Source: Acidovorax sp. A79
GTDB taxonomy: Bacteria > Pseudomonadota > Gammaproteobacteria > Burkholderiales > Burkholderiaceae_C
Assembly (NCBI RefSeq): GCF_041154505.1
Contig: NZ_AP028672.1
Coordinates: 2,706,501 to 2,770,500, forward strand
Direction of reading: 5' to 3'
DNA: 64,000 nt
Shown here: in pieces, positions 1-64,000 of the stretch
Numbering within the stretch: position 1 is the stretch's first letter
Layout of the letters: every line of letters starts with the position of its first letter
The notes under the pieces: generated by a model
Databases searched by the model: none
Seen by the model: the letters and a program-made list of their open reading frames with translations, nothing else
What the model was told of the DNA's origin: nothing
Translations under genes and position numbers: made by a program

Positions 1-1
1 G

Positions 2-901
2 TGCAGCCTGGCGATGGTGCTCGTGGGCAGCACGGTGGTGGCCAGCAAGGTCATCGGCCAGGACATCGAACCTTTTCTCGCCACCGTGCTGCGGCACGCG
101 CTGGCGCTGCCCGTGTTCTTTGCGCTGATGCGCTGGCGCGGCCAGCGGCTGCCGCGCGTGGGCCGGCGCGACGCGGTGCTGCTCACGGTGCAGGCGGCCG
201 CGGGGAGCGTGGGGTACTCGGTGCTGCTCATCCTGGGCGTCACGCTGTCGAGCGCATCGGACGCGGGCATCGTGGCGGGCACGCTGCCTGCCGCGGCCGC
301 GCTGCTCTCGGCCGTGGTGCTGGGCGAGCGGCCCGCGCTGCGCCTGGTGCTGGCCATCGGGCTGGCCACGCTGGGCGTGATGGCCGTGGCTTTCTCGCCC
401 GGCGGCGGCGGGGCCAGCCCCGCGCGGCTGGCAGGCATCGCGCTGGTGCTGGCCGCCGTGGCCTGCGAGGCGGTCTTCATCCTGGCCCACAAGCGCCTGG
501 CGCGGCCGGTGCCCGCGCTGGCGCTGTCCACCCTCATGTCGGCGGGCGGCCTGCTGCTGTCGGCCCTGCCCGCCGCCTGGCTGGCGTGGCGCGCCGCCAC
601 CCCCTTGGCCTTCGGCGCGCCCGCGCTGGCGGGCGTGCTGTACTACGCGTGGGTGCCCACGGTGGGCGGCTTTCTGCTGTGGTACGCCGGCAGCGCGCGC
701 ACCAGCGGCGTGCGCGCCTCGCTGGCCACGGTGTGGCTACCCGTGTCGGCCCTGGTGCTGTCGGTGCTGCTGCTCGGCGAGTCCGTGCGCCCTTGGCAAT
801 GGGCGGGCCTGGCCTGCGTGCTGCTGGCCATGGTGCTGGCGGCCAGGGGCGCCCCGGAGCGGGCGACGGCGCGCGGGGAACGGGCCACCCTGCGCGCCTA
901 G
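2..901 (+). CDS. EamA/DMT-family transporter, 5' end missing
   Basis: Inner-membrane exporter of the drug/metabolite transporter superfamily; the substrate cannot be told from sequence. The frame is open from base 2, and the ATG at 14 falls inside the first hydrophobic helix (MVLVGSTVVASKV), so the true start lies before the window. Roughly nine hydrophobic segments in two EamA-like halves are visible. The second half carries the typical VSALVLSVLLLGES stretch just before the last helix. The stop overlaps the stop of the convergent small gene at 898 by four bases. The family assignment is secure; the function is not. Confidence 0.85.
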   Translation, partial: CSLAMVLVGSTVVASKVIGQDIEPFLATVLRHALALPVFFALMRWRGQRLPRVGRRDAVLLTVQAAAGSVGYSVLLILGVTLSSASDAGIVAGTLPAAAALLSAVVLGERPALRLVLAIGLATLGVMAVAFSPGGGGASPARLAGIALVLAAVACEAVFILAHKRLARPVPALALSTLMSAGGLLLSALPAAWLAWRAATPLAFGAPALAGVLYYAWVPTVGGFLLWYAGSARTSGVRASLATVWLPVSALVLSVLLLGESVRPWQWAGLACVLLAMVLAARGAPERATARGERATLRA

Positions 902-1149
902 CGCCCCACCACCGACCAGCCGGCCTGCTGGTTGGTCTTGTCGTTCTCGTACTCCCACGCGGTTCCGCAGCGGTCGCACACGTAGCGGGTGATGGTGACG
1001 GAGCCGTGGTCGCGGTCTTCCTTGCGATTGCCCCGCTGCACCAGTTCGGCATGGCCCGGCGCCTTGCGCCAGTTGCGCTGGATGCCCTGGCAGGGCTCGC
1101 ACAGCGCCATGGGTTTGAGTTCGTTCTGTCGCGCCAGGTCTTTGGTCAT
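898..1149 (-). CDS. small zinc-ribbon-like protein (83 aa), function unknown
   Basis: Short soluble protein with two cysteine pairs, CEPC at residues 17-20 and CDRCG at 58-62, separated by a charged middle. This spacing suggests one metal-binding ribbon. It ends in GWSVVGR. The ATG at 1149 was chosen because the frame extension upstream is Arg/Ala-rich and has no codon-usage support. No clear ribosome site is visible. It converges on the EamA gene with a four-base stop overlap. I do not recognise a named family. Confidence 0.6.
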   Translation of the reverse strand: MTKDLARQNELKPMALCEPCQGIQRNWRKAPGHAELVQRGNRKEDRDHGSVTITRYVCDRCGTAWEYENDKTNQQAGWSVVGR

Positions 1150-1295
1150 GGGGGGGCAGCCTTGGGGGCCGTGGTGTCGGGGTGGGATTGCATGCTGCGG
1201 GGCGGCTACTGTAAGCCACCCGCGCACGCCCGGGCGAAACACGGCGCCCGAACCACTCCCCGCCACAGGCTCGGCAGCGCGCCGGCGCCGGATGG

Positions 1296-1328
1296 ACCGG
1301 CACAGCAAGCTATCAAAACAAGAGCTTA
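1296..1328 (-). repeat. degenerate copy of the dispersed intergenic repeat
   Basis: The stretch agctatcaaaacaagagctt resembles the left end of the repeat at 32447-32514. It lies directly behind the GNAT stop codon, and the TAA may itself be repeat-derived. The hairpin core is not recognisable, so this is the weakest copy. Confidence 0.35.
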
Positions 1329-1817
1329 ATGCGGCCCCAGCAGCTTGGCCATGCGCGCATTGCGCAGCACCACGCCCTGCCGCTCGGCGTGCTGGCGTGC
1401 CAGGACCTCGAAGCCACTGGCGGCGAAGAAGGACTCGGCGGCCAGGCTCACATCGGCATGCAGCCGCGCGATGCCGCGCCGCGCCGCCTGCGCGTGGATG
1501 TGCGCCATGAGCGCGCGGGCCACGCCCTGGCCGGCCCAGTCGGGCGCGACGAAGAACTGGTCGATGTACCCCGTGGGCTGCAGGTCGGCAAACCCCGCGA
1601 TGGCGTTGCCGTCCGCGGCCTGGGCGACGAAGGGCTGGTTGGCCCGCATGCGGGCGGCCCACTGCGCGGCGTCGTGCTGCGGAGGTGCCCAGGCCGCGAG
1701 CTGCCCGGGGGTGTAGTGCCTCGCGGCCAGGCCGTGCACCGACGCGTGGAAGACGGCGTGCAGCAGGGCTTCATCGCCGGGGCGAAAGTCGCGGATGAGG
1801 ATCTCGGGCAGGGGCAT
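1326..1817 (-). CDS. GNAT-family N-acetyltransferase
   Basis: Acetyl-CoA-dependent N-acetyltransferase of 163 residues; acceptor unknown. The acetyl-CoA loop is APDWAGQGVARALM (about residues 91-104). It is preceded by the beta-4 strand YIDQFFV and followed by LHADVSLAAESFFAASGFEV, the usual end of the fold. HYTPGQLAAWAP near residue 34 resembles the YafP-like subgroup. The ATG at 1817 gives MPLPEILIRDFRPGDE, a normal GNAT start; the longer open frame upstream is the shadow of the glycosylase gene. Transcribed away from that gene. Confidence 0.85.
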   Translation of the reverse strand: MPLPEILIRDFRPGDEALLHAVFHASVHGLAARHYTPGQLAAWAPPQHDAAQWAARMRANQPFVAQAADGNAIAGFADLQPTGYIDQFFVAPDWAGQGVARALMAHIHAQAARRGIARLHADVSLAAESFFAASGFEVLARQHAERQGVVLRNARMAKLLGPH

Positions 1818-2036
1818 GGGCGTGAAGGCGGACAGGACGGCGGGCGGCACGCGGGGTGGCCGCGCACGGGGGGCAGAGGCAGGAAAAGCGCGCGATTGTG
1901 CCGCACGCCGGGGGCGCTGCGGCCCGACGGGACGCACCGGCGCTGCCTCGGGCTGCGGGGACGTAGGCCGTGGCGCACGGAAGACCGGGATCACCCACCG
2001 CGACGCCCTCCCCGGCGCCCCGATAGCATTGCCCGC

Positions 2037-2711
2037 ATGCCCCGCGCCCCTTCGCCCGCCCTGCACCTGCCCGCAACACCCCCGCCCGGCCCGCCGCTCG
2101 TGCGGGCCGCCATCGATTTCGCGGCCCCCGCGCACGAGGTGGCGCGGCGCCTGATCGGCGTGACGCTGCTCGTGGACGGCGTGGGCGGCCGCATCGTGGA
2201 GACCGAGGCCTACGACCAGTCGGACCCGGCATCGCACACCTTTGGCGGGCCCACCGCGCGCAACGCCGCCATGTTCGGGCCGCCGGGCTGCGCGTACGTG
2301 TACCGCTCGTACGGCCTGCACTGGTGCATCAACACCGTGTGCCGCGAGGCCGGGCACGGCGCCGGCGTGCTGCTGCGCGCGCTGGAGCCCACCCACGGCA
2401 TCGGCACCATGCAGGCGCGGCGCGGGCTGGAGGACGTGCATCTGCTGTGCGCGGGCCCCGGGCGCCTGGCCCAGGCGCTGGGCATCGATGCCAGCTTCAA
2501 CGGACGGCCGCTGCACCTGCCGCCATTCGCGCTGCTGGAGCCCGATGCGGCCGGCGCCCCCGGCCACCACCCCGTCGGCGTGGTGGCCGGCCCGCGCATC
2601 GGCATTTCCAAGGCGGTCGATGTGCCGTGGCGCTTCGGGCTTCGCGGGTCGCGCTACCTGAGCCGCGCGTTTGCCGCTCCGGCGGGCGCTGGCGGGCACG
2701 GCCGCCGCTGA
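2037..2711 (+). CDS. DNA-3-methyladenine glycosylase (AAG/MPG family)
   Basis: Base-excision repair glycosylase of 224 residues that removes alkylated purines. Family landmarks are RLIGVTLLVDG, the catalytic-site strand IVETEAYD (about residues 53-60), and the block ARNAAMFGPPGCAYVYRSYGLHWCIN (about 74-99), which carries the intercalating tyrosine region. GPGRLAQALGID and a terminal WRFGLRGSRYLS follow. The length matches bacterial members. The ATG at 2037 starts a Pro-rich leader, so a later start is possible. It lies between the divergent GNAT gene and the convergent RIO kinase gene. Confidence 0.93.
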   Translation: MPRAPSPALHLPATPPPGPPLVRAAIDFAAPAHEVARRLIGVTLLVDGVGGRIVETEAYDQSDPASHTFGGPTARNAAMFGPPGCAYVYRSYGLHWCINTVCREAGHGAGVLLRALEPTHGIGTMQARRGLEDVHLLCAGPGRLAQALGIDASFNGRPLHLPPFALLEPDAAGAPGHHPVGVVAGPRIGISKAVDVPWRFGLRGSRYLSRAFAAPAGAGGHGRR

Positions 2712-2720
2712 AAGGACGCC

Positions 2721-3605
2721 TCAGCCCGCGGCCATGCGCAGCCTGCGCGCCGCGTCCTCGGCCCGCGCATCGTCGATCTCGCGCAGCACCGCCTGCATGT
2801 CCACGTCGGCATGGTCCGGCGCGTAGCGGCCCGTGAGCGGCGTGGCGTTGTCGAGCAGGCCGCTCTGGAACAGGCTCCAGATCTCGGGGCCGTACTGGGT
2901 GCTGCGCAGCTCGGGCGCGAACTGGCCGAAGAAGTCGCGCAGGTTGGCCACGTCGCGCAGCAGCATGCGCTGGGCATGGTTGTTGCCGGCGGCGTCCACC
3001 GCCTGGGGCAGGTCGATGATGACGGGGCCATCGTGGCCGCCTTCGCCGCCTTCGCCATCAGCGCCGGGCAGGTGCGCCAGCAGGATGTTGAACTCCGACA
3101 GGTCGCCATGCACCACACCCGCGCACAGCATGCGCACCACCTCGGCCACCAGCGTGGCGTGGTGGGTGCGCGCGTCCTCGGGCGTGAAGCTCACGTCGTT
3201 CAGGCGCGGCGCGGCGTCGCCGTGGGCGTCGGTCACCAGCTCCATCAGCAGCACGCCGTCGTGAAAGTTGTAGGGCTGCGGCACGCGCACGCCCGCGGCG
3301 GCCAGGCGGTACAGCGCATCGACCTCGGCGCTTTGCCAGGCGGCCTCCTGCTCCTGCCGGCCGAACTTGCTGCCCTTGGCCATGGCGCGGGCCGAGCGCG
3401 AGTTCTTGACCTTGCGGTTCTCGGTGTAGTCCACCGCCTGGCGGAAGCTGCGGTTGTTGGCCTCTTTGTAGATCTTGGCGCAGCGGGTGTCGTCCCCGCA
3501 ACGCACCACGTAGACCATGGCCTCCTTGCCGCTCATGAGCTGCCGGACCACGGTGTCGATCAGGCCTTCCTCGATGAGGGACTGGAGTCTGGGGGGTGCT
3601 TTCAT
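2721..3605 (-). CDS. RIO-type atypical serine protein kinase
   Basis: RIO1-like kinase of 294 residues. The nucleotide loop is SGKEAMVYVV (about 25-34) with the ATP-anchoring lysine at RCAKIYK (K44). The catalytic loop is HGDLSEFNIL (about 165-174), and IIDLPQAVD (about 194-202) takes the metal-binding DFG position, as is usual in RIO proteins. The flexible loop contains NRKVKNSRSARAMAKGSKFGRQEQEAAW. Bacterial RIO kinases are poorly understood; a ribosome-related role is known only for eukaryotic and archaeal members. It appears to be a single gene. Confidence 0.9.
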   Translation of the reverse strand: MKAPPRLQSLIEEGLIDTVVRQLMSGKEAMVYVVRCGDDTRCAKIYKEANNRSFRQAVDYTENRKVKNSRSARAMAKGSKFGRQEQEAAWQSAEVDALYRLAAAGVRVPQPYNFHDGVLLMELVTDAHGDAAPRLNDVSFTPEDARTHHATLVAEVVRMLCAGVVHGDLSEFNILLAHLPGADGEGGEGGHDGPVIIDLPQAVDAAGNNHAQRMLLRDVANLRDFFGQFAPELRSTQYGPEIWSLFQSGLLDNATPLTGRYAPDHADVDMQAVLREIDDARAEDAARRLRMAAG

Positions 3606-3782
3606 CGGGCCTGTGCGCTAGAGGGTAAGCGGACCATTGTCGCCGCATGGCCGGTGCGCGGCCTTGGCGGGTGGGAGCGGGCGCGGCGGGCGCCACGTGC
3701 TGAACGACAATCCGGCGGCTGCCCGCCCCCGTGGGCACACCATCCCTTCCCCGCCGCGCCCAGCTCCCCGGAGACCTTCCCC

Positions 3783-4637
3783 ATGCCCTTCGCCATTGCG
3801 CCCCCAGCCCCTGCCCTGCGCGCCGTCTTGCTCGGGTGCCTGCTGGCCTGTGGGTGCGCCGGGGCCGCGCAGCCGGCGGCGGCGGCCGGGTTCCGCCCGG
3901 GCGCGTACGCCGATGCGCTCGGCGGCCCGGCGGTGGTGTGCGTGACCTCGGAGCACATGGCCCGCCTCACGGCCGCCGCCTGGAAGATCGCCCTGCAGCA
4001 GCGCGGCGTGGACTGCACGCTCAGCGAGTCCGCCCGGCCGATGCCCGGCCACGAAACCTGGGCGGCCAGCTGCACGGGCCCGGCCCTGGGCGCCAGCGCC
4101 CCGCACCACTACCGGTTCACGGTGCACGCCGACGGCGACCAGCTCGTCATCGACAGCAGCATGGCGGCTTCCGCGGGCCCGCAGATGATGATGACGAAGA
4201 AGGCCTTTGCCGGCAGGTACCAGGGGGCGTGCGCGCCCGGCCACCCGCCCCTGGACGTGGAGGCCTACCTGGACGGCATGCACGGCAGCAAAGGCACGCC
4301 CGCGCAGGCAGGCGCCCGCAAGGCGGTGGCCCTGGACCTCATCCGCTGCGGCCATGTGTTCAACGGGCTGTCGCTCGGCGTGGCGAAACCCCGGCAGGAA
4401 GGCACGCGCGCAGCGGCGGCGGCGATGATCGCGGCCGCCGTGGAGCTGCACCCCGGGGAGGGCGGCTTCCACCTGGAAGCGCTCAGGCAATCCGCGCCCG
4501 AGGTGTCCGCCGAGCTGGTGGGGGCGCCCGCGGAGAAGAAGTTTGCGCTGTACCAGTCGTGCAGCCCGTACTTGGAGCCGGAGGGTGTCGCGCGGGCCGT
4601 GCAAGGCCGCATGGCGGCGGACGCGGCCGCACGCTAG
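3783..4637 (+). CDS. exported protein, DUF3617-like N-terminal part
   Basis: 284-residue protein with an N-terminal signal: a hydrophobic run followed by LLACGCAG, which could serve as a lipobox (Cys near residue 24). Residues about 45-145 have the spacing of DUF3617 proteins: VVCVTSEHMARL, a central Cys in VDCTLSES, then HYRFTVHADGDQLVIDSSM and a terminal YQGAC. The C-terminal half is helical and unassigned. The ATG at 3783 follows a purine-rich stretch. Predicted envelope location; function unknown. Confidence 0.65.
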   Translation: MPFAIAPPAPALRAVLLGCLLACGCAGAAQPAAAAGFRPGAYADALGGPAVVCVTSEHMARLTAAAWKIALQQRGVDCTLSESARPMPGHETWAASCTGPALGASAPHHYRFTVHADGDQLVIDSSMAASAGPQMMMTKKAFAGRYQGACAPGHPPLDVEAYLDGMHGSKGTPAQAGARKAVALDLIRCGHVFNGLSLGVAKPRQEGTRAAAAAMIAAAVELHPGEGGFHLEALRQSAPEVSAELVGAPAEKKFALYQSCSPYLEPEGVARAVQGRMAADAAAR

Positions 4638-4659
4638 GCCCGTGGTACGCGATGCGCGG

Positions 4660-5421
4660 CTACAGCGCCCCCGCGTCCCGGGCGCGAAGCGCGGCCAGCC
4701 GCTGGTGCACCGCGTCGCCCGCATCCACGGGCCGCTGGTGCTTGGCCTCGAGGTAGTGGGTGGTGAACACGTCCAGGTACGCCTCCAGCGCCTGCGCGGC
4801 ATGTGCCTCGCCCGCCAGCTCCAGGCACAGGGCGCCGACCTCGGACGTGCAGAAATGGTCCCTGCGGGTGGACCGGCGCAGGTGGTAGCGCGAGAGCTGC
4901 TCGGGCTGCAGGCTAAGCACGGGCAGGAGGTCGAGGTACGGGCTCTTGCGGAACATCTTGCGGGCCTCGGGCCAGGTGGCGTCGAGCAGCACGAACAGCG
5001 GGCGCTTGCCTTCTGGCATGGCCACCTGCGTGACCACGCGCCCGGGCGCCACGAACTCGCCAGGGAACACCACATACGGCTGCCACTGCGGGTCGGACAG
5101 CAGCGCCAGCAGGCCGGGGTGCACCTCGGTGCGGGCCCAGCCAAAGGCAAACGTGTCGGGCACCACGTCGGCGATCAGCCAGCCCGTGTTGCTGGGCTTG
5201 AGCGGTTCGATGTCGGCCATCAGCAGGCACATGCCCGCGCGCGTGGGCAGCACGGGCCGCAGCGCGCAGATGCAGTGGCTGGGCACCAGGCGGCAGCCCG
5301 CGCAGCGCTCGCCCCTGGGGCCGCCCCGGGCCAGGAAGGGCTTGGCGCTGCGCGCCAGGCGCTCGGCACGCAGGCGCGCCACCGCGTGCGGCGCGGCGGG
5401 GTTCGCGGGGGAATGCGTCAC
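4660..5421 (-). CDS. tapT: tRNA-uridine aminocarboxypropyltransferase, DTW family (TapT-like)
   Basis: 253-residue DTW-domain protein. This family transfers the 3-amino-3-carboxypropyl group of SAM to U47 of tRNA (acp3U). Visible landmarks are the N-terminal cysteines CAGCRLVPSHCICA, the signature LLDATWPEARKM, and the C-terminal TSEVGALCLEL. The start is GTG at 5421, which overlaps the TGA of the upstream methyltransferase (GTGA, 5418-5421), so the two are probably translationally coupled. The family assignment is firm; E. coli TapT is the characterised relative. Confidence 0.88.
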   Translation of the reverse strand: MTHSPANPAAPHAVARLRAERLARSAKPFLARGGPRGERCAGCRLVPSHCICALRPVLPTRAGMCLLMADIEPLKPSNTGWLIADVVPDTFAFGWARTEVHPGLLALLSDPQWQPYVVFPGEFVAPGRVVTQVAMPEGKRPLFVLLDATWPEARKMFRKSPYLDLLPVLSLQPEQLSRYHLRRSTRRDHFCTSEVGALCLELAGEAHAAQALEAYLDVFTTHYLEAKHQRPVDAGDAVHQRLAALRARDAGAL

Positions 5422-6026
5422 TGCCCGCCCGCCTGTTCCAGGGCAAACAGCGGCACCTGGGCCTGGCGGCTCAGCCACATGCCGCCGCCCAGTTCGATCG
5501 CGCCCTCCTGCAGGCCGCGCCGGTACAGCTCGGCCCGGTGGCGGAACAGGCGCGGATCGGTCAGGTCCTCGTCGATGATGTCGCGCTCGTAGTCCTCGCG
5601 CGAGACGGCCTCCACGTACAGCGCGCCGCGGCTCAGGCGCCCCAGGTTGTGCAGCGCGGCCTTCAGGTCCGGCGGGCTCAGGTAGGGCAGCACGCCCTGG
5701 CAGATGACGAGGTCGAACGGCTCGCCGGCCGCATAGTCCACCACCGAGCCCTGCTGCCATCCGAAGCGCTCGCACAGGTAGGCGCTGAACTCCACGCCCT
5801 GGTAGGTGGCCAGCGGGAAATGCCGCGCCACGATGTCCTTCCACAGCCCGATGCCGCAGCCCACGTCCAGCACACGCTGCACCGGCACGCGCAGGTACTT
5901 GAGGTAGCTGCACACGAACGTGCCCAGGCGCTCGACATGGTCCGGGTCCACCACGCTGGTCTTCTTGTCGAAGTAGTAGCGCTGGTAGTAGGCCTCATCG
6001 AAGGTGGTGGCGCTGGCGGATTTCAA
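5418..6026 (-). CDS. class I SAM-dependent methyltransferase
   Basis: 202-residue soluble methyltransferase with motif I VLDVGCGIGLW (residues 52-62), an acidic end of beta-2 at YQGVEFS, and motif IV DLVICQGVLPYL. The acceptor is unknown. It is first in a two-gene unit with the DTW-family tRNA enzyme, joined by a four-base overlap. That hints at an RNA or translation-related substrate, but this is inference from position only. The N-terminus DEAYYQRYYFDK is Tyr-rich, a common lead-in of this subgroup. Confidence 0.8.
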   Translation of the reverse strand: MKSASATTFDEAYYQRYYFDKKTSVVDPDHVERLGTFVCSYLKYLRVPVQRVLDVGCGIGLWKDIVARHFPLATYQGVEFSAYLCERFGWQQGSVVDYAAGEPFDLVICQGVLPYLSPPDLKAALHNLGRLSRGALYVEAVSREDYERDIIDEDLTDPRLFRHRAELYRRGLQEGAIELGGGMWLSRQAQVPLFALEQAGGQ

Positions 6027-6147
6027 TGGGGGTCCTTGTGTCTAGGCCGTGGGGGGCCCCCCGCGGCGGCCGGGGGTGTGAAGCGGGCGAGTATCCCCCA
6101 CCCGGCCGCGCACGGCCCTGGCGCACGGCTGCGTGTAGGCTGTCGCC

Positions 6148-7383
6148 ATGGATTCGCTGATCACCGCCGCCGCACGCGCGCTGGCCGCCGGGGACCCGCT
6201 GGGCGCGCTCAAGCGCGTGGCGCTGCGCGACGACCCGCCCGCGCTGGCTCTGCGCGGCATCGCCATGGCCCAGCTGGGTGAGCTGGCCCGCGCGCGCGAC
6301 CTGCTGCGGCAGGCGGGCCGCGCGTTTGGCGCCCACGAGGCCCGGGCCCGCGCGCGCTGCGCGGTGGCCGAGGCCGAGGTGGCGCTGGCCCTGCGCGACC
6401 TGGGCGGCCAGGGCCAGGCACTGCTGGCGGCGGCCGACACGCTGCAGGCCCATGGCGACGCGATCAACGCCCTGCAGGCCCGGCTGGTGGCGGCCCGCAG
6501 GCTGATTCTGCTGGGGCGGCTGGCGCAGGCCTCCGCCGCACTCGCAGCCGTCCAGGCGGCGGGCATGCCGGCCCAGCTGCCCGCGCCGCTGGCCGCCGTG
6601 GCCGCGCTCACGGCCGCAGAGCTGGCCCTGCGCACCTTGCACATCGACGCCGCAGACGCCGCGCTGCAGCGGGCCGCCGAGGCGGCCGGCCACGCCGGGG
6701 TGCCCGCCCTGGTGGCCGAGGTGGCCCACGCCCGCACGCTGCTCCAGCAGCCCGCGGCCCGCCGCCTGGGGCCGGGCACCGAGCACCTGCTGCAGCTGCG
6801 GGACGTGGCGGCGCTGCGCGCAGCGGGCGACACACTGGTGGTGGACGCCTGCCGCCACGGCGTGCAGGCGGGCGGCGCGTGGCACCCGCTGGCGCGCCGG
6901 CCGGTGCTGTTTGCACTCGTGCGCGCGCTGGCCCAGGCGTGGCCGGGCGACGCGGACCGCGATACGCTGATCGCCGACGTGTTCCGCACGCGCCACCCCG
7001 ACGAGACCCACCGCGCCCGCCTCCGCGTGGAAATGGGGCGCCTGCGCGCGCTGATGGCACCGCTGGCGGGCGTGGAGGCCACCGCACGCGGCTTCGTGCT
7101 GCGCCCCCAGGGGGGCCGCGGGGTGGCCGTGCTCGCGCCGCCGGTCGATGGCGCGCAGGGCGCGCTGCTGGCGCTGCTGTCCGACGGCGCCGCGTGGTCC
7201 ACATCGGCCCTGGCGCTCGCGCTGGGCGACAGCCAGCGCACCGTGCAGCGCGCGCTGGCCGAGCTGGAGGCCGGCGGCCAGGTGCGCGCCATCGGCCAGG
7301 CCCGCGCCCGCCGCTGGCTGGCGGCGCCGCTCGTCGGATTCACGACGATCTTGTTACTCCCCACGGCGCAGCCGATTCCCTAA
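6148..7383 (+). CDS. TPR-like protein with C-terminal DNA-binding region
   Basis: 411-residue protein. Residues about 5-215 are Ala/Leu-rich helical pairs of TPR type (ALALRGIAMAQLGELARARDLLRQAG). A central part (about 255-310) with LFALVRALAQAWPGDADRDTLIADVF and RARLRVEMGRLRALM resembles the winged helix of transcriptional activator domains. The C-terminus STSALALALGDSQRTVQRALAELEAGGQVRAIGQARARRW is a second winged helix, with a recognition helix at SQRTVQRALA. Predicted cytoplasmic transcription factor. The beta-propeller gene begins 33 bases downstream and is the likeliest target; not proven. Confidence 0.7.
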   Translation: MDSLITAAARALAAGDPLGALKRVALRDDPPALALRGIAMAQLGELARARDLLRQAGRAFGAHEARARARCAVAEAEVALALRDLGGQGQALLAAADTLQAHGDAINALQARLVAARRLILLGRLAQASAALAAVQAAGMPAQLPAPLAAVAALTAAELALRTLHIDAADAALQRAAEAAGHAGVPALVAEVAHARTLLQQPAARRLGPGTEHLLQLRDVAALRAAGDTLVVDACRHGVQAGGAWHPLARRPVLFALVRALAQAWPGDADRDTLIADVFRTRHPDETHRARLRVEMGRLRALMAPLAGVEATARGFVLRPQGGRGVAVLAPPVDGAQGALLALLSDGAAWSTSALALALGDSQRTVQRALAELEAGGQVRAIGQARARRWLAAPLVGFTTILLLPTAQPIP

Positions 7384-7416
7384 AGTGGCATCACCAACCG
7401 TTGAAGGAGCCCAGCC

Positions 7417-8157
7417 ATGACCGCCATCACCCGCACCCCACAAGCCCCCCGCGACGCAGCCTGCAGCAGCCAGGTGGGCGACACCCCGCCGCCGCACCGG
7501 CAGATGCCCATCGCCTCGCGCCAGCCCGCCCAGGTGGTGCGCGAGTACGGACCGTTCGGCGATGCCGGGGCGGTCCATGGCGTGACGCACGACGGCCAGC
7601 GCGTGTGGGCCGCCACGGGCGAGCACCTGGTGGCTTTCGACCCTGCCAGCGGCACCACCGCCCGCACGCTCGACGTGGCGTGCGACGCGGGCACGGCCTT
7701 CGACGGCACGCACCTCTACCAGATCGCCGAGGCGCGCATCGACAAGATCGACCCTTCCACCGGCCGCGTCCTGGCCACCATCCCCGCGCCGGGCGGCGGC
7801 AACGACTCGGGCCTGACCTGGGCCGAAGGCAGCCTGTGGGTGGGCCAGTACCGCGACCGCAAGATCCACCAGATCGACCCCGCCACGGGGGCCATCCGCC
7901 GCACCATCGAGTCCGACCGCTTCGTGACCGGCGTGACCTGGGTGGACGGCGAGCTGTGGCACGGCACCTGGGAGGGCGACGAAAGCACGCTGCGCCACAT
8001 CGACCCCGCCAGCGGTGCCGTGCTGCAGCAGCTGGACCTGCCGCAGGGCATGGGCGTGAGCGGGCTCGAGTCCGACGGGGCCGGCCTGTTCTACGCCGGC
8101 GGCGGCAGCAGCGGCAAGGTGCGCGCCGTGCGCCGGCCCGGGGCGCCCCGCGCCTGA
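7417..8157 (+). CDS. beta-propeller protein, Vgb / glutamine-cyclotransferase-like
   Basis: 246-residue protein built of repeated blades. Each has a WAATGEHLVAFDPASG- or IDKIDPSTGRVLATIPAPGG-type unit, about five in all, matching the Vgb/SMP-30/glutaminyl cyclotransferase beta-propeller class. No signal peptide is seen. The catalytic set of virginiamycin B lyase cannot be confirmed by eye, so antibiotic inactivation should not be assumed. A good ribosome site (GAAGGAG, 7403-7409) precedes the ATG. Probably co-transcribed with the TPR/HTH gene upstream. Confidence 0.68.
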   Translation: MTAITRTPQAPRDAACSSQVGDTPPPHRQMPIASRQPAQVVREYGPFGDAGAVHGVTHDGQRVWAATGEHLVAFDPASGTTARTLDVACDAGTAFDGTHLYQIAEARIDKIDPSTGRVLATIPAPGGGNDSGLTWAEGSLWVGQYRDRKIHQIDPATGAIRRTIESDRFVTGVTWVDGELWHGTWEGDESTLRHIDPASGAVLQQLDLPQGMGVSGLESDGAGLFYAGGGSSGKVRAVRRPGAPRA

Positions 8158-8317
8158 ACGGGGCGGCCGCGCGCCGCGCCCATCGCCGTGCACCCCACGG
8201 GCCCTGCACCGGCGCCGCGCCTTCCGCGCGGGCCGCAGGCCGGGGGCAGGTGCGCCTGGCCCGCCCGCGAGCCCATCCTTCTTCTACCCCACCCGCCACC
8301 CCATCGAGGAGTCCTCC

Positions 8318-9130
8318 ATGAACGCCCCCACACAACAACATCCCGTGGTCTCCGCCCGCCAATGGCTGGCCCAGCGCCACACCCTGCTGGCCCGCGAGAA
8401 GGCGCTGACCCGCCTGCGCGACGAGATCGCCCAGGAGCGCCGCGCGCTGCCCTGGACCCGCGTGGACAAGCGCTACACCTTCGACACGCCCCAGGGCCCG
8501 CGCGCCCTGGCCGACCTTTTCGACGGCCGCAGCCAGCTGCTGGTGCAGCATTTCATGTTCGGCCCGGGGTGGGAGCAAGGCTGCCCCAGCTGCTCGTTCA
8601 TGGCCGACCACCTGGGTGGCATGGAGCTGCACCTGCAGCACCGCGACGTGTCGGTGCTTGCCATCTCGCGCGCGCCGCTGGCCGAGATCGAGCGCTTTCG
8701 CGAGCGCATGGACTGGCGGTTCCGCTGGGTGTCGTCGCACGGCAGCGACTTCAACCACGACTTCGCCGTGAGCTTCACGCCCGAGCAGCGCGCACGGGGG
8801 AACGGCGAGGTCTTCTACAACTACGGCATGCGGCCGTTCCCCGCCGAGGAGGCGCCGGGCATCAGCGTGTTTGTGCGCAACGATGCGGGCGAGGTGTTCC
8901 ACACCTACTCGACCTTCGGGCGCGGCGTCGAGGCCATGATGGGCACCTACCAGCTGCTGGACCTGACGCCGCTGGGGCGCCACGAAACCAACCCGGCCTA
9001 CCCCATGGACTGGGTGCGCCACCACGACCGCTACGCGCCCGCCGACGCCGCCCGCACCCCGGCCGCTCCGGCTGCACAGGCAAGCCAGGCCCACCCTGCA
9101 CCGGGCGCGTGCTGCTCCGCACGGGGCTGA
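8318..9130 (+). CDS. DUF899-family thioredoxin-like protein
   Basis: 270-residue protein matching the DUF899 family: the early HTLLAREKALTRLRDEIAQERRALPW segment, then YTFDTPQGPRALADLFDG, and the thioredoxin-fold block HFMFGPGWEQGCPSCSFMADH with the conserved GCPSC. DWRFRWVSSHGSDFNHDF and VFHTYSTFGRG follow. A redox role is inferred from the CxxC placement; the family function is unsettled. The C-terminal tail is Ala/Pro-rich and ends in CCSARG. The ATG follows GAGGAG. The next membrane gene begins 16 bases later and is probably in the same transcript. Confidence 0.88.
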   Translation: MNAPTQQHPVVSARQWLAQRHTLLAREKALTRLRDEIAQERRALPWTRVDKRYTFDTPQGPRALADLFDGRSQLLVQHFMFGPGWEQGCPSCSFMADHLGGMELHLQHRDVSVLAISRAPLAEIERFRERMDWRFRWVSSHGSDFNHDFAVSFTPEQRARGNGEVFYNYGMRPFPAEEAPGISVFVRNDAGEVFHTYSTFGRGVEAMMGTYQLLDLTPLGRHETNPAYPMDWVRHHDRYAPADAARTPAAPAAQASQAHPAPGACCSARG

Positions 9131-9146
9131 ACACCGCCCCACGGCC

Positions 9147-9737
9147 ATGGACACCCTCTGGCCCTGGCTCGCCACCGCCGCGCTGGGCGCCCTGCACGGG
9201 ATGAACCCTGCCACGGGCTGGGGACTGGCGGCGGCCTGGGGCCTGCGGACGCACGACCACGGCATCCCGCTGCGCGCCGTGCTGCCCCTGGCCACCGGGC
9301 ACCTGGCCTCGGTGGCGCTGGTGGCCACCACGGCGGTGTGGGGCCTGCCGCTGGCCCGGCCCGTGCTGCTGGCGGTGGCGGGCGGATTGTGCGCGGTGGT
9401 GGTGCTGGCCCACCTGCGTGGGCATACCGCGCCGCCCTGCATCCGCAGGCCTGCCGGGCACGCGGGCCTGGCCCTGTGGTCCTTTGGGACGGCCACCGCC
9501 CACGGCGCGGGGCTGATGCTGGTGCCCGCGCTGGCGCCGCTGTGCCTGGGCGGTGGCGCGGCAGGGGGCGGTGCCGCATCCACCCCCCTGCTGCTGGCGC
9601 TGGCCGCACTGGGCGTTCACACCCTGGCCATGCTGGCGGCCAGCGCCGCCATGGCCGCCGCCGCATGCCGTGGCGTGCAGGGGGCCACACGCTGGCTGCA
9701 GCGCCACAAGCGCCGCGCCTGCCGCCCAGTCCGTTGA
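9147..9737 (+). CDS. integral membrane protein of unknown function
   Basis: 196 residues with about six hydrophobic segments and a cationic tail (RWLQRHKRRACRPVR). It opens with ATAALGALHGMNPATGW; the small-residue and histidine pattern recalls metal/NicO-type or LysE-type transporters, but the resemblance is weak. A second helix carries SFGTATAHGAGLML, so the protein shows two HG-containing helices. It follows the DUF899 gene closely. Its stop (9735-9737) abuts the stop of the convergent VOC gene at 9738 with no gap. Confidence 0.65.
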   Translation: MDTLWPWLATAALGALHGMNPATGWGLAAAWGLRTHDHGIPLRAVLPLATGHLASVALVATTAVWGLPLARPVLLAVAGGLCAVVVLAHLRGHTAPPCIRRPAGHAGLALWSFGTATAHGAGLMLVPALAPLCLGGGAAGGGAASTPLLLALAALGVHTLAMLAASAAMAAAACRGVQGATRWLQRHKRRACRPVR

Positions 9738-10121
9738 CTACGCCTTTGGGGGGCGGTGCAGCGCGCAGAGCTTGTTGCCGTCCGGGTCGCGCAGGTACGC
9801 CAGGTACAGCTTGCCGCCGGGGCCTTCGCGGTAGCCGGGCGGGTCTTCGCAGGTGGTGCCCCCGTGGGCGACACCCGCCGCATGGAACGCATCGGCCTGC
9901 TCGGGCGACTGCATGGCAAAGCCGATGGTGCCGCCGTTGGCAAAGGTGGCGGCCTCGCCATTGATGGGGGTGCTGATGCAGAAGGTGCCGGAGGGGCCCC
10001 GGTAGAAGTAGCGGTTCTTGTTGGCGACGCCAGGGGGCACACCGATGGTGCCGAGCAGCGCGTCGTAGAACTTTCGGGATACCTCCAGGTCGTTCACACC
10101 GACCATCACATGACTGAACAT
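9738..10121 (-). CDS. VOC-family protein (glyoxalase / bleomycin-resistance fold)
   Basis: 127-residue single-domain VOC protein: FSHVMVGVNDLEVSRKFYDALLGTIG at the start, a central GTIGFAMQSPEQADAFHAAGVAHGG, and the closing YLAYLRDPDGNKLCALH typical of the fold. Possible metal ligands are His4 and a late Glu or His, but the set is incomplete, so enzyme activity is uncertain. The ATG at 10121 is preferred over the long Arg/Ala-rich upstream extension. Convergent with the membrane protein gene. Confidence 0.85.
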   Translation of the reverse strand: MFSHVMVGVNDLEVSRKFYDALLGTIGVPPGVANKNRYFYRGPSGTFCISTPINGEAATFANGGTIGFAMQSPEQADAFHAAGVAHGGTTCEDPPGYREGPGGKLYLAYLRDPDGNKLCALHRPPKA

Positions 10122-10295
10122 ACTTTTTTGTCTCCGCTGGGCCCCGATGGGGCGGTTGATGGGCGAAGGGATGTTACCGGCTGCGCACCCGCGCGCTGTC
10201 GCCCAGCAGACCGTGGCGCGGGCAGCGCCTGCGTGGAGTGAGTGGCCTGCACGGCGCGCGGGGGCACCACTGCCGGCGAACACGCTGCAGCCTGG

Positions 10296-10364
10296 CATTT
10301 TTCAAGCCAAAATGCCCTGGAGCGCACATTCAATCACCGCCATCAGCTATCAATTAGAGAGCAT
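10296..10364 (-). repeat. dispersed intergenic repeat, copy 2
   Basis: Reads ttcaagccaaaatgccctgg, then a GC-rich middle, then cagctatcaattagagagc. It matches the other copies in order and orientation, but its hairpin core is degenerate. It ends 13 bases before the flavin reductase ATG, so it fills the 5' leader of that gene. Confidence 0.6.
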
Positions 10365-10377
10365 TCACCCTCCCACC

Positions 10378-10956
10378 ATGCCACCCACCACCCACTTCAC
10401 CCCCGTCCCCCTCGACAAGGCCTACCGCCTGCTCAACCACGGCCCCACCGTGCTGGTGTCGGCCGCGCACGCCGGCCAGCGCAACGTGATGGCGGCCGCC
10501 TGGGCCTGCGCGCTGGACTTTTCCCCGCCCAAGGTGACGGTGGTGCTCGACAAGGCCACACGCACGCGCGAACTGGCGGAGGCCAGCGGCGCCTTCGCGC
10601 TGCAGCTGCCCACCGTGCCCATGGCGGCGATGACCGTGGCCATTGGCACCGACAGCGCCAAGACCCACCCCGACAAACTGCGGCAGCACGGCGTGGAGCT
10701 GTTCCACGCCCCCGGCCACGCCAATACCCCGCTGGTGCACGGCTGCGCCGCCTGGCTGCTGTGCCGCGCCATCCCCGAGCCGCACAACCAGCAAGCCTAC
10801 GACCTCTTCATCGGCGAAGTGGTGGCCGCCTGGGCGGACGAGCGCGTGTTCCGCAACGGGCACTGGGAGTTCGACACCGCACCTCAGGCGCTGCGCACGC
10901 TGCACTACGTGGCGGGCGGGCAGTTCTATGCGACGGGGGCGTCGGTCGTGGTGTGA
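10378..10956 (+). CDS. flavin reductase family protein
   Basis: 192-residue FMN-binding split-barrel protein of the flavin reductase-like family: LLNHGPTVLVSAAHAGQRNVMAAAWACALDFSPPKVTVVLDKATRTRELAEASGAFAL is the FMN/flavin region, and HGCAAWLLCRAIPEPHNQQAYDLFIGEVVAAW closes the barrel. Such proteins reduce free flavin with NAD(P)H or serve as flavoprotein partners; no partner oxygenase is adjacent. The dispersed repeat occupies the leader just before the ATG. Confidence 0.87.
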   Translation: MPPTTHFTPVPLDKAYRLLNHGPTVLVSAAHAGQRNVMAAAWACALDFSPPKVTVVLDKATRTRELAEASGAFALQLPTVPMAAMTVAIGTDSAKTHPDKLRQHGVELFHAPGHANTPLVHGCAAWLLCRAIPEPHNQQAYDLFIGEVVAAWADERVFRNGHWEFDTAPQALRTLHYVAGGQFYATGASVVV

Positions 10957-11064
10957 AAGGCGCTGTGGCCACCACAGCGCGGCATGAAGGGCAGTGGGCG
11001 CCGCCTCCCGGAGAATCCGGTCCATGCGGAATACCCTAGTGGCTCCGGTTCTTTGACCAGATAA

Positions 11065-11076
11065 TATGCATGCATA
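11065..11076. promoter_or_regulatory. perfect 12-bp palindrome upstream of the peptide-binding protein gene
   Basis: tatgcatgcata is its own reverse complement. It lies seven bases after a TTGACC that could be a -35 box, in the 257-base gap before the ABC operon. A regulator site is possible; a well-spaced -10 box was not found. Confidence 0.35.
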
Positions 11077-11213
11077 GCGAATGCGAAGCCGCTGCGCTGC
11101 CGTGCCACGGCCAACCGCAGTCCCGGCGCGCTGCGGCAGCGGCGCCGTGCGGCGGCTGCCTTTCGACTTCGCTGCGTGTATCCCCCGGTTGTAGATGAAA
11201 CAAGGAAGCTGAA

Positions 11214-12842
11214 ATGAACATGGGTTTTCGAAAGACCGTGCTGGCCGTGGCGAGCGGCGTGGTGGTGTCGGTAGGTGGGGCAGGGGTTGCGCAGGCGCAG
11301 TCGCTCACCATCGCGCTGGCGGCCGAACCGACCGCGGCCGATCCGCACTATCACAAGATGACGGCCAACGATGCTTTTTCGGCCCATGTCTATGACTCGC
11401 TGGTGGCGCGCAACGCCAAGATGGAGCTGATCCCTTCGCTGGCCACGTCGTGGAAGAACCTGGACGACCTGACCTGGGAGTTCAAGCTGCGCCCCGGCGT
11501 CAAGTTCTCGAACGGCCAGCCGTTCACGTCCAAGGACGTGCTGTTCACCATCTGCCGCACGCTGCACAACGAGACCAACGTCTCGGAGTCGTACACCGAC
11601 ACCACCAAGCGCATCACCGACGTGAAGACGCCCGATGACCTGACCGTGATCATCAAGACCGTGGCGCCGCTGCCGCTGCTGCCCGCCGAAATGGCGCGTT
11701 CATTGCCGATTCTGTGGAGCGGTATTGCCCAGGGCGGCAAGCTCGCGTTCGCACCCAAGACGGGCTGCGGCGTGACCGGCGCCTGGCCGACCGTGACCGA
11801 TTTCAATACCGGCAAGACCGCCATCGGCACCGGCCCGTTCCTGATGAAGTCCTACGTCAAGGGCACCGGCATCCAGCTGGAGCGCAACGAAGCCTACTGG
11901 GGCGAGAAGCCCCACTGGAAGACGGTGAAGATGGTGCCGGTGCCCAGCGCCGGCCCGCGCCTGACGGGCCTGCTGTCGGGTGACTACGACGTGATCGAGA
12001 ACCCCGCCGCGCGCGACCTGACGCGTGTGAAGGACAACGCCAAGTTCGACTTCGTCGCGACGCCATCGACGCGCCTCGTGTTCCTGCAGCCCGACATCGG
12101 CCGCAACCCCAGCCCCCTGGTGAAGGCCGCCGACGGCAAGAACCCGCTGCAGGATGTGCGCGTGCGCCGGGCCATGAACATGGCCATCGACCGCAAGGCC
12201 ATCGTGCAGCGCATTATGGACGGCATGGCCACGCCCGCCTACCAGTACATGCCCGACGGCATGTTCGGCGCGCTGCCCCAGGCCCCCGAGATCAAGTTCG
12301 ATCCCGAAGGCGCCAAGAAGCTGCTGGCCGAAGCCGGTTACCCCAACGGTTTCGAGCTGACGCTGTCATCCACCAACGACCGCTACGTGAACGACGCCCA
12401 GGTGGCCCAGTCGGTGGCGCAGTACTTCACGCGCATCGGCATCAAGACCAACGTGGATGCGATGACCGCGTCGATCTACTTCCCCAAGCGTGCCAAGCGC
12501 GAATTCAGCCTGCCCATGGGCGGCTGGCCCGCGGAAACGGGCGAGGCGTCGGCGCTGTTCCAGCTGTGGGTGGCATCGCTGGATGCGCCCAAGGGCCAGG
12601 GCACCAGCAACTACGGCGCCAACTACAACCCCGAGTTCGACAAGCTGTACCTGCCGGCCGCCGACACGGTGGACCCCGCCAAGCGCAAGGCCGGCCTGGA
12701 AGCCGCCACCAAGTTCGCCCTGGACAACGTGGCGCTGATCCCGCTGCACTTCGAGAGCAGCATCTGGGCCTTCAAGAAGGGCCTGAGCTACGAAGGCCGC
12801 CGCGACCAGTACACGCTGGCCACCTCGGTCAAGGCCAAGTAA
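11214..12842 (+). CDS. ABC transporter substrate-binding protein, peptide/opine family 5
   Basis: 542-residue periplasmic binding protein of the SBP_bac_5 family (DppA/OppA type). Signal peptide at 1-29 with predicted cleavage after AQA. Family signature LIPSLATSWKNLDDLTWEFKLRPGVKFSNGQPFTSKDVLFT at about 63-103; RRAMNMAIDRKAIVQRIMDGMATPA and LLAEAGYPNGFELTL follow. The ATG has AAGGAAG just upstream. It is the first gene of a peptide/solute ABC system. A strong terminator follows it, which may set it at a higher level than the permease genes. Ligand unknown. Confidence 0.93.
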   Translation: MNMGFRKTVLAVASGVVVSVGGAGVAQAQSLTIALAAEPTAADPHYHKMTANDAFSAHVYDSLVARNAKMELIPSLATSWKNLDDLTWEFKLRPGVKFSNGQPFTSKDVLFTICRTLHNETNVSESYTDTTKRITDVKTPDDLTVIIKTVAPLPLLPAEMARSLPILWSGIAQGGKLAFAPKTGCGVTGAWPTVTDFNTGKTAIGTGPFLMKSYVKGTGIQLERNEAYWGEKPHWKTVKMVPVPSAGPRLTGLLSGDYDVIENPAARDLTRVKDNAKFDFVATPSTRLVFLQPDIGRNPSPLVKAADGKNPLQDVRVRRAMNMAIDRKAIVQRIMDGMATPAYQYMPDGMFGALPQAPEIKFDPEGAKKLLAEAGYPNGFELTLSSTNDRYVNDAQVAQSVAQYFTRIGIKTNVDAMTASIYFPKRAKREFSLPMGGWPAETGEASALFQLWVASLDAPKGQGTSNYGANYNPEFDKLYLPAADTVDPAKRKAGLEAATKFALDNVALIPLHFESSIWAFKKGLSYEGRRDQYTLATSVKAK

Positions 12843-12864
12843 GCCACTGCCGGCCAGTGGACGG

Positions 12865-12898
12865 ATACGGGGTGCGCTTGCGCACTCCGTATTTTTAT
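12865..12898 (+). terminator. strong hairpin terminator behind the binding-protein gene
   Basis: A 12-bp stem, ATACGGGGTGCG (12865-12876) against CGCACTCCGTAT (12881-12892) with one G-T pair and a four-base loop, is followed by TTTTATTT. It lies between the binding protein and the two permeases, so it probably causes partial termination inside the operon. Confidence 0.85.
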
Positions 12899-13005
12899 TT
12901 GCCACGCCGCGTTGTCGCAGGCCCGCCATGTCCAGGCCCCCACGCCTTGGCCTTTGCAACGCCACCGTGGCGCGGCTTCCATCCATTTCGCAAGGGGGTG
13001 CCTGA

Positions 13006-13980
13006 GTGCTCGTCTTCATCCTGCGAAGGTTCATGCAGAGCCTTCTTGTCCTCCTGGCGGTGTCGCTGGTGGTGTTCTTTGCGGTGTATGCCGTGGGCGA
13101 CCCCATCGAACTGCTGGTCAACGCCGAGGCCAGCGAGGCCGACCGCCTGGCGATGATCAAGCGCCTGGGCCTCGACCTGCCCATCTGGCAGCAGTACACG
13201 AGCTTCCTGTTTCGCGCGCTCAAGGGCGACCTGGGCACCTCGTTCGTGCACGGGATTCCGGCCATCGAACTGATCGTGCAGCGCATTCCGGCCACGCTGG
13301 AGCTGGTGCTGGTGGCGATCACGCTGACCATCGTGGTCGGCATTCCGCTGGGCCTGGTCGCCGGCCTCAAGAATGACAAGCCCACGGGGCGGGGGCTGAT
13401 GGCGGGCTCGGTGCTGGGTTTTTCGCTGCCCAACTTCTGGCAGGGCATGGTGCTGATCCTGTGTTTCGCCGTGTGGCTGCAGTGGCTGCCCGCCGCGGGG
13501 CGTGGTGACACGGTGGCGGTGTTCGGCGTGCCGCTGTCGTTGCTGACGGCGGATGGCTGGTCGCATGTGATGCTGCCGGCCGTGAACCTGGCGCTGGCCA
13601 ATATCGCGCTGGTGCTGCGCCTGACGGCGACGGGCGTGGTGGACGCCAAGACACAGGAGTACGTGAAATTCGCCCGCGCCAAGGGCCTGAAGCCGCGCCG
13701 CATCCTCACGCGCCACATCCTGCGCAACATCCTGATCCCGGTGGTCACGGTGATCGGCATGGAGTTTGGCTCGCTCATCGCCTACTCCACCATCACCGAG
13801 ACCGTGTTTGCCTGGCCCGGCATGGGCAAGCTGCTGATCGACAGCATCTACCAGCTCGACCGCCCCGTGGTCGTGGCGTACGTGATGCTGGTGACCTTCA
13901 TCTTCGTGATGATCAACATGCTGGTGGACATGCTGTATGCGGCGCTGGACCCGCGCGTGCAGCTGCAAGAGTCCGAATAG
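13006..13980 (+). CDS. ABC transporter permease, DppB/OppB type
   Basis: 324-residue inner-membrane permease. N-terminal LRRFMQSLLVLLAVSLVVFFAVYAVGDP is the standard first helix. The coupling (EAA-like) loop is EYVKFARAKGLKPRRILTRHILRN at about 223-246, and the C-terminus ends LYAALDPRV. About six membrane helices. It begins with GTG at 13006, after the terminator that follows the binding-protein gene. The partner permease starts 21 bases after its stop. Confidence 0.93.
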   Translation: MLVFILRRFMQSLLVLLAVSLVVFFAVYAVGDPIELLVNAEASEADRLAMIKRLGLDLPIWQQYTSFLFRALKGDLGTSFVHGIPAIELIVQRIPATLELVLVAITLTIVVGIPLGLVAGLKNDKPTGRGLMAGSVLGFSLPNFWQGMVLILCFAVWLQWLPAAGRGDTVAVFGVPLSLLTADGWSHVMLPAVNLALANIALVLRLTATGVVDAKTQEYVKFARAKGLKPRRILTRHILRNILIPVVTVIGMEFGSLIAYSTITETVFAWPGMGKLLIDSIYQLDRPVVVAYVMLVTFIFVMINMLVDMLYAALDPRVQLQESE

Positions 13981-14001
13981 GAAAGCGGGCACAAGCGATT
14001 T

Positions 14002-14916
14002 ATGCAAACTCCAGAATCCCCCCCCACTCCCCACGCCCCGTTGACGGAAACGCCGCGCCGCCGGGCCATCCTCAAGCAATTGCGCAGCCGCCCGTCCCTC
14101 AGGGGCTCGGCGATTTCGCTGGTCGTGCTGCTGCTGGTGGTGATGCTGGCGCCGTTCCTGGCGCCGCAGAACCCCTATGACCTGGCCGCCCTGGACCTGA
14201 TGGACGGGCGCCTGCCGCCGGGCTCGGCCAGCATGGACGGCTTCCACTACTGGCTGGGCACCGACAGCCAGGGCCGAGACATGCTCAGCGCCATCCTGTA
14301 TGGCCTGCGCATCAGCCTGACCGTGGGCCTGGCCGCGGTGGCGCTGGCCACCGTGATCGGCAGCCTGATCGGCCTGCTCGCGGCCTACGTGGGCGGCCTG
14401 GTCGACACCGTGCTGATGCGCATCGTGGACTTCATCCTGGGCTTTCCGACCATCCTGGTGGCGCTGGTGCTGCTGGCGATGCTGGGGCGCGGCGTGGACA
14501 AGGTCGTGATCGCCATCGTGATGGTGCAGTGGGCGCACTACGCGCGCATCATGCGCAGCCGCGCGCTGCAGGAGCGCCGCAAGGAATACATCGAGGCGGC
14601 ACAGAACCTGGGCTTTCCAGCCTGGCGCATCATGCTGCGCCACCTGCTGCCCAACTGCCTGGGCCCGGTGATGGTGTTCGCCACCATCCAGATCGCCAAC
14701 GCCATCGTGCTGGAAGCCACGCTGTCGTTCCTGGGCGTGGGCGTGCCCATCACCGAGCCATCGCTGGGCCTGCTCATCGCGAACGGCTTCCAGTACCTGC
14801 TGTCTGGCGACTACTGGATCAGCATGTTCCCCGGCCTGGCCCTGCTGGCCCTCATCCTGGCGATCAACGTGATCGCCGACCGCCTGCGCGCCGCGCTGGA
14901 CCCGAGAAGCCCATGA
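14002..14916 (+). CDS. ABC transporter permease, DppC/OppC type
   Basis: 304-residue permease. The N-terminal cytoplasmic stretch carries LRSRPSLRGSAISLVVLLLVVML. LGTDSQGRDMLSAILYGLRISLTVG (about 89-113) is a DppC hallmark, and the coupling loop is RSRALQERRKEYIEAAQNLG. The stop TGA overlaps the ATG of the next ATPase gene (ATGA, 14913-14916), indicating translational coupling. It forms the translocation pore with the upstream permease. Confidence 0.94.
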   Translation: MQTPESPPTPHAPLTETPRRRAILKQLRSRPSLRGSAISLVVLLLVVMLAPFLAPQNPYDLAALDLMDGRLPPGSASMDGFHYWLGTDSQGRDMLSAILYGLRISLTVGLAAVALATVIGSLIGLLAAYVGGLVDTVLMRIVDFILGFPTILVALVLLAMLGRGVDKVVIAIVMVQWAHYARIMRSRALQERRKEYIEAAQNLGFPAWRIMLRHLLPNCLGPVMVFATIQIANAIVLEATLSFLGVGVPITEPSLGLLIANGFQYLLSGDYWISMFPGLALLALILAINVIADRLRAALDPRSP

Positions 14917-15896
14917 CAACCCCTTTGCTTGCAGTGCGTGGCCTGCACACCGTTTTTCACACCGAGGAAGGCGCCTGGCCCGCCGTCAGCGGGATCGACC
15001 TGTCCATCGGGCCTGGCGAGATCCTGGGCCTGGTCGGCGAATCCGGCTCGGGCAAGTCGGTCACCGGCTTTTCCATCTTCGGCCTGATCGACCCTCCCGG
15101 CGAGGTGATCGCCGGCGAGGTGCTGTTCAAGGGCCGGAACCTGCGCGACCTGAGCGAGGAGCAGATGCGCCAGCTGCGCGGCGACCGCATCGCGATGATC
15201 TTCCAGGACCCTCTGATGACCTTGAACCCGGTGCTGCGCATCGAGGAGCAGATGCTCGAGGCCATCCAGACCCATGCCAGCGTGCCGCGCACCCAGGCGC
15301 TCCAGCGCTGCGTGGAGGCGCTGGAGATGGTGGGCATCCCCGCCCCGGCTTCGCGCCTGCGCAACTACCCGCACGAGTTCTCGGGCGGCATGCGCCAGCG
15401 CGTGGCGATCGCCATCGCCATGCTCAACAAGCCCGAGCTGATCATCTGCGACGAGCCCACCACGGCGCTCGATGTGACGATTCAGGGCCAGATCCTGTAC
15501 CGCATGCAGGAGATCTGCCGCACGCACGGCACGGCGCTCATCTGGATCACCCACGACCTCGGCGTGATCGCCGAGCTGGCCGACAAGGTCGCGGTGATGT
15601 ACGCGGGCAAGATCGTCGAGTCCGGCCCGGTGGATGAGGTGCTGGATGCCCCGGTGCACCCGTACACCCGCGGCCTGCTCGATTCGCTGCCCGGCGCCGC
15701 CCTGCCCGGCGGACGCCTGCGGCAGATCAGCGGCATGGCGCCGATGCTGGGCAACCGCCCCGCCGGCTGCGCCTTTGCGCCGCGCTGCGCGCACGCCCTG
15801 GCGCAATGCGCCACGGGCGAACCGGAGAACACCACGGTGAATGGGCGTACCTACCGCTGCTTTGCCCCCCTCGTTGCCCTGGACCCTGCCGCATGA
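14913..15896 (+). CDS. ABC transporter ATP-binding protein, DppD/OppD type
   Basis: 327-residue ATPase. Walker A GESGSGKS (about 45-52), Q-loop [13 protein letters not shown], signature [12 protein letters not shown], Walker [14 protein letters not shown], switch His in WITHDLGV. The C-terminal oligopeptide-ABC motif includes [10 protein letters not shown] and a four-cysteine region ([14 protein letters not shown] plus a later Cys) that in this family can hold an iron-sulfur cluster. Overlaps both neighbours by four bases. Confidence 0.95.
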
Positions 15897-16906
15897 GCCA
15901 CACCGCACCACCTCCCGTCATCGAATTGCGCAATGTGTACAAGCGCTTTGCCAAAAGGCAGGACCTGATCGGGCGCGTGTTCGAGCTGGCCGGCAAGAAG
16001 CCCGAGCCGCGCACCGTGCATGCCGTCAACGGCGTGAGCCTGGCGATTGCGCAGGGCGAGGTGCTGGGCCTCGTGGGGGAGTCCGGCTGCGGCAAGTCCA
16101 CGCTTGGCCGCATCGTCGCCGGCCTGCACCGCCAGACCGAAGGCGAACTGCTGTACCAGGGCGCCGCCGTGGACGGCCTGGACCGGGCCGCCAGACTGGC
16201 CTACACACTGGGCGTGCAGATGGTGTTTCAGGACCCCCAGGCCTCGCTCAATCCGCGCCAGCGGCTGCACCAGATCCTGGGCGAGGCGCTGCACGTGCAC
16301 AAACTCGCGCCCGCCGGCGAAATACCGGCACGCGTCGACAGGGCGCTGGCCGAAGTGGGCCTGGCCGCCGAGTACCGCACCCGCCTGCCGCACCAGCTCT
16401 CGGGCGGGCAGCGCCAGCGCGTGGGCATTGCCCGGGCGCTGATGGTGTCGCCCCGCTTCCTGGTCTGCGATGAGCCGGTCGCGGCGCTGGACGTGTCGAT
16501 CCAGGCGCAGGTGATCAACCTGTTCATGGACCTGCGTGCCCAGCACGGCCTGACCTCCCTGTTCATCAGCCATGACCTCGGTGTGGTGCGCCACATCTCG
16601 GACCGCGTGGCCATCATGTACCTGGGCAAGATCGTCGAGATCTCGACCACGGCCGAGATTTTTGCGCGCGCCAACCATCCATACACCCAGGCGCTGATGG
16701 CCGAGGTGCCGAACCTGGAGCGGCGCAAGCGCGTGTTCGTGCCGATCCAGGGAGAGATTCCCTCGCCACTGAAACCGCCACCGGGCTGCACCTTCCACCC
16801 GCGCTGCCCGCACGCCATGGCCCGCTGCCGCGAGGAAGCACCGGCGCTCGAAGCCATCGCCCCCGGCCATTGGTCGGCCTGCCACCTGAACACCGCAGCG
16901 GCCTGA
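15893..16906 (+). CDS. ABC transporter ATP-binding protein, DppF/OppF type
   Basis: 337-residue ATPase, second of the pair. Walker A GESGCGKST, Q-loop MVFQDPQASLNPRQ, signature LSGGQRQRVGIARAL, Walker B LVCDEPVAALDV, switch His in FISHDLGV. The C-terminal CTFHPRCPHAMARC cysteines match the OppF-type tail. An insert PEPRTVHAVNGV precedes the first strand. The ATG overlaps the stop of the DppD-like gene (ATGA, 15893-15896). The hydrolase gene starts 46 bases after its stop. Confidence 0.95.
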   Translation: MSHTAPPPVIELRNVYKRFAKRQDLIGRVFELAGKKPEPRTVHAVNGVSLAIAQGEVLGLVGESGCGKSTLGRIVAGLHRQTEGELLYQGAAVDGLDRAARLAYTLGVQMVFQDPQASLNPRQRLHQILGEALHVHKLAPAGEIPARVDRALAEVGLAAEYRTRLPHQLSGGQRQRVGIARALMVSPRFLVCDEPVAALDVSIQAQVINLFMDLRAQHGLTSLFISHDLGVVRHISDRVAIMYLGKIVEISTTAEIFARANHPYTQALMAEVPNLERRKRVFVPIQGEIPSPLKPPPGCTFHPRCPHAMARCREEAPALEAIAPGHWSACHLNTAAA

Positions 16907-16952
16907 CAACGGCAATGCCGCCCCGCCTGCTGCCCTGCCCCATTTCTTGCCT

Positions 16953-17876
16953 ATGCCCAACGAACTTCATCTGCAATCCCTGCGCGACGCCGTGCAGCGG
17001 GTGGGCCGCCACGCGGTGGACTACAGCAACAGCCCCCTGCCCGGTGGCCGCTCCATCACGCTGAACACCTACCGGCCCGCACATGCCACGGACCACAGCC
17101 CCATCGTGCTGGTGCAGCACGGCGTGATGCGCAACGGCGACGACTACCGCGACTTCTGGATGCCCGCCGCCGACGAGCATGGCCTGGTCATCATCGCGCC
17201 CACGTTCTCGAACGCGCAGTGGCCCGACGTGGTGAGCTACAACAACGGCAACCTGCTGGCCACCGCCGACCGCGAAGCCCACGCCGACACGGCTCCGGCG
17301 AACCCACCCGGGGACTGGTCGTACACCGTCGTGACGCGGCTGGTCGATGAGCTCAAGGCATCGGGCGTGTTGACCACGCAGCCGCTGTACCTGTTCGGCC
17401 ACTCCGCCGGCGGGCAGTTCGTGCACCGGCTGATGAGCGTGCTCACGCCCGGCACCTTTGCCGGTGTGGCCGCGGGCAACCCCGGCTGGTACACGCTGCC
17501 GCTGCTGGAGCTGCCGTTCCCCGAAGGCCTGGCCGGCACCCCCGCGGACACCGGCAGCCTGGCGCGCCTGTTCGCCTACCCGTTGACCATCCTGGCGGGC
17601 GACCAGGACATCGCCACGGCCGACGTGCACTTGCCGTCCGAACCGGCGGCACTGCGCCAGGGCCCGCACCGCTATGCCCGCGCGTTGAACTACTACGCCA
17701 CCGCCCGGGCCGAGGCCGCGCGCCGCGGCCTGCCGCTGGCTTGGCAGCTGCACACCGTGGCGGGCATTGGCCACGATGGCAAGGCCATGTCGGCCGTCTG
17801 CGCGCACCTCTGGTTCCACGGCCACCTCCCCGACGCTGCACAACTGGCCCGGCTGGCCGGCGAGCACACGGCCTGA
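16953..17876 (+). CDS. alpha/beta hydrolase, depolymerase-like
   Basis: 307-residue serine hydrolase. SPIVLVQHGVMRNGDDYRDFW gives the strand-3/oxyanion region; the nucleophile elbow is FGHSAGG (about 148-154), with a late acid in AGDQDIATADV and a His in VAGIGHDGK. No secretion signal is visible, so it is probably cytoplasmic. It resembles PHB-depolymerase/esterase-like hydrolases. Its place behind the peptide ABC genes and before an M20 peptidase suggests that it processes imported material. The ATG at 16953 was chosen over an upstream TTG. Confidence 0.82.
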   Translation: MPNELHLQSLRDAVQRVGRHAVDYSNSPLPGGRSITLNTYRPAHATDHSPIVLVQHGVMRNGDDYRDFWMPAADEHGLVIIAPTFSNAQWPDVVSYNNGNLLATADREAHADTAPANPPGDWSYTVVTRLVDELKASGVLTTQPLYLFGHSAGGQFVHRLMSVLTPGTFAGVAAGNPGWYTLPLLELPFPEGLAGTPADTGSLARLFAYPLTILAGDQDIATADVHLPSEPAALRQGPHRYARALNYYATARAEAARRGLPLAWQLHTVAGIGHDGKAMSAVCAHLWFHGHLPDAAQLARLAGEHTA

Positions 17877-17967
17877 CGCCCGCCGCCTGCACCTCCTCGG
17901 CCTCAGCCCTCCGTCCTGCGGGAAGCAGGCGGAGCCCCCGAACCACCCTGTCCCACCTTGCACCGCC

Positions 17968-19098
17968 ATGACCACCTCCGCCACGACACAGACGCTCATT
18001 GACGGCATCACCGCCTGGATGCAGTGCGAGTCACCCACCAGCTCGCCCGCGGGCGTGGCGGCCATGGTGGCCGACATGGCCCGCTATGCCCTGGAAGGCG
18101 GACTGCAGGCCACCGTGACGCCACTGGGCGAGCGCGTGGGGCCGCTGCTGCACGTGACCAACCGCGCAGCCGGCGACACGCGCCCCGGGCTGCTGGTCCT
18201 GGGCCACTCGGACACCGTGCACCCGGTGGGCACCTTGAGCGACAACCCCTGCCGCATCGAGGGCGACCGCTTCTACGGCCCCGGCGGCTACGACATGAAG
18301 GCAGGCATCTACCTGGCCATGACGGCCCTGCGCGACCTGGCGGCCGCCGGCGCCAGCGCGATGCCGATCGACTTCGTGGTCGTGCCCGACGAAGAAACCG
18401 GCAGCCACGCTTCGCGTGTGCACATCGAGCGTTTTGCGCACAATGCCCGCTACGCCCTGGTCTGCGAGCCTGCCCGTGCCAATGGCGGCAGATGCGTGAC
18501 CGCGCGCAAGGGCACGGGCATGCTGCGCCTGGGCGTGAAGGGCCATGCGGCCCATGCGGGCGTGGCGCATGAAAAAGGCCGCAGCGCGATCCGCGAAATG
18601 GCGCACCAGATCCTGGCGCTGGAGGCCATGACCGACTACGCGCGCGGCGTGACGGTGAGCGTGGGCACCGTCGAAGGTGGCACCGCCACCAACACGGTGC
18701 CGGCGCAGTGCCGCTGCGTGGTGGACTTTCGCCTCCCCGACCTGCAGGCCGCCGACGAGCTGGTGCACAAGATGCAGGCGCTGCGCCCGGTGGGCGCGGA
18801 CATGGAACTCGACATCGAGGTCGAGGTGAACCGCCCGCCCATGGTCAAGAGCGAGGCCGTGGTGGCCCTGCTGGACCGCGCCAAGGCGTCGGCCCGGCAT
18901 GCGGGCTTCGCGCTCGAAGATGCGCCCATGACCGGCGGCGGCAGCGACGCCAACTTCACCTCGGCCCTGGGGGTGCCCACACTCGACGGGCTGGGTGCCG
19001 ACGGCGACGGCGCCCACACGCTGCAGGAACACATCCTCGTCTCGACCCTGGAGGCGCGCCTGAACTTCTGGCGCCATCTGCTGGCGCACCTGGCGTAA
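17968..19098 (+). CDS. M20-family metallopeptidase (carboxypeptidase G2-like)
   Basis: 376-residue zinc amidohydrolase. Metal-site motifs are VLGHSDTVHP (His and Asp, about 76-85), GPGGYDMKAG (bridging Asp) and VVPDEETGSH (catalytic and metal Glu), with the dimerisation domain between KGTGMLRLGVKGHAAHAG and VSVGTVEGGTATNTVPA. TGGGSDANFT and the late HTLQEHI supply the last ligand region. It resembles glutamate carboxypeptidases that cleave N-acyl-amino acids. No signal peptide. It ends the ABC/hydrolase gene run, consistent with intracellular hydrolysis of the imported solute. Confidence 0.9.
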   Translation: MTTSATTQTLIDGITAWMQCESPTSSPAGVAAMVADMARYALEGGLQATVTPLGERVGPLLHVTNRAAGDTRPGLLVLGHSDTVHPVGTLSDNPCRIEGDRFYGPGGYDMKAGIYLAMTALRDLAAAGASAMPIDFVVVPDEETGSHASRVHIERFAHNARYALVCEPARANGGRCVTARKGTGMLRLGVKGHAAHAGVAHEKGRSAIREMAHQILALEAMTDYARGVTVSVGTVEGGTATNTVPAQCRCVVDFRLPDLQAADELVHKMQALRPVGADMELDIEVEVNRPPMVKSEAVVALLDRAKASARHAGFALEDAPMTGGGSDANFTSALGVPTLDGLGADGDGAHTLQEHILVSTLEARLNFWRHLLAHLA

Positions 19099-19134
19099 GG
19101 GGGCGATTCCCTGGTGGGCGTCTGAAAGGCGGCG

Positions 19135-19890
19135 TCAAGGCTGTTCGAGGTAGCGGACGGCCAGCGCCTGCCGGGCCGCCGCGCTCACGCCCAGCACGTC
19201 GCCCAGGTAGGCATCGACGCCCTGGAACTCGGTGTCCACCATGTGCAGGGCTGCATTGAGAAACTCCTCCTGCACACGCCACAGCACGGCCAGCACTTCG
19301 TCGGGCGCGTGGCTGGCCAACCCCTCGGGGCGGCGGTAGAGGGTGTTGGTGAGCAGGTAGTCCTGCATCACCACCTCGCGCCGCACGCCCAGCGCCAGCA
19401 GGATGAGGGCGGCGGCAAAGCCTGTGCGGTCCTTGCCCGCGGTGCAGTGGAACACCAGCGGGGTGGCGCTGCCTTCATCGAGCAGCAGGCGGAACAGCTC
19501 GGCAAATCGATGCGCGTTGTCGTGCACAAAGCCCCGGTAGGTGTCCTGCATCAGCGCCACGGCGTCTTGCGCGGTGAGCTGGCGGCCGGTGCGCTGCAGT
19601 TCCAGCGCGCGCTGCACCACCGTGGGCTCGATGGCCAGCGGGTGGTAGCTGATGCCCGGCAGCGCGTAGGCATACGCGGCGCTTTCGGCCTGGCCGCGAA
19701 AGTCCACCGCGCGGGCCACGCCCAGCTCGGCCAGCAGGGCCCGGTCCTGCGCGGTGAGGCCCGCCAGGTGGTCCGAGCGGAAGATGCGCCGCCATTTGAC
19801 GGTGCGCCCGCCATGGCCGGCGTAGCCGCCCAGATCTCGGAAGTTGGTGGCCCCGGCCAGGGGAAGGGAGCGGGTGGGTGCTGACTGCAT
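19135..19890 (-). CDS. tyrosine/serine protein phosphatase, dual-specificity-like
   Basis: 251-residue phosphatase of the bacterial Tyr_phosphatase3 kind. It opens with LPLAGATNFRDLGGYAG, the usual family start, followed by RIFRSDHLAGLT. The catalytic P-loop is HCTAGKDRTG, containing the Cys-x5-Arg nucleophile site. No signal peptide. The ATG at 19890 is taken because the longer frame upstream is Ser/Arg-rich shadow sequence. Divergent from the AraC gene at 20027 across a 136-base gap. Confidence 0.9.
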   Translation of the reverse strand: MQSAPTRSLPLAGATNFRDLGGYAGHGGRTVKWRRIFRSDHLAGLTAQDRALLAELGVARAVDFRGQAESAAYAYALPGISYHPLAIEPTVVQRALELQRTGRQLTAQDAVALMQDTYRGFVHDNAHRFAELFRLLLDEGSATPLVFHCTAGKDRTGFAAALILLALGVRREVVMQDYLLTNTLYRRPEGLASHAPDEVLAVLWRVQEEFLNAALHMVDTEFQGVDAYLGDVLGVSAAARQALAVRYLEQP

Positions 19891-20026
19891 GGTGCGTGGC
19901 GGGGGATGCGGTGGGTGGGCTGGTGAAGCGGAAAGGATAGTAGCCGGGCGGTGCGGCAGGCGCATGTCGCGCGCGTGGCTGGACGGGTGTGCCTGCCAGC
20001 ACATCGCCGGTGTGCAGAATCCGGGC

Positions 20027-20878
20027 ATGCAGCGTCTTGTGCCCCTCCCCTCCGATCTACAGCCCTGGTTGATGGCAGCGGTGGTGATCGATGCCCCTGC
20101 GGAACTGGCGCAGTCGCATTTCCCGGCGATGGTGTCGAGCATGCTGGTGGTGCGGCTGGCCGGGCAGGTGCGGTGCCGGGGCGCGCTGGTGCCGCCGTCG
20201 GCCTGGATCAGCGCCAGCACCACGGCCACGGTGTACGAACACGGCGGACCGGTGCGGGCCGTGGGGCTGGTGCTGCAGCCTGAGGCCGCCGCGGCGCTGT
20301 TTGGCAGTGCACGCGGGCTGGTGAACACGCTACGGCCGCTGGCGGAACTGGTGGGCCCGCAATGGGCAGAGGTAGAGCATGGCGTGCTGGCGGCGGCAGA
20401 CGATGCCACACGGCTTACGGTGCTGCACCAGTTCGTCCGGCAGCTGGCCGCACCGCCGTCGCCTTGTGATGCACGGCGGCGGCAAGCCCTGGCCTTGCTG
20501 CAGGCGGCCAGCGCCGACGCCACGGGCGCGGAATCAGGCCACCAGCGCATGGGCCTGGGCCAGCGGCAGTTTGAGCGGCGCTTTGCGGCGCACTGGGGCA
20601 TGGCGCCCAAGCAGTTTCAGGTGATTGCGCGGCTGAACCGCACGCTGGGCAACGCCCTCGCCGCGCCCGGCGGCCCGGTGGTGGACCTGGCCGCCGGCCA
20701 GGGGTACTACGACCAGTCGCACATGGGGCGCGATGTGCGCAGGCTGGCGGGCCACCCGCTGCAGGCCCTGGTGCAAGGCACGCGCAGCCCGCTCACCGCG
20801 CACTGGCCCTTGCAGATCGGCGCGCAGGCCCTGCCGAATCAGCCTGCCCCACCCTTGGAGCCCACGCGCAAGCGCTGA
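20027..20878 (+). CDS. AraC-family transcriptional regulator
   Basis: 283-residue regulator. The N-terminal part has VRAVGLVLQPEAAAALFG, a DUF6597-like feature of this subgroup. The C-terminal HTH covers LGQRQFERRFAAHWGMAPKQFQVIARLNRTLG and VVDLAAGQGYYDQSHMGRDVRRLAGHPLQAL, the second AraC helix pair. Its last 40 bases overlap the 3' end of the DUF2834 gene on the other strand. Targets unknown; the divergent phosphatase is one candidate. Confidence 0.85.
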   Translation: MQRLVPLPSDLQPWLMAAVVIDAPAELAQSHFPAMVSSMLVVRLAGQVRCRGALVPPSAWISASTTATVYEHGGPVRAVGLVLQPEAAAALFGSARGLVNTLRPLAELVGPQWAEVEHGVLAAADDATRLTVLHQFVRQLAAPPSPCDARRRQALALLQAASADATGAESGHQRMGLGQRQFERRFAAHWGMAPKQFQVIARLNRTLGNALAAPGGPVVDLAAGQGYYDQSHMGRDVRRLAGHPLQALVQGTRSPLTAHWPLQIGAQALPNQPAPPLEPTRKR

Positions 20879-21177
20879 GCCAGGTAGAGCGGCATCACAA
20901 ACGCGAGGCCAATGCCAAAGCAGGCCGCGATGTAAGCCCAGCGCCACGCACCCAGGCTGCGGTCTGCCGCCACCCAGGCCGAGAACGCCACGGCGGCCAG
21001 GTACACGTCGAGGGTGATGCCGGTGGTGAGTGCATTGGCAAACGCATCCCGCCAGAAGACATCGGGCATCACGCTGCCGCCCGCCAGAAAGTACACCCCA
21101 TTGAAGTACCAGGGGACGGCCAGGCCCACGAGGGCCAGCAAAAGAAAAAAGGTGTGCAGGTGTGTGTGTTTTTGCAT
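20839..21177 (-). CDS. DUF2834-family membrane protein
   Basis: 112-residue membrane protein with three to four hydrophobic segments. It starts with HTFFLLLALVGLAVPWYFNGVYFL and contains FWRDAFANALTTGITLDVYLAAVAFSAWVAADR, the characteristic DUF2834 core. Function unknown. It converges on the AraC gene with an unusual 40-base tail-to-tail overlap. Confidence 0.82.
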   Translation of the reverse strand: MQKHTHLHTFFLLLALVGLAVPWYFNGVYFLAGGSVMPDVFWRDAFANALTTGITLDVYLAAVAFSAWVAADRSLGAWRWAYIAACFGIGLAFVMPLYLAQRLRVGSKGGAG

Positions 21178-21326
21178 CGGTGCATGCGGCCCCCCAAAGA
21201 AAAGGAGAGAGGCCCTGGGTAGTGAATCAACGCACCGATTGAATCCGCGCAGCCCCCTGGCGGGCTAGGAAAAAAGCGACATGCCTCACACCGGCGGGCC
21301 TGCCGCTGCCCGCCACCCTCATGAAC

Positions 21327-21677
21327 TTACTGCGCGCGGGGCAGCGAGGTCACGGCGCCATCCACAGGCAGCTCCTGCGTGCCCTTGGGGCAGGGCTGGT
21401 CGGTGTAGGTGGTGTGGCCGTCCTTCACGCACTTGCGCGGCTGCGGGGCCGCGGGCTCGGACGCGCCGCCGTGCGCAGCGCGGGCTTGTGCGGCGGGCTG
21501 CTGCTTGCCGGGCGGCAAGGTGTCGGGGCCGGGGCGGGTGATCTTCTTCCAGGCCTGCTCGGTCCACGGCCCGGCGTGGGGCAGCCACTGGTCGGCCGTC
21601 CACCATGCGGCGGCCGCGGCGGCCAGCAGCAATGCGGCCAGGAGGGACCAGAGGGCTCGTTCGCGGGTGCTGCGCAT
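21327..21677 (-). CDS. membrane-anchored DUF4124-like protein
   Basis: 116 residues. One N-terminal membrane segment (ALWSLLAALLLAAAAAAWW), a Pro/Ala-rich linker, and a C-terminal KCVKDGHTTYTDQPCPKGTQ. This last part has the Cys-x-DG-x-x-x-Y-x-D-x-PCP pattern of DUF4124 proteins. Predicted to face the periplasm. Function unknown. It follows the PEBP gene in the same direction with a 74-base gap. Confidence 0.65.
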   Translation of the reverse strand: MRSTRERALWSLLAALLLAAAAAAWWTADQWLPHAGPWTEQAWKKITRPGPDTLPPGKQQPAAQARAAHGGASEPAAPQPRKCVKDGHTTYTDQPCPKGTQELPVDGAVTSLPRAQ

Positions 21678-21751
21678 GGGGTGGGCCTGTGGCGTGGTGG
21701 TGGGCGACCACCAAGCTTAAAACATCGCATCGCCCACCGGGCCGCGCCCTA

Positions 21752-22357
21752 TCACGGCTGCTGCTTGCCTTTGGCTGCAGGGCGCCCGTAGCGCGCCGTG
21801 AGCGTGGCCTTGCCCAGGCTGTGGGCGTTGATCATGTAGCCGGCCAGCGCAGCGGTGGCGTCGGCAGGCAGGTCCAGGCGCGGCACCTTGAGCGCGTGCA
21901 CGGTGAAGATGTAGCGGTGCGGCACATCGCCTTCGGGCGGGCAGGCCCCGCCCCAGGCGGCCACGCCATAGTCAATGCGCACATGGCTGGCGCCTGCGGG
22001 CAGCTTGGCGCCGCCAGCAGCACCCGCGTCGGACCGCAGCTCGGTGGTGCTGGCGGGGATGTTGACCACCGACCAGTGCCACCAGCCCGAGCCGGTGGGG
22101 GCATCGGGGTCGTAGGCGGTGACGGCGAAGCTCTGGGTGCCAGCAGGCGCGCCGCTCCAGCGCAGGGCGGGCGACTGGTTGTCGCCCGCACAGCCAAAGC
22201 CCTTGAACTCGAAGCGCTGGGGCAGTGTGCTGCCTTCGGCAAAGTCGGGGCTGGTGAGCGCGAAGGCCTGGGCGTGGGCGGCAGGGGCCAAGCCGATCGT
22301 GGCGAGTGCAGCGATGGCGGTGCCAACGCGAAGGGGGCGTGAAAGTGGGTGGGGCAT
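21752..22357 (-). CDS. YbhB/YbcL-type PEBP (Raf kinase inhibitor-like) protein
   Basis: 201 residues with a signal peptide cleaved after AHA (about residue 29), so exported, unlike cytoplasmic YbhB. Ligand-pocket motifs are TAYDPDAPTGSGWWHWSVVNIP, GGACPP and HRYIFTVHAL; the N-terminus carries NQSPALRWSGAP. The physiological ligand of bacterial PEBPs is not established. The AraC-family gene lies directly upstream in the same direction and could control it. Confidence 0.92.
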   Translation of the reverse strand: MPHPLSRPLRVGTAIAALATIGLAPAAHAQAFALTSPDFAEGSTLPQRFEFKGFGCAGDNQSPALRWSGAPAGTQSFAVTAYDPDAPTGSGWWHWSVVNIPASTTELRSDAGAAGGAKLPAGASHVRIDYGVAAWGGACPPEGDVPHRYIFTVHALKVPRLDLPADATAALAGYMINAHSLGKATLTARYGRPAAKGKQQP

Positions 22358-22472
22358 CTGAAAAGCTCCTTGCAGTAGCGGTGTGAAACAAGGGCTTGAT
22401 GGTGCTGCGCGCCGCGCCTTCGCATTGGCCCGGTGGCGTCAATGGCTGTGCGCTGCGCGTCAGCCGCAGGAA

Positions 22473-23252
22473 TCAGGGCCGCAGCTGCGAGGGCGGAAAG
22501 CCAAAGCGTTCGCGGAAGGCCGCGCTGAAGCGGCTGTGCGACTCGTAGCCGCAGCGCGCAGCGATCTCGGACACCTGCAGCGCGGAGCTTTGCAGCAGCA
22601 CCAGCGCCGTCTCCAGCCGCACGTCGCGCAGGCACTGGCTCACGGTTTCGCCCTCTTGCGCCAGGCGGCGCTGCAGGGTGCTGGCGCTGGTGGCAAAGGC
22701 GCTGGCGATGCGTTCGAGCGTCCAGTCGGCCTGCGGGCTGGGGCCCACCAGGCGGCGCACGCGTTCGGCCCAGCCCAGCTCGCCGGGCGGGGCGAAGACG
22801 ATGCCCGCCTCAGCCAGCATCAGCAGCACTTCGAGCGCGCGGTGTTCGCGCAGCGCCTGCGAGCTGGCATCGCTCTCCAGCGCGGCCACGGCGCGCATGT
22901 AGCTGTCTTCAAAGGCGGCGTCGGCCGCGAGGCCCGCGCAGCCTTGCACTGGTGGGATGGCCGCGAACTGGCCGAACTGGCGGTGGAACTGCGCCACCAG
23001 CTCGGGCGCGACACACAGCAGCCGCGCCACATAGCGGCCTTGGGGTGCCGGGTCGTTGACCACCTCCCACTGCGCGCCGCACGGCAGCACGAACACCCGC
23101 CCGCTGGGGTAGCGGTGCCCGCCGCCGGGCGTGACCAAATGCTTGGTGCCCGACACCACCCAGCCCACCGAATCCATGCGCACGGTGACGGTGTGGATGC
23201 GGTGGTGCACCGTGGTGGCGATCTGCAAGGACAGCGCGGGTTCGCCCATCAT
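22473..23252 (-). CDS. AraC-family transcriptional regulator
   Basis: 259 residues. The N-terminal cupin-like sensing domain has VWVVSGTKHLVTPGG-type strands (TKHLVTPGGGHRYPSGRVFVLPCGAQWEVVND). The C-terminal double HTH is WTLERIASAFATSASTLQRRLAQEG and LQVSEIAARCGYESHSRFSAAFRERFGFPPSQLR, a full AraC signature. It lies 115 bases before the PEBP gene on the same strand, making that gene the likely target. Confidence 0.92.
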   Translation of the reverse strand: MMGEPALSLQIATTVHHRIHTVTVRMDSVGWVVSGTKHLVTPGGGHRYPSGRVFVLPCGAQWEVVNDPAPQGRYVARLLCVAPELVAQFHRQFGQFAAIPPVQGCAGLAADAAFEDSYMRAVAALESDASSQALREHRALEVLLMLAEAGIVFAPPGELGWAERVRRLVGPSPQADWTLERIASAFATSASTLQRRLAQEGETVSQCLRDVRLETALVLLQSSALQVSEIAARCGYESHSRFSAAFRERFGFPPSQLRP

Positions 23253-23362
23253 TCGTTCCCCTGCGGTTCAGGTTCCGTCATCGACCGTGGGGGCGGAAAG
23301 GCTGGCTCCGCGCAGGTTCGGCAGGTTCAGCGGGGACGGCCTGCAAGGCAGCACACCCCACG

Positions 23363-23581
23363 TCAGCGCGTGCGCTCCCGCGATACGCCCACATCGATAT
23401 CGCCAAACACGGTGACGCCGCTGGCACCCTGCGATGGCTGCGGGCTGGCGGGGTCGCTGGAGCGCGCAGAACCTGTCGTGCTGCTGCAGCCCCCCAGCGC
23501 GCCAACGACCGCGAGAGCCACCAGCGCGGTGCGCCAGAAGCCCCACACAGGCGATGCTGCGGATGCTGCGCGTGGCTTCAT
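23363..23581 (-). CDS. small lipoprotein (72 aa)
   Basis: Short exported protein with a Tat/Sec-type hydrophobic segment ending in the lipobox LGGC (Cys32) followed by a Ser/Pro-rich tail and VTVFGDIDVGVSRER. Its ATG overlaps the TGA of the topoisomerase gene (ATGA, 23578-23581), so it is probably translated by coupling. The pairing of an envelope lipoprotein with topB is odd and may be positional only. Function unknown. Confidence 0.65.
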   Translation of the reverse strand: MKPRAASAASPVWGFWRTALVALAVVGALGGCSSTTGSARSSDPASPQPSQGASGVTVFGDIDVGVSRERTR

Positions 23582-26505
23582 CCTTCGCCACCCAGGTGGT
23601 TGCCCAGAATGCCCGCCAGCTCGAACATGCCCGCGCTGTCCTTGCCAAACACGGCGCGCAGCTTGTCGTCGGCGACGATGGTGCGCTTGTCCTTGGGGTC
23701 CTGCAGGTTGTTTGCCTTGATATATTCCCACATCTTCTTGACGGCCTCGGGCCGGGCCACGGGCTCGGCGCCGATCACGGCAGCCAGGGCGGCGCTGGGG
23801 GCCTTGCCGGCTGCGGCCTTGCGCGGTGCCTTGGCAGCGGCGGTCTTGGTGGCCGGGGCTTTCTTGGCGGCGGCAGGTTTGGCGGACTTTTTGGCTGCAG
23901 CGCTTGTCTTTCCAGCCTTGGCAGCTACTGTTTTTGCAGCAGCGCCTGGGCGCGGCGGGAACTTGCTCGGTGCGAACTCGAAGTTGACCTTGCCCGCCTC
24001 CTTGTCCCACGCCAGGTGGGCCTTGAAGGCGCGGCGCGTGCGCATGCTCACGAACTTGTCGAGCAGGTCGGTCTTGCCCGTCTCCAGCAGCTTGTGCATC
24101 TGCTCGCGCTCCACGGGCTGCTGCAGGATGATCTTGCCGCTCTTGAAAGTGCAGCTGGGCGTGGGCTGCGCGGCGGTGGGCACGGCCTTGCTGCACACGT
24201 AGTTGCTGCCGTGCTCGTGCACTTCCGATCCGCAGATGGGGCAGGGGCCGAGCGCGGCGTCTTCAAACTCCACGAGCTCGCCAGACTCCTCGCCCTTCTT
24301 GTCGTCGCCAAAGTCGAACTCGAGCTTGTAGTTGTGCGCCTCGTCGTCGTACTTGATGACGATCTCGGAGGTGAAGGGCCAGCCCGCCTTGGAGCGGAAA
24401 CCCTCCAGCGGGCCGATCTTCTTGTCGCGCAGCAGGGCGTTGGCCTCGGCCGTCTCGAAGGTGCGGCCCGCGGGCGACTTGCCGAAGCTGAAGCCGCAGC
24501 CTTCCGCACCAGGCTTACCCACGCAGGCAAAGCGGCGGTAGTTTTCCTTCACCGTGCCGCCGCAGTTGGGGCAGGGCGATTCAAGCGTGGCGTAGTCGCC
24601 GGGGATGGTGTCGCGGTCGTATTCCTTGGCCTTCTTGACCATGCGCTCGGTCATGGCGGCGATGTCGGCCATGAAGGATTCGCGGCTGAGCTGCCCCTTT
24701 TCCATCTGCGAGAGCTTGAACTCCCATTCGCCGGTCAGGTCGGCGCGGCACAGTTCCTCGACCTCCAGCCCGCGCAGCAGCGTCATGAGCTGGAAGGCCT
24801 TGGCCGTGGGAATGATTTCGCGGCCTTCGCGCAGCATGTACTTTTCGGTCAACAGGCCTTCGATGATGGCCGCGCGCGTAGCGGGCGTGCCCAGGCCTTT
24901 TTCCTGCATGGCTTCGCGCAGCTCGTCGTCGTCGATCTGCTTGCCGGCGCTTTCCATGGCGCCCAGCAGCGTGGCTTCGGAGTAGCGGGCGGGCGGCTTG
25001 GTCTTGAGGCCCTTGGGGTCGGCTGCCAGGGTGCTCACGCTTTCGCCGGGCTTCACGGGCACGAGGTTCTGGCCCTTGTCGCCGTCCTTGCCACCTTCCA
25101 CCTCATCGGCGGCTTCCTTGCCGTAGATGGCCAGCCAGCCGGGCCTGACCAGCACCTTGCCTTCGGTCTTGAAGCTGTGGGGCGCCACCGTGGAAATACG
25201 GGTGGTGACGGTGTATTCGGCGCTCGGGAAGAACACCGCCATGAAGCGGCGCACGACCAGGTCGTACAGCTTCTGCTCGGCGTCGGAGAGGCCGCTGGGG
25301 GCCTGCAGCGTGGGGATGATGGCAAAGTGATCGCTCACCTTGCTGTTGTCGAAGATGCGCTTGGACGGACGCACGTAGTTGTTGTTCAGCGCGGTGAGCG
25401 CGTGCGGCGCCAGGTGCCGCATGCCGCTGTCGGCCAGCATCTCGAAGGTCTGCCTGGCCACGGGCAGGTAGTCCTCGGGCAGCGCGCGCGAGTCGGTACG
25501 CGGGTAGGTGAGGGCCTTGTGGCGCTCGTACAGGCTTTGCGCCAGCGCCAGCGTGGTCTTGGCCGAGAAACCGAACTTGCCGTTGGCCTCGCGCTGCAGG
25601 CTGGTCAGGTCGAACAGCAGGGGCGACGCCTGCGTGGTGGGCTTGCTCTCTTCGGTGACGGTGGCCTGCTTGCCGCGCACGGCGTTCGCAATGGCCGTGG
25701 CCTCGGCGGCGGACCACACGCGGTCCGCGCGCATCTCCACGTCCTCGCCCTTCTTCCACTTGGGGTCGAACCACTTGGCGGGGTACTCGCCGGCCTGCGC
25801 GCCGAAGGTGGCGTGGATTTCCCAGTAGTCGCGGCTCACGAACTTGCGGATCTTTTCCTCGCGCTCCACCACCAGCGACAGCGTGGGCGTCTGCACGCGG
25901 CCCACGGTGGTCAAGAAGAACCCGCCGTCGCGCGAGTTGAACGCCGTCATGGCGCGCGTGCCGTTGATGCCCACCAGCCAGTCGGCCTCGCTGCGGCTGC
26001 GCGCGGCGCTGGCCAGGCCCGCCATCTGCTGCTCGGTGCGCAGTGCGTCGAAGCCGTCGCGGATGGCCTGGGGCGTCATGGACTGCAGCCACAGGCGCTT
26101 GACGGGCTTGCCCAGGGGCTTGGCGCCGCCGGCGTACTGCTCGATCAGGCGGAAGATCAGCTCGCCCTCGCGGCCCGCGTCACAGGCGTTGATGAGTTGC
26201 GTCACGTCCTTGCGCTTGGCCTGCTTGACCACCGCGTTCAGGCGCGTCTTGGTCTTGTCCACGGGCTTCAGGTCGAAGTACGGCGGAATCACGGGCAGGT
26301 GGGCAAAGCTCCACTTGCCGCGCTTCACGTCGAACTCCTCGGGCGCCTGGATCTCCACGAGGTGGCCCACGGCGCTGGTGACCACGTAGCGGTCGTTCTC
26401 GAAGTGGTCGTCGTGCTTGTCGAACTTGCCCGCCACGGGGGTGAGCGCGCGCACGATGTCCTGCGCCACGGAGGGTTTCTCTGCAATTACCAGGGTCTTG
26501 GTCAT
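23578..26505 (-). CDS. topB: DNA topoisomerase III with C-terminal SWIB domain
   Basis: 975-residue type IA topoisomerase. Toprim start KTLVIAEKPSVAQDIVRAL, acidic site NACDAGREGELIFRL, catalytic tyrosine in LTYPRTDSR (about residue 331), and further core motifs AIIEGLLTEKYM and TAKAFQLM. After the core are a Cys4 ribbon (CPNCGG, then CVGKPGAEGC) and a second one (CPICGS). A Lys/Ala-rich, histone H1-like linker (about 845-900) precedes a SWIB/MDM2-like end, MWEYIKANNLQDPKDKRTIVADDKLRAVFG. It is much longer than E. coli TopB. Acts in decatenation and recombination-intermediate resolution. Confidence 0.95.
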   Translation of the reverse strand: MTKTLVIAEKPSVAQDIVRALTPVAGKFDKHDDHFENDRYVVTSAVGHLVEIQAPEEFDVKRGKWSFAHLPVIPPYFDLKPVDKTKTRLNAVVKQAKRKDVTQLINACDAGREGELIFRLIEQYAGGAKPLGKPVKRLWLQSMTPQAIRDGFDALRTEQQMAGLASAARSRSEADWLVGINGTRAMTAFNSRDGGFFLTTVGRVQTPTLSLVVEREEKIRKFVSRDYWEIHATFGAQAGEYPAKWFDPKWKKGEDVEMRADRVWSAAEATAIANAVRGKQATVTEESKPTTQASPLLFDLTSLQREANGKFGFSAKTTLALAQSLYERHKALTYPRTDSRALPEDYLPVARQTFEMLADSGMRHLAPHALTALNNNYVRPSKRIFDNSKVSDHFAIIPTLQAPSGLSDAEQKLYDLVVRRFMAVFFPSAEYTVTTRISTVAPHSFKTEGKVLVRPGWLAIYGKEAADEVEGGKDGDKGQNLVPVKPGESVSTLAADPKGLKTKPPARYSEATLLGAMESAGKQIDDDELREAMQEKGLGTPATRAAIIEGLLTEKYMLREGREIIPTAKAFQLMTLLRGLEVEELCRADLTGEWEFKLSQMEKGQLSRESFMADIAAMTERMVKKAKEYDRDTIPGDYATLESPCPNCGGTVKENYRRFACVGKPGAEGCGFSFGKSPAGRTFETAEANALLRDKKIGPLEGFRSKAGWPFTSEIVIKYDDEAHNYKLEFDFGDDKKGEESGELVEFEDAALGPCPICGSEVHEHGSNYVCSKAVPTAAQPTPSCTFKSGKIILQQPVEREQMHKLLETGKTDLLDKFVSMRTRRAFKAHLAWDKEAGKVNFEFAPSKFPPRPGAAAKTVAAKAGKTSAAAKKSAKPAAAKKAPATKTAAAKAPRKAAAGKAPSAALAAVIGAEPVARPEAVKKMWEYIKANNLQDPKDKRTIVADDKLRAVFGKDSAGMFELAGILGNHLGGEG

Positions 26506-26602
26506 TTGGGGCTCTTGCCTGTCATCGTCGTCGTTCGTTCTGAGCGCCCGGTTCCGGCCCGGTCGCTCCTACAATTCGGGTTTCGCGCGCATACACGCGC
26601 AC

Positions 26603-26616
26603 GCACACATGTGTGC
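26603..26616. promoter_or_regulatory. perfect 14-bp palindrome in the topB/SET divergent gap
   Basis: gcacacatgtgtgc is its own reverse complement and sits between the divergently transcribed topB and SET genes, 26 bases before the SET ATG. It is a candidate operator acting on one or both promoters. It is embedded in an alternating purine-pyrimidine CA/CG-rich run from about 26584, which could also favour unusual DNA structure. Confidence 0.45.
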
Positions 26617-26642
26617 ACTATCAAGTTAACAGAGTTTTTGCC

Positions 26643-27269
26643 ATGCCCCGCTTTGCCTCGCCCGCCGCCCCCACCGCCGCACCGGGACGCCGCATCCAGA
26701 CCCGGCGCTCGGGCGTCCATGGCAACGGCGTGTTCGCCGCCCAGGACATCGCCGAGGGCGAGGTGCTGGTGGAGTACACCGGCGAGGTCATCACCTGGCA
26801 GGAGGCGCAGGACCGCCACCCGCACGACCCCCTGCAGCCCAACCACACGTTCTACTTCCACGTGGATGAAGACCGCGTGATCGACGCAAAGTTCGGCGGC
26901 AATTCCTCGCGCTGGATCAACCACAGCTGCAACCCCAACTGCTACGCAGACGAACGGGACGGCCGCATTTTCATCACGGCGCTGCGCAATATCAAGGCGG
27001 GCGAAGAGCTGAACTACGACTACGGGCTGATCATCGAAGAGCGCTACACGCCCAAGCTGAAGGCGGAATACCCCTGCTGGTGCGGCAGCGACAACTGCCG
27101 CGGCACGCTGCTCGCGCCCAAGCGCGGCTGGGCGCCGCCGGTGCCGCGCAGCCCCGCCAAGGCGGCCACGAAGCCCGCCCTGCCCGCCAAACCGACCAAA
27201 ACCGCCAAGGCCACCCAGCCAGTCCCAGGGAACCTCCAGCCCGGCGCCCGGAAAGGCCGCCGCCAGTGA
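26643..27269 (+). CDS. SET-domain protein-lysine methyltransferase
   Basis: 208 residues. SET landmarks in order: RRSGVHGNGVFAAQDIAEGEVLVEYTGEVI, the SAM/catalytic block SSRWINHSCNPNC (about 101-113), ALRNIKAGEELNYDYGL with the conserved tyrosine, and a post-SET cysteine set YPCWCGSDNCRGTLL. The tail (about 166-208) is Lys/Ala/Pro-rich and histone-like. Substrate unknown. The divergent SWIB-topoisomerase with its Lys-rich linker is a possible target (inference). Its stop overlaps the birA GTG (GTGA). Confidence 0.92.
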   Translation: MPRFASPAAPTAAPGRRIQTRRSGVHGNGVFAAQDIAEGEVLVEYTGEVITWQEAQDRHPHDPLQPNHTFYFHVDEDRVIDAKFGGNSSRWINHSCNPNCYADERDGRIFITALRNIKAGEELNYDYGLIIEERYTPKLKAEYPCWCGSDNCRGTLLAPKRGWAPPVPRSPAKAATKPALPAKPTKTAKATQPVPGNLQPGARKGRRQ

Positions 27270-28141
27270 CCGCCGCCCCCATCCGCTGGCCCGCCGAGGC
27301 CGTGTGGGAGGCGGTGTCACCGCTGTTACCCGGTTTTACCGTCGAGGTGCTGCCCAGCATCGACTCGACCAACACCGAACTCATGCGCCGCGCCCGCGCC
27401 GGCCAGTGCGAGCCCACGCTGCTCGTGGCCGAGCAGCAGACCGCCGGTCGGGGCCGCATGGGGCGGGCGTGGCAGAGCGATGTGGGGTCTTCGCTGATGA
27501 TGTCCCTGGGCCTGCCGCTCGCGCCGCGCGACTGGTCGGGGCTGTCGCTCGCCGTGGGCGTGAGCGTGGCCGAGAGCCTGCAGCCCGTGCTGCCGCCGCT
27601 GGGTGCGGGCCAGGCCGCCCGCGTGGGCCTGAAATGGCCCAACGACCTCTGGCTGGGCGGCGCGGGTGGCGACCGCAAGCTGGGCGGCATCCTGGTCGAG
27701 ACGGCCAGTTTCGTGGCGCTCCAGGGGGCCGCGCCGTCCCCGCAGGGGCCAGCCGGCACGGCGCGCTACGTGGTCGTGGGCATCGGCATCAACGTGCTGC
27801 CGCGTGGCAGCGAAGGCATGAGCATGCCGCCGGGCAGCCTGCAGGACGTGGAGCCCGGCCTGGACGCACCCGCCGCCCTGCTGCGCATCGTGCCGCCGCT
27901 GATCGGCATGCTGCGCTCGTTCGAAGGCTACGGCTTTGGCCCCATGCAGCCACGTTTCGCGGCCCGCGACGTGCTGCAGGGCCGTGCCGTGGCCCTGAGC
28001 GACGGCACCGCGGGCACGGCCCACGGCGTGGGCGACGACGGCGCGCTCCTGGTGCACACGGCCGGCGGCATGCAGGCGATCACCAGTTCCGAGATCAGCG
28101 TGCGGCCCAGCGCCGTGCAAGAGCTGGGGAGCCCCCCCTGA
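27266..28141 (+). CDS. birA: biotin--[acetyl-CoA-carboxylase] ligase
   Basis: 291-residue biotin protein ligase that activates biotin to biotinyl-AMP and attaches it to the carboxylase carrier protein. Motifs: IDSTNTELMRRA, the biotin loop TAGRGRMGRAWQS, LKWPNDLWLGG, KLGGILVE. There is no N-terminal DNA-binding domain, so it is a monofunctional (class I) enzyme and not a repressor. The GTG start overlaps the SET gene stop by four bases (27266-27269). No coaX homologue follows, although this gene is next to birA in Bordetella. Confidence 0.92.
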   Translation: MTAAPIRWPAEAVWEAVSPLLPGFTVEVLPSIDSTNTELMRRARAGQCEPTLLVAEQQTAGRGRMGRAWQSDVGSSLMMSLGLPLAPRDWSGLSLAVGVSVAESLQPVLPPLGAGQAARVGLKWPNDLWLGGAGGDRKLGGILVETASFVALQGAAPSPQGPAGTARYVVVGIGINVLPRGSEGMSMPPGSLQDVEPGLDAPAALLRIVPPLIGMLRSFEGYGFGPMQPRFAARDVLQGRAVALSDGTAGTAHGVGDDGALLVHTAGGMQAITSSEISVRPSAVQELGSPP

Positions 28142-28298
28142 GCCGCGCCGCGCCTCTCCATCGGGGCGGAGGCTGCCCGTCGTGGCCTGGCGACGCCCGC
28201 TCCATGGCGGCCCTGGCCCTGGGCGGGCCCGCCACGCGGGCGAGGACGAGGACGCGCAACCCCATGGACAACCGGCGGGAAAACAAGGAAGGGCCCCC

Positions 28299-28994
28299 AT
28301 GCTGCGACTTGCCGTGATCGCGCTGCTGCTGGCCAACGCGGGCTACTACGCGTGGTCGCAGGGGCTGCTTCGGGACTGGGGCTTCGCCCCCGAGGAGCAG
28401 GCCGAGCCCCAGCGCATGGACCAGCAGATACGGCCCGAGACGCTGCAGATCCTGCGGGTGAACTCCGGCAAGGCTCCCGCCGCCGCGTCGCCCGCCGCCC
28501 CCAGCGCAGCGGCTGCGGCTTCCGCCGAGGCTCCCACCCCGCCCGACACCGGCGAATGCCTTCAGGCGGGCGTGTTCGACGAACGCCAGGCCGACGCCCT
28601 GCGCGCCGCCGCCGCCAACCTGCCCCAGGGCAGCTGGCTGCTCGAGCCCACGCCCGTGCCGGGCCGCTGGATGGTCTACATGGGCCGCTTCGAGGACCTG
28701 GAAACGCTGGACAGGAAACGGGCCGAACTGCGTGCCCGCAAGGTCGACCACGACCGCGCGGGCGGCACCCTGGAATTCGGCCTTTCGCTGGGCCGCTTCG
28801 CCTCGAAGGAGGCCGCCGAGCGCGAGCTGGCCACCCTGGGCGGCAAGGGCGTGCGCACGGCCCGCGTGGTGCAGGAGCGGCCGGACACGGCAGGTTTCAC
28901 GCTGCGACTGCCCGCCGTGACCGAATCGCTGCGCCCCCAGCTGGACGCCCTGCGCACGGCGATGGCCGGCAAGACGATGCGCGCCTGCGGCTGA
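28299..28994 (+). CDS. membrane-anchored SPOR-like domain protein
   Basis: 231 residues: an N-terminal membrane anchor LRLAVIALLLANAGYYAW, an Ala/Pro-rich linker (about 55-80), and a C-terminal part with two SPOR-like repeats, WMVYMGRFEDLETLDRKRAELRAR and LEFGLSLGRFASKEAAERELATLGGKGVRTARVV. SPOR domains bind denuded septal peptidoglycan in known cases. The ATG follows an AAGGAAGGG ribosome site. It lies 157 bases after birA, and the order birA then SPOR protein suits Burkholderiales. Confidence 0.75.
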   Translation: MLRLAVIALLLANAGYYAWSQGLLRDWGFAPEEQAEPQRMDQQIRPETLQILRVNSGKAPAAASPAAPSAAAAASAEAPTPPDTGECLQAGVFDERQADALRAAAANLPQGSWLLEPTPVPGRWMVYMGRFEDLETLDRKRAELRARKVDHDRAGGTLEFGLSLGRFASKEAAERELATLGGKGVRTARVVQERPDTAGFTLRLPAVTESLRPQLDALRTAMAGKTMRACG

Positions 28995-29077
28995 GCCGTG
29001 GTGGCCGCGCTGGCGGTCGCGCCCGGCGTTCCGCGCCCATCCTTCGATTCCGCCCCTCCTTTCGCGAGCCCCGCACC

Positions 29078-29842
29078 ATGACCGAAGAACTCTCCGCCAT
29101 CCACTGCAACCGCCACGGCGAAGCCACCGCCACCTACGTCTGCGGGCACCTGTGCCGCCAGCCGGCGCAGCGCTGGTTCTGCGACATGCCGGCGCCGGAC
29201 TGCCCCTTTCCCGACGCCTGGTGCGCCAGTTGCCAGGCAGCCCTGGAGCGGGAGGGCGGCGAGTGGAACGAGCGCAACGAGGACTGCCTGGACCTGCAGA
29301 TCATCTGCCACCACTGCTACCAGGACTCCATGGCGCAGAGTGTCGGCGCCATGGCGGATGCTCCGCACGACGCCTGGGTGGACGCGGTCACCGAAAGCCA
29401 CCAGGCCCTGGTGGGCAAGCAGGATGCCCTGGAGACGGACCACGGCATCTCGCGCTTCGAGCGCTGGGACTATGACCAGGTGCAGGGCACGCTCACCTTC
29501 TCGCACGCCGGCGTGCCGCGGCTGGTGGCGGACATTGAATTCATCGGATCGATTTCCCGGACCAGCGGCACCTGGCTGTGGGCCTGGGCCAATTTCCACA
29601 ACGATCCCCAGGTGGTGGCCCGCATTCCCGCGGTGTGGGAGTGGGGCGACGAGCGCGGCTTTGCGCCCCTGACGGTGCCGCGCTGGGAAGCGGACGAGAC
29701 CGACGGCTGGGAACTCGCGGGCGTGGCGGCGCAGGTGCTGGGCGCGCTGGGGGTGTACCGCGCGCCCACCCAGAATGGCTTTCTCTTCATGGCGCTGATG
29801 TCCCTTCGCGCGCTGCGTCCGCCGCATGCGCCTGCGGCATAG
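29078..29842 (+). CDS. Cys-rich N-terminal protein of unknown function, DUF6882-like
   Basis: 254 residues. Residues 1-85 carry many cysteines (CNRHGEA, YVCGHLC, FCDMPAPDC, WCASC, IICHHC), suggesting one or two zinc sites. Residues about 100-250 form a second domain with GTLTFSHAGVPRLVADIEFIGSISRTSGTWLWAWAN and VYRAPTQNGFLFMALMSL; the WLWAWAN segment is typical of DUF6882-type proteins. Neither half has a known activity. It stands alone between the SPOR gene and the convergent Bug gene. Confidence 0.6.
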   Translation: MTEELSAIHCNRHGEATATYVCGHLCRQPAQRWFCDMPAPDCPFPDAWCASCQAALEREGGEWNERNEDCLDLQIICHHCYQDSMAQSVGAMADAPHDAWVDAVTESHQALVGKQDALETDHGISRFERWDYDQVQGTLTFSHAGVPRLVADIEFIGSISRTSGTWLWAWANFHNDPQVVARIPAVWEWGDERGFAPLTVPRWEADETDGWELAGVAAQVLGALGVYRAPTQNGFLFMALMSLRALRPPHAPAA

Positions 29843-29845
29843 CCG

Positions 29846-30847
29846 TCACGCTGCGTCCTTGCCGAGCGTGATGCGCGCAAACCGGCTGACGCGCCGCATC
29901 TTCTCGACCTCCTTGCGGATCTGCGCGGCAAACTCGTCCGGCAGGCTGCCCGAGGCAAACAGCCCCTGCTCTCCCAGGCGCGCCAGCACCGCGGGCTCGC
30001 GCAACACCGTGGCCACCGCGTCGCGCAGCCGCCGCGCCGTGGCGGCCGGCGTGTGCGCAGGGGCCACCAGGCCGAACCAGGACGGGTCGTTGTTCGAGAA
30101 CAGGCTGAGCTCGGCGTAGGTGGGCACCTCGGGCAGCACGGCCAGGCGCCGGCTCCACGACACGGCCAGGGCCCGCAAACGGCCGGCCTGGATGTGCGGC
30201 AGCGACGACGCCACCTGGTCGAAGTACACCGGCACCCGGCCCGCCAGCACCTCGGCCAGTGCTGCCGTGGCGCCCGCCTGGGGCAGGTGGTCCATGCGCA
30301 CATTGGCACTGCTCTTGAGCAGCTCGCCCCACATGTGGCCGATGGTGCCGTTGCCCGGCGAGGCATAGGCCAGCTGGCCCGGCCGCGCCTTCAGGTGCTG
30401 CATGAACTGCGCGAAATCGCGCACCGGCAGGCCGGGGTGCACCACCAGCACGCCCGGGGCCTTGACGATCTCGGTGACGGGGGTGAAGCCGTCCAGCGCG
30501 TTGTAGGGCAGGTGTTTGTAGACGGCTGGGTTCACGCCATGAGTGGACAACGTGGCCACGCCCAGCGTGGCGCCGTCGGGCGCGGCGGCAGCGACCTCGG
30601 CCATGCAGGTGGCGCCGGCCGCGCCGGGGCGGTTCTCCACGGCCACGGGTGCACCCAGCAACTGCGACAGCGGGCCGGCGAGGGCGCGCGCCGTGATGTC
30701 GGTGGCGCCGCCCGCGGCAAAGGGCACCAGCAGCCGCAGGGGCCGTGCGCTGCCCGTGGACACCGGGGCGGATTGCGCCTGGGCAGCACCTCCCAGGCAG
30801 GCAGCGGCGGTGGAGATCAGCAGCTTGCGCCGTTTCATCGTCGTCAT
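29846..30847 (-). CDS. Bug/TctC-family periplasmic solute-binding protein
   Basis: 333-residue binding protein of the Bug (tripartite tricarboxylate receptor) family, which bind carboxylates, amino acids or similar anions. Signal peptide to about residue 25 (AQAQ). Family blocks: RLLVPFAAGGATDITARAL (ligand loop), VENRPGAAG, NPAVYKHLPYNALDGFTPVTEIV, NGTIGHMWGELL, VYFDQVASSLPHIQAGRLRALAVS. The start ATG at 30847 follows AGGAGAGG. It is a close paralogue of the protein at 34396. A CATTCC-N5-GGAATG palindrome lies 86 bases upstream. No tctA/tctB nearby. Confidence 0.93.
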   Translation of the reverse strand: MTTMKRRKLLISTAAACLGGAAQAQSAPVSTGSARPLRLLVPFAAGGATDITARALAGPLSQLLGAPVAVENRPGAAGATCMAEVAAAAPDGATLGVATLSTHGVNPAVYKHLPYNALDGFTPVTEIVKAPGVLVVHPGLPVRDFAQFMQHLKARPGQLAYASPGNGTIGHMWGELLKSSANVRMDHLPQAGATAALAEVLAGRVPVYFDQVASSLPHIQAGRLRALAVSWSRRLAVLPEVPTYAELSLFSNNDPSWFGLVAPAHTPAATARRLRDAVATVLREPAVLARLGEQGLFASGSLPDEFAAQIRKEVEKMRRVSRFARITLGKDAA

Positions 30848-30932
30848 CGTGGTCCTCTCCTCGCCTCGCGGCATGTGCGGCCCATTCTGGAGAGGCATGG
30901 CCGGGCTGGCTAACGACGTTTGGAACTCATCC

Positions 30933-30949
30933 CATTCCGGCGCGGAATG
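30933..30949. promoter_or_regulatory. CATTCC-N5-GGAATG palindrome upstream of the first Bug gene
   Basis: Perfect six-base arms around GGCGC, 86 bases before the Bug ATG at 30847. The same arms and spacing recur at 35438-35454 before the second Bug gene. The inner part fits the LysR T-N11-A pattern. Candidate shared operator. Confidence 0.65.
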
Positions 30950-30994
30950 TGCCGCAGCGCGAAAGGCCGTGCGGCGGGATGCACCCGGCCTGGC

Positions 30995-32446
30995 TCAGGA
31001 CCCCGCCACCACATCCCGCGCCGCGAACCGCACGCTGAAACGCGCGCCGGGCGGGTGGTGGCCAGGGCGCGCGTCTTCCAGCGTGACCTCGGCCCCGTGC
31101 TTGCGTGCGATCTCCAGCACGATGGGCAGGCCCAGGCCCGAGCCGTCGGCCTCGCTGCCCAGCGCCCGGTAAAAGGGCTGGAACACCAGCTCGCGCTCGG
31201 CCTCGGGCACGCCGGGGCCGGAGTCTTCCACCTGCAGCAGCAGCACGTGGCCGAAGGTATCGGCCAGCACGTGGGCCGTGACCACGCCGGGCTTGGCGGG
31301 GGTGGAAGGCGTGTAGTTGATGGCGTTGTCGAGCAGGTTGCGCACCAGTTCCTTGAGCAGCGTGGGGTTGCCGTCCAGCAGCACGCCGGGTGAGCCGGGC
31401 TCGGCGCCGTCGTAGCCCAGGTCGATGTGTTTTTCGAGCGCGCGCGGCACCGAGTCGCGCACCACCTCGATCACGAGGCGCGCCAGGTCGCAGGGCTGGC
31501 GCGCGATGCCCACGCCGCTGCCTTCCGCGCGCGCCAATGCGAGCAGCTGGTTCACGGTGTGCGTGGCGCGGATGCTGGAGCGGCCGATCTGCTGCAGCGA
31601 GCGCTTGAGCTCTTCGGTGCTGGTGCCTTCGCGCTGGGCCAGGTCGGCCTGCATGCGCAGGCCCGCCAGCGGGGTCTTGAGCTGGTGCGCCGCGTCGGCC
31701 AGGAAACGCTTTTGCGTGGCCAGCGAGTCGTTCAGGCGCGTGAGCAGGTCGTTCACCGACGAGACCAGCGGCGCGACCTCGAGCGGCACGGTGCGGTCGT
31801 CCAGCGGCGAGAGGTCGTCGGGGTTGCGCGCGCGGATGCGCTGCTCCAGCTGGTTCAGCGGCTGGATGCCGCGCGCGAGCGCCAGCCAGACCAGCAGCAC
31901 CGCCAGCGGCAGGATGACGAACTGCGGCAGCATCACGCCCTTGATGATCTCGGTGGCCAGCACGCTGCGCTTTTCGCGCGTCTCGGCCACCTGCACCAGC
32001 GCCACGGGCGTGCCCTCCAGCGGCAGGCGCACCCAGATGTAGGCCACGCGGATCTCGATGCCGCGCATCTCGGCGTCGCGCAGGCGCACCTCGCCGGACA
32101 GGGGCACTTCGTCGCTGGCGGGCTCGGGCAGTTCCCGTTCGCCGGAGAGGAATTCGCCCCCCGGGCCGATGACCTGGTAGTAGACGATGTCGGAGTCGTC
32201 CGCGCGCAGGATTTCGCTGGCCGGCTGGGGCAGGTTGAACTGCACCTTGCCGCCCACCACGGACACGAGCTGGGCCAGCGCATGGGCGTTGTACTCCAGC
32301 GCCCGGTCGAACGGCTTGTTGGCCAGACCCTGGGCCACGAGCCAGGTGAGCGCCAGGCTCACGGGCCACAGCAGCAGCAGCGGCGTGAGCATCCAGTCAA
32401 GGATCTCGCCGAAGAGGGAGCGCTGCTCTCGCTGGAAGATTTTCAA
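30995..32446 (-). CDS. sensor histidine kinase, TctE-like
   Basis: Inner-membrane kinase of about 483 residues. N-terminal FQREQRSLFGEILDWMLTPLLLLWPVSLALTWLVAQ with the first membrane helix is TctE-typical. A periplasmic sensor (about 40-165), a second helix (LPQFVILPLAVLLVWLAL), HAMP-like linker, the phospho-acceptor box FLADAAHQLKTPLAG, then N-box ELVRNLLDNAINYTP and G-boxes EDSGPGVPEAE and GSGLGLPI follow. The TTG at 32446 is preferred because homology begins there; extension to 32491 would run through a dispersed repeat. ATG at 32392 is another option. Partner of the regulator just upstream. Confidence 0.88.
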   Translation of the reverse strand: MKIFQREQRSLFGEILDWMLTPLLLLWPVSLALTWLVAQGLANKPFDRALEYNAHALAQLVSVVGGKVQFNLPQPASEILRADDSDIVYYQVIGPGGEFLSGERELPEPASDEVPLSGEVRLRDAEMRGIEIRVAYIWVRLPLEGTPVALVQVAETREKRSVLATEIIKGVMLPQFVILPLAVLLVWLALARGIQPLNQLEQRIRARNPDDLSPLDDRTVPLEVAPLVSSVNDLLTRLNDSLATQKRFLADAAHQLKTPLAGLRMQADLAQREGTSTEELKRSLQQIGRSSIRATHTVNQLLALARAEGSGVGIARQPCDLARLVIEVVRDSVPRALEKHIDLGYDGAEPGSPGVLLDGNPTLLKELVRNLLDNAINYTPSTPAKPGVVTAHVLADTFGHVLLLQVEDSGPGVPEAERELVFQPFYRALGSEADGSGLGLPIVLEIARKHGAEVTLEDARPGHHPPGARFSVRFAARDVVAGS

Positions 32447-32514
32447 GGTTTCAAGCCCTTTGAGCCACTGGCGCCCGTCTAGAAAGCGCAAGCAGCTATC
32501 ATTTCAGGAGCTAC
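32447..32514 (-). repeat. dispersed intergenic repeat, copy between the TctD- and TctE-like genes
   Basis: Plus-strand order is ttcaagccctttgagccactggcgcc, then a middle, then gcgcaagcagctatcatttcaggagctac in the same arrangement as the other copies. It overlaps the response-regulator stop codon at one end and meets the kinase start at the other. Confidence 0.6.
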
Positions 32515-33185
32515 CCTGGAATCTTTTCGAGGCAATAGCCCAGGCCGCGCACGGTGGCGATGCGGATGGGCCCGCCCTCGATCTTCTTGCGCAGGCGGTG
32601 GATGTAGACCTCGATGGCGTTGTTGCTCACCTCCTCGCCCCATTCGCACAGGCGCTCCACCAGCTGCTCCTTGCTCACCAGGCGGCCCGCGCGCTGCAGC
32701 AGCACTTCCAGCAGGCCCAGTTCGCGGGCGGACAGCTCGATCATCTTGCCGTCGATGGTGGCCACGCGGCCGGCCTGGTCGTACACGAGCGGGCCGTGCT
32801 TGATGGCGCTGCTGGTGCCGCCCATGCCCCTGCGCGTGAGGGCCCGCACGCGCGCCTCCAGCTCCTGCAGGCTGAAAGGCTTGGCCATGTAGTCGTCGGC
32901 ACCGAAGTCCAGGCCCTTGACGCGCTCTTCCACGCTGTCGGCCGCGGTGAGGATGAGCACGGGCAGCGCCGAGCCCCGGCTGCGCAGCTTCTTGAGCACC
33001 TCCAGCCCGTGCATCCGGGGCAGGCCCAGGTCCAGGATCAGCAGGTCGAACTCGTTGTTGGTCAGCAGGGCCGCGTCGGCCTCGCTGCCGCTGGCCACGT
33101 GGTCCACGACGGCGCCCGACGCCCGCAGCGTGCGCAGCAGGCCATCGGCCAGCACCTGGTCGTCTTCGGCAATGAGGATGCGCAT
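32511..33185 (-). CDS. DNA-binding response regulator, TctD-like (OmpR family)
   Basis: 224 residues. Receiver domain MRILIAEDDQVLADGL with acidic pair EDD, phospho-acceptor Asp in DLLILDLGLPRMHG (about 51), conserved Thr in LILTAADS and Lys in DDYMAKPFS. The C-terminal OmpR winged helix includes LSARELGLLEVLLQRAGRLVSKEQLVERL and NAIEVYIHRLRKKIE. It is the cognate partner of the kinase that follows on the same strand. In the Tct family this pair controls uptake of tricarboxylates; the local Bug genes are probable targets. Confidence 0.93.
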   Translation of the reverse strand: MRILIAEDDQVLADGLLRTLRASGAVVDHVASGSEADAALLTNNEFDLLILDLGLPRMHGLEVLKKLRSRGSALPVLILTAADSVEERVKGLDFGADDYMAKPFSLQELEARVRALTRRGMGGTSSAIKHGPLVYDQAGRVATIDGKMIELSARELGLLEVLLQRAGRLVSKEQLVERLCEWGEEVSNNAIEVYIHRLRKKIEGGPIRIATVRGLGYCLEKIPG

Positions 33186-33267
33186 GCGGTGTCTCCTTGA
33201 GGGTTGGCTGCGGTCTGGCGCCGCGCCTGCCCTCGATTCTAGGATGGCCCCGCCCCTGCGCGCCGCG

Positions 33268-34194
33268 TCAGCGCGGATCGTGTGCGAGCAGCAGGCGCAC
33301 CAGTTTCTGCAGGTCTGCCTGCAGCCGGGCCATGCCCTCGGGGTGCTGGGCGAGCGTGCCCTCGTCCATGTAGAGCTTGCGGTTGATCTCGACCTGGATG
33401 CCGTGGCGGTGCTGCGCGGGGTTGCCGTAGCGGCGCACCAGCTCCACGCCCTTGTAGGGGTGGTTGTATTCCACGCTGTAGCCACAGCCGCGCAGGTGCT
33501 CGCACACCAGCGCCGACAGCGCCGGGCTGGCGGTGGTGCCGTCGCGGTCGCCCACCACGAAGTCCGCGTGCTCCAGCCCCGGGAACTCGGTGGCGAAGCG
33601 CCCTGCCACGGCGGGCATGGAGTGGCAGTTGATGTGGATGCTGTAGCCGTGGCGCGCATGGGCGGCGTCGATGGCCTGGGCCACGGCCGCATGGTAGGGG
33701 CGCCAGCAGCGGTCGATGCGCGCGCGCACCTCGGCCACGGTGAGCTGGCGGCTGTAGATGGGCTCGCCCTCGTCGGTGAACTTCCAGATCAGGCCCTTGC
33801 CCAGGCGCACCTTGCTGAGCACCTGGGGGTCGGTGGAGATGGGGCCGGTCCACTCGCCGTCGAGCAGGGAGGTGTCGAGCTCGGTCGTGTCGCGGTTGGC
33901 ATCGAGGTAGATGCGGGGGAAGTGGGCTTCGACCCAGGCCACGCCCAGCGCGGGGGCAAAGGCGTAGATCTTCTCGACGTGCGTGTCCTCGGCGCGGCGC
34001 AGCGTGGGCAGGTCGCAGGCCGAGCCGAAGTCGGCGGGGTATTGTGTGCCGCTGTGCGGCGAATCGAGCACCAGCGCCGTGGTGCCGGGCAGGTAGGTGA
34101 AGGCCGCAGGCGCCAGCGGGGTGCCGGGGGAACCGGTGGCACCGGGCTGGGCCTGCTGGAATCGTCGGTTGATCAGTTTCAAAGCGGCATGCAT
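33268..34194 (-). CDS. N-formylglutamate amidohydrolase family protein
   Basis: 308-residue zinc amidohydrolase of the HutG/FGase family. ALVLDSPHSGTQYPADFG (zinc-site start), IYLDANRDTTELDTSLL, INCHSMPAV (His ligand region) and GYSVEYNHPYKGVELVRRYG are visible. The true substrate may be N-formylglutamate or a related N-acyl amino acid. The ATG at 34194 gives MHAALKLINRRF; the longer frame upstream has no clear support. It lies between a Bug gene and the two-component pair on the same strand, so the imported ligand may be its substrate or related to it. Confidence 0.9.
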   Translation of the reverse strand: MHAALKLINRRFQQAQPGATGSPGTPLAPAAFTYLPGTTALVLDSPHSGTQYPADFGSACDLPTLRRAEDTHVEKIYAFAPALGVAWVEAHFPRIYLDANRDTTELDTSLLDGEWTGPISTDPQVLSKVRLGKGLIWKFTDEGEPIYSRQLTVAEVRARIDRCWRPYHAAVAQAIDAAHARHGYSIHINCHSMPAVAGRFATEFPGLEHADFVVGDRDGTTASPALSALVCEHLRGCGYSVEYNHPYKGVELVRRYGNPAQHRHGIQVEINRKLYMDEGTLAQHPEGMARLQADLQKLVRLLLAHDPR

Positions 34195-34395
34195 AGGCAG
34201 AGTGTGCGCAAAGTGGGGCGGCCGGCCTAGCCGCCCGGACCGGTTGGAGACCATGGTTATCCCTGAGACGGGCTCCTCCAGCTGTGGCCGCCGGGCCCAG
34301 GGGCCCGGTATCGAAGAAAATGGGGCTCCCCCTGGCCGCCGGCCCGCCACCGCCCGTGGGGTGGATCGCGCGAGGCGGCTCAGCGGGGGCCCATG

Positions 34396-35361
34396 TCAAT
34401 CCAGCGCCACCTTCGCAAAGGCCGCCACCCGTTTCATCTTGTCGATCTCGCGGGCGATCTGCGCCGTGAAGTCCCGGGACGTTGTGCCCGACGGGTACAG
34501 CCCCTGTCCCGCCAGGCGCTCGCGCACGGCGGGCTCCTTGAGCGCCTGGGCCACGGCCTGCTGGATGCGGTCCACCGCGGCCGCGGGCGTGCCCGCGGGA
34601 GCCACCAGGCCGAACCAGGACGGGTCGTTGTTGTTGGCGAAACCCAGCTGTGCGTAGGTGGGGACATCAGGCAGCACGTCAAGCCGCTCGGGCCAGGACA
34701 CCGCCAGCGCCCTGAGCTTGCCGGACTTGATGTGCGGCAGCGAGGAAGCCACCTGATCGAAATACACCGCCACCTGGCCGGCCAGCACGTCGTTGACGGC
34801 CGGGCCCGCACCGCGGTAGGGAATGTGCACCATGGCCGTGCCGGTGCTGCTCTTGAACAGCTCGCCCCACATGTGGCCGATGGTGCCGTTGCCGGGCGTG
34901 GCATACGAAACCTTGCCGGGATGGGCCTTCAGGTACTTCACGAGGTCGGCAAAGTCCTTGACGGGCAGCACGGCCGGGTTCACCACCACGACGCCGGGGG
35001 CCTTCACCATCTCGGTCACGCCCACGAAGTCCTTGATGGGGTCGTAGGGCAGCTTGCTGTAGACGGCGGGGTTCACGCCGTGCGTGGACAGCGTGGCCAC
35101 GCCCAGCGTGAGGCCGTCGGCCGGAGCGCGCGCGGCTTCGGCCATGCCGATGGAGCCCCCCGCGCCGCCGCGGTTTTCCAGCACCACGGGCTGCTTGAGG
35201 ATGCGGGCCAGCGACTCCTGCAGGCTGCGCACGGTCATGTCCGTGGCGCCTCCGGGCGGAAAGGGCACGATGATGCGCAGGGGCTTGCCTTCTTGCGCGA
35301 GAGTTATTCCAGGAACGAAAGATACTGTGGCCAGGGCTGAGAGCAGATGACGGCGTTGCAT
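34396..35361 (-). CDS. Bug/TctC-family periplasmic solute-binding protein (paralogue)
   Basis: 321 residues with signal peptide to about residue 22 (LAQ). RIIVPFPPGGATDMTVRSL, VLENRGGAGG, NPAVYSKLPYDPIKDFVGVTEMV, NGTIGHMWGELF and VYFDQVASSLPHIKSGKLRALAVS match the Bug protein at 29846 almost block for block. The two are recent paralogues or a duplicated functional pair. It is the first gene of the minus-strand block that includes the amidohydrolase and two-component genes; LysR is divergent. The CATTCC palindrome lies 77 bases before its ATG. Confidence 0.93.
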   Translation of the reverse strand: MQRRHLLSALATVSFVPGITLAQEGKPLRIIVPFPPGGATDMTVRSLQESLARILKQPVVLENRGGAGGSIGMAEAARAPADGLTLGVATLSTHGVNPAVYSKLPYDPIKDFVGVTEMVKAPGVVVVNPAVLPVKDFADLVKYLKAHPGKVSYATPGNGTIGHMWGELFKSSTGTAMVHIPYRGAGPAVNDVLAGQVAVYFDQVASSLPHIKSGKLRALAVSWPERLDVLPDVPTYAQLGFANNNDPSWFGLVAPAGTPAAAVDRIQQAVAQALKEPAVRERLAGQGLYPSGTTSRDFTAQIAREIDKMKRVAAFAKVALD

Positions 35362-35437
35362 GGGACATTTCTCCTATGGGGTAGGTTGAGATTAATGGAA
35401 TCCACGAGCCCTACCAAGCAATGGATATGCCTGATAA

Positions 35438-35454
35438 CATTCCCATATGGAATG
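35438..35454. promoter_or_regulatory. CATTCC-N5-GGAATG palindrome in the Bug/LysR divergent gap
   Basis: Perfect arms around CATAT. It contains a LysR-type T-N11-A box and is framed by two tgataac direct repeats (35432-35438 and 35457-35463). It lies 77 bases before the Bug ATG and 16 before the LysR ATG, which fits control of both with autoregulation. Confidence 0.7.
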
Positions 35455-35469
35455 ATTTGATAACTTACG

Positions 35470-36438
35470 ATGTCTTCCCTGCGCCGCCTTTCACCCCCCT
35501 TGCACCTGCTGCGGGCGTTTTCCACCGTCACGCGCTTCGGCAGCGTCTCGCGGGCCGCCGAGGCCCTGCACCTCACGCAGAGCGCGGTGAGCAAGCAGGT
35601 GAAGGAACTGGAGGCCTGGGTGGGCGTGCCGCTGTTCGAGCGCAGCCGCAAGCGCCTGGCGCTGACCCCCGCGGGCGAGCGCTACGAGAAGGCCGTGCGC
35701 GCCGTGCTGGCGCAGCTGGAGGCCGCCACCCTGGAGCTGATCACCAGCGATGACGGCGGCGGCGCGCTGCACCTGTCGAGCCTGCCCACCTTCGCCGCCA
35801 AGTGGCTCATTCCGCGCCTGCCGCAGTTCCAGCAGCAGCACCCGCAGGTCACGCTGCACTTCGTGCCGTACGTGCACAGCTACAACTTCGAACGGCCCGA
35901 GCTCGACTGCGCCATCCTGTTCGGCGATGGCCACTGGCCGGGCGCCCACGCCCACTACATCACGGGCAACGACGTGGCCCTGATCGCGCCGCGCGCCAAG
36001 GTGGCGGACTGGCCCATCCACACCCCGCGCGACGTGGCGCGCTACGCGCTGCTGCGCCACGTGACCGTGCCCGAGGCCTGGCTGCGCTGGAGCGAGACGC
36101 ACGGGGTACAGGGCCAGCTCGACCCGCTGGCCGGCCCGCAGTTCGACCAGTTCCAGACCATGATCCGTGCGGTGATGGCCGGCATGGGCCTGGCCCTGGT
36201 GCCGCGCTGCCTGGTGCAGGACGAGATCACCGCCGGCCTGGTGCGCGAGCCGCTGGCCGCCGCCGTCCAGCGCGGGGGCTACCAGAGCGAGGTGGGCTAC
36301 TGGCTCTGCTACCCCGAAGGCCGCACGCAGCTGCATGCGCTGCAGTGCTTCCGGCAATGGTTGCTGGCCTGCGCGGAGCCCGCAGGCGCGGCGCCCCCGC
36401 CCACGGGCGCCGCGGCTGGCACCGGGCCGGCGCCCTGA
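35470..36438 (+). CDS. LysR-family transcriptional regulator, GcvA-like
   Basis: 322 residues. N-terminal winged helix LHLLRAFSTVTRFGSVSRAAEALHLTQSAVSKQVKELEAWVGVPLFERSRKRLALTPAG is a strong LysR signature. The effector domain has LHLSSLPTFAAKWLIPRLPQFQQQHPQVTLHF and MIRAVMAGMGLALVPRCLV, as in GcvA. The Pro/Ala tail is not conserved. It is divergent from the Bug gene and sits next to the palindrome at 35438. By family logic it probably controls the adjacent Bug gene and, through the second palindrome, the distant paralogue. Confidence 0.92.
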   Translation: MSSLRRLSPPLHLLRAFSTVTRFGSVSRAAEALHLTQSAVSKQVKELEAWVGVPLFERSRKRLALTPAGERYEKAVRAVLAQLEAATLELITSDDGGGALHLSSLPTFAAKWLIPRLPQFQQQHPQVTLHFVPYVHSYNFERPELDCAILFGDGHWPGAHAHYITGNDVALIAPRAKVADWPIHTPRDVARYALLRHVTVPEAWLRWSETHGVQGQLDPLAGPQFDQFQTMIRAVMAGMGLALVPRCLVQDEITAGLVREPLAAAVQRGGYQSEVGYWLCYPEGRTQLHALQCFRQWLLACAEPAGAAPPPTGAAAGTGPAP

Positions 36439-36473
36439 GGGCCCGCCCCCCGGGCCAGGCTCCGAGCCCTGTT

Positions 36474-36517
36474 GTCAACCCTTGTTGACGATACGAGTTC
36501 CGTCAACTACAGTTGAC
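36474..36517 (+). promoter_or_regulatory. promoter with doubled GTCAAC-N4-GTTGAC palindromes; leaderless start predicted
   Basis: Two copies of GTCAAC-N4-GTTGAC lie at 36474-36489 and 36502-36517. TTGACG (36485-36490) and TACAGT (36508-36513) are 17 bases apart, a good sigma-70 promoter built into the palindromes. The expected start point is about 36520, which is the A of the HTH gene ATG. No ribosome site is visible. Confidence 0.6.
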
Positions 36518-36519
36518 GA

Positions 36520-36750
36520 ATGCCGACCCCACCGCCCCTGCAGCTGCCCCCGCACGACGACCCCGAAGCCGCGCTGGCCGCCGTGGTGGCCTTGCGCCTG
36601 ATGGCCGACCGGCTGGAGGCGGCGGCCGTGGCCACCGCCCTGGAGCGGGGGTGGTCGTGGGCGCAGATTGCCCAGGCCCTGGGCGTCAGCAAGCAGGCGG
36701 CGCACAAGCGGCTCTCTCCCCAGGCCACGCGCCCCGCCCCCCCTGGATGA
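36520..36750 (+). CDS. small helix-turn-helix protein (76 aa)
   Basis: LALERGWSWAQIAQALGVSKQAAHKRL-like HTH (ATALERGWSWAQIAQALGVSKQAAHKRLS, about residues 39-67) is the only domain, with an acidic N-terminal helix LAAVVALRLMADRLEAAA. It resembles the DNA-binding part of small regulators of Clp-N partner proteins. The ATG coincides with the predicted transcription start. Its TGA overlaps an ATG in the next frame (36747-36750), so the two genes are coupled. Likely autoregulator at the palindromes upstream. Confidence 0.75.
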   Translation: MPTPPPLQLPPHDDPEAALAAVVALRLMADRLEAAAVATALERGWSWAQIAQALGVSKQAAHKRLSPQATRPAPPG

Positions 36751-36767
36751 TGGAAGGACTCCTCCCC

Positions 36768-37268
36768 ATGCTGCAACACATCCGCCAGCGCCTGAACGAC
36801 ATGCGCACCCTGCACCGGCTGTGCACGCGCGCCGAGCACCACGCCCGCGCCCGGGGCCAGCCGCAACCGGGCGCGGAGCACTTCCTGCTGGCCGCCATCG
36901 AGCTGCCCGACGGCTCCGCGCGCCGCGCTTTCGCGCGCGTTGGCGCGAACCCGGACGCCCTGCCCGCCGCGATCGAACAGCAGTACCGCGATGCGCTGGC
37001 GCAGATCGGCATCGATGCCGAAATGCCGCCCGCCGCACCCTGTGCGCCGCAGGCCGGGATCTACCGCGCGCAGCCGTCCGGCGAGGGCCTCATCCAGGCA
37101 CTGGCGGAGGCTCGCAAGGGCCAGCCCGGCCCCTTGCTGGGTGCGCACGTGGTGGCACTGATCGCGGCCACGCCGCAGGGCGTGGCCGCGCGGGCATTGC
37201 GCGCGCTGCGGCTGGACCCCCACGCGCTGAGCCACGCCGCGCGGCAGGAGAGCGCCCCGCGCGTCTGA
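36768..37268 (+). CDS. Clp N-terminal (R) domain protein
   Basis: About 166 residues. HRLCTRAEHHARARGQPQPGAEHFLLAAIELPDGSARRAFARVGANPDAL is one Clp-N repeat, and GIYRAQPSGEGLIQALAEARKGQPGPLLGAHVVALIAATPQGVAARALRALRLD is a second. No AAA+ ATPase follows, so this is a stand-alone N-domain. The ATG at 36768 has an AAGGA about nine bases upstream; an alternative ATG at 36747 overlaps the HTH stop. In other bacteria stand-alone Clp-N proteins act as adaptors or stress proteins; the role here is unknown. Confidence 0.75.
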   Translation: MLQHIRQRLNDMRTLHRLCTRAEHHARARGQPQPGAEHFLLAAIELPDGSARRAFARVGANPDALPAAIEQQYRDALAQIGIDAEMPPAAPCAPQAGIYRAQPSGEGLIQALAEARKGQPGPLLGAHVVALIAATPQGVAARALRALRLDPHALSHAARQESAPRV

Positions 37269-37307
37269 AGCCCCCCCCCTTGGGCGCCAGGATGACCGTG
37301 CGGCGGC

Positions 37308-37796
37308 CTAGCCGCCCGCATAGGCCTCCAGCCCGATCGCCACCACGGTGGCCACGTCGTTGCCCACCTCCGCCCGGAACTCCGCCTCGGCCTGCGCGAC
37401 GGCATCGCGAAACGCCTGCAGCCAGGCCAGGCCCGTGGGCGTGAAGCACACGCGGCGCGCACGCGCATCCAGCGGATCGGCCTCGCGCGTGACCAGGCCC
37501 CAGGCCTCGCACTGGTCCACCAGGTTGGCCATCGCCTGCTTGGTCATGCCCGCGCGCTGGGCCAGGTCGGTCAGCCGGTCGCCCTGCAGCGCCAGGTGGC
37601 GCGTGATGTGCACGTGGGCGGCGCTCACCTGGTCGCGCGCCGCGAGGTTGGACAGCGCCAGCGGCACCTCCACGTTGTGCGCCATGAGCTGCAGCACGCG
37701 CGCGTCGAAGCGCCGCATGGCGTGGCCGAACAGGCGGCCCAGGTGGGTCTGGCGCCAGCCGTCTTCGGCGGGTGAAGGAAGAGGCATATCAGGCAT
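37308..37796 (-). CDS. MarR-family transcriptional regulator
   Basis: 162 residues from the ATG at 37796. The winged helix is ITRHLALQGDRLTDLAQRAGMTKQAMANLVDQCEAWGLVTREADPLDARARRVCFTPTGLAWL, with the recognition helix at TKQAMANLVDQ and the wing at DPLDARARR. A TTG start at 37814 would sit inside the GTCAG palindrome and is less likely; ATG at 37787 is another option. Divergent from recA across a 142-base gap. Targets unknown; autoregulation is likely. Confidence 0.88.
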   Translation of the reverse strand: MPDMPLPSPAEDGWRQTHLGRLFGHAMRRFDARVLQLMAHNVEVPLALSNLAARDQVSAAHVHITRHLALQGDRLTDLAQRAGMTKQAMANLVDQCEAWGLVTREADPLDARARRVCFTPTGLAWLQAFRDAVAQAEAEFRAEVGNDVATVVAIGLEAYAGG

Positions 37797-37805
37797 TCGC
37801 ACATT

Positions 37806-37820
37806 GTCAGGCAAACTGAC
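37806..37820. promoter_or_regulatory. GTCAG-N5-CTGAC palindrome, candidate MarR operator
   Basis: Perfect five-base arms with GCAAA between, lying 10 bases before the MarR ATG at 37796. A MarR-type dimer could bind here. It is about 35 bases before the recA promoter, so cross-effects are possible. Confidence 0.5.
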
Positions 37821-37830
37821 TAAATTGAGC

Positions 37831-37877
37831 TTGAATGCCCCGCGACGACTCGCATAAACTACTGTTCAAGCATCCAG
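37831..37877 (+). promoter_or_regulatory. recA promoter with LexA (SOS) box
   Basis: TTGAAT (37831-37836) and TAAACT (37855-37860) are 18 bases apart. They are followed by tactgttcaagcatccag, in which CTG-N10-CAG (37862-37877) is a LexA box with a good left half. The box overlaps the expected start point, so LexA would block transcription until DNA damage. Confidence 0.75.
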
Positions 37878-37938
37878 CCTGTGATTAACCGCAGAGCGGT
37901 GCAGGCACCCAACCCATTGTTTCTCAAGGAGTTTTCTC

Positions 37939-39012
<1,074 letters not shown>

Positions 39013-39019
39013 CCGCCAC

Positions 39020-39084
39020 AATTCAAGCCAGATTGCCTTCCAGCGCCTGATTGACAAGCGCTGGCAGCTATTGAATTGAAAGCA
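39020..39084 (-). repeat. dispersed intergenic repeat between recA and recX
   Basis: Reads attcaagccagattgccttc, then the core ccagcgcctgattgacaagcgctgg, then cagctattgaattgaaagc. CCAGCGC and GCGCTGG pair across the core. The copy lies wholly in the recA-recX gap and ends 11 bases before the recX ATG. Confidence 0.65.
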
Positions 39085-39095
39085 AAGAAGAGGCC

Positions 39096-39560
39096 ATGGG
39101 GTTCACCACGCTCTCGCTCAAGGGGCGGGCGCTGCGGCTGCTGAGCCAGCGCGAGCACTCGCTCGCTGAACTGCGGCGCAAGCTCGCGCCGCATGTGCAG
39201 GAGGGCGACGACCTGCAGGCCCTGCTGGAAGACCTGCAGGCGCGCGACTTCATCAGCGAGGCCCGGGTGGTGGAATCCGTGCTGCACCAGCGCGCGGGCC
39301 GCCTGGGTTCCCAGCGCATACGGCAGGAGCTGCACGCCAAGGGCATCGGCCCCGAGGCAGTTCAGCACGCCCTCGACCAACTCAAAGGCAGCGAATGGGC
39401 ACGCGCCCATGCACTGTGGCTGCGCAAATTTGGCGCCGTGGCGGACGATGCGCAGCAACGTGCGCGGCAAGTCCGCTTTCTGACCGCACGCGGGTTTTCG
39501 GGCGAGATCACCCGGCGCGTCGTGCGTGGCGAAGCGCCGGAAATCCAGGGCGAGATCTAG
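39096..39560 (+). CDS. recX: regulatory protein RecX
   Basis: 154-residue RecA modulator. [26 protein letters not shown] and the three-helix repeats [56 protein letters not shown] are RecX-typical, followed by [22 protein letters not shown]. The length suits the family. It follows recA in the same direction; readthrough from recA is the usual way of expression, but the repeat in the gap may change it. Confidence 0.95.
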
Positions 39561-39615
39561 GGCCGGTCACGCGGGCAGGGGCGGCGCCCCAAGGCCCCGG
39601 GACCCAGAAGACAGC

Positions 39616-39644
39616 ACAGGCGGCCACGCTCCGGAGCCGCCTGT
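39616..39644. terminator. hairpin between convergent recX and argC
   Basis: ACAGGCGGC (39616-39624) pairs with GCCGCCTGT (39636-39644) in a nine-base stem with an 11-base loop. No T-run of length follows, so it may act as a weak bidirectional terminator. Confidence 0.45.
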
Positions 39645-39665
39645 TGTCCCCACCGATCCCCGCCG

Positions 39666-40598
39666 TCAGAGGCCCAGCATCAGCTGCAGGTTCTGCACGG
39701 CCGCGCCGCTGGCGCCCTTGCCCAGGTTGTCCAGGCGCGCGATCAGCACCGCGTGCCGGTACTCTTCGTTGGCGAACACGCGCAGCTCCAGCTTGTTGGT
39801 GTCGTTCAGCGCGGTCGCATCCAGCTTGCCGTCGGCCGTGGCGGGCAGCACGCTGACCCACTGCTCGGGTGTATTGCTCCTGGCGTAATGCGCCGCCAGC
39901 GCGTCGTGCAAATCGGCCGCCTTGGGCGCGCCGGGCAGCAGGTCCAGATGCAGCGGCAGCTGCACCAGCATGCCCTGGCGGAAGTTGCCTACCGACGGCA
40001 CGAAGATGGGCCGGCGGGTGATGCCCGTGTAACGCATGATTTCGGGCAGGTGCTTGTGCTGCAGCGTGAGCGCATAGGCCTCGAACAACGGCGCCGTGCC
40101 GGCCTCATAGGCCTCGATCATGGTCCGGCCGCCACCCGAGTAGCCGCTGACCGAGGGCAGGGCGAGCGGGAAGTCCGGGGGCACCAGGCCCGCATCCACC
40201 AGCGGGCGCAGCAGCGCAATCGCACCGGTGGCATAGCAGCCGGGATTGGCCACGCGGTCCGCCTGCGCGACTGCTTCGCGCTGGCCGGCGGCCAGCTCGG
40301 GAAAGCCGAACACCCAGCCGGGCGCCGTGCGGTGGGCCGTGCTGGCGTCGATCACCTTGACCTTGCGGCCCGTGCTCCGGGCAATCTCGTCCACCATCGC
40401 CACGGTGTCACGCGCAGCATCGTCGTGCAGGCACAGGATCACCAGATCCACGCCGGCAATCAGGTCGCGTTTCGCGGCAGGGTCCTTGCGCAACTCGGGC
40501 GCGATGCTGACCAGCTCGATCTGCGGCATGGCCTGCAGGCGCTCACGGATCTGCAGGCCCGTGGTGCCGGCTTCGCCATCGATAAAGACTCTGGACAT
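39666..40598 (-). CDS. argC: N-acetyl-gamma-glutamyl-phosphate reductase, short type
   Basis: 310-residue NADP-dependent reductase of arginine biosynthesis, third step. [17 protein letters not shown] is the nucleotide-binding start, [17 protein letters not shown] holds the catalytic Cys (about 117), and [20 protein letters not shown] and [13 protein letters not shown] follow. The length matches the short (type 2) ArgC form. The ATG at 40598 has AGGAGC upstream. Divergent from sucC across a 221-base gap. Confidence 0.95.
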
Positions 40599-40819
40599 AA
40601 GGGTGCTCCTGCAAAAAATGGGCAGCAAAGTCTGCCAAGAAACCACGAGAAAAGCCAAGAAACTGCCACCCGGCAGGCGCGGCGAAGCCGTCAGCCACGC
40701 ACAAGGATGGTGCATTGCAACATGATACAGTCGCTGGTTGCCATGTCCCCAGCCCGCGGCCAGACATTTTGTTGTTCATGGCAAACGGGTAACCACCATC
40801 CTTCCCTGAGAGAGACCTC

Positions 40820-41980
<1,161 letters not shown>

Positions 41981-41995
41981 GCCCGGAGAACACAC

Positions 41996-42892
41996 ATGTC
42001 GATCTACATCAACAAAGACACCAAGGTCATCACCCAGGGCATCACGGGCAAGACCGGCCAGTTCCACACCGAGAAGTGCCAGGAATACGCGAACGGCAAG
42101 AACTGCTTCGTGGCAGGCGTGAACCCCAAGAAGGCCGGCGAGTCGATCTTCAACATCCCGATCTACGCCTCCGTCAAGGAAGCCGCATCACAGACCGGCG
42201 CCACCGTGTCGGTGATCTACGTGCCGCCCGCAGGCGCTGCTGATGCGATCTGGGAAGCTGTGGAAGCCGACCTGGACATGGCCATCTGCATCACCGAAGG
42301 CATTCCGGTCAAGGACATGCTGATGGTGCGCAACAAGATGAAGGCCAAGGAAGCCGCCGGCGGCAAGAAGACCCTGCTGCTGGGCCCGAACTGCCCCGGC
42401 CTCATCACGCCCGACGAAATCAAGATCGGCATCATGCCCGGCCACATCCACCGCAAGGGCCGCATCGGCGTCGTGAGCCGCTCCGGCACGCTGACGTACG
42501 AAGCCGTGGCCATGCTGACCGAGGTGGGCCTGGGCCAGTCGAGCGCCGTGGGCATTGGTGGCGACCCCATCAATGGCCTGAAGCACATCGACGTGATGAA
42601 GGCGTTCAACGACGATCCGGACACCGACGCCGTGATCATGATCGGCGAAATCGGCGGCCCTGACGAAGCCGAAGCCGCCCAGTGGTGCAAGGCCAACATG
42701 AAGAAGCCCATCGTGGGCTTCATCGCTGGCGTGACCGCGCCTCCCGGCAAGCGCATGGGCCATGCCGGCGCGCTGATCTCCGGCGGCGCCGACACGGCCG
42801 ATGCCAAGCTCGCCATCATGGAAGAGTCGGGCTTCATCATCACCCGCAACCCGTCGGAGCTGGGCAAGCTGCTCAAGGCCCAGCTCAAGTAA
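41996..42892 (+). CDS. sucD: succinate--CoA ligase [ADP-forming], alpha subunit
   Basis: 298 residues. [19 protein letters not shown] at the CoA-binding start, [21 protein letters not shown], the motif [31 protein letters not shown], and the phosphohistidine at [15 protein letters not shown] (His about 256). Standard length. It completes the TCA ligase with SucC. A hairpin terminator follows about 94 bases later. Confidence 0.99.
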
Positions 42893-42986
42893 GCTGCCGG
42901 CCCTACACCGGCACGGGCATTCGTAAGCACAATTACGGACGCCCGCAGCCGCAAGGCCCGATAAACTGGCCGCTCCAATAAAAAGA

Positions 42987-43020
42987 GAAGCGCTCGGAAC
43001 CCTGGTTCCCGGCGCTTCTT
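42987..43020 (+). terminator. hairpin terminator after sucD
   Basis: GAAGCGC (42987-42993) pairs with GCGCTTC (43012-43018), with an inner GGAACC/GGTTCC stem. A short TT follows, so strength is moderate. It lies 25 bases before the terC ATG and may also act as the terC leader structure. Confidence 0.65.
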
Positions 43021-43044
43021 GCATTCATAACAGTGGAGTTCAGT

Positions 43045-43731
43045 ATGGAGTTTGTGCAAAGTGCCGATTTCTGGATCGGCCTGATGAAGATCGTCTGGAT
43101 CAACATCATTCTTTCGGGCGACAACGCCGTCGTCATCGCCCTGGCGGCCCGGTCCCTCCCTCCCCATCAGCAGCGCAAGGCCGTTTTCTGGGGGTCTGGC
43201 GCGGCAGTGGTGCTGCGCATCCTGCTCACCGTGGTGGCAGCCAAGCTGCTGGAGCTCTCGTTCCTGCAGATCGTCGGCGGCTGCCTGCTGCTGTGGATCG
43301 GCTTCCAGCTGCTCAGTGACGATGAGGAAGAGGAAGGCGAGTCGAAGGCCTATGGCAGCCTCATGGCGGCGGTGCGCACCATTCTCATTGCGGACCTCGT
43401 GATGAGCCTGGACAACGTGATCGCCGTTGCCGCTGCGGCGCACGGCAACGTGCTGCTGCTGGTGCTCGGCCTGGCCATCAGCATTCCGCTCGTGATCTTT
43501 GGCAGCACGCTGATGATCAAGCTCATGGAGCGCTTCCCCGCCATCGTGCTGCTGGGGGCCGCCTTGATCGGATGGGTGGGGGGCGAAACCATTGCCAATG
43601 ACGCAGCGCTGCATGGCTATGTGGTGGCGCATCCTTCGCTGCACTATGTGGCCGCGGCGCTTGGCGCGCTGCTGGTGGTGGGCGCCGGGAAATTCTGGCC
43701 CCACAGGGCCCGGCGGGAATCGGCAGCCTGA
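43045..43731 (+). CDS. TerC/YjbE-family membrane protein
   Basis: 228 residues, about seven membrane helices. WINIILSGDNAVVIALAARSLP and LIADLVMSLDNVIAVAAAAHG are the two TerC halves, each with the conserved GDN or LDN. An acidic loop SDDEEEEGESKAYG lies between. This family exports metal ions, including manganese, in characterised cases. The ATG at 43045 is preferred; AGTGGAG lies just upstream. A second TerC paralogue at 57777 has a riboswitch, this one does not. Confidence 0.88.
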   Translation: MEFVQSADFWIGLMKIVWINIILSGDNAVVIALAARSLPPHQQRKAVFWGSGAAVVLRILLTVVAAKLLELSFLQIVGGCLLLWIGFQLLSDDEEEEGESKAYGSLMAAVRTILIADLVMSLDNVIAVAAAAHGNVLLLVLGLAISIPLVIFGSTLMIKLMERFPAIVLLGAALIGWVGGETIANDAALHGYVVAHPSLHYVAAALGALLVVGAGKFWPHRARRESAA

Positions 43732-43741
43732 TTACGCCCCA

Positions 43742-43774
43742 TCACATGATGCAACAAATTGTTGCATCATGTGA
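43742..43774. promoter_or_regulatory. perfect 33-bp palindrome after terC
   Basis: tcacatgatgcaacaa (43742-43757), one central base, and ttgttgcatcatgtga (43759-43774) are exact complements. It begins 11 bases after the terC stop and lies about 170 bases before the CHASE2 kinase gene. No T-run follows on either strand, so terminator use is uncertain; an operator or other protein site is possible. Confidence 0.6.
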
Positions 43775-43911
43775 CAAAAGTGGCACCCTGACAGCGTGGC
43801 GGCCGCCCCGCCACGACAAGAAGGGCATCCGTGCCTGCAGGGGCCCAGCGGCGCCGCGGTAACGGCGACGGCCGCGCACCCTGCCCGCCCGGGCGCAGAT
43901 ATTGCTTTTAC

Positions 43912-43930
43912 CCACACAAATACAGTGTGG
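43912..43930. promoter_or_regulatory. CCACAC-N7-GTGTGG inverted repeat before the CHASE2 kinase gene
   Basis: ccacac (43912-43917) and gtgtgg (43925-43930) are exact complements with seven bases between. They end 12 bases before the GTG at 43943. Candidate operator or hairpin at the head of the signalling cluster. Confidence 0.4.
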
Positions 43931-43942
43931 AACCAATAGCAA

Positions 43943-46609
43943 GTGGGACGAACAACCTCGGGTCGGTGGCTGGGCATGTGGCGGACCGATGGGTTTCGGG
44001 GCGCAGTGGCCTCGGCGGTGGTCATTGCGCTGTGTGCGGCCGCTGGTGTCTTCCAGTCCCTGGAATACCGCGTGTATGACGCAGCGAGCAGTGTCGCCAC
44101 GCCACCCCCCTTGCCTGAAATTGTCATCGTCGGCATGGACGATGCCAGCCTGGCAGCGCTGGGAAGCGCACCCTGGTCCCGCGATGTCTACGCCCGGCTC
44201 GTCGACCAGCTGGCGGCCGCGGGCGCCAAGACCATTGTCTTGACCCCTTCCTTCGCCACCCCTGAATCCGACCGCGGCCTTGCCTACGTCCGCACGGTGC
44301 GGGAGACGCTTGCGCGTGCCGGGGAAACATCTCCGCTGGCCGCCGAGTTGGGCCGTGCCACCGCCGAGGCGGAGCAGGCGCTCGACACCGATGGCCGCCT
44401 CGCGGCCAGCATCCAGCGCGCCGGCAATGTGTTCCTGGCCTCAAGCTATGCCCTGGCCGGAGGAAAGGCCACGCCGCTGCCCCCCTATGCGCACCGCAGC
44501 GTCCTGCCCGACTCTGGGTCCTTCGCCACGCCCGCCACGTCGGCCCGGCACCCCATCGCGGAACTCGGCTCCGTGGCGGCAGGCGTCGGCCACCTGTCCA
44601 TGGAAGCGGATGACGACGGCCGCGTGCGCCGCATCCCACTGCTGCTGCGGTATGACGGAGTCGCGGTGCCCTCGCTGGCATTGCTGGCAACGCGGCACAG
44701 CCTGCATCTAGGCCCGAACGAGATCCGCACCCAGGACGAGCCGCGCGGTGTGCGTGTGGGCGGACTGCACATTGCCACGGACGAGGCCGCCGCCATGCAT
44801 CCGCGCTCTCATGCCGCGCAGGATGGCGCGACACCGTTTCCCACGGTGTCCTTTGCCCAGGCGCTCAGCGGCAAGGTGCCCCTTCACACCTTCAAGGACA
44901 AGGTCGTCTTGGTGGGGGACACCAGCGAGGCACTGGCGGCCCCCTGGGTTCAGCCGGGCGCACGGACGATGTACCCGGTCGAGATGCTCGCGCACACCGT
45001 CTCCGCCATGCGGCAGGGCCTCGGTGTGCAAAGGCCCTCCTGGGCGCCCGCGGCTGCATGGGGATCGGTGCTGGGGGCCTGGCTCTTCGTGGCCTTGGTC
45101 CTTCCCCGGCTTTCACGTGCCGCGAGATGGGCGCTGAGCGCAGTGCTGCTGTTGCTCCTGGCAGGCACCGAATGGGGCTTGCTGCGCCATGCCGGGCAGT
45201 GGATATCGTTGGTACCCGGCGCCCTGGCCTTGCTCGTGGGGGTGGTGGCATTCACCGCGCTGCGCATGGGGGGAGGCAGCACCCAGGAATCGTCCGGGGA
45301 AGCCGCCGAAACCGACCGCATGATGGGGCTGGCCCTGCAAGGGCAGGGGCAGCTCGACATGGCATTCGAGCGCCTGCGCAAGGTACCTCCCAGTGATGCC
45401 TTGATGGACAACCTGTACCACCTGGCGCAGGACTTCGAGCGCAAGCGCAACTTTGCCAAGGCCAAGTCCGTCTACAAGCACATCCTGCAGCACAACCGCG
45501 CCTACAAGGATGCATATGCCCGCTACAAGCGCGTGCGGGCCCAGCTGCAGAAGGACGTGGATGGCCCGCCCTCCAGCACGCCCGCGTCGGTCCCGCCGGC
45601 CTCGCCGCGCCTGCCGGGCGATGCCACAGCCGGTATCCCGATGCTCGGTCGCTACCGGATCGACAAGGAGATCGGCAAAGGAGCGATGGGCGTCGTCTAC
45701 CTGGGACGGGATCCGAAGATCGGGCGCGTGGTCGCCATCAAGACGCTGGCCCTGGGAGAGGAATTCGAAGGGGACGCGCTGATCGACGCGAGGGCCCGCT
45801 TCTTCCGCGAGGCGGAAACCGCGGGACGCCTGCAGCATCCCTACATCGTGACGATATTCGATGCCGGCGAAGAACACGACCTCGCCTACATCGCCATGGA
45901 ATTCCTCAAGGGCTCCGACCTGACGCAGGCATGCCGGGCCGGGCAGCTCCTGCCCGTGGACACCGTGCTGTCCATTGCGGCCCGCGTCGCCGAGGCACTG
46001 GACTATGCCCATGCGCACAACGTGGTGCACCGCGATATCAAGCCGGCCAACATCATGTTCGACGCCGCCACGGACGCCGTGAAGGTGACGGACTTTGGCA
46101 TCGCGCGCATCACGGACTCCAGCAAGACGCGCACGGGGATGGTCCTGGGCACCCCCAGCTTCATGTCGCCCGAGCAGCTCGCGGGCAAGAAGGTGGATGG
46201 CCGATCGGACCTGTATTCCTTGGGCGTCACGCTGTTCCAGCTGCTGACCGGGTCCTTGCCGCTGCGCGGCGAGTCGATGACCGAGCTCATGCACAAGATC
46301 GCCAGCGTGGACGCACCCGACATCCGCCAGCTGCGGCCGGAGCTTTCATCCGCGGTGGCCCGCGTGGTGGCCCTGGCCCTCCAGAAGCGCCCGCAGGCGC
46401 GCTACCAGACGGGGCGGCAATTCGCTTCCGACCTTCGCCAGGCAGGCGCAGCATCCTCGGCGCCGGAAGTGTTACCGGGCCCGGAAGCAGTCGTCTATGA
46501 TGCGGACCGCGATGCAACAGGGCATGAAATGGCGGATTTTCAGGAAACCGTGATGGAGCCACCCGCCGGGCGGGGTGCGGCATCCCCGCCGATTCCAGGC
46601 GCCCGATGA
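43943..46609 (+). CDS. CHASE2-domain serine/threonine protein kinase
   Basis: 888 residues. An N-terminal helix (VASAVVIALCAAAGVF) leads into an extracytoplasmic CHASE2 sensor (about 40-345: YDAASS, EIVIVGMDDASLAALGSAPWSRDVYARLVDQL, PTVSFAQALSGKVPLHTFKDKVVLVGDTSEALA). Three or so helices (about 368-437) and a TPR-like stretch (about 455-535) follow. The kinase domain is at about 568-830: GKGAMGVVYLG, AIKTLAL, HRDIKPANIMFD, DFGIAR, GTPSFMSPEQ. GTG start at 43943; ATG at 43976 is possible. Stop overlaps the PP2C ATG. Confidence 0.9.
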   Translation: MGRTTSGRWLGMWRTDGFRGAVASAVVIALCAAAGVFQSLEYRVYDAASSVATPPPLPEIVIVGMDDASLAALGSAPWSRDVYARLVDQLAAAGAKTIVLTPSFATPESDRGLAYVRTVRETLARAGETSPLAAELGRATAEAEQALDTDGRLAASIQRAGNVFLASSYALAGGKATPLPPYAHRSVLPDSGSFATPATSARHPIAELGSVAAGVGHLSMEADDDGRVRRIPLLLRYDGVAVPSLALLATRHSLHLGPNEIRTQDEPRGVRVGGLHIATDEAAAMHPRSHAAQDGATPFPTVSFAQALSGKVPLHTFKDKVVLVGDTSEALAAPWVQPGARTMYPVEMLAHTVSAMRQGLGVQRPSWAPAAAWGSVLGAWLFVALVLPRLSRAARWALSAVLLLLLAGTEWGLLRHAGQWISLVPGALALLVGVVAFTALRMGGGSTQESSGEAAETDRMMGLALQGQGQLDMAFERLRKVPPSDALMDNLYHLAQDFERKRNFAKAKSVYKHILQHNRAYKDAYARYKRVRAQLQKDVDGPPSSTPASVPPASPRLPGDATAGIPMLGRYRIDKEIGKGAMGVVYLGRDPKIGRVVAIKTLALGEEFEGDALIDARARFFREAETAGRLQHPYIVTIFDAGEEHDLAYIAMEFLKGSDLTQACRAGQLLPVDTVLSIAARVAEALDYAHAHNVVHRDIKPANIMFDAATDAVKVTDFGIARITDSSKTRTGMVLGTPSFMSPEQLAGKKVDGRSDLYSLGVTLFQLLTGSLPLRGESMTELMHKIASVDAPDIRQLRPELSSAVARVVALALQKRPQARYQTGRQFASDLRQAGAASSAPEVLPGPEAVVYDADRDATGHEMADFQETVMEPPAGRGAASPPIPGAR

Positions 46610-47415
46610 CGCACGCCTCCACATCCATGACCTACGAATTTTTCGCGCGGACCGACAAAGGCCGCGTGCGCACCAACAATGAAGACGCGGTGGCGGTCGA
46701 CCGGGATGCGCAGGTCGCCATCCTGGCCGATGGCATGGGCGGATACAACGCCGGCGAAGTGGCAAGCGGCATGGCCACCACCTTCATCCGCACCGAGATG
46801 GCCCGCTGGCTGGGGCAGGCAGGCGGCACGCCGCAATCCACCGACGTACGCCGCGCCCTGGAAATCTGCGTGGAGAACGCCAACCACGCGATCCTTGGAG
46901 CGTCGTTGTCCAACCCCCAGTACGCAGGGATGGGCACCACGCTGGTGGTGGGGGTCTTCCACGGCAGCCGCCTCATCCTCGGGCACATCGGCGACTCCCG
47001 CTGCTACCGCGTGCGGGACGGCGTCCTGCAGCAGATCACGCGCGACCACTCCTGGCTTCAGGAACAGGTGGATGCCGGCTTGCTCACCGCACAGCAAGCG
47101 GCCCTGTCGTCCAACCGCAACCTGGTCACCCGCGCGCTGGGCGTGGAGCCCAACGTCATGATGGAAGTCAACGAATTCCAGGTCGCGCCGAATGACTTGT
47201 TCCTGATGTGTTCGGACGGGCTCACGGACATGGTCGCGGACGCGGACCTGGCGGAACTGGTGCGGGCACCTGTTCCCCTGGAGGAAAAAGCCACACTGCT
47301 CATCGACACCGCCAATGCGAATGGTGGCCGTGATAACGTGAGCGTACTGCTGGTGCAAGCGGCCGCGGGAGGCAAGAAGCGCGGCCTTATGTCCCGATTG
47401 CTAGGGGCCGCGTGA
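46606..47415 (+). CDS. PP2C-family protein phosphatase
   Basis: 269-residue Stp1-like Ser/Thr phosphatase. Metal-site motifs are NNEDAVAVDRDAQVAILADGMGG, GMGTTLVVGVF, LGHIGDSRCYRVRDG, LFLMCSDGLTDMV and GGRDNVSVLLV. No membrane segment. The ATG overlaps the kinase TGA (46606-46609), so kinase and phosphatase are translationally coupled, the standard arrangement of a cognate writer and eraser. Confidence 0.93.
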   Translation: MTHASTSMTYEFFARTDKGRVRTNNEDAVAVDRDAQVAILADGMGGYNAGEVASGMATTFIRTEMARWLGQAGGTPQSTDVRRALEICVENANHAILGASLSNPQYAGMGTTLVVGVFHGSRLILGHIGDSRCYRVRDGVLQQITRDHSWLQEQVDAGLLTAQQAALSSNRNLVTRALGVEPNVMMEVNEFQVAPNDLFLMCSDGLTDMVADADLAELVRAPVPLEEKATLLIDTANANGGRDNVSVLLVQAAAGGKKRGLMSRLLGAA

Positions 47416-47459
47416 GTGGCCACTACTACAACAATTACTCATCACATCAGGAGTGGATC

Positions 47460-48110
47460 ATGCCCAGAATGATCGTTTCAATCGACGGGGTTGTCATCAA
47501 GGAAGTGCAACTGACCAAGGAGCGGACCACGCTGGGCCGGCGCCCCTACAACGACATCGTGATCGACAACCTCGCGGTGAGCGGCGAGCATGCCGTTATC
47601 CACATGGCGGGCCAGGATGTGGAGATTGAAGACCTGGGCAGCACCAACGGCACCTACGTCAATGCCAAGGCCGTCAAGCGGCAGGAACTGCGCAACGGCG
47701 ACACGGTCGAGGTGGGCAAGTACAAGATCCGCTTCCTGCACGAGGCCGAGGGGCAGAACTTCGAGAAGACCATGATCTTCAAGCCCGGCATGGTCCCGCC
47801 CGTCGGCGCAGCCGCGCGCCCCGCAGTTCCGGCGCCGGCTCCTGTTCCCATTTCCGCGGTCATCCGGGTCATGTCGGGAGCCGCCGCCGGGCGTGAAGTG
47901 TCGCTGCAGAAGGTGGTCACCACCATTGGCAAGCCCGGCGTGGCGGTTGCATCCATCACCAAGCGCCATCAAGGATTCGTGCTGGCCCACGTGGAAGGTC
48001 CCGACATGCCGTTGCTCAACGGCGCCTCCATCGGAACATCGCCCGTGCCGCTCAAGAACGGTGACCGGCTCGAACTGGCCGGCACGGAAATGCAGTTCGA
48101 ACAGAGCTGA
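47460..48110 (+). CDS. FHA-domain protein with a second FHA-like half
   Basis: 216 residues. The N-terminal FHA domain has TLGRRPYNDIVIDNLAVSGEHAVIHM, EIEDLGSTNGTYVN and LRNGDTVEVGKYKIRF, the phosphothreonine-binding set. A Pro/Ala linker (about 115-132) leads to a second half, VIRVMSGAAAGREVSLQKVVTTIGKPGVAVASITKRHQGFVLAHVEG and LKNGDRLELAGTEMQFEQ. It has the FHA fold order but lacks the canonical SGEH motif. The ATG follows AGGAG. Probable reader of the kinase's phosphorylation. Confidence 0.9.
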   Translation: MPRMIVSIDGVVIKEVQLTKERTTLGRRPYNDIVIDNLAVSGEHAVIHMAGQDVEIEDLGSTNGTYVNAKAVKRQELRNGDTVEVGKYKIRFLHEAEGQNFEKTMIFKPGMVPPVGAAARPAVPAPAPVPISAVIRVMSGAAAGREVSLQKVVTTIGKPGVAVASITKRHQGFVLAHVEGPDMPLLNGASIGTSPVPLKNGDRLELAGTEMQFEQS

Positions 48111-48174
48111 CCGCCACCGCCGGACTGCAGCAGCCCCATAGGCGGCTCATTCCGGCCCACTGCCCCTGGAATTC

Positions 48175-50436
48175 GTGCGCAATCCCGTCTTGCACCTGTT
48201 CTGGCGCCATGGGCGGCGCATGGCGGTCACGTTGATTCCGCTGGTATTTGCGCTGCTGCACATTGCAGGCGTTCTTCATCTCCAGGTCCTGGAGCGGCTG
48301 GAAAACATCATCTACGACACCCGGCTGCGCGCCACCATGCCGCGCACGCTGGACGAGCGCATCGTCATCGTCGACATCGACGAGAAAAGCCTGGAGCGGG
48401 TGGGGCATTGGCCCTGGGGGCGAGACAAGCTCGCCACCCTAAGCCGTGAATTGTTCGAGCGCCAGCAGGTGGCGGTCGTGGGCTTCGACGTCCTCTTTGC
48501 GGAAGCCGACGGAAGCTCGGGACTCTCCAGCCTCGAGCAGCTGGCCCGGGGCCCCTTGCGGGCCCAGGCAGGGTTCAAGGAACAACTCGTGCGCCTGGCC
48601 CCGGCGCTCGACTATGACGCGCTCTTCGCCCGGTCGCTCCAGGGGCGGCCGGCGGTTCTGGGCTACTACCTCACCAGCGACCGGGACGGAAGGACAAAAG
48701 GCGTGTTGCCCGCGCCAGCGCTCTCCCCGGAGCGGCTGCGCGGGCTGCCGCTGAAAGCCACTTCCTGGGGCGGTTATGGCAGCAACATCGAAGAGCTCGC
48801 CAGCGCCGTGCCCGCCGCAGGCTTTTTCAACTCCATCACCGATGACGATGGCGTCGTCCGCTCCCTCCCCCTGCTTGCGGAGCACCAGGGGAAGTACTAC
48901 GAATCCCTCGCGCTGGCGATGTTTCGCACGGTGCTTGGCATGCCGGAAGTGCACCCCGGCTTTGCCAGCCCCCTTCCTGAAGGCGGATATGACACGCTGC
49001 AGAGCGTCGTGCTGCGCCAGGATGGCCGCGCGCTGGCATTGCCCGTGGACGCCCAGCTCGCAACCCTCATCCCCTTTCGCGGCCCGGGGGATGTCGGTGG
49101 AGGGTCCTTTCGGTATATTTCCGCCTCCGATGTCCTGGAGGGCAAACTCCCACCCCACAACCTGCAAAACCAGCTGGTGCTGGTGGGCTCAACTACACCA
49201 GGATTGCTGGACCTGCGCGTGACCCCGGTGGGCCGCACCTACCCAGGCGTGGAGACGCACGCCAACATGCTCTCGGCCTTTCTGGACGGGAAAAGCATCG
49301 TGCGGCCAGACTACGCCGTGGGCTTTGATGCCGTGCAGCTGCTCATCGCAGGCCTTTTGCTGGCGGGGGCGCTGCCAGCGCTTTCGGCGACCTCCGCGGT
49401 CTTGCTCAGCCTTGGGACCGTCTCAGTCCTTGCCGTGCTCAATCTCTGGCTCTACCTCGCCCATGGCCTGGCCATGCCATTGGCTACCGTGGTGGTGATG
49501 GCGGTGTTCGCATTCGCCCTGAACATGGTCTACGGCTACTTTGTGGAAAGCCGCTCCAAGCGGGAACTGGCTGCGCTGTTTGGCACGTATGTGCCGCCGG
49601 AACTGGTGGACGAGATGGTCAAGCAGCCCGAGAAGTACAGCATGCAGGCGACCAACCAGGAGCTGACCGTGATGTTCTGCGACATGCGGGGGTTTACGGC
49701 CATGTCGGAACAGATGGAACCGCTGCAACTCCAAGCCCTGCTCAACGAGGTGTTCAGCCGGCTCACCCACATCATTCGCAGTCATCGCGGCACCATCGAC
49801 AAGTACATGGGGGACTGCGTGATGGCGTTCTGGGGGGCGCCGGTGGCTACGCCAGACCATGCGCAACTGGCGGTGCGGGCAGCGCTGGACATGGAGCAGG
49901 CAGTGGAACAGATCAATCTGTCGCATCGGGAGCGCAAGCTACCGGAGATTGGTATCGGCATAGGACTCAACACCGGCACCATGTGTGTAGGCGACATGGG
50001 CTCGGAAATGAGGCGCAGTTACACGGTCATCGGCGACGCGGTCAACTTGGGATCTCGCCTAGAGGGCCTGTCCAAGCACTACGGCGTTCGCACCGTGGCG
50101 AGTGAATCCACCCAAGCCCAGGCACCAGGTCTTGTCTGGCAAGAGTTGGATCGGGTGCGCGTCAAGGGCAAGGCTCAGGCTGTGGCTATCTATTCGCCGG
50201 TTGCCGCACTGCACGCCACGATGCCTCAGAAAGCGGAAGAATTATCCATATGGAAGCACTTTCTGGACGCCTATCGCGCCCAGGACTGGGCACAATGCGA
50301 CAAACTGCTGGTGAGCTTACAGCAAACTGCCACGCCATCTGCCATCTATGATATTTATGCGTCCCGCATGCAAACCCTGCAAGGGCAGACCTTCGACCCC
50401 CAATGGGATAGCGCCACCAATTTCGACACCAAATAG
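48175..50436 (+). CDS. CHASE2-domain class III adenylate/guanylate cyclase
   Basis: 753 residues. A first helix (VTLIPLVFALLHIAGVL), CHASE2 domain (about 40-370: IIYDTRLRATMPRTLDERIVIVDIDEKSLERVGHWPWGRDKLATLSREL), three helices (about 380-455), then the cyclase domain at about 490-690: MFCDMRGFTAMSEQM, DKYMGDCVMAFWGAP, SYTVIGDAVNLGSRLEGLSKHYG. Lys in DKYMGD and Thr in YTVIGD are as expected for ATP use, so cAMP is the likely product. GTG start at 48175. The cAMP phosphodiesterase-like gene follows after 12 bases. Confidence 0.93.
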   Translation: MRNPVLHLFWRHGRRMAVTLIPLVFALLHIAGVLHLQVLERLENIIYDTRLRATMPRTLDERIVIVDIDEKSLERVGHWPWGRDKLATLSRELFERQQVAVVGFDVLFAEADGSSGLSSLEQLARGPLRAQAGFKEQLVRLAPALDYDALFARSLQGRPAVLGYYLTSDRDGRTKGVLPAPALSPERLRGLPLKATSWGGYGSNIEELASAVPAAGFFNSITDDDGVVRSLPLLAEHQGKYYESLALAMFRTVLGMPEVHPGFASPLPEGGYDTLQSVVLRQDGRALALPVDAQLATLIPFRGPGDVGGGSFRYISASDVLEGKLPPHNLQNQLVLVGSTTPGLLDLRVTPVGRTYPGVETHANMLSAFLDGKSIVRPDYAVGFDAVQLLIAGLLLAGALPALSATSAVLLSLGTVSVLAVLNLWLYLAHGLAMPLATVVVMAVFAFALNMVYGYFVESRSKRELAALFGTYVPPELVDEMVKQPEKYSMQATNQELTVMFCDMRGFTAMSEQMEPLQLQALLNEVFSRLTHIIRSHRGTIDKYMGDCVMAFWGAPVATPDHAQLAVRAALDMEQAVEQINLSHRERKLPEIGIGIGLNTGTMCVGDMGSEMRRSYTVIGDAVNLGSRLEGLSKHYGVRTVASESTQAQAPGLVWQELDRVRVKGKAQAVAIYSPVAALHATMPQKAEELSIWKHFLDAYRAQDWAQCDKLLVSLQQTATPSAIYDIYASRMQTLQGQTFDPQWDSATNFDTK

Positions 50437-50448
50437 ACAGGTTGGCCC

Positions 50449-51240
50449 ATGAAGGTTCGCGTGCTCGGATGCTCAGGCTCCATCGCCAAGGGCTGCCGCA
50501 CGACCTCATTTTTGATAGGCGACAACATCCTGATTGATGCGGGAACTGGAGTGGGCGACCTAACGCTCGAAGAGATGCGCCAAATTGACCATGTGTTCTT
50601 GACGCACTCACACCTGGATCACATTGCGGCGCTGCCGCTGATGCTGGATGCAGTGTCGTCGATACGCAATGCGCCCGTGACGGTGCACGCGCTCGCAGAA
50701 ACGATCGCGGCGCTGCAAAACCATGTATTCAATAAAGTCATCTGGCCGGACTTCAGTGCCATTCCAACGCCTGATCGACCATTTCTTCGGTATGCATCCC
50801 TGTCTGTGGGTCAGCAGGCCATCCTTGACGATCGTCTCATCGAAGTGCTGCCAGCGGTCCACACGGTGCCTGCGGTCGGATACGCGGTCCTGGGCGACAC
50901 CGGCTGGTGGGCTTTTAGCGGTGATAGCGAAAGAAACCCCGCGTTCTGGCAATGGATCAACCGCATGCCTGTCTGCCAGTTGGTAGTGGAAACTGCTTTC
51001 AGCAACAGAGAGCGCATGCTCGCAGAGAGAAGCCTTCACCTCTCGCCGATCACCTTGGCGCAAGAACTTGCACAACTGCGCACGGACCGGGTTTTTCCCA
51101 TCTACATCACGCACACCAAGCCATCAGAAACTGCTGTCATCATGGAGGAGATCAAGCAACTTAGCACCGCGCCTTTGCTAAATTGCGGTTCGCCGCATGA
51201 TCTGCGGTGGCTCGAAGCGGGACAGGTTTTTGATTTGTAA
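50449..51240 (+). CDS. metallo-beta-lactamase-fold cyclic nucleotide phosphodiesterase-like protein
   Basis: 263 residues. VRVLGCSGSIAKGCRTTSFLIGDNILIDAGTG is the MBL start, the metal motif is LTHSHLDHIAALPL (about 51-64), further ligands are in HTVPAVGYAV, FSGDSE and ITHTKPS. It resembles class II 3',5'-cyclic-nucleotide phosphodiesterases of bacteria. It follows the adenylate cyclase closely, so degradation of its product is a strong inference. Base composition begins to fall in this gene. Confidence 0.82.
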   Translation: MKVRVLGCSGSIAKGCRTTSFLIGDNILIDAGTGVGDLTLEEMRQIDHVFLTHSHLDHIAALPLMLDAVSSIRNAPVTVHALAETIAALQNHVFNKVIWPDFSAIPTPDRPFLRYASLSVGQQAILDDRLIEVLPAVHTVPAVGYAVLGDTGWWAFSGDSERNPAFWQWINRMPVCQLVVETAFSNRERMLAERSLHLSPITLAQELAQLRTDRVFPIYITHTKPSETAVIMEEIKQLSTAPLLNCGSPHDLRWLEAGQVFDL

Positions 51241-51363
51241 CAGGCCGCTTGCAGTGACAGGGATGGCCAAACAAAAATGTCACCAAAAATGACAGTTTTC
51301 AGCTCTCAAGTGCTGCAACGCTTCTTCCGGTACTATTTGCAACGCTCAGCGCGATGTTCAATC

Positions 51364-51379
51364 TGGCACACAATGTGCT
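51364..51379 (+). promoter_or_regulatory. sigma-54 promoter for the pilin gene
   Basis: tggcacacaatgtgct has GG and GC separated by the 10 bases required for -24/-12 elements. The predicted start is near 51390, about 58 bases before the pilin ATG. Pilin genes in many proteobacteria use RpoN with PilR. Confidence 0.65.
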
Positions 51380-51447
51380 GCAAGCTTGCTAACCTGGCGA
51401 ATTGTTCGACAGGTACTCAGTTGCAAATTGACTCCCAGGAGGTTCCT

Positions 51448-51939
51448 ATGACGCGTACCCTGCAAAAAGGTTTTACCCTTATCGAACTGATGATCGTCGT
51501 CGCGATCATTGGTATTTTGGCTGCCGTGGCTCTGCCTGCCTATCAGGACTACACCATCCGCGCCAAGGTGTCGGAAATCATTCTGGCAGGCTCTGCTTGC
51601 CGCACCAGCATCACGGAAACCGTGCAGTCTACCGTTGGTACCACGCTGCCGGCAGCCGGCACATGGGGTTGTGAAATCAGCGCTGGTAGCGGCACGAAGT
51701 ACGTTGCCTCCATGACAACCACCAGCGCGGGCAAGGTCGTGATCACATCCTCTGCTGCTACCGATCTAAAGGATGCCGCAAGCAAGGATGTGACGCTGGT
51801 TCCCATGGTGAATGCAACCACTCCATTTACCAATACCGATGTCAATAAAACCGTCTGGGGCTGGCGTTGTGGTCTGGGTAGCGAAGGAACGACGATGCCC
51901 ATCAAGTACCTGCCCGGCTCATGCCGCGGACAGATTTGA
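51448..51939 (+). CDS. pilA: type IV major pilin, PilA-like
   Basis: 163-residue prepilin with an eight-residue positive leader and the cleavage/methylation site [31 protein letters not shown], a classic class IVa pilin. The globular part has Cys residues at SACRTS, WGCEIS, WRCGLG and GSCRGQI, the last two able to form the C-terminal disulfide loop. The ATG is set by an AGGAGG eleven bases upstream. Sigma-54-type promoter upstream, terminator just behind the stop. The next gene is a putative pilin glycosyltransferase. Confidence 0.96.
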
Positions 51940-51957
51940 TCGCCGAGCGCGAAGCAA

Positions 51958-51982
51958 GAAAGGCCCTTCGGGGTCTTTTTTT
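51958..51982 (+). terminator. terminator after the pilin gene
   Basis: AAGGCCC and GGGTCTT pair around a TTCG tetraloop, with one G-T pair, and TTTTTTT follows. It separates the abundant pilin message from the oligosaccharyltransferase gene. Confidence 0.85.
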
Positions 51983-52000
51983 ATGGACGAAGGGAACATA

Positions 52001-53704
52001 GTGAACCGGAAACTAAGCAAGGGTGCGATGGTGGGTTTAATCACGATGGCATTGTCGTGGTTGATTGCAAATAAGGCGTACCCTTGGCTGCCCGCATGGA
52101 ATGAAGGGCTCGCATTTGCAGCAACGTTGATTCTCTGGATCGCGGCGGCGGTGCAAACAAAAAAAATCCAGCCGCCCGCCCCTGGTATCGCATGGCCCCT
52201 CCTCGTGTTTGTTTTTCTCGCCCTTGTCGTGGTATGGGGTCAGCATTTCGCCGGGCTTCTTATTTTCTCCGGTGATGCTTTCTTGATATCCCTCTACCTA
52301 TCTACCTTTCTCATAGCACTTCATGCGGGATCATTAATTGAAAAATCAAATGAACGCGAAGAATGGATAATCGCTTTCATTGCTACCATCGCAACTTCCG
52401 CCATCCTCTCGATCGGTATCGCCCTCATACAATGGACAAAAACGTGGGATTTAGCGGTCTTTTTGATGGAGACCGACATTGGCGATCGCCCTGGTGCAAA
52501 TCTGGGTCAGATAAATAATTTTAGCACCCTCTGCTTCATAGCATTTTGCGGAATATTATATCTACGAAACCAGGGGCAATTGCATTTGAGCAGCACTATA
52601 CTGGCCGGGGGGGTTCTTACTTTTGGCATGGCAATTACGCAATCGAGAACGGGCTGGCTGCAGATAGTTTCCATTTTTTTGTTAACTATTTTTTCGTCGG
52701 GGAACAAAAAACAAAAAATTACCACTGGATTGCTGTCGGTCACATTCGCAGTTTGGTACATGGCGATTCCTTGGCTTCAAAGCACCGCGCTTCTTACGGC
52801 GGACCAACAAACCCGGGCGCTTCCACTGCACGACGTGCGACTCACCATGTGGTCAGCGTTGCTGGATGCAAGCTCCATACGCCCTTGGTTCGGATATGGC
52901 TGGCTGCAAACAGGATGGGCGCAGCAGGTCACTGCTGAAACGCACCCTATTCTGCGAACGTACATGAGTTACTCTCACAATCTTGCATTGGACTTGATTG
53001 TTTGGAACGGATGGCCAATTGCGATTATTCTGCTAGGTCTACTTTTTGTATGGTTCTTTCAAAACCTCAGCCACCGCAAGCGAGATGATGGAAATAACTA
53101 TTTATACTGCGCCGTACTCGGAGTATTCATCCACGGAATGCTCGAATATCCATTGACGTACGCTTATTTTTTGATGCCATTAGGATTAATAATGGGCTAC
53201 CTGGATGGCACGCAATCAAATCTGGTGAAATGCCATTTCAAATGGAAGCAAATCGTAATCTTCATGTTCACCACATGCATTTTGTATTTTGCAATCTGTG
53301 TAGACTACATCAATGCCGTCCCACTTGATGTAGCAGTGCGGCTGCGCTCTGCACAAATCGGCCCGCGCCCTGCATACAACGAGCAACCTACGAAATTTCT
53401 CGTTTTGAATCAGCTCGCTACCATGTACGCCATGAGAACAATGCAGGAAGACGAATATGCTATAGAAAAAAATATTACGCTCATGGCGAAAGTAGTACAA
53501 CGCTACCCTTATTCTCCAGCCCTATTTCAATATGCGCTAGCAAATGCAATGCATGGTGATCGCCTTGTTGCCGAAACGCAACTCAAAGTACTATGTGGCA
53601 TATATACAGCGGCCCACTGTATAACCATAGAAAAACGCTGGCAGATATTTCAGCAAAAATATCCGGAGAGCGTGGGCTTGATTATTTTTCCGAAAATTCA
53701 ATAG
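52001..53704 (+). CDS. PglL/PilO-like O-oligosaccharyltransferase (Wzy_C family)
   Basis: About 567 residues with some ten or more membrane helices and a C-terminal soluble part. The Wzy_C/PglL loop has SRTGWLQIVSIFLLTIF, then LTMWSALLDASSIRPWFGYGWLQTGWAQQV and SHNLALDLIVWNGWP, the ligase-type large periplasmic loop with conserved Arg/His. The C-terminus LVLNQLATMYAMRTMQEDEYAIEK resembles the PglL VirB-like tail. GTG at 52001 has GAAGGG seven bases upstream; ATG at 51983 is an alternative. Directly behind the pilin, it probably glycosylates it. AT-rich. Confidence 0.85.
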   Translation: MNRKLSKGAMVGLITMALSWLIANKAYPWLPAWNEGLAFAATLILWIAAAVQTKKIQPPAPGIAWPLLVFVFLALVVVWGQHFAGLLIFSGDAFLISLYLSTFLIALHAGSLIEKSNEREEWIIAFIATIATSAILSIGIALIQWTKTWDLAVFLMETDIGDRPGANLGQINNFSTLCFIAFCGILYLRNQGQLHLSSTILAGGVLTFGMAITQSRTGWLQIVSIFLLTIFSSGNKKQKITTGLLSVTFAVWYMAIPWLQSTALLTADQQTRALPLHDVRLTMWSALLDASSIRPWFGYGWLQTGWAQQVTAETHPILRTYMSYSHNLALDLIVWNGWPIAIILLGLLFVWFFQNLSHRKRDDGNNYLYCAVLGVFIHGMLEYPLTYAYFLMPLGLIMGYLDGTQSNLVKCHFKWKQIVIFMFTTCILYFAICVDYINAVPLDVAVRLRSAQIGPRPAYNEQPTKFLVLNQLATMYAMRTMQEDEYAIEKNITLMAKVVQRYPYSPALFQYALANAMHGDRLVAETQLKVLCGIYTAAHCITIEKRWQIFQQKYPESVGLIIFPKIQ

Positions 53705-53779
53705 GCAACCATATTGCACTACATCCATGCAATTGACAGCATTAAATTGGCCTCTACCAAAAATATAATTAAAATTGAA

Positions 53780-54553
53780 ATGACCAAAAACGCCATGGCA
53801 AACTGGAGAGCCCGCTCAGTGGCTAGCGGGATTCATTTTTTTATCAGCGTGTCTATTGCAGGGTTAGCAGGCATGCTGGTATTCGTGCTGTGGTACCCGT
53901 ACCCTTACAGCGAAATTTCCGGCGGGCGTCAACTTTTTACATTAGTTGTCGCCGTCGATGTGGTTCTAGGGCCATTGATGACCTTGATCATCTTTAATCG
54001 CGCAAAGCCACGGCGAGAATTGCTGAGCGATCTTACCGTCGTGGCCATGTTGCAACTGGCAGCGCTGGGTTATGGCCTATGGACCGTTTTCGTCAGCCGC
54101 CCAGTCCATCTGGTTTTCGAATACTCCCGCATGACCGTCGTGCATGCAATCGATACAACCCCGGATCTTCTGGCCAAAGCGCCACCTGGCTTGCAACGCC
54201 TGCCTCTGAGGGGGCCTACCGTTGTCGCACTACGTCCCTTTGAGAGTCCCGCAGAAGAATTCGATGCAACGATGGCGGCATTAAATGGGGCTCCTCTGGC
54301 AGCGCGCAGTGACCTGTGGCAACCTTATGTCACTGCTACGCCCCGCATCCTGAAGGAAGCCAAGCCCGCAAGCGATCTGCACGGCCATTTTCCGGGTCAA
54401 GCGGATCTAATCAATCAAGCCATCGCAGCCACGGGTCGGTCAGTTGCGGGTCTGCGCTATCTGCCTCTGCTAGACCGTCATGTGGCATGGACAGTGCTGC
54501 TGGACGCTGTTACGGCCGAGCCGCTCGGCTTTGTGCCTTTGGACTCTTTCTAG
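53780..54553 (+). CDS. TfpX/TfpZ-family type IV pilin accessory protein
   Basis: 257-residue membrane protein. SGIHFFISVSIAGLAGMLVFVLWYPYPYSEISGGRQLFTLVVAVDVVLGPLMTLIIFNRAKPRRELLSDLTVVAMLQLAALGYGLWTVFVSRPVHLVFEYSRMTVV is the conserved TfpX/TfpZ block with four helices. The rest is a soluble domain. In Pseudomonas such proteins are encoded next to pilin alleles and help pilin function. The ATG at 53780 is chosen; a TTG 66 bases earlier is less likely. Last gene of the pilin cassette. Confidence 0.88.
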   Translation: MTKNAMANWRARSVASGIHFFISVSIAGLAGMLVFVLWYPYPYSEISGGRQLFTLVVAVDVVLGPLMTLIIFNRAKPRRELLSDLTVVAMLQLAALGYGLWTVFVSRPVHLVFEYSRMTVVHAIDTTPDLLAKAPPGLQRLPLRGPTVVALRPFESPAEEFDATMAALNGAPLAARSDLWQPYVTATPRILKEAKPASDLHGHFPGQADLINQAIAATGRSVAGLRYLPLLDRHVAWTVLLDAVTAEPLGFVPLDSF

Positions 54554-54579
54554 GACGAAAGGGGCACCGGCCCAAATTC

Positions 54580-54599
54580 AGCTCAAGCCAAATTGAGCT
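54580..54599 (+). terminator. weak hairpin after the pilin cassette
   Basis: AGCTCAA (54580-54586) pairs with TTGAGCT (54593-54599). It sits between the convergent TfpZ-like and moaC genes. No T-run follows at once, so termination strength is unclear. Confidence 0.4.
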
Positions 54600-54643
54600 C
54601 TAACGTTGTGGGCTGTGTTTTTGATATCTATCCATTAGGAATG

Positions 54644-55144
54644 TTAGTCGCCTGGCGCCTCCGCCAGGAAGCTACCCGACCTTCCCCCGTGCTTTTCCAC
54701 CACACGCACATCATGGATAGACATACCCCGATCAACGGCTTTGCACATGTCATAAATAGTGAGCAGCGCCACCTGCACAGCGGTGAGGGCTTCCATCTCC
54801 ACGCCAGTGGGACCGACGGTTTCCACGGTTGCGGCACAGAATATGCCGATAGCGTCCAACTTGCGAGCACTGGATGCTTCAAATTCAATAGCAACGCGGG
54901 TCAAGGCCAGAGGATGGCACAACGGAATAAGGTCGCTAGTTTTCTTGGCGCCCTGGATCCCGGCGATGCGGGCAATGCCGAGCACGTCGCCCTTTTTAGC
55001 GTTACCGGCTTCGATGAGGGCCAAGGTCGAGGGCTGCATTTCAATACGGCCGCTGGCAATGGCGATTCGGTGAGTGGCTGCCTTGGCGGCCACGTCAACC
55101 ATGTGGGCCTGCCCCTGAGCGTCAAAGTGAGTGAGTGCGGACAT
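54644..55144 (-). CDS. moaC: cyclic pyranopterin monophosphate synthase MoaC
   Basis: 166-residue enzyme of molybdenum-cofactor biosynthesis acting after MoaA to form c[62 protein letters not shown] (active-site Lys and His), [15 protein letters not shown] and the end [12 protein letters not shown] are standard. Length normal. Divergent from the M48 protease gene. It stands without other moa genes here, so the pathway must be encoded elsewhere. Confidence 0.97.
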
Positions 55145-55202
55145 GGAATGGTAACCGGGTGAATCGATGGGAAACCTTCGGTGGACAAGGCATCATACGT
55201 GC

Positions 55203-56804
55203 ATGCGGAATCGCAAACCCTCTTCTGCCCAGCCTTGGCCCGTCCGCTCCCTTGCAGCCCTTAGCATCGGGCGGAAAACGCTTGTGGTATTCACCGAATT
55301 CGCAATTTCGGTTTCCTTGTTGGTCACGATATTCACCTGTGCCGCCTCATCAGCCAGTGCCCAGCCCAGCCTGCCCACCCTCGGCGACTCCAGCGACCTC
55401 ACCACCAGCGCCGAGCGCCGCCTGGGTGACCGCATCATCCGCGAACTCTACCGGGATCCCGACTACATCGACGATCCTGTGATCGCGGACTATGTACAAG
55501 GCATATGGCGCCCGCTGATGGCTGCAGCCAAGGCACGCGGGGAGCTTTCTTCCGAGCTGGATGAGCGCTTTGCCTGGGAAATCCTTCTGGGCCGGGACCG
55601 CACCGTCAATGCCTTCGCGCTGCCTGGGGGCTATCTGGGCCTGCACCTGGGGCTCGTCGGCGTCGTGACCAGCCGCGACGAGCTGGCCTCTGTGCTGGCC
55701 CATGAACTCAGCCATGTCACCCAGCGCCATATCTCCCGCCTGGTCACCCAGCAAAGCAAACAGACGCCCCTGCTGCTGGGCGCGATGATTCTGGGTGCCC
55801 TGGCGGCCAGCAAGAACCCGGGTGCCACACAGGCGCTGGTGGTGGGTGGCCAGGCGCTGGCGATGCAGAACCAGCTCAATTTCTCGCGCGACATGGAGCG
55901 GGAGGCAGACCGCATCGGCTACGGCCTGATGGCGCCCGCGGGGTTCGCGCCGCAAGGATTCGTGAGCATGTTCGACAAGCTCCAGCAGGCCAACCGTCTC
56001 AACGACAACGGCTCCTGGCCCTACTTGCGCAGCCACCCGCTGACCACCGAGCGCATGGCGGACATGCACTCGCGCATTCCCCCGGGTGCCACCACCACGG
56101 CGGCAGCGCCTTCCACGCTGGAACACGCGATGGTCGCGGCGCGTGCCAGGGTGCTGTCCAATCCGGGGGTCGACACCCTGCGCCAGTGGATCGCCGAGCC
56201 CCAGGGCACGGGGTTTACCTCCCAGCCCGCCACCCGGCGCGCCGCCGTGCTGTACGCGGCAGCCCTGGGCAGCAGCCAACTGCGGGATGCCACAGGCGCG
56301 CGCGCGACCGCAAAAAAACTGGAAGATCTAGTTCGCAACGACGCCCCGGCCCACCGGTTGGCAAGGCTGCTGGAGGCCGAAATTGAACTGGCGGCTGGCG
56401 AGGCAGGCGCCGCTGTGAACATGCTTTCCAGCGATGTGGGCGGCGGCGGCAACCGCCGCCCTGAACTGGTTCTGCGTTCACAGGCCCTCCTGCGTGCCGG
56501 GCGTGCGGCCGAGGGCAGCGGGCCGCTGCAAAGCTGGGTTGCCACAAACCCCAGGGACGCCACGGCGTGGCAGCTCCTGGCATCGACCTGGCAGGCCCAA
56601 GGCCAGCCGCTGCGGGCCGTGCGTGCGGAAGCGGAGGCGCACGCCGCGCGCTATGACTACGCGGCGGCGGTGGACCGTTTCAAGGCAGGCCAGGATCTCG
56701 CACGGCGTGGCGGGCCGCAGGTGGACCACATCGAGGCATCCATCATCGACACGCGGCTGCGGGCCGTGGAGTCACTTCTTCGTGAACAGGCCGCCGAGCG
56801 CTGA
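55203..56804 (+). CDS. M48-family metalloprotease, BepA-like
   Basis: 533 residues with a signal sequence (VVFTEFAISVSLLVTIFTCAASSASA). The zinc site is LASVLAHELSHVTQRH (His167, Glu168, His171) with the third ligand in SRDMEREADRIGY. The C-terminal half is TPR-like, as in BepA, which helps LptD and outer-membrane quality control. ATG at 55203 is used; ATG at 55167 has a fair ribosome site (GGTGA) but leaves only 22 bases to moaC. Its last 33 bases overlap the convergent membrane protein gene. Confidence 0.93.
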   Translation: MRNRKPSSAQPWPVRSLAALSIGRKTLVVFTEFAISVSLLVTIFTCAASSASAQPSLPTLGDSSDLTTSAERRLGDRIIRELYRDPDYIDDPVIADYVQGIWRPLMAAAKARGELSSELDERFAWEILLGRDRTVNAFALPGGYLGLHLGLVGVVTSRDELASVLAHELSHVTQRHISRLVTQQSKQTPLLLGAMILGALAASKNPGATQALVVGGQALAMQNQLNFSRDMEREADRIGYGLMAPAGFAPQGFVSMFDKLQQANRLNDNGSWPYLRSHPLTTERMADMHSRIPPGATTTAAAPSTLEHAMVAARARVLSNPGVDTLRQWIAEPQGTGFTSQPATRRAAVLYAAALGSSQLRDATGARATAKKLEDLVRNDAPAHRLARLLEAEIELAAGEAGAAVNMLSSDVGGGGNRRPELVLRSQALLRAGRAAEGSGPLQSWVATNPRDATAWQLLASTWQAQGQPLRAVRAEAEAHAARYDYAAAVDRFKAGQDLARRGGPQVDHIEASIIDTRLRAVESLLREQAAER

Positions 56805-57125
56805 TTCGATCACCACGCCGAGCAGGGAGTAGATCAGCGATCCCAGCAACGCGGCGCCGAAGCCATTGACGTGAAAACCGTCCAGCACGCTGGCCGCCGC
56901 CCAGAACATCAGCGCATTGATGACGAAGAGAAAGAGGCCCACGGTGACGATCGTGACCGGCAGTGTCAGCACCACCAGCACCGGCCGCAACACCACGTTG
57001 AACAGGCCAATCACAAAGGCCGCGATCAACGCGGACGTGAAGCTTTGCACTTCCACGCCGCTGTAGACATAGGCCACGAACAGCAGCGACGCGGCGCTGA
57101 GCAGCCATTTCAGAAGGAGTTTCAT
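56772..57125 (-). CDS. PF04020-type four-helix membrane protein (phage-holin IV-like)
   Basis: 117 residues with four membrane helices: LLLKWLLSAASLLFVAYVYSGVEVQSF, ALIAAFVIGLFNVVLRPVLVVLTLPVTIVTVGLFLFVINALMFW and ALLGSLIYSLLGVVIESAL. NVVLRPVLVVLTLPVTI is the family signature (YvlD-like). The holin label is only by homology; these are chromosomal inner-membrane proteins of unknown function. The 3' end overlaps the M48 gene by 33 bases. Confidence 0.88.
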   Translation of the reverse strand: MKLLLKWLLSAASLLFVAYVYSGVEVQSFTSALIAAFVIGLFNVVLRPVLVVLTLPVTIVTVGLFLFVINALMFWAAASVLDGFHVNGFGAALLGSLIYSLLGVVIESALGGLFTKK

Positions 57126-57228
57126 GGCCGGAGAATAGCACCGGCCCTGCGCGAAAAGGAAATGCGCGAAGCAGGCCCCTCGCCCCCCGACGCCGGGAAG
57201 AAGGCGCCCATGCAGGCCCGCCGCCGGT

Positions 57229-57687
57229 CTACTCGAGTGCAAGCACCCACAACGCCCCGAAGCCCGTGAGCAGGCTGCCCAGCGTTCCGGGCAGCGGCGA
57301 CCAGCGCTTGTTGTTGTCGGGACGGGCGGGCTCCTGGGGCATGTCGGTCTTCGGCCGGCGGGCATCCACCACCTGGGCGACAGACGCCCCCGCAGCCTGG
57401 AGCTGGTCCGTGAGTTCGGCCAGCGGCCCCTTGGCCAGCACCGTGGTCACCCTGCCCGCAGGCACCCGCAGCACGGGAAGAATCTGGGCGAACAGCTTGT
57501 CTGCCCACTTGAGCCGCCAGTTCTCCCGCGCGCTGTGGCTCACCCATTTGCTGATGCGGTGGGTCATTCGCGGCGCGCATGCCACCAGCACCCACTGCGT
57601 CTGGGCAGCCGCGTCACGGGCGAACAAGGGTGCCAGCACCTGCTGCGCATATGCCGCGTCGTCCACATACACGATGACTCTGTCCAT
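57229..57687 (-). CDS. hypothetical protein with universal-stress-like N-terminus and C-terminal membrane anchor
   Basis: 152 residues. MDRVIVYVDDAAYAQQVLAPL and VLAKGPLAELTDQLQAAGASVAQVVDARRPK have the strand-helix pattern of universal-stress proteins, but the nucleotide motif is not clear. A Trp/Arg-rich middle (SARENWRLKWADKLFAQIL) follows, and the end PLPGTLGSLLTGFGALWVLALE is a single membrane segment. Function unknown; the same arrangement recurs in related genomes as far as I recall. It lies downstream of the TerC terminator. Confidence 0.6.
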   Translation of the reverse strand: MDRVIVYVDDAAYAQQVLAPLFARDAAAQTQWVLVACAPRMTHRISKWVSHSARENWRLKWADKLFAQILPVLRVPAGRVTTVLAKGPLAELTDQLQAAGASVAQVVDARRPKTDMPQEPARPDNNKRWSPLPGTLGSLLTGFGALWVLALE

Positions 57688-57714
57688 ACCGCCTCTCCTG
57701 TTGGTGCCAAGAAC

Positions 57715-57745
57715 AAAAGGGGGGCTGAACGCCCCCCCTTTTTCT
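57715..57745 (-). terminator. GC-rich terminator between the TerC and hypothetical genes
   Basis: AAAAGGGGGG and CCCCCCCTTTTT pair around ctgaacg. It ends the minus-strand terC transcript and works on both strands by its A and T flanks. Confidence 0.85.
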
Positions 57746-57776
57746 CCTGGCCGGTTCAGATTGTTGCCTCTATTCC

Positions 57777-58511
57777 TCAGCCCTGCTGCTCGGCAGGTGC
57801 CGCGGCCGCACGGCGTGCAAGGATGATCTTGCCCGCCAGCAAGACGAGCAGGGCACCGGCCACGCTGGCGCCGTACTTGATCACATCCGTCTGCGGCAGC
57901 TTCAGCATCCATTGCCATTTGTCGGGGTTGGAGAAGGCGGGGTCCGTCACCAGCATGCCGCCAGCGATCCAGCCCAGCAGCATGCCGCCGAGCGTGATGA
58001 TCATGGGGAAGCGCTCCATGAGCTTGATGACCAGCTGGCTGCCCCAGACGATGATCGGGATGGAGATCAGCAGGCCCAGCACCACCAGCAGGAACGAGTG
58101 GTCGCCCGCATTCTGTGCCGCGCCCGCGATGGCGATCACGTTGTCCACGCTCATCACGAGGTCGGCGACGATGATGGTCTTGATGGCGGCCAGCAGCTTG
58201 TCGCTGCCCTGCACGTCGCCGTGGCCTTCTTCATCGGGGGCCAGCAGCTTGACGCCGATCCACACCAGCAGCAGCGCGCCCACGAACTTGAGGAACGGCA
58301 GCGCCAGCAAGGTCATCGCGAAGGCGATCAGGATCACGCGCAGCACGATGGCGCCGGCTGTGCCCCAGATGATGCCCTTGGTCCGCTGTGCGGGAGGCAG
58401 CTTGCGGCAGGCCAGCGCGATGACCACCGCGTTGTCGCCGCCCAGCAGGATGTCGATGATGATGATCTGGCCGAGTGCGAGCCAGAATTCGGGCGAAGCC
58501 AAAAAGTCCAT
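57777..58511 (-). CDS. TerC-family membrane protein under a manganese riboswitch
   Basis: 244 residues, about seven helices. IIIIDILLGGDNAVVIALACRKLPPAQR and IIVADLVMSVDNVIAIAGAA carry the paired GDN/VDN acidic motifs; an acidic loop APDEEGHGDVQGSD lies between. A membrane end and the Ala-rich tail follow. Together with the yybP-ykoY leader this points to manganese export, as reported for Alx/TerC proteins. ATG at 58511 has GAGGAC five bases upstream. It is a paralogue of the TerC at 43045 but not a near copy. Confidence 0.92.
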   Translation of the reverse strand: MDFLASPEFWLALGQIIIIDILLGGDNAVVIALACRKLPPAQRTKGIIWGTAGAIVLRVILIAFAMTLLALPFLKFVGALLLVWIGVKLLAPDEEGHGDVQGSDKLLAAIKTIIVADLVMSVDNVIAIAGAAQNAGDHSFLLVVLGLLISIPIIVWGSQLVIKLMERFPMIITLGGMLLGWIAGGMLVTDPAFSNPDKWQWMLKLPQTDVIKYGASVAGALLVLLAGKIILARRAAAAPAEQQG

Positions 58512-58983
58512 AAAGTCCTCAGTATCAATGTGCGCGAAGGAGGGTCTCGCCGCCACTGTAGCGCCGAGTCCGCCCAAGGGATAGAGGGCCTGCGGCAGGA
58601 GGATCAGGACGGCCCCGGGGCTGGGGCGTGAATGCGAAGGGCGGCCTTGATCAGCCCTGGCGGGCCCATCAAAGGTCTTGCTCAGTCCGGCGCCCTGGTG
58701 GTGCGCTGAACCCGGACCGCCGGAAGCGATGTTTCGCTTCGTATTGACGACGGTTCCGATGCCTCGCTTCCCAATCGCCAGCGCCTGGCCGTGCCGGAAT
58801 GCAAGTCGGGAGCTACTCCCCTTCGAAGCGTCGATTGGAACATCGCCAGCACGGACGCGCAAGTGCGGCGCGATTGTGGTTATTGCGTATGCGACGCGAT
58901 GGCGGGGTGACCGGGGCATAACACCTTTGCCAGGATTGCCTTGCCCGCGCGGCTATGATCCAGCCCCCTTCGCGCAATCGCCC
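58512..58983. other. 472-base gap holding the riboswitch leader and the DUF1289-protein promoter region
   Basis: The half next to TerC is the untranslated leader with the manganese aptamer (58667-58828) and an expression segment (58512-58666). The rest, 58829-58983, must contain the terC promoter and the start region of the plus-strand DUF3717/DUF1289 gene. No other gene was found. Confidence 0.75.
58667..58828 (-). promoter_or_regulatory. yybP-ykoY (Mn2+) riboswitch
   Basis: On the minus strand the 5' side reads gaaggggagtagctcccgac and the 3' side ctgagcaagacctttgat, whose AAGG and CCTT ends pair in P1. Between them is ccgtcgtcaatacgaag, the second conserved internal element. Order, spacing and the TerC gene downstream match the manganese-sensing aptamer class. 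About 155 bases separate it from the ATG. Confidence 0.9.
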
Positions 58984-59418
58984 ATGGCCGCCATTCACAT
59001 CACCGACATCGAAGCCGCCATCAACCACTGGCGCGGCCGCGCGCCGTCGCCCGATGGAGTCACCCTGGCGCCGCAGATCCGCGCCCTGGGGGAGGTGTAT
59101 GCGCTGATGGTGTACCGGCGCGAGGATGCCGTGGACGAGGACAGCTTCCCCCTCGATGCGCTGGCCGCCTGGCAGGCCTGGTATGACACGACCCCCGACA
59201 CGCCCTGTATCGCCATCTGCTCCACCAGCCAGGGCGATGACCTGTGCAAGGGCTGCGGACGGACTTTTGACGAGGTGCAGTTCTGGCCGGCGATGACACC
59301 TGTCGAGAAACGCACGGTGTGGCGGCGCATCACGCTGGAGCATTCCGCGTGGCGGTTCAACCGCTATGCGGAGCGTGCCGCCGAAGGCGCATCCCGGACA
59401 CCGGCCGAGGCACCTTAG
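58984..59418 (+). CDS. DUF3717 plus DUF1289 protein
   Basis: 144 residues. The N-terminus IHITDIEAAINHWRGRAPSPDGVTLAPQIRALGEVYALMVY is the DUF3717 helix bundle. The C-terminus PCIAICSTSQGDDLCKGCGRTFDEVQFWPAMTPVEKRTVWRRI is DUF1289, with four cysteines likely to bind zinc or iron. Function unknown; this fusion is common in Burkholderiales. Single gene; the DUF2007 protein gene follows after 62 bases. Confidence 0.88.
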   Translation: MAAIHITDIEAAINHWRGRAPSPDGVTLAPQIRALGEVYALMVYRREDAVDEDSFPLDALAAWQAWYDTTPDTPCIAICSTSQGDDLCKGCGRTFDEVQFWPAMTPVEKRTVWRRITLEHSAWRFNRYAERAAEGASRTPAEAP

Positions 59419-59480
59419 CGGCTGGGGCCCGCGCACCGCGGGGACTGTACGCCAGGCGTTCAAACCGCTATGGTGGTCCC

Positions 59481-59786
59481 ATGCTGCGCCTCACCCAAGC
59501 CCCGAACATCGCCATCGCCACGCTGTGGGCGGACTTGTTGTGCGAGGCGGGCATGACGGCGTCCGTGCAGCGCCAGTATCTGGGCGCCGCAGCGGGGCAC
59601 CTGCCGCCTGACCAGTGCCTGCCCGAAATCTGGCTGGACTACGACGAACACGCTGCCCGCGCGCGCGCCCTGCTGCAGGAACTTCAAGATTTGCCGCAGC
59701 GCCGCTGGGCATGCCAGTGTGGGGAGACGGTCGAAGGCGGGTTCGAGCAGTGCTGGCGATGTGGCACGCTCATGCCACGGGATTGA
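59481..59786 (+). CDS. DUF2007-like protein with C-terminal zinc ribbon
   Basis: 101 residues. MLRLTQAPNIAIATLWADLLCEAGMTASVQRQYLGAAAGHLPPDQCLPEIWLDYDEHAARARALLQEL is the DUF2007 alpha-beta unit. WACQCGETVEGGFEQCWRCG supplies two CxC/CxxC pairs for one metal. Often called a putative signal-transducing protein; no function is shown. The stop is followed by a dispersed repeat. Confidence 0.8.
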   Translation: MLRLTQAPNIAIATLWADLLCEAGMTASVQRQYLGAAAGHLPPDQCLPEIWLDYDEHAARARALLQELQDLPQRRWACQCGETVEGGFEQCWRCGTLMPRD

Positions 59787-59793
59787 ATCAGCG

Positions 59794-59855
59794 ACTACTA
59801 AATTAATAGCTGCTAGCGCTTATTTATTAAGCGCCAGAGGCCATTTTTACCAGTA
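59794..59855 (+). repeat. dispersed intergenic repeat, copy 4
   Basis: actactaaattaatagctgc leads to the core GCGCTTA-N5-TAAGCGC (59816-59834), then ccagaggccatttttac. The stem pairs fully. It lies between the DUF2007 gene and the end of yaeQ. Confidence 0.75.
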
Positions 59856-59861
59856 TTTCCG

Positions 59862-60422
59862 TCACTTCCAGCGCACGGGCTCCACATGCACGCTGCCCCG
59901 GGTGCTGCTCAGGGTGATCGCGCCCTCCTGCACCGTGGCCTGCAGCTGCATGCTGCGCTCGGCCAGCTGGGCGAGCGCCTGGGAGGCCTCGGTGGGAATG
60001 CGCCACACCTGCAGCTTTTCCAGCCGCGACAGCTTGGTCTCGATGCCCTTCCACCAGATTTCCGCGGCGTGGTTGAAGCAGTAGACGATCACGGAATCGG
60101 CCTTGCTGCAGGCCTTGGTGAGCGGCTTGTCTTCCGGCTGGCCCACCTCGATCCAGACGCGCTTGCGGCCCGTGAAGTCGGTCAGCGACGCATCCGGGTC
60201 ATCGGGGTCCGACAGGCCCGCGCCAAACGCCAGCGTGGCGTCGCCATTGCACAGGTCGTTGAGCTGGTGCGCGGCAATGGCCAGGGCGGCCAAGCGGACC
60301 ATCATGCGCTCGTCCGTCTCGCTGGGATGGCGGGCGAGCGTGAGCGCATGGTCGGCGTAGTAGCCGTGGTCGATGTCGGCGATCTGGAGATTCGCCTTGA
60401 AGATGGTGGATTTGATGGCCAT
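59862..60422 (-). CDS. yaeQ: YaeQ family protein
   Basis: 186 residues. The start [48 protein letters not shown]-like block and [48 protein letters not shown] match YaeQ. The fold resembles the PD-(D/E)xK nuclease family; a nuclease activity is not established. Early genetic claims link it to RfaH-type effects. purB lies upstream on the same strand beyond a repeat. Confidence 0.93.
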   Translation of the reverse strand: [186 protein letters not shown]

Positions 60423-60430
60423 GCAGCCTC

Positions 60431-60494
60431 ACTACTAAATAGATAGCTGCCAGCGCTTGACAGGCAAGCGCCAGAGGCCAAAAAGGCTGAAAAA
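60431..60494 (+). repeat. dispersed intergenic repeat, copy 5
   Basis: actactaaatagatagctgc, core GCGCTTG-N5-CAAGCGC (60453-60471), then ccagaggccaaaaaggctga. The stem pairs fully with bases different from copy 4 at its end, which is a compensatory change. It lies between purB and yaeQ. Confidence 0.78.
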
Positions 60495-60501
60495 CCTGAG
60501 G

Positions 60502-62600
<2,099 letters not shown>

Positions 62601-62696
62601 GCCGCCCGCCAGCGGCGCGGGGCCGCACGGCCGGACGCCGCGCACGGGCTTGCGGCACGGCACGGCGTGGCGGGCATGCCGTATGCTACGCAGCTT

Positions 62697-63413
62697 ATGA
62701 ACGAAATGGTTCAAAACATCCCCAAGGCCCTTGGCGCGCGCGCCAGCCGGCAACGCGCGGCGCGCGACGCCGCCGCCACGCCGGGCGCGGACCGGGTGCG
62801 CGTCAACGACCCCGACCGCACCATGGCCAACATCCTGCAGGTGGCCACGGCGGAGTTTGCCGACAAGGGCCTGGCGGGGGCGCGCATCGATGAGATCGCG
62901 GCGCTGACCAGCACCAGCAAGCGCATGATCTACTACTACTTCGGTAGCAAGGAAGGCTTGTATGTCGCTGTGCTGGAGGATGCCTACCGGCGCATCCGCC
63001 GCATCGAATCGGAACTGCACCTGGAAGACCTGGCGCCCGAGCAGGCGCTGCGCACGCTGGTCGGGTTCACGGTGGACTACCAGCTCGCCAACCCCGATTT
63101 CATCCGCCTGGTGATGAATGAAAACATGCACCGGGGCGAGTTCATCAGCCGCTCCACGACCATCCAGGAACTCAACATTCCCGTCATCCACGCGGTGCAC
63201 AACGTGTACCAGCGCGGCGTGGCTGCCGGCGTCTTCCGCCCCGACGTGGACCCGGTGGACCTGCACATGTCGATCTCGGCGCTGTGCTTCTTCAACGTGG
63301 CCAACCGCCATACGTTCGGCGCGATCTTCAAGCGCTCGCTCGACACCCCGGCCGCCACGGCGCAACGCCGGGAATCGATCATCGAGATGATCGTGCGCTT
63401 CCTGCGCCCCTGA
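62697..63413 (+). CDS. TetR-family transcriptional regulator
   Basis: 238 residues. N-terminal HTH ANILQVATAEFADKGLAGARIDEIAALTSTSKRMIYYYFGSKEGLYVAVLEDAYRRIR is a full TetR signature. The ligand-binding half includes LVGFTVDYQLANPDFIRLVMNENMHRGEFI and SALCFFNVANRHTFGAIF. The ATG at 62697 is chosen; further ATGs lie upstream at 62676 and downstream at 62706. It precedes the TRAP genes in the same direction, so it is a likely regulator of that uptake system. Confidence 0.9.
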   Translation: MNEMVQNIPKALGARASRQRAARDAAATPGADRVRVNDPDRTMANILQVATAEFADKGLAGARIDEIAALTSTSKRMIYYYFGSKEGLYVAVLEDAYRRIRRIESELHLEDLAPEQALRTLVGFTVDYQLANPDFIRLVMNENMHRGEFISRSTTIQELNIPVIHAVHNVYQRGVAAGVFRPDVDPVDLHMSISALCFFNVANRHTFGAIFKRSLDTPAATAQRRESIIEMIVRFLRP

Positions 63414-63616
63414 ACCACCGGCGCCGGCGCGCGCCACCACGCCCTCTCCCTCTGAACACGCCGCAGCGCGATGCAGCACCGCGCCGGGGAGCATTGCGTC
63501 CCCACGCGGCTGCGGCCGCTACGGCAAAACGGCGTTCAGGGTTTGCACCTAGATCAAATACTAACCAGTTCGTACAAAATTCTTCCAGCCTTTCAACCAC
63601 AACGACTGGAGACACC

Positions 63617-64000
63617 ATGTTCGCACTGGCCGACCGCGTGCTGCGGGGATACACCCGCGTGCTGGATGCATTGGCGGGCCTGTGCCTGGCCATCATGGTG
63701 GTGCTCGTTTTTGGCAATGTGGTGCTGCGCTACACCTTCAACTCCGGCATCACCATCTCCGAAGAGCTGTCGCGCTGGCTGTTCGTGTGGCTGACCTTCA
63801 TGGGTGCCGTGGTGGCGCTGCGCGAACATGGCCACCTGGGCGTGGACGCCCTGGTCTCGCGCCTGCCCACGCTGGGCAAGAAGATCTGCCTCCTGGTGGC
63901 GCAGGTGGCCATGCTCTATGTGTCGTGGCTGCTGCTCACGGGCAGCTGGTCGCAGACGGTCATCAACTGGGAAACCGAAGCCCCCGTGACCGGCGCCTCC
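63617..64000 (+). CDS. TRAP transporter small permease (DctQ), 3' end missing
   Basis: First 128 codons of a DctQ-type subunit. RVLDALAGLCLAIMVVLVFGNVVLRYTFNSGITISEELSRWLFVWLTFMGAVVALREHGHLGVDALVSRLP is the family core with the conserved E-E-x-x-R pattern. Four membrane helices are expected; three are in view. ATG has CTGGAG five bases upstream. The gene runs off the window, and the large permease and binding protein presumably follow. Substrate unknown. Confidence 0.9.
   Translation, partial: MFALADRVLRGYTRVLDALAGLCLAIMVVLVFGNVVLRYTFNSGITISEELSRWLFVWLTFMGAVVALREHGHLGVDALVSRLPTLGKKICLLVAQVAMLYVSWLLLTGSWSQTVINWETEAPVTGAS

Follow-up and report, generated by a model that had tools for sequence, protein, structure and literature searches.

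Ser/Thr phosphorylation and cAMP have both been tied to type IV pili, usually separately and without named links between them. A locus in Acidovorax sp. A79 raises the question of whether the two kinds of signal can be joined through a single protein, and whether the pilus is their output. Inspection of the window (the whole 64,000-nucleotide stretch of DNA analyzed here) reveals five genes on the plus strand at 43943–51240 that encode, in order, a CHASE2 Ser/Thr kinase (K), a PP2C phosphatase (P), an FHA protein (F), a CHASE2 class III cyclase (C) and an MBL-fold phosphodiesterase-like protein (M), each of which scores above a Pfam cut-off. This arrangement bears out the initial annotation, which had described a same-direction block of these families with an overlap between its first two genes (K and P share 4 bp, 46606–46609). 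Its broader interpretation, a single sensory unit linked by F and plausibly directed at pili, is supported in part.

K (43943–46609, +; 888 aa) combines a CHASE2 domain (residues 26–385) with a kinase domain (residues 571–822; Pfam CHASE2 and Pkinase). Its VAIK, HRD and DFG motifs and two activation-loop threonines are conserved in a 101-row alignment, and full-length kinases of relatives are 41–52% identical. The CHASE2 proteins of the block match PF05226 at 163.8 and 192 bits (cut-off 26.3). K does not classify as a PASTA kinase (Stk1/PknB), as its 301.2-bit match to NF033483 lies below the cut-off of 450 and is confined to the kinase domain, and Pfam finds no PASTA repeats in it. P (46606–47415, +; Pfam PP2C) belongs to the Stp1/IreP family (NF033484, 245 bits; cut-off 230). 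C (48175–50436, +; 753 aa) is a predicted adenylate cyclase (PF00211, 91.2 bits; cut-off 21.9) in which a Lys/Thr pair, the metal Asp and the Asn/Arg residues, whose roles we presume from their class, are conserved in a 58-row consensus. We take the Lys/Thr pair to specify adenine, which argues against cGMP production, an outcome that, were M unable to cleave cGMP, the annotation had seen as damaging to its proposal. M (50449–51240, +; Pfam Lactamase_B_2 and PDEase_II) bears a class II cyclic-nucleotide phosphodiesterase signature: it matches PF02112 over a 61-residue stretch (51.2 bits; cut-off 23.7), shows HxHxDH and HVFN..IWPD in a 58-row consensus, and matches the PDE1 structure 4ojv (E 3.9e-9), while scoring 28.9 bits against the cut-off of 400 for the NCBIfam cyclic nucleotide-degrading phosphodiesterase NF041851. 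Comparison with relatives upholds the suggestion that each signal has its eraser adjoining its writer, P beside K and M beside C.

Gene order is widely retained. At 60 hand-picked kinase loci from across the order, K-P-F occurs in 49, K-P-F-C in 42, and all five genes, in the same order and on the same strand, in 38; the five-gene order is likewise found at 15 of 20 family loci and 56 of 80 named loci, although the three sets overlap and the named-set contigs often end early. Thus the arrangement, far from being restricted to one strain, recurs over Burkholderiales. Its conservation is far above chance and, judged from gene order, the block is old.

The same comparison strengthens the proposed pilus connection, in that a PilB-type ATPase and/or a pilin adjoins the block in many relatives. 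A GAF-bearing PilB-type ATPase accompanies all five genes at 34 of the 60 order loci, and an HD-GYP protein is present as well at 30 of these 34. In Acidovorax sp. A79, M is followed by a type IV pilin (51448–51939, +) whose ORF opens at 51277 and whose prepilin sequence begins at about 51448, leaving a gap of about 207 bp; the prepilin N-terminus matches TIGR02532 (38.5 bits; cut-off 16.3). Beyond it lie an O-antigen-ligase-like membrane protein (51812–53704, +; Pfam Wzy_C/Wzy_C_2), with a possible role in pilin glycosylation, and a TfpX/TfpZ family pilin accessory protein (53714–54553, +; NF041437, 223 bits, cut-off 200). If the upstream TerC-family gene and the downstream Wzy-type ligase were the relevant partners, the output might instead be envelope or metal stress, with the pilin a bystander. 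A TerC-family gene does often adjoin K in the family, and K-P-F occurs without pilus genes in class and phylum samples; however, TerC is inconstant over the order, where ATPase, HD-GYP and pilin genes are repeatedly associated with the block, and we consider a stress output highly improbable.

The Acidovorax sp. A79 genome encodes no GAF-ATPase. In the relatives that have one, its GAF domain matches 1ykd, the structure of a GAF from an adenylate cyclase (E 2.3e-23). Readout of c-di-GMP by the block ATPase was also considered. We do not claim it, because the ATPase matches MshEN weakly, at 36.4 bits, and an RLGxxL-type motif, which we take to be the c-di-GMP motif residues of MshEN, was not seen by eye in a 50-row consensus.

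F (47460–48110, +; 216 aa) is encoded between the two enzyme pairs. Its ORF opens at 47412, but an ATG at 47460 behind AGGAG is more likely to be the true start, in which case F would not overlap P. The protein comprises an FHA domain (FHA1, residues about 1–95), a disordered linker (about 100–128) and a second beta domain (about 131–215). F had been described as a tandem FHA protein; Pfam confirms one FHA stretch, whereas the second domain, seen in an AlphaFold2 model, lacks the usual FHA residues. Both by sequence and by fold, F is nearest to GarA/OdhI, the small FHA proteins of the actinobacterial PknG/PknB systems, in which the FHA domain is flanked by a conserved Thr motif. The phospho-Thr site of FHA1 is intact, its GR..S..H..STNG residues being invariant in 87 F rows, and the adjacent linker carries a conserved FEKTM motif (FEKTMI, 47760–47777, +) whose Thr104, a candidate switch phosphosite, is present in 93% of the 87 rows and, in another count, in 45/45. 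This site lies C-terminal to the FHA domain, unlike the N-terminal ETT of GarA/OdhI, and no N-terminal ETT-type phosphosite is found in F. F further differs from these proteins in its extra C-terminal beta domain, in being paired with a CHASE2 receptor kinase, in its setting of cAMP and pili rather than 2-oxoglutarate dehydrogenase, and in its 69.9-bit match to the NCBIfam OdhI model (cut-off 200). We regard F as a likely proteobacterial counterpart of the GarA/OdhI logic.

A motif of the same type is found in the kinase. The C-tail of K contains FQETVM (46538–46555, +; Thr869), a candidate autophosphorylation and docking site for F. Using a regular expression chosen after inspection of the tails, we found that 44 of the 76 non-redundant tails with at least 35 residues carry the FEKTM-type motif, at 55 sites in all, compared with a mean of 1.4 and a maximum of 7 in shuffles; another 102 non-redundant tails, shorter than this, lie outside the count, and those listed in the alignment show no motif by eye. 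Kinase bodies contain none in 65,413 aa. A stricter expression derived from F gives 5 sites in 100 K proteins versus 0.2 in shuffled sequences, and elsewhere in the block the strict form matches nothing in P (87 proteins), C (60), M (62), the ATPase (50), HD-GYP (39), pilin (49) or Wzy (26), so there is no sign that C itself bears the site. Looser matching yielded four ATPase sites and one C site versus 0.6 each in shuffles, which we judged close to background and did not use. At the DNA level, a genome-wide search of 33 genomes returned 60 matches to the motif pattern, 32 of them in the K tail (11) or in F (21), the other 28 being close to the reversed-pattern control (22); nine of the 33 genomes had no match inside the block. 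Only one of eight F proteins in the phylum sample carries the motif.

Patterns of gene loss bear on how tightly the five genes are bound together. The idea of one obligate unit proves too strong, because K is separable: a group of genomes in the family sample has P-F-C with no K next to it. In addition, C is missing at 7 of the 49 order-level K-P-F loci, and many family kinases lack CHASE2, which K retains in 51 of 112 K-bearing genomes of that sample. M is kept without C at 4/60 order, 2/20 family and 2/80 named loci. The phosphorylation genes (K-P-F) and the cAMP genes (C-M) might on this basis be independent modules, held together only by serving, or being co-expressed with, the same pilus genes, and with no contact between F and C. 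Consistent with such independence, K-P-F lacks an adjoining C at those seven order loci and at 12 of 18 class loci (a convergent C being scored as present), and P-F-C-M is found without K. Yet where K has been lost, P and F remain with C-M (P-F-C at 8/8 short K-less loci, and also at L321–L323); by hand count, the end of F lies at most 250 bp from C in 28 of the 29 F-bearing genomes among 33 in a K-less search; and none of 200 loci has K and C but no F. We consider full independence unlikely, and the role of F as link, proposed in the annotation, gains from both this last count and the motif common to F and the kinase tails.

Genomes without K act as natural knock-outs, indicating which site depends on the kinase. 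The F motif is kept at 3 of 9 K-less loci versus 65 of 77 others (a comparison for which Fisher's test ignores phylogeny), and FHA1 is intact where K is absent. Sequence comparison thus supplies two new links, the motif shared by F and kinase tails and its decay where K is missing. A third association was set aside: C lies near K in 45 of 51 genomes whose K has CHASE2 versus 11 of 61 whose K lacks it (Fisher 4e-14, kinship ignored). We do not use this co-loss as proof, because phylogeny is uncorrected, the kinases without CHASE2 may include some that do not belong to the block, and the 25 weakest C-list rows (E above 1e-87), none of which by inspection lies near any listed K, were excluded.

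On balance, we favor a module that would sense signals at the membrane and control type IV pili, and in which F would be a phospho-switch between K/P and C/M. As the best reading, F would be set by K and P in the manner of GarA/OdhI, beside C/M cAMP signaling on pili. A periplasmic signal would reach K through CHASE2, and K would autophosphorylate threonines of its C-tail, in lineages having one; the phosphorylated tail would dock FHA1, allowing K to phosphorylate Thr104. Phospho-Thr104 would then be bound by FHA1, its own or a neighbor's, switching F off or over until reset by P. At least partly in its unphosphorylated form, which is also functional in GarA/OdhI, F may act on a neighbor, most likely C; this contact, like the pilus output, is suggested by gene position. 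The cAMP made by C and destroyed by M would be read by pilus or transcription partners, plausibly the GAF of the adjoining ATPase in many relatives and another receptor in Acidovorax. Docking of this kind has a precedent in PknG/OdhI, where, in the passages of PMC8546545 that describe it, the kinase has an extension that is autophosphorylated and to which its FHA substrate docks.

F could alternatively target the pilus machine directly, through the PilB-type ATPase or another pilus protein, with the cyclase as a parallel input. Loci in which K-P-F is followed by a pilin (L083, L090, L092) or by M and the ATPase (L054, L075, L093), all lacking C, would suit direct action, but Acidovorax and other family members keep F without the block ATPase, and the 50 ATPases hold no strict motif match in a census that covers shared phosphosite motifs, not binding. 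We think direct action quite improbable, and retain C as the preferred target. The block would then form a compact set of a predicted phosphosite (Thr104 of F), predicted docking sites (the kinase tail), a candidate target (C) and two erasers, to which many relatives add a candidate cAMP-reading pilus motor. More tentatively, these parts may make up a new circuit running from kinase to FHA switch to adenylate cyclase to cAMP-gated pilus motor, with kinase phosphosite arrays as docking bait for a GarA-type switch, F tuning the CHASE2 cyclase directly, and a GAF on the pilus extension ATPase reading cAMP; lineages such as Acidovorax would have lost the gated motor and kept the circuit beside the pilin.

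No published description of the block was found in the literature searched, which leaves out most subscription papers. A 2018 twitching-mutant screen in A. citrulli reportedly lists 20 genes, and could already include genes of the block. Bdellovibrio DgcB is an FHA-diguanylate cyclase. Going by PDB titles (6hc0, 6hc1, 6hbz), it resembles our scheme in being a nucleotide cyclase with a phosphorylated tail peptide bound by its FHA domain, but FHA and cyclase share one chain and the product is c-di-GMP. The Campylobacterota CHASE2 adenylate cyclase cluster resembles C-M in having a cAMP phosphodiesterase beside the cyclase, but contains FecR and TPR genes, and the relevant part of its description does not mention a kinase-PP2C-FHA portion (PMC9239204). 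In Pseudomonas aeruginosa, deletion of the Ser/Thr kinase Stk1 abolishes twitching and lowers pilus proteins; in the sections of that report bearing on Stk1/Stp1, unlike here, no CHASE2-cyclase-FHA block is described (PMC8560001).

Non-coding signals were sparse. No Rfam element was detected at 42500–54700, and neither the one promoter-like nor the one terminator-like site rose above shuffles. Between the TerC-family gene and K lies a perfect 16-bp inverted repeat with a 1-bp center (43742–43774), not seen at 13 other checked loci of related genera. The repeat recurs at a second locus of the same species, where its two arms have changed in step, and from its sequence it may be an operator.

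Inspection of reading frames and domain calls above Pfam cut-offs confirmed the five signalling genes proposed in the initial annotation: a CHASE2 Ser/Thr kinase (K, 43943-46609 +), a PP2C phosphatase (P, 46606-47415 +), an FHA protein (F, 47460-48110 +), a CHASE2 class III cyclase (C, 48175-50436 +) and an MBL-fold cAMP phosphodiesterase-like protein (M, 50449-51240 +). The VAIK, HRD and DFG catalytic motifs of K and the HxHxDH motif of M look intact. The reading frames of K and P share 4 bp, F likely starts at 47460, and 12 bp separate C from M, spacing from which K to M can be a single transcript; a promoter and terminator scan of the block was uninformative. A TerC/YjbE-family gene (43033-43731) lies immediately 5' of K, a position often kept in the family. 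Upstream of K there is also a perfect 16-bp inverted repeat (43742-43774), kept at a same-species locus (L182), where a change in one arm is mirrored in the other, and absent from 13 other related loci. The gene at 54644-55144 (-) is probably moaC, judging by the corresponding position in L035, where the gene is MoaC. Two further CHASE2 proteins were noted (window genome, L002 and L004); by eye, one looks like a histidine kinase and the other like another cyclase. The nearest named relatives of the window genome point to the genus Acidovorax.

Matches to K, full-length or partial and many to the kinase domain only, occur in 183/399 genomes of the order sample (E 1e-60); the corresponding counts are 86/369 for the class (E 1e-100), 112/299 for the family (E 1e-90) and 80/299 for the phylum (E 1e-100, alignment query). 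Gene order was compared in 60 hand-picked order loci, with full-length K matches preferred, and in 20 class, 20 family, 20 phylum and 80 named loci, neighbours being labelled by profiles built from first matches. Among the order loci, K-P is found in 50/60, K-P-F in 49, K-P-F-C in 42 and all five genes in 38. K-P-F, K-P-F-C and the full block occur in 19, 16 and 15 of the 20 family loci and in 76, 67 and 56 of the 80 named loci, some of whose genomes repeat the family set. K-P-F is present in 18/20 class loci and in 9/20 phylum loci, where C is found in none; 6/20 class loci (L162-L167, outside the order) carry the CHASE2 cyclase directly after F on the opposite strand. The 11 order loci without recognised K-P-F (L056, L060, L064, L065, L070, L071, L074, L077, L079, L085 and L086) include at least L060, which ends at a contig edge, and L064, which is mislabelled. 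Across 200 K-centred loci, P-F-C follows in 132, P-F in 40, P only in 7 and neither in 21; C without F occurs in 0/200. In the family sample, C adjoins 45/51 kinases with CHASE2 and 11/61 without it. This is a real, old and conserved signalling block, and the reading in the initial annotation was largely right but too tight: the arrangement is modular, and F is the component common to all arrangements seen.

F is nearest to GarA/OdhI by sequence and by fold, and its phospho-Thr-binding residues are invariant across 87 aligned rows. Thr104, in the linker motif FEKTM, is kept in 93% of these rows and is invariant in 45 named rows; an AlphaFold2 model (mean pLDDT 80, pTM 0.59) places it in a low-confidence linker (100-128) separating two beta domains. 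The kinase C-tail, which varies in length, bears the same kind of motif. From 201 kinases supplied (191 cuttable, 178 non-redundant tails), and leaving 102 short tails out of the count, a regex picked after the tails had been seen, [FYWADHNG][EDQ][KQRE]T[VMAI], found 55 sites in 44 of 76 tails of at least 35 aa, against a mean of 1.44 and a maximum of 7 in 1000 shuffles and none in 65,413 aa of kinase bodies. A stricter regex gave 5 sites in 100 K proteins versus 0.2 in shuffled sequences, was present in 68/88 F proteins and was found in none of seven other block families. At the DNA level, 33 block-bearing genomes yielded 60 matches, of which K tails account for 11, F for 21 and other places for 28, versus 22 for the reversed pattern; 24 of the 33 have a match inside the block, and the window genome has only three, in K, in F and ahead of a likely start codon. 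Docking between PknG and OdhI/GarA is described in PMC8546545. We consider it quite probable that F is docked and phosphorylated by K. Outside the window's family, a conserved -VD[IV][ST]L-type C-terminus is found in many kinases with short tails (e.g. L036, L044, L047, L063, L073).

Genomes that lack K serve as natural knock-outs. A C match without K at 1e-90 occurs in 55 genomes of the family sample; 29 of the 33 searched encode F, and in 28 of these F shares the strand of C and lies no more than 250 bp upstream of it (hand count). C is the constant neighbour of F in these genomes, and three fetched loci read TerC-P-F-C-M-pilin. No K-like kinase lies beside F in any of these genomes; other kinases lie elsewhere, at 33-44% identity over the kinase domain. 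Among nine loci lacking K, of which two come from one genus, the motif [FY][ED][KR]T[MVL] is kept in three, changed to KTT in three and lost in three, while the FHA1 (first FHA domain) residues are retained; 3/9 compares with 65/77 for the named loci that have K (Fisher p 0.002, with no phylogenetic correction). This decay beside an intact FHA1 argues, at the sequence level, that the motif site is dependent on K, and the persistence of F suggests that it has some role in the absence of K. That F acts on C is a tentative proposal, to which we give somewhat less than an even chance.

In many Betaproteobacteria, M is followed by a GAF-MshEN-T2SSE ATPase, a GAF-HD-GYP protein, a pilin and a Wzy_C protein. 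The full block precedes the ATPase in 34/60 order loci (with HD-GYP as well in 30) and has a pilin inside 7 kb in 21; pilin and ATPase accompany it in 14 and 9 of 20 family loci and in 36 and 39 of 80 named loci, 13 of which have less than 7 kb downstream. The L047 ATPase is structurally nearest to PilB (3jc8, 1.1e-105). Its GAF domain matches an adenylate-cyclase GAF (1ykd, 2.3e-23), then cyclic-nucleotide phosphodiesterase GAFs and, more weakly, those of an HD-GYP protein (4mcw) and a chemoreceptor (3oov), making cAMP binding a lead only. The GAF-ATPase is absent from the window genome, where the best match spans the motor part only and inspection of its reading frame revealed no GAF. Some relatives (nine of the 60 order loci) have a cNMP-binding and rhodanese protein ahead of the ATPase (e.g. 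L043:6307-7359), possibly a dedicated cAMP receptor.

The excerpts of published work seen report that twitching is lost in the absence of Stk1 (PMC8560001), that cyanobacterial pili are under cAMP control (PMC7690835) and that CHASE2 occurs among cyanobacterial Ser/Thr kinase domains (PMC2877116); they also mention an A. citrulli screen yielding 50 twitching mutants in 20 genes (PMC9147443), and contain no description of the K-P-F-C-M block. A pilus output, as the initial annotation proposed, is reasonably likely, and the broad reading that combines phosphorylation and docking of F by K, action of F on C and a pilus output is narrowly favoured. In Campylobacterota, CHASE2 cyclases adjoin a cAMP phosphodiesterase (PMC9239204, as excerpted). 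M is retained without C in L054, L075, L093, L094, L200 and L201, and may therefore act on cAMP from other sources or on a different substrate.
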